Virus record (IMG/VR): IMGVR_UViG_3300008110_000683
Coordinates: 18,542 to 44,351 of that record
From: a virus
Direction: 5' to 3' (one strand)
DNA: 25,810 nt
Below, piece by piece: positions 1 through 25,810 of this stretch. The notes below the pieces were generated by a model. It was not told the DNA's origin. It saw nothing but the letters and a program-made list of their open reading frames with translations, and searched no databases. The position numbers and the translations under genes were made by a program. Position 1 is the stretch's first letter. Each line of letters begins with the position of its first letter.

Positions 1-81
1 CCGTAGGATTGAGGTAACTTTAGTCGCTATACCCATAGTGTAGAAAGACGAAGCTCGGTCGCAGAAGCAAAAAACGTAAAC

Positions 82-114
82 GCAAACGACGAACAGTTCG
101 CATTGGCAGCCTAA
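82..114 (+). other. tmRNA proteolysis-tag reading frame (ANDEQFALAA, stop)
   Basis: Ten codons from the resume codon GCA to TAA. The terminal ALAA is the recognition end used by ClpXP and related proteases in most bacteria. The tag resembles beta- and gammaproteobacterial tags (E. coli ANDENYALAA) more than cyanobacterial ones, which usually end in PVAA. Confidence 0.85.
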
Positions 115-131
115 ACACTGCCTAGGGTTTC

Positions 132-162
132 GGTTGGTTTCCTCGTAACAGAATAACCAACC
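132..162 (+). other. Perfect 8-bp stem-loop at the end of the tmRNA piece
   Basis: GGTTGGTT (132-139) pairs exactly with AACCAACC (155-162) around a 15-base loop. It follows the H5-like hairpin by nine bases and precedes an AT-rich spacer. It may be the terminal structure or processing signal of the coding piece. There is no T-run after it, so it is not a typical intrinsic terminator. Confidence 0.6.
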
Positions 163-163
163 T

Positions 164-171
164 AATAAATA
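164..171 (+). promoter_or_regulatory. Candidate T4-type late promoter (AATAAATA)
   Basis: AATAAATA matches the NATAAATA form of the T4-family late promoter and sits 24 bases before the start codon at 196, a plausible short leader for the adhesin-like gene. The motif is easily met by chance in AT-rich DNA, so its position between genes is the main support. Confidence 0.4.
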
Positions 172-195
172 TAAAATAACTATTAAAGTAAAAAA

Positions 196-1278
196 ATGCC
201 AATTCCCGCATCAGGTCCAATATTTTTAGGTCACGAACTTAAGGATGCAAACTATCCGAATAGTTCTATATCTAATTATACCAGAAATACTACTGCATCA
301 GAATCTAGATTAGTTACCGCCACAGGCGATACCACAAATCCAAATCCATATGGTGGACTAGCGGTAGGAATAAATGATGACGATATTCGACGTTTGGCTG
401 GTCCTAGTTTTGTAAATTCTGGCACTACAATAAGTTTTTTAGATTTTAGAGGAAAAGATTCCGTAAAGACTATATCGTATGAACCAACGTCAATCGTATA
501 TTTGTACAACATAAACTTAAGACAATACGGAATAGATAATGGATGGGATCAATATTCCACTTTAAAAGTTAAATTTAATCAAAATGTATACATACTATCT
601 ACAAATCGCGCAAATCCGGCAATATCAGTTAGAGGTAGTTTTCCAAAAGGCGTGATGCTTGATATTGGCGGAAAAGTAATAGGAAAAGGTGGCCGAGGTT
701 CATCCAACAATAGCGGAGGGCATTTTTTAGGCGCTACTGATGGCGGTCACGCCATTGAAGTTAAAATAGATAAGGTTGGATCGTATCAACCAAAACTTGC
801 TCTATATGTTCGTTCCGGTGCTGTCATAGGTGGCGGTGGGGGTGGCGGTGGATATGGAGGCATGGGGTGGGATTATCATTTTGGTTATGGAGGACCTCAG
901 GGAGGTGGGTGTGGCGGCGGCGGTGCCGGATTTGGTGAAAGAGGGGTATATGGTAATTGCTCAAGAGGTCACATAGGAGATGCTAGCCCCGCAGGATTAG
1001 ACACTCCAGGTGCTGGCGCCGGCGCTGGTAACGGCGGTGGCTATGGCGGCGACGCATGGGGCGGCGCCGGGGGGGCAGGTGGCGCATTAGGAGAGGACGG
1101 CGGGGTGGGTCAACACACATGGTTTGGTAACTATAATCAAGCAGGTGGATCTATATCAAATCCTGGGGCTTTTCTAGGTGGAGCTGGGCAGGCAGGCGGC
1201 GGCATTGCAGGATTGGCCCATGTTGAAGGTTCGATTAGCAGTTTTACTTCAGTTGCAGATACAACGTATTGGAGTTAA
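196..1278 (+). CDS. Tail-fibre or adhesin-like virion protein with glycine-rich C-terminus
   Basis: 360 residues. The N-terminal segment (about 1-90: PIPASGPI, then DDDIRRLAG, then ISFLDFRGK) follows a pattern I recall from many phage minor tail and fibre proteins, in which an ISL-LAG-like stretch is followed by ISMSDFYGKS. The middle (about 100-210) includes a GGHAI-type segment seen in phage receptor-binding proteins. Residues 212-345 are extremely rich in glycine, with runs of up to eight, like the glycine-rich motifs of gp38-type adhesins of T2-like and S16-like phages, which form the receptor-binding tip. The glycine region is clearly more GC-rich than the surrounding DNA. The Shine-Dalgarno sequence is weak. 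The next gene starts two bases after the stop, so the two are probably co-translated. A role at the fibre tip is inference from composition and placement. Confidence 0.6.
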   Translation: MPIPASGPIFLGHELKDANYPNSSISNYTRNTTASESRLVTATGDTTNPNPYGGLAVGINDDDIRRLAGPSFVNSGTTISFLDFRGKDSVKTISYEPTSIVYLYNINLRQYGIDNGWDQYSTLKVKFNQNVYILSTNRANPAISVRGSFPKGVMLDIGGKVIGKGGRGSSNNSGGHFLGATDGGHAIEVKIDKVGSYQPKLALYVRSGAVIGGGGGGGGYGGMGWDYHFGYGGPQGGGCGGGGAGFGERGVYGNCSRGHIGDASPAGLDTPGAGAGAGNGGGYGGDAWGGAGGAGGALGEDGGVGQHTWFGNYNQAGGSISNPGAFLGGAGQAGGGIAGLAHVEGSISSFTSVADTTYWS

Positions 1279-1279
1279 T

Positions 1280-2260
1280 ATGGCAACAAATTATCAATTA
1301 GCAAAAAGTACGTGGATCGGTTCAGGCATGCGTGGCAAATTCTTAAAGTCCCCTAGTAGATCTAAAGGTAGTTTGGGAATTAGAATGCGACCACCCGGTC
1401 ACGACGCAGCGAGCATATTACGTAAAACTGTTTCTTGGGGTTCGGCGGGGAATTATACTAGATTTGAAAGTCTTGCATCCGGCAACGGGGATGATGGTTT
1501 TTTCTTTTTACCATATCCTCATTTTGATTTTTGGTTTATGGGGGCAAATCAAAAATATGTTGCAGATAGCTCAGGTAGACATGTAAGTGGCGGAATGTGT
1601 ATTAGTACAAATGGTGTTTTTTCCTTTGGCGGCGGAGGAACAACTTCATACAGCGTAGGATCTGCCGGATCTACCGCTTTTAACTATAAAACTACGGAAG
1701 GTAGAGTACCAGGTACAAATGCTGCCGGTACATCTGCTAATTGGCAGGAAACAACTGCAAAATACCCTTCAATATTTCTTGGCGGCAAGGACAATGATTA
1801 CAATATAAATCCATCATCCGGGGGAGATCTTGCAGGGATAGGATATGGTATATGTTATTATCCAGACCCTAGTTTAAGATATGTTAGAGTACAACTTAGA
1901 ACAAGAGATTATAGCAACGATGCTCAGGTACTTTTGGTGGAAATAATACTTTGGAATACCATGGGATACTATTATGATCAAGCTACAGATTATTATTCCC
2001 ACCAATTTGATATACGATGGGGGTTACAAGGAGTATATGGTATATCTGCAACCCAGTCACTTTCTACTAGACTTCAATCTGGACTTAGAATAGAATATCC
2101 CGGAAGTACTTATGCAGTTACTGCATTACCTGATCCTACTAGTACTTGGGCAGGATCAACTAGTCAATCAGTAGTTTGTGTAGGTGGGCAAGACGGACTT
2201 AATTGGTCAGTGTTTCCTGGATATACTGTAGAAGGCGAAACTTGGGGACAGGGTTTTTAA
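1280..2260 (+). CDS. Putative virion structural protein, fibre-associated
   Basis: 326 residues, starting with MATNYQLAK. I chose the ATG at 1280 rather than an upstream in-frame ATG at 1178 because GGAG lies five bases before 1280, the gene then follows the previous stop directly, and the extra 34 residues would overlap the adhesin gene heavily. Residues 90-130 contain a segment ending in STNGVFSFGGG, a pattern found in extracellular and phage beta-structured proteins that display a folded sandwich domain. The rest is rich in Gly, Ser, Thr and Tyr and looks beta-structured, with no membrane segment and no catalytic motif I recognise. Being paired with the glycine-rich adhesin, it is probably another tail-fibre or capsid-surface component. 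Function is not established from sequence. Confidence 0.5.
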   Translation: MATNYQLAKSTWIGSGMRGKFLKSPSRSKGSLGIRMRPPGHDAASILRKTVSWGSAGNYTRFESLASGNGDDGFFFLPYPHFDFWFMGANQKYVADSSGRHVSGGMCISTNGVFSFGGGGTTSYSVGSAGSTAFNYKTTEGRVPGTNAAGTSANWQETTAKYPSIFLGGKDNDYNINPSSGGDLAGIGYGICYYPDPSLRYVRVQLRTRDYSNDAQVLLVEIILWNTMGYYYDQATDYYSHQFDIRWGLQGVYGISATQSLSTRLQSGLRIEYPGSTYAVTALPDPTSTWAGSTSQSVVCVGGQDGLNWSVFPGYTVEGETWGQGF

Positions 2261-2272
2261 ATTTTTGAGGTT

Positions 2273-2306
2273 TGTTTAGTTCCTCTTAAAAACTAAACAT
2301 TTTATT
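2273..2306 (+). terminator. Hairpin after the fibre genes, possible terminator
   Basis: TGTTTAGTT (2273-2281) and AACTAAACA (2291-2299) form a nine-base-pair AT-rich stem around a loop reading CCTCTTAAA, followed by TTTTATT. It lies between the fibre gene stop and the outer-membrane-protein gene. The low GC content makes it a weak intrinsic terminator. A very similar hairpin closes the next gene. Confidence 0.5.
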
Positions 2307-2323
2307 AATAAAAGGAGTTTAAC

Positions 2324-2533
2324 TTGAAGAAAATTATTAGTGCAACTTTGGTTGCTTTTGCATTTGCAGCATCCGCTGCTGATTATTTTAGTGTTGATGT
2401 TGATGCTGTTAAAGATCAAACCTCAGGTGTTATGAGTACTGCTCAATACATTCGTGCAGGTAAAGAACTAAGCGGTATTCAATTAGGCGTACAAGGTCGA
2501 ACTGCAGTATCACATACTGGCGGGCATGCTTAG
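2324..2533 (+). CDS. Outer-membrane beta-barrel protein, N-terminal fragment (frameshifted gene)
   Basis: 69 residues from a TTG start with a strong AAAGGAG six bases upstream (2311-2317). Residues 1-19 form a clear Sec signal peptide: Lys-Lys, a hydrophobic core and ASA-A before the likely cleavage site. The mature part (DYFSVDVDAV and on) has the alternating pattern of beta-strands. The frame ends just after SHTGG, while the next frame, shifted by +1 base, continues the same kind of protein from MLSSLEV. Deleting one base near 2520-2525 would restore a single protein of about 180 residues. This may be a real mutation, a sequence error or a recoding site. Codon choice is more GC-rich than in most neighbours. 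An outer-membrane protein carried by a phage suggests a moron that changes the host surface, but this is inference. Confidence 0.6.
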   Translation: MKKIISATLVAFAFAASAADYFSVDVDAVKDQTSGVMSTAQYIRAGKELSGIQLGVQGRTAVSHTGGHA

Positions 2534-2867
2534 TAGTCTAGAAGTTACTGGAGGTAAAGCTGTTAGCATCTTTACACCATTTGTCGGTGTTGGATTTGAC
2601 AACGGCGCTAACGGTGCCCGTGGCGCAAATTACCAATATGGTCTATTGGGGGCAACCACCGGTTTTAAAGCAGGCCCAGGCTTTGCTTTGGCAGGTGTTA
2701 AAACACGTGTAGGCACAACTGCAGCAACAGAGACAAAACAATCTGTTGTATTTGGTACTTACAGCATTCCTGTTGTTAAGAACGTTGCATTGAATATTAA
2801 TGCAAGCAAGAGCTATCAAGACATTCAAGAGAATGCTTGGGGCCTTGGTCTTAATGTTGGGTTTTAA
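2526..2867 (+). CDS. Outer-membrane beta-barrel protein, C-terminal fragment (frameshifted gene)
   Basis: 113 residues. It overlaps the end of the N-terminal fragment and continues it in the +1 frame. The sequence alternates small or polar and hydrophobic residues in strands (VSIFTPFVGVGFD, YGLLGATTGFKAG, FALAGVKTRVG) and ends in GLNVGF. A C-terminal phenylalanine after alternating hydrophobics is the signature read by the BAM outer-membrane insertion machinery. It has no signal peptide and no separate Shine-Dalgarno sequence, so it is unlikely to be a gene of its own; it is best read as the remainder of the gene that starts at 2324. The family is not recognised beyond small porin-like outer-membrane barrels. 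A hairpin follows the stop at 2884. Confidence 0.6.
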   Translation: MLSSLEVTGGKAVSIFTPFVGVGFDNGANGARGANYQYGLLGATTGFKAGPGFALAGVKTRVGTTAATETKQSVVFGTYSIPVVKNVALNINASKSYQDIQENAWGLGLNVGF

Positions 2868-2883
2868 TTAAGTAGGTTTTTTA

Positions 2884-2917
2884 CTAGTTCTTCCTTTAAA
2901 AAGAACTAGGCTTTATT
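2884..2917 (+). terminator. Hairpin after the outer-membrane-protein gene, possible terminator
   Basis: CTAGTTCTT (2884-2892) and AAGAACTAG (2901-2909) form a perfect nine-base-pair stem around the loop CCTTTAAA, followed by GCTTTATT. Its layout copies the hairpin at 2273-2299, so the outer-membrane-protein gene is bracketed by two near-equivalent structures. The T tract is short, so termination may be partial. Confidence 0.55.
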
Positions 2918-2933
2918 ATTAATTGGAAAAATT

Positions 2934-3530
2934 ATGTCTTTTAAAACGAATCTATACGAGGTAGTCAGAAATGTAATTTCTGACGACTTGATACAACATT
3001 TAGATATTCAATTTGAATTACTAAAAAAAATAAAATATTTGACCGAAGGTAAAGATGAGCGTAATCTATATGAATATGCGGATTCTCAAATAGCAAAAAG
3101 CTTTTCATATTATTCTGCCCTTCCATTTGAAGCTTTATCGTTGGAGCTTCAACCATTAATGGAAGAAGTTACTGACAAAAAATTATATCCAACCTACACA
3201 TATGCGAGAATTTATTATAACGGTGCAGAGATGGCAGAACACACCGATAGACCAAGTTGCGAATATTCTTGTACATTAAATATTTCTAACGATCCTGAAC
3301 CATGGGATATTTGGTTTGAGGATTTAGAAAAGAAAAGATTTCCCGTCTCATTGCATCCAGGCGATCTTATAGTTTACAAAGGTGATATACTTAACCATTG
3401 GCGCTTACCTTACGAGGGCAATAGACAAACTCAAGCATTCCTTCACTATGTAGATAAATTTGGAAACCATCGAGATTATAAATGGGATCATAGAGTTTAT
3501 CTTGGATTACCTTCGGACTATAAAAGATGA
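2934..3530 (+). CDS. 2-oxoglutarate/Fe(II)-dependent oxygenase
   Basis: 198 residues. The double-stranded beta-helix oxygenase signature is visible: His103-Thr-Asp105 as the HxD iron ligands, His155 as the distal iron ligand (after GDLIVYKGD, 143-151) and Arg164 nine residues later to bind the 2-oxoglutarate carboxylate. The family hydroxylates or otherwise oxidises a protein or small-molecule substrate using O2 and 2-oxoglutarate; prolyl-4-hydroxylase-like members are common in T4-like phages of aquatic bacteria. The substrate cannot be told from sequence. The gene opens the metabolic cassette, and its TGA stop overlaps the ATG of the halogenase gene by four bases (ATGA), so the two are probably translationally coupled. 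An action on a product or partner of the halogenase is possible but unproven. Confidence 0.82.
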   Translation: MSFKTNLYEVVRNVISDDLIQHLDIQFELLKKIKYLTEGKDERNLYEYADSQIAKSFSYYSALPFEALSLELQPLMEEVTDKKLYPTYTYARIYYNGAEMAEHTDRPSCEYSCTLNISNDPEPWDIWFEDLEKKRFPVSLHPGDLIVYKGDILNHWRLPYEGNRQTQAFLHYVDKFGNHRDYKWDHRVYLGLPSDYKR

Positions 3531-5068
3531 GTACATATCCTCCCGGATATATTCTTCCCGATCTAAATCAAATTAAAAAAATTATTATATTAGGCGGAGG
3601 AACCAGCGGATGGTTGTCTGCACTAATCCTATCTAAAAAATTAAGAAATCCAATTGAAATAGTTTTAATAGAGGATGTAACAGCAGGTCCTATTGGTGTC
3701 GGTGAAGGCACTCAACCTATAACAGCAAATACCTTGGCTAATTGCGGGATACCATTACTAGAATGGATGAAGTCTAGTAAAGCAACTTATAAGATGGGGG
3801 TAGAATTAGTAGGTTGGTCAGATAACTCATATTTTGTGGATAATGATTATATACAAAATAGTATTTTATTTAAAAATGTATTTAAATCTGTATATTTTAC
3901 AGACAAACCATATACCGATTTTTTAAAACATAATTATGTTTATAAATTTGCAAAAGATAATTTAAGTCCAAAATTAAATGGGAATCTTGATTTAAATTTT
4001 AATGTAGGCCCTACGGAAATAGGTGCAGTACATTTTTCTGCGTATGATATACTAGAGACAATTAAAAATCATCTCCCTTATGTGAAACATATAGATGCAA
4101 AAATTATAGAAGTTGAAACTACAGAAAAGGGCATATCTAAATTAATAGATGAAACTGGGCAGGAATATACTGCAGATTTATATTTAGATTGTTCTGGATT
4201 TAAGAGTTTATTATTAGATAAAGTAACAGAATCAGATAATTATGAATCATATAGCCCATGGCTTTTTAATGATCGATCTGTAGTAATACAAACACAATAT
4301 AAAGACCCAAAACAGGAATGTCATCCATACACTAAAGCCACTGCTATGAATTCGGGGTGGGCATTTAAAATACCTATATTTACTAGAATAGGTAATGGTT
4401 ATGTATACAGTAGTAAATATATTTCAGATGCAGATGCAGAAAAAGAATTAAGAGAACATCTAAATGAATGGGAAAGTCCTGCAAAATTTATAGACATGAA
4501 ATGCGGAAGACATAAAACTATAGCATCGAAAAATGTATGTGCCATAGGTTTAAGTGCAGGATTTATAGAACCGTTAGAAGCAACTACTTTGTCATTTACC
4601 ACTCTTTTAACCAATCATTTAGTATTCGGTCTAAACAGACAAAATAATATTTGGACAGAAAATTTAATGTATGAAATTAATAAAGAGTTTGGTGACACGA
4701 TTAATGAATTTTTTACTTTTGTCTGGTCTCATTATTATTTTTCAACTAAAAACGATACTGAATATTGGAAAGACATTAGAAAATTAACAATTGACGATTT
4801 GCCAGAAAATATAAAATTGCATCTATTAGACTATTATCCTTTATGTACAGATTTTTTATTTACAGATCTTAATAAACATTTTTCGTCTACTCAATGGTTT
4901 TCTGTAATAAATTCTGCAGATGCATATAAAGGATCTTCTACAAGTTTAACAAAAGAAGAACAAGAATATTGCAAATACTCATTACGTCTTCAAGAAAATA
5001 AATACAAAATTGCTAAAGAATTTTGTATGAATCATTACGAATATTTACAACAATGGTATAACACATGA
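3527..5068 (+). CDS. Flavin-dependent halogenase, tryptophan-halogenase family
   Basis: 513 residues, the usual length for this family. An N-terminal FAD-binding GGGTSGW (23-29) is followed by GVGEGT (57-62). Lys89 in ATYKMGV matches the catalytic lysine (Lys79 of PrnA) that handles HOCl, and GFIEPLEAT (345-353) matches the segment holding the conserved glutamate. The family fingerprint WxWxIP reads WAFKIP (278-283), with Phe for the second Trp. GYVYSSKYIS (291-300) is also characteristic. The enzyme uses reduced FAD, O2 and halide to halogenate an aromatic or indole-type substrate; a separate flavin reductase, not seen here, must supply FADH2. A cyanophage member of the family (VirX1) is known to be active, with a preference for iodide. 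Both ends overlap neighbouring genes by ATGA. Substrate and halide are unknown. Confidence 0.88.
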   Translation: MSTYPPGYILPDLNQIKKIIILGGGTSGWLSALILSKKLRNPIEIVLIEDVTAGPIGVGEGTQPITANTLANCGIPLLEWMKSSKATYKMGVELVGWSDNSYFVDNDYIQNSILFKNVFKSVYFTDKPYTDFLKHNYVYKFAKDNLSPKLNGNLDLNFNVGPTEIGAVHFSAYDILETIKNHLPYVKHIDAKIIEVETTEKGISKLIDETGQEYTADLYLDCSGFKSLLLDKVTESDNYESYSPWLFNDRSVVIQTQYKDPKQECHPYTKATAMNSGWAFKIPIFTRIGNGYVYSSKYISDADAEKELREHLNEWESPAKFIDMKCGRHKTIASKNVCAIGLSAGFIEPLEATTLSFTTLLTNHLVFGLNRQNNIWTENLMYEINKEFGDTINEFFTFVWSHYYFSTKNDTEYWKDIRKLTIDDLPENIKLHLLDYYPLCTDFLFTDLNKHFSSTQWFSVINSADAYKGSSTSLTKEEQEYCKYSLRLQENKYKIAKEFCMNHYEYLQQWYNT

Positions 5069-5430
5069 CTACATTAAAAGAACTAACCTCAGAAAAACAT
5101 AGAGAAGCTGAAACACAGCCTTTTCTTAAATCTATATTTGCTGGAAATGTGGATAGGAAAAAATATTCAGAATATCTATATCAATTATTAATTGTTTATA
5201 ATGTCTTGGAAAATAAAGCAGACGATTTTAAATTGTTTGAAGGTATAGAAGATATTAAACGAGCTAAACAAATAGAATTGGATTGGGTTGAACTTGCAAG
5301 AAACGACCCAATACCTAGACTAAATGCATCTACTATAAATTACTGTACATATCTAAACGAATTAACCGATAAAGATAAAATAATGGCTCATGTATATGTT
5401 AGACACATGGGCGATTTATTCAATGATTGA
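5065..5430 (+). CDS. Heme oxygenase, C-terminally truncated
   Basis: 121 residues, against roughly 200-240 for complete bacterial and cyanophage enzymes. The N-terminal LKELTSEKHREAE carries the proximal heme ligand His12 in its usual setting, and the chain reads as a good family member up to MAHVYVRHMGDLF (about 107-119). That segment is the start of the distal helix, normally followed by GGQ and about 90 more residues. Here the frame ends with ND and a stop, and the bilin reductase starts eight bases before the end. Complete heme oxygenases open heme to biliverdin, iron and CO using ferredoxin, so this gene would supply the substrate of the next enzyme. Whether the half-length protein is active alone, pairs with another protein or is degenerate cannot be told. 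ATGA overlap with the halogenase gene. Confidence 0.85.
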   Translation: MTTLKELTSEKHREAETQPFLKSIFAGNVDRKKYSEYLYQLLIVYNVLENKADDFKLFEGIEDIKRAKQIELDWVELARNDPIPRLNASTINYCTYLNELTDKDKIMAHVYVRHMGDLFND

Positions 5431-6097
5431 AATATTCCCACAAGCAAAAGAACTATCCAATAAAATTATTTCCAAGTTACAGCGATATACTATTGACGAA
5501 ATAGATTTAAAATATCACCATAATGATTTGAATTTTACTTGGGAAAATTATCTTTGGACAGATAAAAACTTTCGTCGCGCGCATGTAGAAATTGTGGACG
5601 CGTCAGAATCTAAAAAGATGTGGGTTATGCATATGTGTATCTTCCCTCATTATAACTGTCCCGATCCTATATTTGGTTTTGATATTGTATGCGGTAAAAA
5701 TAAAATTACCGGAGCATTTCATGATTTTTCTATTAGCGGAGAATCACAAATGAACAAATGGTATCGTAATAAGATGTCGGAAATTGAATGGAATAAGCCG
5801 AGGGAATTGCCAGATTGGGCAAAGCGTATTTTTAGTCCAAATATGTTAGCCGCGGGTAATATTCAGACACAAGAAGAATTAGATCAACTATTTAAAACAG
5901 TTATTGACAATCTAGATTATTACCTTTATAATGTAGGTGTGCCCTATAGTAATAGGGATTATAAAGAACAACATAACAATTATTGTAGAAATCAAAAAAT
6001 GAACCCGCATACACCTGCAATGATGATTAACTTTGGAATTGAAAAAGAAACATTTATGAAATTCATGGATGACGTACTTTTCGTAGAAACCGCATGA
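5423..6097 (+). CDS. Ferredoxin-dependent bilin reductase (PcyA/PebS/PcyX family)
   Basis: 224 residues from the ATG at 5423; an upstream in-frame ATG at 5390 would lie deep inside the heme oxygenase gene. Family residues are present. AHVEI (53-57) gives His54 and Glu56, matching PcyA His74 and Glu76; His70 (WVMH) matches His88; Asp87 in PIFGFDIVC matches the catalytic Asp105, with the same 17-residue spacing. The C-terminal block (YCRNQ at 187-191, then FMKFMDDVLF at 211-220) also fits. These enzymes reduce biliverdin with electrons from ferredoxin to phycocyanobilin or phycoerythrobilin. PcyX-type phage members, described from viral metagenomes and thought to come from phages of non-cyanobacterial hosts, make phycoerythrobilin. 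I cannot assign the exact product. It overlaps the truncated heme oxygenase by eight bases and gp33 by four. Confidence 0.85.
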   Translation: MIEIFPQAKELSNKIISKLQRYTIDEIDLKYHHNDLNFTWENYLWTDKNFRRAHVEIVDASESKKMWVMHMCIFPHYNCPDPIFGFDIVCGKNKITGAFHDFSISGESQMNKWYRNKMSEIEWNKPRELPDWAKRIFSPNMLAAGNIQTQEELDQLFKTVIDNLDYYLYNVGVPYSNRDYKEQHNNYCRNQKMNPHTPAMMINFGIEKETFMKFMDDVLFVETA

Positions 6098-6363
6098 CCG
6101 ACGAATTACAACAATATATCCTAACGGATACTTTAATCATAACTAAAAAATTTAGATCACCTAATGAATTTTCTCTTTATATCGAAGAACGAGTAGCAAA
6201 AGAAAAGTTAGGTTATATGGATGCAGTTATACAATATTGCGGAGAAGTGGATATTGACGTTGAATCTATCTCTAAATTGATTAATCAATCGCTTAAAGAT
6301 AAAATTCAAATAGAAGCAGAAGAAGGAAACTACTTCAAAAAACGAGGTAAATTACCACTGTGA
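6094..6363 (+). CDS. 33: gp33-like late transcription co-activator
   Basis: 89 residues, against 112 in T4. The central stretch (YMDAVIQYCGEVDIDVESIS, about 41-60) and the following KLINQSLKDKIQIEAEE match my recollection of gp33 in T4-like cyanophages. gp33 bridges host RNA polymerase and the sliding clamp gp45 and acts with gp55 to activate late promoters of the TATAAATA type, several of which occur in this window. The gene lies immediately before gp59 and gp32, the same 33-59-32 order as T4, which supports the assignment strongly. A typical clamp-binding C-terminus is not obvious; the chain ends KKRGKLPL. It starts by ATGA overlap with the bilin reductase and ends by GTGA overlap with gp59. 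Confidence 0.72.
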   Translation: MTDELQQYILTDTLIITKKFRSPNEFSLYIEERVAKEKLGYMDAVIQYCGEVDIDVESISKLINQSLKDKIQIEAEEGNYFKKRGKLPL

Positions 6364-6983
6364 TTATGGATGAATTCTCAGTCTATAAAATGTACATTGC
6401 CCTTAAGTTGCATTTTACTACGGACAATTATGATGTCATTGCTCAAAAAGGCAAAGTTAGAGCAAGCCGACAAGCCTTTGCTAAACGCAAAGATCTTTAT
6501 TCTATTAAAAAAGTATCCAAGACATATTCGGATGAGGAAGTTGCTAATTTCTTAATAGCAAATTTTACATCCGGAGATCGTTGGGGCGGACTATTTGATT
6601 CCGAAGCCAGCGAACGATATCAAGAGTGGAAAAAGCGAACAGAAAGCTTAACTTATATTTTTACAAATGATCTAGACACATTGATGCTAGAATTGGAAAA
6701 AGAAAATATGAGTATTGAAGATGCTTTTAAGATTACAAAATCCCAACACCCATATATAATTAAAGCATTTCTTCGAAAAACTATAACACTAGAAACATTA
6801 GTTATCCTTGAAAAGATATTTCCTTTCACAGGATATTTTGATAGTAATATAGGAGATGATGTAATGTGGCCAGATATTTCTAGATTGATTAGAAAATATA
6901 AACCTTTTTTACGTTTTGATAAGGAAAAGTACAATGGAATTTTCAGAAACAGAGCTGGACTTGAATGCTCAAAAAATAGCTAA
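6360..6983 (+). CDS. 59: gp59-like replicative helicase loader
   Basis: 207 residues, against 217 in T4. The N-terminal FSVYKMYIALKLHF, followed by NYDVI, aligns with the T4 gp59 start (SVYKLYLMIKQH and KYDVI), and AFAKRKDLYSIKKVSK aligns with the AYQKRRDKYFFQKLSE region. gp59 binds forked DNA and gp32 and loads the gp41 helicase. I took GTG at 6360 because it makes a GTGA overlap with the gp33 stop, the same coupling used by the genes upstream. ATG at 6366 is the alternative and would shorten the protein by two residues; neither has a well-spaced Shine-Dalgarno sequence. The next small gene starts inside the end of this one, overlapping by 50 bases. Confidence 0.88.
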   Translation: MIMDEFSVYKMYIALKLHFTTDNYDVIAQKGKVRASRQAFAKRKDLYSIKKVSKTYSDEEVANFLIANFTSGDRWGGLFDSEASERYQEWKKRTESLTYIFTNDLDTLMLELEKENMSIEDAFKITKSQHPYIIKAFLRKTITLETLVILEKIFPFTGYFDSNIGDDVMWPDISRLIRKYKPFLRFDKEKYNGIFRNRAGLECSKNS

Positions 6984-7152
6984 GCTTGAAAAGGAATTGG
7001 ACGAAACCAGATACATACTTGAACAATGTATTGCATCTATAAAAGAGACACAGAGGTACTTAATTAAATTATCATACAATCAATCCGATATAACCAAAAG
7101 ACTTGCCAAGTGGCCATACATTGTCGTTAACACCGAAAGCGACGAACAATAA
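6934..7152 (+). CDS. Small coiled-coil protein of the gp59-gp32 region, unknown function
   Basis: 72 residues from ATG 6934, which has AAGGA about eight bases upstream; an in-frame ATG at 6916 adds six residues but lacks that spacing. Residues 10-45 have the heptad pattern of a coiled coil, rich in Lys, Glu and Leu (AKLEKELDETRYILEQ), and the C-terminus carries a conserved-looking TKRLAKWPYIVV segment. I recall short proteins of this type beside gp32 in T4-like cyanophages, without known function. The 50-base overlap with gp59 in another frame and the position before gp32 suggest a role in replication, but nothing more can be supported. Confidence 0.65.
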   Translation: MEFSETELDLNAQKIAKLEKELDETRYILEQCIASIKETQRYLIKLSYNQSDITKRLAKWPYIVVNTESDEQ

Positions 7153-7190
7153 CATTTTACTAAAAGGAATAAGGAGCCTTAAATTTTAAA

Positions 7191-7376
7191 ATGAGCATCA
7201 AGAAAAGAAATTTAGATTTGGATCGCGAGAAAAAAATTCGCGGAATTAAGAAGAAAAATGCTATAGACAAGCATAAGAATCTTATATATAATATAGCATC
7301 TTCTAAAAAAATTGAAGATGAAGAAACTGAATTAGATTATGATTACGCGACAGTTATTAAAATCAAACGACGTTAA
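7191..7376 (+). CDS. Small basic hypothetical protein
   Basis: 61 residues. The N-terminal two-thirds are strongly basic (KKRN, REKKIRGIKKKN), followed by an acidic patch (EDEETELDYDYD-like, about 42-53) and a basic end, KIKRR. A nucleic-acid-binding role would fit the composition, but no family is recognised. AGGAG at 7172-7176 is 14 bases from the ATG, longer than usual. The stop codon lies inside the tandem repeat that precedes gp32, so this is the last gene before the gp32 control region. A real gene is likely but not certain. Confidence 0.5.
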   Translation: MSIKKRNLDLDREKKIRGIKKKNAIDKHKNLIYNIASSKKIEDEETELDYDYATVIKIKRR

Positions 7377-7409
7377 TACAACTTATACACTTAATACAAC
7401 GCTATACAA
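7373..7409 (+). repeat. Tandem repeat before gp32, candidate autoregulatory site
   Basis: TTAATACAAC occurs twice, at 7373-7382 and 7391-7400, each followed by a TATACA core (7384-7389 and 7403-7408). The gp32 Shine-Dalgarno sequence AAAGGAG (7408-7414) follows directly. In T4, gp32 represses its own translation by binding an unstructured, AT-rich leader next to its ribosome binding site. This repeat has the right place and composition for the same job. That function is inferred. Confidence 0.5.
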
Positions 7410-7420
7410 AGGAGATTATT

Positions 7421-8353
7421 ATGGCATTCACATCACTATCTGATCTTAGAAAATCCCGCGGCGGATTTGACTCTTTAATGAAAGAGGTTGAAAAGATCGC
7501 AAACCCCCAATCAGAATCACGTGGCGCAGACGATCGCTTCTGGCAACCAGAAGTAGATAAGGCCGGTAACGGTTATGCTGTCATTAGATTCTTGGCACCA
7601 CCTAAAGGTGAAGATCTACCATGGGTTAGAATTTGGAATCATGGATTTCAAGGTCCAACCGGCAAATGGTATATTGAAAACTCTCTTACCACTTTAGGTA
7701 AAGCAGACCCGGTTTCAGAATTCAATACTGAGTTGTGGAATTCAGGTTCAGAAGCAAATAAGGAAATTGCTCGTAAGCAAAAGCGCAAGCTAAGCTATGT
7801 TACCAATATTCTTATTGTTAAGGATCCTGCACATCCTGAGAACGAAGGAACAGTTCGCTTGTATAAATTTGGTAAGAAAATCTTTGATAAGATCAAAGAC
7901 GTAGCAGAACCTCAGTTCCAAGACGAGAAGCCAATGAATCCATTTGACTTCTGGGAAGGCGCAAACTTCAAATTGAAGATTCGCAATGTAGAAGGTTATC
8001 GTAATTACGATAAGTCTGAGTTTGATTCTACAAGCCCAGTATCAAATAGCGACGATGAAATTGAAGCTATCTGGGGCAAGCAACATTCTTTGACAGCTTT
8101 CTTAGATGAAAAACATTTCAAGTCATATGATGATTTGAAGAAGAAGTTGGAAATGGTTCTTGGTATCGGTACCACTATGGCACCAGGTAAGAAGGCAGAC
8201 GAGATTGATCTTGACGAACAAGTTTCAAGCGCTCCTACTTCCAAGCTATCGGTTGTTCAAAACAAACCAGCAGTAAAAGCACCAACTAAAGAAGTAGACT
8301 TTGATGACGACGATGAGTCTTTATCTTATTTTGCTAAATTAGCAGAAGATTAA
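7421..8353 (+). CDS. 32: gp32 single-stranded DNA-binding protein
   Basis: 310 residues, close to T4 gp32 (301). It coats single-stranded DNA in replication, recombination and repair and contacts gp59 and the polymerase. Recognisable parts: a basic N-terminal region for cooperative binding (SDLRKSRGGF); the core with HGFQGPTGKWYIEN (about 74-87); the KQKRKLSY (LAST-like) segment (about 119-126); the block with ILIVKDPAHPENEG and RLYKFGKKIFDKI; EGANFKLK; and an acidic tail, DFDDDDESLSYFAKLAED. The zinc-binding cysteines of T4 gp32 are absent: the region reads ADPVSE where T4 has CPVC, and the protein has no cysteine at all. AAAGGAG sits six bases before the ATG. Codon use is richer in GC and in apparently preferred codons than in the structural genes, as expected for an abundant protein. 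A strong terminator follows. Confidence 0.95.
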   Translation: MAFTSLSDLRKSRGGFDSLMKEVEKIANPQSESRGADDRFWQPEVDKAGNGYAVIRFLAPPKGEDLPWVRIWNHGFQGPTGKWYIENSLTTLGKADPVSEFNTELWNSGSEANKEIARKQKRKLSYVTNILIVKDPAHPENEGTVRLYKFGKKIFDKIKDVAEPQFQDEKPMNPFDFWEGANFKLKIRNVEGYRNYDKSEFDSTSPVSNSDDEIEAIWGKQHSLTAFLDEKHFKSYDDLKKKLEMVLGIGTTMAPGKKADEIDLDEQVSSAPTSKLSVVQNKPAVKAPTKEVDFDDDDESLSYFAKLAED

Positions 8354-8367
8354 AATTTAAATTTTAG

Positions 8368-8390
8368 CCCCGCCCTGTGCGGGGTTTTTT
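8368..8390 (+). terminator. Intrinsic terminator after gp32
   Basis: CCCCGC (8368-8373) and GCGGGG (8379-8384) pair around CCTGT, followed by six T residues (8385-8390). This is the strongest terminator in the window and closes the replication operon just where the minus-strand block ends. On the minus strand it lacks a clean T-run, so it works mainly for the plus strand. Confidence 0.9.
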
Positions 8391-10059
8391 AATGGTAGCG
8401 TCGACCACCTATAACTACACCACCCATTAACATTTGCTGTATTTCTGGTCTCGTATTTACAGATGGCGCTGACGGTAATACTATTTGAGATTGCGCACCA
8501 CCGCCATTTACTACATTATTAACTTGATTTGTAATATAATTACCTGCAGGTTCTGCAAATTCTTTACTCTTAAGTAATAAATCTTTGGATTCTTGTGCAA
8601 TAGAATTAAGAACAGATGCCGTTGCAGTTCCTAAATTAGGTAGTAGATTTATTTTTTCACCATTTATATCTAATTCGCCTACTTGATCCAACCAATTTTT
8701 TGATGCTGTTGCAAACTTATTACCTATTTCTTCCTCCACGTAATCTTCAACTTTAGTTAATATATCCAGCATCTTATCTTTTATTACATCCATTATGGAC
8801 TTTTCGCCTGTGTCCCATCCTCTCCATTGCTCGTCATCTTTTTGCACTAACCCAGATACTGCTTTATCTTTTGACATCATGTCGAATCTTCTTTCATCAG
8901 TTGCAGCAAATGTTTGTCTTGCAGTTTCGGCAGCTCGTTTCGCATCTGCCGCTTTTAGTATTTTCATTTCTTCCTCGGAAGTACCAAACAATTGAGATGC
9001 CATATAAAGAGGTAATAGTGCAGTATTTAATCCTCGTAAAAATGCACCTATTTTCCCCATCATTCCTTCTGCTACACTTAATTCTGCAGCGGTAACATAT
9101 ACACCTTGTTTATTTTGAAATAGTTGTTCTGGCTTTGGTATACTTGAAGGTGCCGCTGTTCCTCCAGGTCCAGCTATTCTAGGAGTTTCGGGACTTGCTA
9201 GAGCCGGGTTACCGCTCATAGGTTGACCCACAGGAACTGCTGCAGATGACGGTGTTGTACTAGGCGAGGCAGATGCAGGTGTTGTAGTAGCCGGAGAACT
9301 TCTCCATGATTTTATTTTTTCCCACAAATCTCCTAATAATCCAAAAATTCTAGTTATTGCTGCAGCAATACCTTGAACAACTTTTTCAATAGCAAGTCCA
9401 ATACCTAATACTATTTTATCAAGCAATTCTTTAAATAAAGTTTTTAATGCTCCGCCAAATAATGTTATACCTGCGGAAAATGCAGCTGCAAGAATAGATG
9501 CAAGTCCAATACCTAATTTAGATAAAAATCCCCCACCTCCCTCACTATCAGATCCTGCTATATTAATTTTATCTGCAATTGCTTGTGCCAATAATTCTCG
9601 TTCTTTTGCTCTTGCAGGATCTTCATATTGTTTTTTAATAAAACTAATATCTACTCTAGTTAATTCCGAAATATCTCTAATAGCAGAAGTATCATCCATC
9701 ATTTTTTGTTGATATTTGGATGGACCAAATAATTTATTCATAGCATTTTTAAAAAAGCCTTTTTGTTCCGAATCTTTATCTCCTATTTTTGATCTACTGG
9801 AAAATCCAGGAGTTTGTTGCTTTTGAAAATATTTTCGTATTTCCGAAAAACCTTTACCGTTTCCCTCAAAAAGCTTTTTCTGAGAATCTTGTATATCTTT
9901 TCTCAAATTGCCATATTCTTTTTGTTGCTTTGATATAGCATCAGTTAACTTTTCAAGCACTTTGGTTTGTGCTTTTAGTTTATTAGTTTGCTCGAGAGAT
10001 GCACTTAATAGTGCTCTATCTCCTGCAGTTAATCCATCTGGGTTTTGAGGTAGTGCCAT
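8389..10059 (-). CDS. Tape-measure-like tail protein (gp29 position)
   Basis: 556 residues, near T4 gp29 (590), the tape measure that sets tail length. Residues 1-70 are helical and likely coiled coil (LEQTNKLKAQTKVLEKLTDA). Residues about 175-245 are glycine-rich and strongly hydrophobic (GIGLASILAAAFSAGITLFG), as expected for a tape measure that enters the cell envelope. Residues 255-310 form a Pro/Ala/Ser/Thr linker, followed by a further helical half. The C-terminus ends GGVVIGGRRYH. It is the gene immediately after the gp26 frameshift pair, which is where tape-measure genes lie in most tailed phages. The assignment rests on context, length and composition; I do not recognise a specific sequence family, and a structural role other than tape measure is possible. 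Confidence 0.6.
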   Translation of the reverse strand: MALPQNPDGLTAGDRALLSASLEQTNKLKAQTKVLEKLTDAISKQQKEYGNLRKDIQDSQKKLFEGNGKGFSEIRKYFQKQQTPGFSSRSKIGDKDSEQKGFFKNAMNKLFGPSKYQQKMMDDTSAIRDISELTRVDISFIKKQYEDPARAKERELLAQAIADKINIAGSDSEGGGGFLSKLGIGLASILAAAFSAGITLFGGALKTLFKELLDKIVLGIGLAIEKVVQGIAAAITRIFGLLGDLWEKIKSWRSSPATTTPASASPSTTPSSAAVPVGQPMSGNPALASPETPRIAGPGGTAAPSSIPKPEQLFQNKQGVYVTAAELSVAEGMMGKIGAFLRGLNTALLPLYMASQLFGTSEEEMKILKAADAKRAAETARQTFAATDERRFDMMSKDKAVSGLVQKDDEQWRGWDTGEKSIMDVIKDKMLDILTKVEDYVEEEIGNKFATASKNWLDQVGELDINGEKINLLPNLGTATASVLNSIAQESKDLLLKSKEFAEPAGNYITNQVNNVVNGGGAQSQIVLPSAPSVNTRPEIQQMLMGGVVIGGRRYH

Positions 10060-10061
10060 AG

Positions 10062-10259
10062 TTATTTCTTAAATTGTTTTTGTTGTTTTATCTTCTCATT
10101 TTCTTCAGTGATATAATTAATTAGCATAGTAACGTAAATATCTCTTTCCCACGGAATCATATTTTCTATTTCAGTTAATGAATAATGATGATGTTGCATT
10201 AAAGAAAAATTTAACTTAAAATAGTTAAGAAGACCCTCATGCGAAAGAGTTAGACGAAA
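10062..10259 (-). CDS. Frameshift-expressed tail assembly chaperone extension (gp51/GT-like)
   Basis: This short frame is open in the -1 frame from the end of gp26. Entered by a -1 slip at 10265-10259, it adds 65 residues to the first 228 of gp26, giving a product of about 293 residues. If translated on its own from ATG 10199 it makes 45 residues with no clear Shine-Dalgarno sequence. The sequence includes FKLNFSLMQHHHYSL, then TEIENMIPWERDIYV and EENEKIKQQ. A His-rich, S-L-x-E-I, P-W-E pattern of this sort is what I expect of the second part of tail assembly chaperones (lambda G/GT type). Its place between gp26 and the tape measure matches that role exactly, and in T4 the small assembly protein gp51 is the neighbour of gp26. 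It ends two bases before the tape-measure ATG. Confidence 0.65.
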   Translation of the reverse strand, partial: FRLTLSHEGLLNYFKLNFSLMQHHHYSLTEIENMIPWERDIYVTMLINYITEENEKIKQQKQFKK

Positions 10260-10942
10260 AAATTTTGTAGTCCCTCCAAATTCAATTCATTTTCTGCACC
10301 ACACGCATCGCATTTTTGTTCTATGTGTTGTACAACTTTAGGCATAGTTAAGAAAAATTGTTCTAATTTACTAAATTGATCTTTTGAAAAACTATTTACA
10401 AATTCTACAAGTTCTTCTTTGGTATATTCATCATATACTTCTTCTTCGGTATATACTGCACTAATACAGCTACATAACATATCAACAATACTTTCCGATT
10501 TAAAATTTTGATAAATTTCCATCATTTCATCAAACCTAGGATATCTCATTTCTAAAATAATTTTATCGGTGATATTAATTTTTTTACTATGGCTTGCGTC
10601 TTTTTTAACTATTGCATTTGTTATATCTAATTCAAAATTAATCTTATTTTCGCAACTATTACATTGTAATGTTAAGTTTGCAATCTCGCCTATAGATTTT
10701 GCTCTCATATTTAAAAAGATATACTCAATATCAAAATTAGATAATTCTAATATTTTTAATTTATTATATGTACACACATCCACAAGTTCAGAAATTATAC
10801 GATGTATTTCTTCATTATCTGATTCCAATCCTGTTAATAATACTTTATATTCTTTAACAAGAAACGGTCTGTATTTAATTTTTTCTCCGGTTGACGGTAA
10901 TATCAATTCATAAGAAGGGGTTTCTAATTTAGGTAAAGCCAT
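10250..10942 (-). CDS. 26: gp26-like baseplate hub / tail assembly protein
   Basis: 230 residues; T4 gp26 has 208. The opening MALPKLETPSYEL, followed by LPSTGEKIKYRPFLVKE, is the family hallmark in T4-like phages. Two CxxC pairs, Cys94/Cys97 (CNSC) and Cys211/Cys214 (CDAC), probably bind one zinc ion. gp26 is needed for baseplate hub assembly in T4 but is not prominent in the finished structure, which fits a chaperone. The last codons contain a -1 slippery site giving an extended form (see 10062-10259), the arrangement of G/GT tail chaperones. GGAG lies seven bases before the ATG. Confidence 0.85.
   Translation of the reverse strand: MALPKLETPSYELILPSTGEKIKYRPFLVKEYKVLLTGLESDNEEIHRIISELVDVCTYNKLKILELSNFDIEYIFLNMRAKSIGEIANLTLQCNSCENKINFELDITNAIVKKDASHSKKINITDKIILEMRYPRFDEMMEIYQNFKSESIVDMLCSCISAVYTEEEVYDEYTKEELVEFVNSFSKDQFSKLEQFFLTMPKVVQHIEQKCDACGAENELNLEGLQNFFV
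10259..10265 (-). promoter_or_regulatory. Slippery heptamer A AAT TTT for -1 frameshifting in gp26
   Basis: On the minus strand the gp26 codons CAA AAT TTT TTC contain A-AAT-TTT in the correct register for a canonical X-XXY-YYZ slip. It lies only two codons before the gp26 stop. A six-T run adds to the slipperiness. The new frame is open for 65 further codons of plausible protein. Confidence 0.65.
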
Positions 10943-10958
10943 AATTTCTCCAATTTAA

Positions 10959-11072
10959 TTATACATATCCATTGATTTCGCCAGTATTAAAGATGGTTCT
11001 AGATTGTTCATCTATTGCTTGCGCATCTCCCGATAAATCCGTTTGATTTTCTCTATATCTAGTTTCATTCAA
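10959..11072 (-). CDS. Possible 37-residue protein between the tube protein and gp26
   Basis: An open frame starts with TTG overlapping the TGA stop of the preceding gene (TTGA) and runs 37 residues, polar and acidic (NETRYRENQTDLSGDAQAID, then EQSRTIFNTGEINGYV), ending 16 bases before the gp26 ATG. It has no ATG and no Shine-Dalgarno sequence other than possible coupling. The composition looks protein-like and it fills an otherwise empty 126-base gap. It may be unexpressed; no family is recognised. Confidence 0.25.
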   Translation of the reverse strand: MNETRYRENQTDLSGDAQAIDEQSRTIFNTGEINGYV

Positions 11073-11608
11073 TCTATTATTCTTCTATAGGAAAATGTTA
11101 CATTTAATTTGTGTACTTGATTTTGAGCACTATTATTTAATTCGAGTAAAGCAACACTTCTAGGAAATGCATCTTCAAGTAATACGGAATAAACAGTTTT
11201 ATCTTTTTGATCCAATTGATTAATTTGCACGGTTGTTACATATGTCTGTTGATAGTAAACAAAATACTGAAAAGGATCTATAATCTTACTCATCCAACTA
11301 TCAAACAAACCCTTTACGTCCATTTTTTGATCTAGCAAAAATGTCATAGTAATACCTTCACCTCCGTAATCTACGGATACTGGTCTTTGATATGCTGGTC
11401 CTTGTATTCGTTGTGTTTTCACCCCTATTGTTTGCATTGGCAAATTAGTTGATTCGCAAAATAAGCTAAGTAATTTTGCGTCATTTGTAGAATACTTATT
11501 ATTCGTTAGGGCAGGAGGTAGATTAATTAAAACCTCAAATCTATTTGGTCTTGCTAAACCGCCCGTTCTTACTTGAGCTTGAAAATTCTTTAGAGAAAAA
11601 TTTGCCAT
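11069..11608 (-). CDS. Tail-tube-fold structural protein (gp19/gp54-like)
   Basis: 179 residues. The start (FSLKNFQAQVRTGGLARPNRF followed by EVLINLPP) and the later FCESTNLPMQTI, VDYGGEGITMTFLLD and FDSWM segments follow the pattern of phage tail-tube proteins and their paralogues that start the tube on the baseplate. In T4 the tube is gp19 and the initiator proteins are gp48 and gp54, which share this fold; a gp48 relative is encoded nearby on the plus strand. Size fits gp19 (163 residues) better than gp54 (320), but the position among assembly and baseplate genes, rather than next to a sheath gene, leaves open a baseplate-tube role. The start codon directly abuts the stop of the preceding gene (TAAATG). 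Confidence 0.65.
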   Translation of the reverse strand: MANFSLKNFQAQVRTGGLARPNRFEVLINLPPALTNNKYSTNDAKLLSLFCESTNLPMQTIGVKTQRIQGPAYQRPVSVDYGGEGITMTFLLDQKMDVKGLFDSWMSKIIDPFQYFVYYQQTYVTTVQINQLDQKDKTVYSVLLEDAFPRSVALLELNNSAQNQVHKLNVTFSYRRIID

Positions 11609-12178
11609 TTAATATCCGTATTTTTGTTTTGTGTCTTTCCAGACTTTATCTTTTTTGGCTTTTTTAAAGTTCTCAACAGGTAACATGGATGCAGTAATCC
11701 AATCTGAAAAATTAATTTTTAAAAATCTTGTTCTAATATGATTACTTAAATAGTGTTTTACGCAAGCTGTTGCTGGAGCATATTTTGCTGAGCTATTTAA
11801 TAATCTCCATGATAAATCTATTTTTGTCTTTTCGTCAATTGGTCGAGTATTAAGTTTACTTAATTCCCCCAATAAATTAAATCTAGCAAGGTAAGGTAGA
11901 TAATGAAGGTTAATACCCAAGAACCCATCTGGCACTTTACTAAAAGGCAATACTAATGGCATTATATCATAATACGGTAGTGTGTCTTTATGTTTAGGAT
12001 CATACATAAACAAGTACATTTCTCCAGGAACAATATTATTTGTTAGTTGTTTTTGTCCCAGCATTTGAGTACCGGAAACACTTGATCCTAGATTCCTAAC
12101 TTGATCTCTATACCATTGATACGATTTTTTCGTATCTCCAGCTTTCATACTAACAGCTTTAAAAATATCTTCAGCCAT
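11609..12178 (-). CDS. Conserved T4-like phage structural protein, unknown role
   Basis: 189 residues. The segment PGEMYLFMYDPKHKD (about 51-65), then LPYYDIMPLVLPF and FLGINLHYLPYLARFNLL (about 86-103), is a pattern I recall from uncharacterised virion proteins of T4-like cyanophages and related marine phages. The C-terminus is basic (KKAKKDKVWKDTKQKYGY). There is no membrane segment, signal peptide or catalytic motif I can identify. It lies between gp4 and a tail-tube-fold protein, overlaps the gp4 gene by eight bases and is probably co-translated with it, suggesting a virion or assembly role. I do not assign a function. Confidence 0.6.
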   Translation of the reverse strand: MAEDIFKAVSMKAGDTKKSYQWYRDQVRNLGSSVSGTQMLGQKQLTNNIVPGEMYLFMYDPKHKDTLPYYDIMPLVLPFSKVPDGFLGINLHYLPYLARFNLLGELSKLNTRPIDEKTKIDLSWRLLNSSAKYAPATACVKHYLSNHIRTRFLKINFSDWITASMLPVENFKKAKKDKVWKDTKQKYGY

Positions 12179-12626
12179 TTACGATTCCTAAATCTTTTTC
12201 GGTTATTATCATGAATTTCATATTTCTATCCTGGCAAAATTCAAATGCTGCTTTCCATTTAGCTTCATTTACTCCGTATTGGAATACCTCATTTATAAAA
12301 TTCTTTGTCTTTTTAGCGGGTATTGCTGGAGGTTTTGTAAAACGCTCAGGTTTAATTTCTATTAGATATTTTTGAATTGCCCCATTTTTATTCTTTACTT
12401 TAATATAGAAATCTACAAAGTATCGATGCACCTTTTTATCTATAGGAGAGATGTAGGGCACAATTACAGTCTCTGATCCCCATTCTATAATAGATGGGTT
12501 CATATCGCACCACTTCATGAATCGCAATTCCCATAAAGAACGATATACAATATTATCCATATCCCCTCTATATTTCAGAGGATTCTTGGTTCTAAATTTG
12601 CCTTTGTAAGTTTTGGTGTATACCAT
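12171..12626 (-). CDS. 4: gp4-like head completion protein (nuclease fold)
   Basis: 151 residues; T4 gp4 has about 150. The opening NPLKYRGDMDNIVYRSLWE, followed by LRFMKWCD and IEWGSE, and the later HRYFVDFYIK, YLIEIKP and NEAKWKAAFEFC blocks, are typical of the head completion protein family. Glu33, Asp72 and Glu90-Ile-Lys92 fit the E..D..ExK layout of TnsA-like and related PD-(D/E)xK nucleases. gp4 finishes DNA-filled heads, probably trimming DNA or sealing the portal, before tail joining. It is first in the minus-strand block. A late promoter candidate lies 27 bases upstream (12660-12653); no clear Shine-Dalgarno sequence is seen in the short leader. Confidence 0.85.
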   Translation of the reverse strand: MVYTKTYKGKFRTKNPLKYRGDMDNIVYRSLWELRFMKWCDMNPSIIEWGSETVIVPYISPIDKKVHRYFVDFYIKVKNKNGAIQKYLIEIKPERFTKPPAIPAKKTKNFINEVFQYGVNEAKWKAAFEFCQDRNMKFMIITEKDLGIVNG

Positions 12627-12630
12627 TTGC

Positions 12631-12638
12631 TATAAATA
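12631..12638 (+). promoter_or_regulatory. T4 late promoter (TATAAATA) for the baseplate block
   Basis: TATAAATA is the exact T4 late-promoter consensus recognised by gp55 with gp33 and gp45. It lies 31 bases before the gp48 ATG, leaving a leader of roughly 26 bases. It is the best late promoter in the window and heads the long plus-strand baseplate block. Confidence 0.75.
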
Positions 12639-12652
12639 ATTAATATCCACAA

Positions 12653-12660
12653 TATTTATT
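12653..12660 (-). promoter_or_regulatory. Candidate late promoter for the minus-strand block (AATAAATA)
   Basis: Read on the minus strand, 12660-12653 is AATAAATA, a NATAAATA late-promoter element, 26 bases before the gp4 start. It lies in the 43-base gap between divergent blocks and faces the plus-strand promoter at 12631. Transcription would start near 12647. Confidence 0.55.
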
Positions 12661-12669
12661 ACAGAAAAT

Positions 12670-13803
12670 ATGAGTCAATCTCAATTTACTCCCCCAACAG
12701 ACGTAGTTTCTGAAAAAAGAAAAAAATTCGAAGCTAAGTATATAAACACTGACCAACAGCGGGGGTATACTATTGGGACTTTAGAATATCCTGAGGGGCT
12801 AAGAGTTAAACCCGATCTACAAAATTACGTTGCTTTTTACATCAATGTTCGAGATAGAGCTACTGGCGGAAAGGGTGAGAAAAATAGAGACTATTATGTT
12901 AGCGACAGAGAACAATCAAGACTAGATGCAATAAACAGAAACAATATCAGTGTGGCGAAAGCTGAAGCTGGAGCAAAAACGGTTGCAGATAACGTAGGAA
13001 AATTAGTTTTAGCGGGCGGAGTGTTATCTGGTATTGCGACAGGATTTTCAGCAAAAGGTGCAGCAAAAACTTTACTTGCTGCAGGTGCTGCAAGAATAGC
13101 AGTTGAGATGTATAAATCGACTCCTTCTGCACAATTTGCATCCGGTAGTACATCTAGATTAAAAGAAGTAATAACATTACACATAGAAGATAAACCTAGT
13201 GTTAGATATGGTGCAAATTATTCCGACAAAGAATTGGGTGCTCTTACTGGAGGACTGGTTGAGGGATCTTTTGCACAGGCAAACGGAACCTTAAAAGATA
13301 TGGTTCCAGAATTGCAACAAAGAATACTTGCAGGGTTAATAAAATTACCTTCTCTAAATCCTGGCGGTGGCGGGACATTGGATAATCTATTACAATTATC
13401 AACAAAAACTAGAACCAATCCTTTTAGAGAAGTATTATTTGAATCCGTTGATTACAGAAGCTTTAATTTTAGATACAAATTTTTTCCAAAGAGTCAACAA
13501 GAAACAGAAAAAATTAGAGCAATAATTAATCAGTTTAAAAAACATATGCATCCCGAGATATCAAGCGGAAAATTGTTTTACATATATCCTTCCGAATTTG
13601 ATATTCAATATTTTTTTAAAGATAAAGAAAATGATTATTTGCATAAATTTGCCCGATGCGCATTAACTGATATGCAGGTAGATTATGGCGGAGAACAATT
13701 TACTACATTCGAAGATGGTTCTCCCGTAGAAATTGGGTTAGTACTAACATTTAGAGAGTTAGAGCAAATGACAAAAGAGGGAATAGAAAAGTATGGCTAC
13801 TAA
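12670..13803 (+). CDS. 48: gp48-like baseplate tail-tube initiator
   Basis: 377 residues, against 364 in T4. The C-terminal half (about 245-370) is clearly of the family: TRTNPFREVLFESVDYRSF, then RYKFFPKSQQE, YIYPSEFDIQYFF, ALTDMQVDYGG and VEIGLVLTFREL, the tail-tube fold used to start tube assembly on the baseplate hub. Residues about 105-145 (LVLAGGVLSGIATGF, then AKTLLAAGAARIAVEMY) are hydrophobic and could form helices buried in the tube or touching membrane. gp54, the other initiator, has a similar fold, but gp48 fits better by length. The leader is short, with no strong Shine-Dalgarno sequence. The end overlaps gp53 by 11 bases. Confidence 0.8.
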   Translation: MSQSQFTPPTDVVSEKRKKFEAKYINTDQQRGYTIGTLEYPEGLRVKPDLQNYVAFYINVRDRATGGKGEKNRDYYVSDREQSRLDAINRNNISVAKAEAGAKTVADNVGKLVLAGGVLSGIATGFSAKGAAKTLLAAGAARIAVEMYKSTPSAQFASGSTSRLKEVITLHIEDKPSVRYGANYSDKELGALTGGLVEGSFAQANGTLKDMVPELQQRILAGLIKLPSLNPGGGGTLDNLLQLSTKTRTNPFREVLFESVDYRSFNFRYKFFPKSQQETEKIRAIINQFKKHMHPEISSGKLFYIYPSEFDIQYFFKDKENDYLHKFARCALTDMQVDYGGEQFTTFEDGSPVEIGLVLTFRELEQMTKEGIEKYGY

Positions 13804-14401
13804 TCTATTTGAAACCTTTCCTAGAATATCATACACTTTAGATGATGGTGATACTGAGCAAGTAGTTGTAGATATTTTTAAACGAGTAATTTTATCTAAA
13901 GAGTTTCAAGAAAATGTATCGTATTTTGAGCTATATGATGTACAACACGGAGAAACCCCCGAAGAAGTTGCCTTTAAATTTTATGGTTCTGAAAATTTAC
14001 ATTGGTTAGTTTTAATGACTAATAATGTTATTGACCCTAGATTTGAATGGCCTATATCTGAAGAAAATTTATTAAAAACCGTATCATCAAAATATGGCGG
14101 AAATAATAATGTATTTACTAAAAATAGAGCAAAGAATATTAAAGGATATCAAGTAGAAACATTTTTTGTATTAACTGAGGATTCAACTCACAAAAATCCA
14201 AAAAGATTAATAATAGAAAGTCCGGATGAAGATGGAATAAATGTGCCAGTTTCTTATCAAGAGTCTGAAACTATTTTTAATTACGATACTAATTATGATG
14301 TAGAACAAATTAAAAATGAATCGTACAGAAGTATTAAAATTATAAAACCTGAAATTGTTCAAGACGTTATAAACAATTATCAAAAATTTATTAACGCATA
14401 A
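13793..14401 (+). CDS. 53: gp53-like baseplate wedge protein
   Basis: 202 residues; T4 gp53 has 196. The features are the FETFPRISY start, then FELYDVQHGETPEEVAFKFYG and HWLVLMTNNVIDP (about 80-92), matching the LysM-like domain of gp53 in which GETPEEVA and the following W-VLM stretch are the hallmarks. In T4, gp53 is the clip that holds neighbouring wedges together around the hub, so it acts late in baseplate assembly. The start overlaps the end of gp48 by 11 bases, and its TAA stop shares a base with the next ATG (TAATG), indicating coupled translation through the block. Confidence 0.85.
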   Translation: MATNLFETFPRISYTLDDGDTEQVVVDIFKRVILSKEFQENVSYFELYDVQHGETPEEVAFKFYGSENLHWLVLMTNNVIDPRFEWPISEENLLKTVSSKYGGNNNVFTKNRAKNIKGYQVETFFVLTEDSTHKNPKRLIIESPDEDGINVPVSYQESETIFNYDTNYDVEQIKNESYRSIKIIKPEIVQDVINNYQKFINA

Positions 14402-15753
14402 TGTCTGAAGAAATTTTTAAAAATCCCGGCGATGTAATAATACAACAACTTATTTTATATTCACCCACACAAAATAAGTTTATAAGTTTAAATGATTATC
14501 TTGTAGAATTAAATATCTATGAAAGTATTTACTCGCAAGTTATGACGGGTAGTATTACTCTTACTGATAGTAAAAATTTAATAAGAGATTTTCCGTTAAT
14601 AGGAGAAGAAATATTATTTGTAGATTTTAGAACTCCTACATTTGATGCCGATAGTAATTTTTCAAAACTGTTTAGAGTTTATTCTATTACAGATTTAACT
14701 TATGCTAAAGATGGAAGTACCAAAGTATATCAATTAAATTTTTCATCAGTTGAAGCGTTTAAGAGTATACACAATCCAATCTATAGATCATTTGAAGGAA
14801 AACCTGAAGAAATAATTGCGCAAATATTTTTAGAATATTTAAAAACTCCTAGAAATATTAAAATTTCTGAAAATGTTCCAGATGAGACTCCTGCTACTTT
14901 TTCTATATTAACCGAGACAGCAAATAAGCTTAAATTTGTAAGTCCAGGATGGACTCCGTTAGAATGTATAAATTGGATTTGTGGGAGATCTTTGCCTTTA
15001 AATAATTCTGCAGCTAATTTTTTATTTTGGGAAACAGGATCGGGATTTTATTTTTCAAATACAGATACTATTTTTAAAAATCCAGATGCATTCACAATAG
15101 GTAATTATGTTTATTCTGAATCGTATATTAATACATTACCTAGAGATGAAATACACAAATCTATTTTGGCAATTAAATCTTTAAATATTGAAAGAAATTT
15201 TGATCAATTGCTAAACAATATGTCGGGATATCTGGCAAATCGAGTATTGAATATCGATTTATATAATAAACAGTATGAAATTGTGGACTATGATCACGGG
15301 ACAAAGTTCAATAATTATTCTCATACGGAATTAGGAAAAACAGTCCCATTATTTGATGTAACTACAATAAGAAATCCTCTAGGATTTTTAAATGTAAATT
15401 ATAGTCATGAAAAATTATTCAATGATGTTTCTAATAATTTTGATGTAGAACATAAAAATATTTTTGGTAATAGAAGATCTAACTTATTAGAATTGGATAA
15501 TTTTAAAATGAATTTAGTTATACCCGGGAGAACAGATGTTAATGTAGGGGCACTAATGAATATTAAAGTTCCAACAGGAACTATAGTATATTCTGATGAA
15601 AAAAATAGTGCAGAAAATGATGATTTATATTCTGGCAATTATTTGATAACAAATTTATGCCATAAAATAAATCCATCGACGCATTTTATAAGTATGACGG
15701 TAACAAAGAATTCGTTTGCTTCAAATAAATTTAAAAACATAGATGATAAATGA
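14401..15753 (+). CDS. Baseplate hub protein, gp27-like
   Basis: 450 residues. It begins with a beta-rich domain (LILYSPTQNKFISLNDYLV, then SIYSQVMTGSITLTDSKNLI) typical of hub proteins that tether the needle (T4 gp27, Mu gp44 fold). SPGWTPLECINWICGRS (about 180-196), followed by NFLFWETGSGFYF, resembles the hub pattern that bridges tube and gp5. It is immediately upstream of gp5, its binding partner in T4, and overlaps it by ATGA. It is somewhat longer than T4 gp27 (391). The hub role is well supported by placement and motifs; exact orthology with gp27 is inferred. Confidence 0.7.
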   Translation: MSEEIFKNPGDVIIQQLILYSPTQNKFISLNDYLVELNIYESIYSQVMTGSITLTDSKNLIRDFPLIGEEILFVDFRTPTFDADSNFSKLFRVYSITDLTYAKDGSTKVYQLNFSSVEAFKSIHNPIYRSFEGKPEEIIAQIFLEYLKTPRNIKISENVPDETPATFSILTETANKLKFVSPGWTPLECINWICGRSLPLNNSAANFLFWETGSGFYFSNTDTIFKNPDAFTIGNYVYSESYINTLPRDEIHKSILAIKSLNIERNFDQLLNNMSGYLANRVLNIDLYNKQYEIVDYDHGTKFNNYSHTELGKTVPLFDVTTIRNPLGFLNVNYSHEKLFNDVSNNFDVEHKNIFGNRRSNLLELDNFKMNLVIPGRTDVNVGALMNIKVPTGTIVYSDEKNSAENDDLYSGNYLITNLCHKINPSTHFISMTVTKNSFASNKFKNIDDK

Positions 15754-18311
15754 CAAATAGTAATATAGCACATTGGTGGTCTGGGGTAGTTGAGGATAGA
15801 GACGATCCCGAAAAACTAGGTAGATGTCGAGTTAGAATATTTGGTGTTCATTCTGCAGACACTACCTTGCTACCAACATCCGATCTACCGTGGGCAATCC
15901 CATTACAATCTATTACTTCTGCAGCAACATCTGGAGTAGGTAGTACTCCTATTGGCATTGTTCCTGGTACTTGGGTAATGGGGATATTTTTAGATGGAGA
16001 AAATTCTCAGAGTCCTATGATAATGGGAACACTTGCAGGAAAACCTGCAACAAATATAAATGCTACAAAGAAACAAGAACAACTAGATAATGCAGCGGGC
16101 GTACTTAAAGATGGAAATAATAATATACTATATGGTAATGATGGTAAACCAATATTAACACCTACACAATTAACAAACGAACGAGAAACGCTTAAACCAT
16201 TAACTTCCAGAGACTTAACTGTTTTATTTGATGCAATATCTAACAAAGTATCCGGCAGAGATTATACTAAGGTAGGATCAAAAAGTGAGTTGGGAAAATA
16301 TCAAATTAGTATTTCGACTTTAATAGATTTAGGTTATATTAAAAGAACCGATTCTGATATCATTGACCCTGCAATTTTAAATGATAATACCAATTGGACT
16401 GGAAAAAATGCAGCAACATCGAAAACAGCATTTTTGAATACTGAAGCTATACAAGATGTAGTTATGTTTGAATTAACACAAGATAATTATAATACATTGA
16501 TACGCCAAGGCAAAATATCTGAAACAGATAATTATCAAGTTGTGGGGGGCTTACTTGCAACTGCTCATGTCATGGGTGTTAATAATGCGGACAAGCTAAA
16601 CAAAAAAGATACTGCAGGAATTAAAGCAAAAGAATATTTTATAGTAGGCAATTCTGCATTGGGCGGAGATTCTACAGATTTTTTAAAGTCTTTTGAAGAT
16701 ACAGGAAATTTTTTACCAAGCACAACTACTACAAATAACACGGGTGCTCAGAACAATGATGATCTTAAAAATATAACAGGATTTACTGATCCAAATAAAA
16801 AATATCCTAGATATGATTATAATGGGTTGACAGATGTTAATAAGTTGGCGGTAGGAGATATATCTCATAATGTTTTTAAGATTAAAGAAAATAAAAAAAT
16901 AGATAATATTTCTTTGGCCAGAACAACACAAACTTGGGATGAACCCGCACCTGCATATGGAGCAGGATACCCGTATAATCAAGTTATAGAAACAGAAGCG
17001 GGTCACGTAATAGAATTAGATAGTACCCCGGGCGCAGAAAGAATACAGGTGTTCCACAAATCGGGAACATACATGGAAATAGATGTCAATGGTACAATGG
17101 TTAGAAAAACCATAGGTGAAAATTACGAGATAATGGATCGCAATAATTTTACCTTTGTAAAAGGATCACATAATCTTACAGTTGAGGGCAGGACAAATAT
17201 TCTTGTTAAAGATAATGCTTCAATAGAAATAGAAGGTTCTGCGTCTGTAACAGGACACGGAGATACTACAGTTCAAACTGCAGGCACATTGGGTCTTATA
17301 TCTGAAACATTATTAGTGTCAGCAAAAACGGGTTTGGATTTAGTTTCAGAAGGATCTATTAATATTCAAGGTAAAAATATTAATATCTACGCAAAAGACG
17401 GATCTATTACGCAAAAAGCAAGTAAAGATTTTAGTATGCAATCTGGTTCTTCAGGTACATTTAGTATTAGTGGAGGAATTGCTTTATTATTAGATGCAGC
17501 TGTAGTTAAAACTAAAATGGGTGCAAATACTATTAAAGCTTTAGCATTAGCAGTATTATCTCCACCTGATAAGAAAACACCTGATACTGCAGCAATACCA
17601 GTTTTACAAAGAGAGATAATAGCAAAATCAAATTACTTATTTGATTCTGGAGAAGAAGGTTCAGATGATTATAGGAAAACACTTGCAAAGCAAGGCATTA
17701 TTAACGAAAAGATACAACCAAAAACTTCGACAACAACACCTACAAGAAATATAGGAAATAGTACAGGCAATCCTGGAAAAATATTTCCGTGCGATTGCAC
17801 TGAAATACAACAGTTTAAATATTTTCCAAGATCATTTATATTATCCAATAAAGATAATAGAATATTCACTCTTGGCGATCTATTACAAGATGGCGGATTA
17901 GTTGCTCAACGCGGTTTAACTGAACAAGAAATAGTCTGCAATTTAAAACAAATAGTTGTAAATTGTCTTGATCCTATTAAAGCAAAGTATCCCGATATGA
18001 AAATTAATAGTGGTTTTAGAGCGGGTACAAATAGAAGCGATCACGGGCTAGGTGCAGCTGCAGATATTAAATTTACGAATACAAGTAAATCTAGTTATAA
18101 AGATATTGCAGAATGGATTATTACTAATGTTCCATATCGTCAAGTACTATTAGAATATACTTTTGAAAAGGGCAGTAATAAATTGAGATCTGCTTGGATT
18201 CATATTGCTTTCCTTACAGATAATGGAAATCTTGTTAGATCTAATTTTGCTCCGGTTCAGACATTTGTAAATCATGCGTCGGTTTATCCAAATTTAATTA
18301 ATTTAGCATAA
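15750..18311 (+). CDS. 5: gp5-like needle protein with lysozyme-like and M15 peptidase domains
   Basis: 853 residues, against 575 in T4. Domains: an OB-fold N-terminus (about 1-100: WWSGVVEDRDDPEKLGRCRVR, PWAIPLQS, GSTPIGIVPGTWVMGIFLDG); a lysozyme-like domain (about 150-300: AISNKVSGRDY, LGKYQIS, VVGGLLATAHVMG); a gp5C-type beta-helix (about 415-575: repeated V-G-x strands such as IEIEGSASVTGHGDTTVQT); and a C-terminal M15-type D,D- or L,D-peptidase (about 680-835) with zinc ligands His765 and Asp772 in SDHGLGAAADI and His818 in WIHIA, and Glu802 as probable base. The protein pierces the outer membrane and digests peptidoglycan. The expected catalytic Glu of the lysozyme-like domain (ESGG-type motif) appears as Val167, so the M15 domain may be the working enzyme. 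It is coupled to the hub gene by ATGA. Confidence 0.88.
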   Translation: MTNSNIAHWWSGVVEDRDDPEKLGRCRVRIFGVHSADTTLLPTSDLPWAIPLQSITSAATSGVGSTPIGIVPGTWVMGIFLDGENSQSPMIMGTLAGKPATNINATKKQEQLDNAAGVLKDGNNNILYGNDGKPILTPTQLTNERETLKPLTSRDLTVLFDAISNKVSGRDYTKVGSKSELGKYQISISTLIDLGYIKRTDSDIIDPAILNDNTNWTGKNAATSKTAFLNTEAIQDVVMFELTQDNYNTLIRQGKISETDNYQVVGGLLATAHVMGVNNADKLNKKDTAGIKAKEYFIVGNSALGGDSTDFLKSFEDTGNFLPSTTTTNNTGAQNNDDLKNITGFTDPNKKYPRYDYNGLTDVNKLAVGDISHNVFKIKENKKIDNISLARTTQTWDEPAPAYGAGYPYNQVIETEAGHVIELDSTPGAERIQVFHKSGTYMEIDVNGTMVRKTIGENYEIMDRNNFTFVKGSHNLTVEGRTNILVKDNASIEIEGSASVTGHGDTTVQTAGTLGLISETLLVSAKTGLDLVSEGSINIQGKNINIYAKDGSITQKASKDFSMQSGSSGTFSISGGIALLLDAAVVKTKMGANTIKALALAVLSPPDKKTPDTAAIPVLQREIIAKSNYLFDSGEEGSDDYRKTLAKQGIINEKIQPKTSTTTPTRNIGNSTGNPGKIFPCDCTEIQQFKYFPRSFILSNKDNRIFTLGDLLQDGGLVAQRGLTEQEIVCNLKQIVVNCLDPIKAKYPDMKINSGFRAGTNRSDHGLGAAADIKFTNTSKSSYKDIAEWIITNVPYRQVLLEYTFEKGSNKLRSAWIHIAFLTDNGNLVRSNFAPVQTFVNHASVYPNLINLA

Positions 18312-18317
18312 TAAATA
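18310..18317 (+). promoter_or_regulatory. AATAAATA element before gp25, weak promoter candidate
   Basis: It matches NATAAATA but ends only five bases before the gp25 ATG at 18323, so a transcript from it would have almost no leader. It could be a leaderless late start or simple AT-richness. Confidence 0.2.
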
Positions 18318-18322
18318 TACAT

Positions 18323-18721
18323 ATGGCTAATACAAAAAACATTAAACAATTTTCAGATATAGATCTTTCTTTTAAGGTTAATCCTTTTACCAAAGACATT
18401 TATCTAAAAACCGACGAGGAAGCAGTAAAAACTGCACTGAAACATTTAATACAAACTAGAAATTTTGAAAGGCCCTTTCATCCGGAAATAGGCACACAAA
18501 TACATTCTTTGATGTTTGAAAATTTTTCCTCAGCAGTAAAAATTGCTATGGAAAGAACGTTAAAAGAAACTATAGAAAAATTTGAACCAAGAGTAAGATT
18601 AATAGATTTAAGTGTACAAGAAACTGCAGATGCAAATGATCTAAAAGTTAGTATTAATTTTACTTTAAAAAATACAGACAGACCAGTAACAATTACAACT
18701 TTACTAAGTAGAGTACGATAA
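18323..18721 (+). CDS. 25: gp25-like baseplate wedge / sheath initiator protein
   Basis: 132 residues, exactly the family size. The features are the IDLSFKVNPFTKDI start, then EEAVKTALKHLIQT, NFERPFHPEIG (about 48-58) and the conserved EPR motif in KFEPRVRL (91-98), diagnostic of the gp25/gpW sheath-initiator family. gp25 lies in the baseplate core with gp6 and gp53 and starts polymerisation of the contractile sheath. It is followed without a gap by gp6 (TAAATG). Confidence 0.93.
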   Translation: MANTKNIKQFSDIDLSFKVNPFTKDIYLKTDEEAVKTALKHLIQTRNFERPFHPEIGTQIHSLMFENFSSAVKIAMERTLKETIEKFEPRVRLIDLSVQETADANDLKVSINFTLKNTDRPVTITTLLSRVR

Positions 18722-20560
18722 ATGGCAAATTACAGATTAGCAGAATTAGACTTTGATGAAATCAAAGTAAACTTAAAACAATTTTTAACTAATTATAGAG
18801 ATAAAGATAATAATCTTATTTTTAAAGATTATGATTTTGAAGCTTCAAGTTTAAATATACTTATAGATTTATTATCATATAATACTCATTATAATGCATA
18901 CCTGGCAAACATGGTTGCAAATGAGATGTTTTTGGATTCCGCAGTTAAAAGAGAATCTGCAGTTTCAATAGCAAAACATCTAGGATATACTCCGCTATCA
19001 TATAAAAGTGCAAGAGCTAAACTATCGTTTACAGTAACACCTTTAGATACCCCAACATCGTTGACACTACCTAGATTTTCTCCCTTTACTACACAAATAA
19101 ACACAACTCAATATACCTTTGTAAATTTAGATCCTATTACTATAAAACCAATCGACGGAGTTTATACTTTTTCAGACGTAGAAATAGTAGAGGGAGAACC
19201 CCTAATATATTCATATAGAGTAGATCTTTCTGGTCCAGGCGAAAAATATACAATACCTAATAAGAATATAGATACGTCTACTATACGAGTGACGGTGCAA
19301 AATTCATTTACAGATTTAACTACGCAAACGTATTCTCTTGCAGAATCATTATCAACTATAACAGGAACATCCAAAGTATATTTCTTAGAAGAAAATCCCA
19401 GTGGATTTTTTGAAATATTTTTTGGAGATAATATCCTTGGCAAAAAATTAGTTTCCGGTAATTTAGTAAAAATAGAATATTTAGTAAGTAATGGTGATCA
19501 ATGTAATGTATCCGGAGCAATAACACAGACATTTACTTTGGGTGCAAAAATTGGCGGAGTTACTTTGGGTGCGCCTGTCACGGCAACAACTAATTCCTCA
19601 GGTGGAGATGTAGGCGATACCATAGATGAAATAAAATTTAAGGCTCCTAGATTTTTATCATCATTTAATAGAGCAGTTACTGCAAGCGATTATAAAGCAT
19701 TAATTGAAGCAAACTATCCGTTAATAGAATCTGTTTCTGTTTGGGGCGGTGAAGAAAATGATCCTCCCAAGTATGGTAAAGTTATTATATCTTTAAAACC
19801 GTATGATGGTTATACTGTAAATGATTCTTTAAAGAATAGTATATTACAAAATACTTTATTAGATAAGAAGGTGATGGCTATTACTCCAGAATTTATAGAT
19901 CCAAATTATTTGTATGTTACTATAGATAGTAAAGTAAAATTTGATTCTAAAAATTCAAAATATTCTGCAGCTGAAATAGAAATATTAACTAGAAAAACAA
20001 TACAAGATTATTTTAAACAAGAATTGCAAAAATTTAATAAAAATTTTATTTATTCTAAATTGTCCAAAAATATTGATGCTATAGATTCGTCTATAATTGG
20101 AAATGTGAATAGTATTAAAATTCAAAAAAGAATTACCCCTGCGGTAAATACGATCAATGAATATACTGGATCAACTGTATTAAAATTTGCAAATAAATTA
20201 GTTTCGGGTAGTGTGTATTCTACTTCGTTTTATTACACAACTGGCAATACTATATCCACAGTATATTTACAAGATAACATTACTACAAGCACAACAAGCA
20301 CACTGGATTTGCTAGATTTTTATACATCTAAAACTATAGAATTAAATGTGGGAACAGTTGATTATACTTCCGGACAAGTTTCAATTCCTAGTTTAAATCC
20401 GGCAGGGTTTGTTGAAAATTCTACCGATATTAGAATATATTCTAGAATACAAGAAATGGATATAGGTTCAACACGAGATATAGTATTAGTTATAGATGAT
20501 AGTAATTTAGATACTGCAGTAAAAAGATCTTCAGGATTAACAGTATCCGCATCAAATTAA
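18722..20560 (+). CDS. 6: gp6-like baseplate wedge protein
   Basis: 612 residues; T4 gp6 has 660. The N-terminal ANYRLAELDFDEIKVNLKQF, then SSLNILIDLLSYNTHYNAYLA (about 43-62) and MFLDSAVKRESAVSIAKHLGY, match the helical N-terminal domain of gp6 in the wedge; the middle (FNRAVTASDYKALIEANYP, about 318-336) is the gpJ-like core. In T4 gp6 forms the inner ring with gp7 that ties the six wedges together and changes shape on contraction. It lies directly after gp25, as in T4-like phages generally. The start codon adjoins the gp25 stop. Confidence 0.92.
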   Translation: MANYRLAELDFDEIKVNLKQFLTNYRDKDNNLIFKDYDFEASSLNILIDLLSYNTHYNAYLANMVANEMFLDSAVKRESAVSIAKHLGYTPLSYKSARAKLSFTVTPLDTPTSLTLPRFSPFTTQINTTQYTFVNLDPITIKPIDGVYTFSDVEIVEGEPLIYSYRVDLSGPGEKYTIPNKNIDTSTIRVTVQNSFTDLTTQTYSLAESLSTITGTSKVYFLEENPSGFFEIFFGDNILGKKLVSGNLVKIEYLVSNGDQCNVSGAITQTFTLGAKIGGVTLGAPVTATTNSSGGDVGDTIDEIKFKAPRFLSSFNRAVTASDYKALIEANYPLIESVSVWGGEENDPPKYGKVIISLKPYDGYTVNDSLKNSILQNTLLDKKVMAITPEFIDPNYLYVTIDSKVKFDSKNSKYSAAEIEILTRKTIQDYFKQELQKFNKNFIYSKLSKNIDAIDSSIIGNVNSIKIQKRITPAVNTINEYTGSTVLKFANKLVSGSVYSTSFYYTTGNTISTVYLQDNITTSTTSTLDLLDFYTSKTIELNVGTVDYTSGQVSIPSLNPAGFVENSTDIRIYSRIQEMDIGSTRDIVLVIDDSNLDTAVKRSSGLTVSASN

Positions 20561-20561
20561 A

Positions 20562-21944
20562 ATGATTAACAATATTTACTTACCGGCAAATCTTTTAGGA
20601 CCATTAAAGATAAATGGTATATCTAAACCTACTGATACTAGAGGTATTCTAAGGGGTTGGTTTTATCCTTTGTATACCACCAGGGGCGAAGCAATACAAT
20701 CAGATTTAGATAGAGGCGGTAAAGGAGTATATGAAGTAATAACTTTCTTTGAACGAGAGGGAGAGTTTTATGTTGCCGAGAGCTACTATAATTATGGTGA
20801 AATAAAAGATCCTATTATATACACTTTATATGATGGACCTGGTGCAGAAAATCCTTTCTCAAAAGTACAAAATCGTTTATCTATTTTAATTGAAGATCAA
20901 TTGCCAGATTTTATTCAATCTGACTATACCATGTTTATTACCTTTTTGAAAGCATATTATGAATTTTTAGAACAAAATTCTGAAGTGCAAGAGGTATTAC
21001 AAAATATTAATAAGTATGCAGATATAGATGAAACATCTGAAAATTTGGTTGAGAAATTTTTATTAAACTATGCGAAAGATATATCAGATAATAAACTTAC
21101 TAATAGACAATTAATTGTTAAAAAAATAAGAGAGCTGTATAGTAGAAAAGGCACAGAAAGTGCATACAGAATATTATTTAATATCCTATATAAAGAGACT
21201 ATAAGTTTCCTATATCCTTCTGAATTTATTTTAAAGCCTTCTACCGGAGTTTGGACTGTCCCAAAAACTTTAAGGGCAAAATTAACTTCTACAAGACAAA
21301 ATATATTTGATTTTGAGAATACCCAAGTTGTAGGAAAAACATCTGGAGCAGTTGCAAATATTAATAAAGTGCAAAAAATTAATATAGGGCAATATGATGT
21401 ATTTGAATTAATATTAGATACACCTAGTATACGAGGTGACTTTATTGCAGGAGAAGATATAACTGCAGTTAAATATTTAATAAGTAGTAATGTAATTAAT
21501 TCATCGGCTTTAACTGCAACACTTTATTCTGTTATATCTAAAATAGATATAACAGATGGAAAATTGGGATATGAAAAGGGGCACGTTATACAAAGTATAA
21601 CAGATAATAATAATACTGGGGCATTTGCAGTTGCTAAAGTAAATTCTGTTAATAGGTTTGGCACAATAGTAAATATACAAATAGAAGAAGCGGGATTAAA
21701 CTATAGTAGCAATATTGAAATAAATGCAGGTAAACCAACAGGAACAATTCAAGGTAGATACGCAGTTAGACGCGGAGTGGTTACCGTAGAATTTCCAAAC
21801 GATCATGGAATGAAAATAGGTACAAATATTAATGCATTCTATACTGGAAATATATACAGCCCCGTAGATAATACTAGACATAAAGCTACAATAGTTTCAG
21901 TACCAAATGTTAAAACAGTTAGATTTAGATATCCTGGATTTTAA
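20562..21944 (+). CDS. Conserved baseplate-associated structural protein
   Basis: 460 residues. Residues 113-137 (QLPDFIQSDYTMFITFLKAYYEFLE) and 190-215 (LIVKKIRELYSRKGTESAYRI) are a combination I recall from large virion proteins of T4-like cyanophages, encoded next to gp6 and gp8. After that the protein becomes beta-rich (VVGKTSGAVANI, TGAFAVAKVNSVNRFGTI), a repeat type found in phage structural proteins. The position between gp6 and gp8 is that of T4 gp7, and partial equivalence to the N-terminal part of gp7 is possible, but at 460 residues it is far shorter than T4 gp7 (1032), and I cannot show homology. It starts one base after the gp6 stop. Confidence 0.6.
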   Translation: MINNIYLPANLLGPLKINGISKPTDTRGILRGWFYPLYTTRGEAIQSDLDRGGKGVYEVITFFEREGEFYVAESYYNYGEIKDPIIYTLYDGPGAENPFSKVQNRLSILIEDQLPDFIQSDYTMFITFLKAYYEFLEQNSEVQEVLQNINKYADIDETSENLVEKFLLNYAKDISDNKLTNRQLIVKKIRELYSRKGTESAYRILFNILYKETISFLYPSEFILKPSTGVWTVPKTLRAKLTSTRQNIFDFENTQVVGKTSGAVANINKVQKINIGQYDVFELILDTPSIRGDFIAGEDITAVKYLISSNVINSSALTATLYSVISKIDITDGKLGYEKGHVIQSITDNNNTGAFAVAKVNSVNRFGTIVNIQIEEAGLNYSSNIEINAGKPTGTIQGRYAVRRGVVTVEFPNDHGMKIGTNINAFYTGNIYSPVDNTRHKATIVSVPNVKTVRFRYPGF

Positions 21945-21946
21945 AG

Positions 21947-23509
21947 ATGGCATATAATCTTTCATATAATAAAGCAATTGTCAACGAAGGAGATAGTGTA
22001 ATAATTACACTAGATGGTACTGGATTGCCAGATGGTTCTTTAGTTCCTTTTACAATATCTGGTACAAATATTACCGAAACAGATTTTCTAGGATTTTCTT
22101 CTTTAACCGGAAATTTTAATATTACTGGCGGTAGGGGAAGAGTAGTTTTAAATATTGCTGAAGATTTAAGAACAGAAGGTCCAGAGGCATTTATACTTAC
22201 ATTAACAGGTACAGGAAGAACAGAATCTATTGGAATATTTGTAAATGATGTATCATTATCTCCTAGTAGTGCCGTACCAGAATTTTTTGTTACCTCTCCT
22301 CTTTCCTTAATAAATGAGGGAGATACATTAACTTTTAATATAACAGGAATAAATGTTCCAGCGGGTACTGCAGTACCCTATGAAATATTTGGATTACAAT
22401 CAGAAGATTTAGTTACAGGATCCTTAACCGGAACTGTAGTTTTTACTGCAAATAGTTTTTATGATACATCCGCGACAGTAAGTGTTTCTATATTAGAAGA
22501 TTTTAAAACAGAAGGTAATGAGAATGCTGTCTTAATATTAAAACCCCCATTTCCATATTCTTTAAAAATTAGTAGTACGGTTGTTGTATTTGATTCATCT
22601 ACAGATTTTAGCCCAGCATATATAGTTACTGCAAATAAAACAAAAGTTACTGAGGGGGATTCTATAACTTTTACTACTGCGGTAAAAGGATTGGGATCTG
22701 TTAATGTAGGAACTCCGCTATATTGGTCAATACGACCAACATCCAAAGACGGAAATCCTACTAAATTAAATCCTGCATCGGATATAACTGTTGTAGATTT
22801 CGTAGGATTAAATAGTTTAGCGGGCACTACCGAATTTTATAATGATGCAGTATTAGGAAATATTGCAACAGTAACTCTAGTAACCAGAGACGATTATATA
22901 TTTGAACCAAGCGAATATTTTTTATTAGTAGTTAATGATGGTAAATTAAGTCCTGTAGCAACTCCATTTGGAACTACTGTTTATCAAGTTAAACAAACAA
23001 ATAGCCCGATAATTGAACTACTAGATTCCGGAAATACTTTAATACAAAGCGATTCTGTATTTTCGGGTAATCTTATAGTTTCATTCGAAGATGTTGCAGA
23101 CTTAAAAGCCAATATCGGCGGTATAACTACGGATCTAGGATATTGGAAAAATTCTACCGGATTGTTATCAGATGAGATGGTGATACAGGGAAGAAGATTA
23201 TATGATACTGAAGATTCTCCAGTATTTTATCAACCGTTTTCATATGTTATAAAATCATCTTTATCAATAGATATATGGAGCGACTCTGTTAAGGATATAT
23301 TACACCCTGCAGGATTTAGCTTTTTTAGTGAAATAAATAATGAGACCGATCCTAATGATATTAAATTTGCAGGGGTAAAAAGTATTAAAATTGTGGATTC
23401 TGAAATTAATACATATTCTGTTCTTACTGCAGATAAACAGTCTACAGCAATAGATGCTAGTACAGGTAACTATACTGCAGACAAAATTTATACCCCCTTT
23501 AATTTCTAA
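21947..23509 (+). CDS. Virion protein with three Calx-beta/Ig-like repeats
   Basis: 520 residues. Three sandwich repeats of about 100 residues start near residues 8, 115 and 228. Each opens with (V/I)NEGD- or VTEGD-type motifs followed by (S/T)-(V/L/I)-x-(I/F)-(T/N), includes an E-T-D-F or comparable strand and a SLTG or SLAG turn, and closes with ED-x-x-(T/F)-E-x-x-(E/N). This is the pattern of Calx-beta and related extracellular domains. The last 150 residues are different and carry no recognised motif. Such repeats often decorate capsids or tails and may bind surfaces or calcium. Lying inside the baseplate block, the protein probably sits on the baseplate or fibres. It is not a T4 core protein, so it is an accessory gained by this lineage or its relatives. 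Confidence 0.6.
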   Translation: MAYNLSYNKAIVNEGDSVIITLDGTGLPDGSLVPFTISGTNITETDFLGFSSLTGNFNITGGRGRVVLNIAEDLRTEGPEAFILTLTGTGRTESIGIFVNDVSLSPSSAVPEFFVTSPLSLINEGDTLTFNITGINVPAGTAVPYEIFGLQSEDLVTGSLTGTVVFTANSFYDTSATVSVSILEDFKTEGNENAVLILKPPFPYSLKISSTVVVFDSSTDFSPAYIVTANKTKVTEGDSITFTTAVKGLGSVNVGTPLYWSIRPTSKDGNPTKLNPASDITVVDFVGLNSLAGTTEFYNDAVLGNIATVTLVTRDDYIFEPSEYFLLVVNDGKLSPVATPFGTTVYQVKQTNSPIIELLDSGNTLIQSDSVFSGNLIVSFEDVADLKANIGGITTDLGYWKNSTGLLSDEMVIQGRRLYDTEDSPVFYQPFSYVIKSSLSIDIWSDSVKDILHPAGFSFFSEINNETDPNDIKFAGVKSIKIVDSEINTYSVLTADKQSTAIDASTGNYTADKIYTPFNF

Positions 23510-23515
23510 GACTTT

Positions 23516-23523
23516 AATAAATA
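23516..23523 (+). promoter_or_regulatory. AATAAATA element before gp8, weak promoter candidate
   Basis: It matches NATAAATA in the 18-base gap before gp8 but ends four bases before the ATG, the same close spacing as the element at 18310. A normal leader is impossible at this distance. Confidence 0.2.
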
Positions 23524-23527
23524 ATAT

Positions 23528-24823
23528 ATGCCAAACATTATAACAAACAAATTAAAGCTAAACAATGCTAAAAATTTTATAGATTCAGTTTCTCTGGATA
23601 GCGGAAATTCTTTGTATATGTTTTTGGCAAAACCAAATATTTGGAATGATGAAACGGTTCCTGCTCCTTTAGATATACAAGAAACTAATTCTAAAATATG
23701 GGATGAGATGATAAGTTTAAAACGCATATTACCTAGTAGTATAGCGAATGTTGTTAGAAGAGTGGATTGGGAAATTGGAGAATATTACGATGAATATAAT
23801 CCAGAGGATCCTGATTTATTTTCTAAGAATTTTTATGTTCTAAATAGTCAATTTGATGTATACAAATGCATAGATAACAATTCCGGAGCACCGTCAACTA
23901 TATCTCCTACAGGTAGATTTGTAAATATTATTACATTGGCAGACGGATATAGATGGAAATATATGTATAGTATTTCTACCGGGGAACAAACAAAATTTTT
24001 AACTCGTTACTGGATGCCGGTATTTAAAAACCCTCTTGTTGCAGCAAACGCAAAAGATGGAGGAATAGAACATATTAAGATTTTTAACGGTGGAGCAGAT
24101 TATTCTGCATATTCTAATGTTAATATAATTGGGGATGGGCAAAATGCAATAATTAGACCTAAAATAAATTTGGGCGTTATTTATGATTTTGTATATGAAA
24201 ATGTAGGATCCAATTTTAGATATGCGAACGCCTATATTGTAGATGGCCAAGCATCAGGAAAATATGCAAATATAAAGGCAATAATTAATCCGCAGGGCGG
24301 ACACGGTTATGACCCGGTGGCAGAACTAAATGCCAACTATGTTATGATAAATGTAAGAACAAATTACAATGAAGGGTATGGTGATTTTCCTGGAGGATTT
24401 ACTTTTAGACAATTGGGTATAATTAAAAATCCCGTTAATAGAGACGGATTGGTTGCTGCAAATACTACACTAAATGCGTTAACAAGTATAAATTTATCAA
24501 ATGTAAATGGCACATTTACAAATAATGAATTTATTGAAGGTAAGTTAAGTTTGGCAAATGCATATTTAGTAACATCTAATGTAGTATCTGGAAATGGTTA
24601 TGGTAGATATTTACAATCGTTTGGACTCACTTCTAATTTTTCAACTTTCACAAAAAATGAAAGTATAATAGGAAAAACTTCCGGAGCAACTGCAATTATA
24701 GCAAATGTGATTTATTCTGAAGTCATACCTAATAGAGGAGATATTCTCTATATTGAGAACAGAGTACCAATAACTAGATCACAATCTCAAACAGATAATT
24801 TACATCTTGTAATAGAATTTTAA
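23528..24823 (+). CDS. 8: gp8-like baseplate wedge protein
   Basis: 431 residues, against 334 in T4. The N-terminal half has the family pattern: NAKNFIDSVS, LYMFLAKPNIWND, IWDEMISLKRI (about 57-67), VVRRVDWEIGEYYDEYN, FYVLNSQFDVYKCIDNN (about 101-117) and LADGYRWKYMYSIS (about 137-150). gp8 is a beta-rich dimer on the wedge periphery, joining gp7 and gp10. The C-terminal part contains beta-rich segments with an IIGKTSGATAII motif (about 385-396) also seen in the structural protein encoded at 20562-21944 (VVGKTSGAVANI), suggesting a shared module. I rate gp8 identity as likely from cyanophage relatives rather than from direct T4 similarity. Confidence 0.75.
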   Translation: MPNIITNKLKLNNAKNFIDSVSLDSGNSLYMFLAKPNIWNDETVPAPLDIQETNSKIWDEMISLKRILPSSIANVVRRVDWEIGEYYDEYNPEDPDLFSKNFYVLNSQFDVYKCIDNNSGAPSTISPTGRFVNIITLADGYRWKYMYSISTGEQTKFLTRYWMPVFKNPLVAANAKDGGIEHIKIFNGGADYSAYSNVNIIGDGQNAIIRPKINLGVIYDFVYENVGSNFRYANAYIVDGQASGKYANIKAIINPQGGHGYDPVAELNANYVMINVRTNYNEGYGDFPGGFTFRQLGIIKNPVNRDGLVAANTTLNALTSINLSNVNGTFTNNEFIEGKLSLANAYLVTSNVVSGNGYGRYLQSFGLTSNFSTFTKNESIIGKTSGATAIIANVIYSEVIPNRGDILYIENRVPITRSQSQTDNLHLVIEF

Positions 24824-24832
24824 GGAAAAAAA

Positions 24833-25810
24833 ATGCCGGTAGTAACAAACGTTTCGCCATACTTTGACGATTATTCTGAAGATAAGAATTTTCATAAGGT
24901 TTTATTTAAACCTGGAGTAGCAGTACAATCCAGAGAATTAAATCAAGTTCAAACCATCCTACAAAATCAAATAAAAAGAGTAGGTGATTATCTATTTACG
25001 GATGCGGCCAAAGTAACAGGGGCTAAACCTAGCGTAAATTTAGATGCCCGAACAGTTCGTCTAAGCGATACGAATGTTTCTGGGCAGGTTATAAGTCTAT
25101 CTAATTTTTTAGGCAAGTATGTTGTAGGTGCAACTACGGATGTTATAGGATATGTAGATTTTATATTTGAAAAAGATGATCCTGTTATAGGAGATCCAAA
25201 ATCCATTGTTATTTCTTTAAAGAAATATAACACAACTAATAATGGTATTTTCTCTGAAAGAGAAACTTTGTATTTTTATACAAGTTACAATGATGCATTA
25301 AATAAAGTAACTCCAAATTATACTGCAATAGTTGCAAATGATATTGTTAAAAATTCAATATCTACTACAACAACGTATTCTAAATCTGTAAGTTTAAAAA
25401 ATCCTACTACATTGATTGAAGTTGGGGATTTATTAGTACACCCAATTATAACGAAACCGATATACGTTACTAAAATTACAAGTACTACGCAAATAGAAAT
25501 TAGTGAACCGACAGGAATAGTTATAGGTGAGGAAAATATTCAGTATACTAAAAAGGGAACTTGCCCTACATCTATAGTTACGCAAGACGTTGCATATTTT
25601 TATAAAAATGGATACCTTGTAAGAAGTCCTATACAAAAAATAGTTCCGGATAAAAGTACATCATATCCTTCAAAATTAATTTCATTATTAATATCGGAGC
25701 AAATAATTACAAGTGCGGACGATGAATCTTTATTAGATCCTGCGGTAGGTAGTGCTAATTATTTTGCTCCGGGCGGAGATAGATTACAAATAAATTTAAA
25801 TCTTGCAAGT
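24833..25810 (+). CDS. DUF4815-type virion structural protein, 3' end outside window
   Basis: At least 326 residues, open to the window edge. The start is MPVVTNVSPYFDDY, then FHKVLFKPGVAVQSRELNQ and QTILQNQIKRVGDYLF (about 43-58). The PYFDDYxEDKNF and FxPGxAVQxRELxQxQTILQNQ pattern is characteristic of a large structural protein of T4-like phages of aquatic bacteria, usually annotated as DUF4815. Near the edge LLDPAVGSANYFAPGGDRL also fits. It probably forms part of the peripheral baseplate or fibre attachment, downstream of gp8 where T4 has gp9-gp10. GGAAAA lies close before the ATG. Nothing is broken in the part seen. Confidence 0.8.
   Translation, partial: MPVVTNVSPYFDDYSEDKNFHKVLFKPGVAVQSRELNQVQTILQNQIKRVGDYLFTDAAKVTGAKPSVNLDARTVRLSDTNVSGQVISLSNFLGKYVVGATTDVIGYVDFIFEKDDPVIGDPKSIVISLKKYNTTNNGIFSERETLYFYTSYNDALNKVTPNYTAIVANDIVKNSISTTTTYSKSVSLKNPTTLIEVGDLLVHPIITKPIYVTKITSTTQIEISEPTGIVIGEENIQYTKKGTCPTSIVTQDVAYFYKNGYLVRSPIQKIVPDKSTSYPSKLISLLISEQIITSADDESLLDPAVGSANYFAPGGDRLQINLNLAS

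Follow-up and report, generated by a model that had tools for sequence, protein, structure and literature searches.

A complete permuted tmRNA gene in a T4-like phage, with an intervening sequence that very probably serves as an exchangeable slot for small RNAs and ORFs

The DNA analyzed here, referred to as the window, is a stretch of 25,810 nucleotides (G000:C1:18542-44351) from an IMG/VR virus record totaling 44,351 bases. The features considered are as follows, in window positions.

1..162, + strand: mRNA-like coding piece of the permuted two-piece tmRNA (the window is 100% identical to L110 from position 4806 onward)
7..60, + strand: pseudoknot-1 region helix GATTGAG (7-13)/CTCGGTC (54-60), predicted by folding
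82..114, + strand: resume codon and tag frame ANDEQFALAA with stop TAA (sequence reading; ARAGORN tag)
105..122, + strand: H5-like hairpin whose loop contains the tag stop codon (covariation and fold)
132..162, + strand: 3'-terminal hairpin GGTTGGTT/AACCAACC, the end of the coding piece (covariation; beta_tmRNA model positions to 304)
196..1278, + strand: glycine-rich tail-fibre-like protein, neighbor of the tmRNA (PHROG tail fiber, E 1e-4)
6094-6363, + strand: gp33-like late-transcription regulator (PHROG; synteny marker common to Melnitz and Mosig)
6360-6983, + strand: gp59-like helicase loader (PHROG; synteny marker common to Melnitz and Mosig)

The tag is encoded by GCA AAC GAC GAA CAG TTC GCA TTG GCA GCC TAA and is preceded by the resume context TAAAC-GCA, in which positions -5 and -4 relative to the resume codon are U and A. 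The stop codon lies in the loop of a hairpin of 5 bp, GGCAG (105-109)/CTGCC (118-122). The tag, the U-5 and A-4 context and an H5-like hairpin holding the stop had been recognized in a preliminary description of this DNA. The five pairs of this stem form in 78 of 95 distinct relatives, with compensatory changes at pair 1 (G-C/A-U) and pair 4 (A-U, U-A, G-C, C-G). Compensatory changes were also detected in the 3'-terminal hairpin, for which 7 or 8 of the 8 pairs form in 65 of 93 relatives. The distance from the 5' end to the tag is 142 nt in the window phage against 81-88 or 105-109 nt in most relatives, because the pseudoknot-1 region is enlarged by a nested hairpin predicted by folding, CTATAC (27-32)/GTGTAG (38-43), which appears in L042 as the compensatory version CTATGC/GCATAG. 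The next ORF opens at 196, 81 bases past the tag stop, leaving no space for the 3' half of a one-piece tmRNA, as noted earlier; a one-piece gene is ruled out by this spacing and by the permuted genes of the relatives.

When the window alone was searched, no Rfam family passed gathering: beta_tmRNA scored 43.2 bits (E 3e-12), with the second part of the model only, and tmRNA_permuted scored 25.8 bits with a match truncated on its 5' side, the respective cut-offs being 84 bits (RF01850) and 47 bits (RF04321). ARAGORN likewise made no tmRNA call in the window. These results are due to the start of the window directly after an assembly gap, in which the 22 preceding bases (G000:C1:18520-18541) are all N. 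The first 61 nt or so of the coding piece (GGGCCTG... up to the CACGGG strand) fall in this gap and are missing from the window. Two IMG/VR contigs, 3300031758_005797 (L106/L110) and 3300032050_010850 (L073/L111), span the gap, both being 100% identical to the window record on either side and carrying 212 nt where the gap stands. Joined to the final bases ahead of the gap, these 212 nt provide the acceptor half (GTGTTCTGGACGGGGGTGCGAATCCCCCCAGGTCCACCA), an intervening sequence of 116 nt, hereafter IVS, and the beginning of the coding half (GGGCCTGCATAGTTTCGACAGGG...). The acceptor half is thus absent from the window only through the scaffold gap.

The bridged gene (L110) scored 110.9 bits with tmRNA_permuted over its full length (1-213), and ARAGORN identified on the gap-spanning contig a permuted tmRNA (tmRNA*) with the tag ANDEQFALAA. 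The assignment as a permuted tmRNA is therefore firm, and the two-piece structure suspected from the coding half is confirmed: the window starts with the second half of a complete permuted two-piece gene, of which the first half was lost in the gap. The upstream acceptor half, spacer and G-rich 5' end that the preliminary description had predicted are all present in the two spanning contigs. A remnant or a chance match, the outcome that the preliminary description had set against its own reading, is ruled out by the bridging. The assignment to the beta type is borderline, since the beta_tmRNA model gave 90.0 bits over the full model in cmscan and 82.9 bits in a separate genome search; related phage tmRNAs scored 91-159 bits with the same model.

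The structure of the acceptor half agrees with that of a tmRNA. The acceptor stem GGGCCTG/CAGGTCC consists of 7 bp including G3.U70, with GGGCCTG as the 5' end of the coding half, and is accompanied by a T-arm (GGGGG-TGCGAAT-CCCCC), a CCACCA end and a D region AGTTTCGACAGGG (expected tmRNA type, GGTTTCGAC). All 7 pairs of the acceptor stem form in each of the 109 genes tested. The stem occurs among them in 11 covarying versions, with pairs 4-7 showing compensatory changes, while G.U is found as the third pair in 109 of 109. A G.U pair at the third acceptor position is the alanine-identity pair.

PHROG matches of the window phage (E 1e-22 to 1e-152) include gp32, baseplate wedge and hub proteins of T4 type, and gp33-like and gp59-like proteins, indicating by gene content that the phage is T4-like, in agreement with the preliminary description. 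A DNA similarity search of the window against named phages gave no useful match. The gene order is PhoH, endolysin, PD-(D/E)XK nuclease, an ORF and the tmRNA, followed by gp33, gp59 and gp32, and except for inserted blocks is like that of Methylophilales phage Melnitz and Pelagibacter phage Mosig. Among 80 related loci, a permuted tmRNA was found near the nuclease gene in 32, several others being cut by contig ends. The shared synteny and this frequency suggest that the tmRNA gene is probably an old resident of the position between the nuclease and gp33/gp59.

A block of the window phage (2934-6097) lies between the tmRNA and tail-fibre genes and gp33, and includes a putative oxygenase of 2OG type (2934-3530), a tryptophan halogenase (3527-5068), a heme oxygenase (5065-5430) that is short, matching only positions 5-130 of the 204 in its profile, and a ferredoxin-dependent bilin reductase (5390-6097). 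Genes for bilin synthesis are carried here by a phage that is not obviously cyanobacterial. Two overlapping ORFs at 2324-2867, with a signal-peptide-like start followed by a glycine-rich C-terminal half, resemble one small outer-membrane-like protein broken by a frameshift or a sequencing error. In L002, the upstream region (3655-6922) carries cupin-like, zinc-binding C-methyltransferase and NAD-dependent epimerase genes, as in surface-sugar synthesis.

The exact 24-mer of the tag was detected in 106 IMG/VR contigs, which are not independent samples; a search of 84,980 bacterial and archaeal genomes found no copy. A 19-mer search found further genes, including those with the tags ANDELFALAA, ANDEMFALAA, ANDERFALAA and ANDEKFALAA. 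ANDEQFALAA written in any codons was found in 16 of the 84,980 genomes, and 15 of these have a one-piece tmRNA. The sole permuted case (L117) is a 3-kb contig of a gammaproteobacterial MAG, carrying ANDEQFALAA, an 85-nt IVS and seven tRNAs, and probably comes from a phage and was misbinned. The tree built from 142 mature tmRNA sequences places the window phage in a clade of 78 tips, all from phages (support, 0.984), and cellular beta-type genes group outside this clade, the deep branches being weakly supported. Recent capture from a host is ruled out, as the 24-mer is in no genome and the clade contains no cellular sequence. To judge from these comparisons, the tmRNA lineage of the window phage is held by phages.

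The preliminary description also expected the gene to point to the host group, but this expectation failed. The tag codons are in no cellular genome searched and the cells with ANDEQFALAA have one-piece genes, so that host assignment from the tag was dropped. The type of tmRNA is no better guide, the host of Melnitz being methylophilaceous, yet its tmRNA being of alpha type (PMC9004378).

The phage and cellular genes differ in the IVS. The IVS of phages is 24-398 nt in length with a median of 87 (94 distinct versions), a range in which the ARAGORN gene-size limit may hide longer ones, while those of cellular beta-type genes are hairpins of 25-43 nt with a median of 29 (24 distinct versions, one ARAGORN miscall being left out; Mann-Whitney p 3e-11). 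The terminal stem of the IVS averages 9.9 bp in 60 versions against 3.8 bp in shuffles. The contents of the phage IVS are of three sorts: a small loop only, structured RNAs, and ORFs. The permuted tmRNAs of Xanthomonas phage X1 (L128 1474-1924, OQ427096; IVS, 126 nt) and Stenotrophomonas phage vB_Sm_QDWS359 (L129 772-1189, ON331942; IVS, 110 nt) are unannotated in their records, and the record of the latter has a hypothetical CDS annotated across the gene in antisense.

An ORF led by a Shine-Dalgarno sequence (SD) and spanning the IVS was found in 25 of the 94 distinct phage versions, compared with 4.6 on average and at most 11 in shuffled IVSs (200 shuffles, ends kept), a null that depends on the ORF criterion chosen. 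The largest are of 124 codons (L094) and 122 codons (L082). Changed codons were 18 synonymous versus 4 nonsynonymous between the ORFs of L046 and L096, and 12 versus 4 between those of L056 and L164; other pairs were less one-sided, as in L011/L012 with 3 synonymous versus 6 nonsynonymous. These patterns of substitution indicate that IVS ORFs are under coding constraint. In several ORFs the stop is the TGA of the terminal TGAT, directly before the RNase P site. The ORFs of 9 distinct versions (L005, L013, L017, L026, L041, L032, L058, L191 and L193) and of Melnitz reach the predicted RNase P site without a stop codon, so that processing would release a non-stop message. Pfam gave no match over cut-off for the nested ORFs and PHROG gave marginal matches only; for two of them no phage homologues were found. 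Folds predicted from single sequences were poor (mean pLDDT, 49 and 61), the better of the two showing weak matches to GNAT acetyltransferases (best E 0.036). No function was assigned to the nested ORFs on account of these sub-cut-off or marginal matches, poor folds and weak GNAT matches.

The cargo also differs between closely similar phages. The flanks of L101 and L094 are 95% and 98% identical (400 bases tested per side), and the junctions match on both the acceptor side and the GGG side, whereas the IVS of L101 is a 119-nt structured RNA and that of L094 is the 398-nt sequence with the 124-codon ORF. Three further pairs, L062/L079, L040/L078 and L091/L096, have flanks of 89-100% identity. 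The four pairs thus differ in the IVS despite their similar flanks, and the IVS behaves as an exchangeable cassette; the identities calculated between the IVSs come from short gapped matches and are near chance. One and the same cargo, a three-way-junction RNA with the invariant CGAACC-hairpin-GGTAGCAAA, recurs in the IVS of L006, L062, L107, L185, L256, L258 and L269. This RNA was found in tmRNAs with the tags EQ, EL, NMY, KY and SEYR, which fall to either side of the deepest split in the tmRNA tree, and six of its pairs are changed on both strands and yet kept. It had no Rfam match in the two loci searched, L062 and L107.

Taken together, the gene is most probably a complete permuted ssrA of beta type, carried by a T4-like phage, from a tmRNA lineage that phages hold, and having an IVS that is an exchangeable slot for small structured RNAs and ORFs. 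A single transcript would be cut by the tRNA-processing enzymes of the host, after the acceptor CCA and, by RNase P, before GGGCCTG. The resulting acceptor RNA and coding RNA would pair into a tmRNA that is alanylated, G3.U70 being kept. No SmpB gene was detected in the 20 phage records searched, and SmpB of the host must therefore serve; with it, the two-piece tmRNA would release stalled ribosomes and append the tag ANDEQFALAA. In this phage group the IVS is probably more than a by-product of processing, as it keeps a terminal stem and acts as the slot for exchangeable RNAs or ORFs, in the window phage a tRNA-like RNA; the cargo may have a function of its own.

A further proposal, about as likely as not, is that the site is a cassette site of T4-like phages, in which the tRNA-processing enzymes also set free a small mRNA or a structured RNA, and the tmRNA halves act as homology arms for swapping. 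Release of the cargo would follow 'tRNA punctuation', as in mitochondria, and the mRNA of a stop-less ORF could be a substrate of its own parent tmRNA.

Alternatively, the gene could be an ordinary two-piece phage tmRNA, with the long IVS as a neutral, drifting spacer that is tolerated because it is excised. Two-piece phage tmRNAs are a known kind (PMC9004378), some phage IVSs are still hairpins of 24-30 nt, and the IVSs tested match no Rfam family (20 loci) and no Pfam family over cut-off. We consider this explanation unlikely, because the terminal stem is conserved, SD-led ORFs exceed those in shuffles with synonymous-biased codon changes, and the same RNA cargo is present under different tags in both tmRNA clades.

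It is less probable still that the window phage has a working tRNA in its IVS, beyond a tRNA-like RNA. The element has a 7-bp acceptor-like stem (TGATATG/CATATCA), a canonical T-arm (GCAGG-TTCGAAT-CCTGT), a D-arm-like element (ACGC...GCGT) and a folding z of -3.6, and a tRNA-Ala inside the IVS of one permuted tmRNA has been described (PMC11915505). It was not called, however, by ARAGORN on the whole gene, a regular 7-nt anticodon loop is absent, CCA is not encoded, and matches to phage tRNA genes are weak only. Its best covariance score is 18.9 bits, to tRNA-Sec, against a cut-off of 47, too low for a true tRNA. A defective or decoy tmRNA, either a remnant or an inhibitor of the host system like the tag-less tmRNA-like RNA of phage DS6A, which is reported to inhibit endogenous tmRNA in E. 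coli (PMC11915505), is hardly credible: the gene looks truncated in the window alone but is present in full, it has an intact tag, an intact resume context and an intact stop hairpin, and compensatory change keeps the acceptor stem in 109 genes.

Two-piece tmRNAs in T4-like phages are already known, the cargo slot being the new aspect. Of 133 distinct phage tmRNA structures, 53 are two-piece, 50 of them aquatic (PMC9004378). The tmRNA of Melnitz was described as two-piece, and Melnitz and Mosig likewise have a permuted tmRNA in a T4-like aquatic phage (PMC9004378), placed between the PD-(D/E)XK nuclease and gp33/gp59 as in the window phage. The tmRNA of Melnitz is of alpha type by Rfam, with the tag ANDNYVPVDYALAA and a glutamine riboswitch, in contrast to the beta type, the tag ANDEQFALAA and the tRNA-like IVS of the window phage. 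Its IVS is 142 nt in length, is closed by a terminal stem of 9 bp and contains an SD-led ORF unannotated in the record; this ORF (MFKWLSKTRLVVITRDYFRERNRKADAKIPKYLSGTRSVYD...; L198 45984-46436, MZ577097) extends past the IVS end. Mosig differs from the window phage in its tag (GEDNFALAA) and in its IVS, about 45 nt against 116 nt.

Cellular betaproteobacterial permuted tmRNA (RF01850/RF04321) shares the gene order, acceptor stem, T-arm, resume context and 3' hairpin and has similar tags, but has a 25-43-nt hairpin as IVS, stands outside the phage clade in the sequences examined, and belongs to genomes without the tag codons of the window. In the largest survey of tmRNA, with 79 phage sequences, one tRNA inside an IVS was called unique and one IVS with a repetitive element was mentioned (PMC11915505). 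That tRNA, a tRNA-Ala, is also an RNA element nested in an IVS, but is a high-scoring tRNA in one nominally archaeal MAG, unlike the several RNA and protein cargos and their exchange observed here in many phages. No account of a protein-coding or exchangeable IVS cargo was found in the literature searched, subscription papers being outside its scope.

Two-piece tmRNAs of phages have been recorded yet little studied. The present analysis points to a tmRNA lineage that phages maintain for themselves and whose tag codons did not turn up in bacterial genomes. It also points to a nesting site, undescribed in the literature searched, in which exchangeable cargo sits between the two halves of a non-coding RNA gene. 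For annotation, real genes or RNAs may hide inside 'tmRNA' features, and the type of tmRNA is no guide to the host of a phage. The finding makes it possible to test why phages retain ribosome rescue, and whether tRNA processing expresses nested genes in bacteria.
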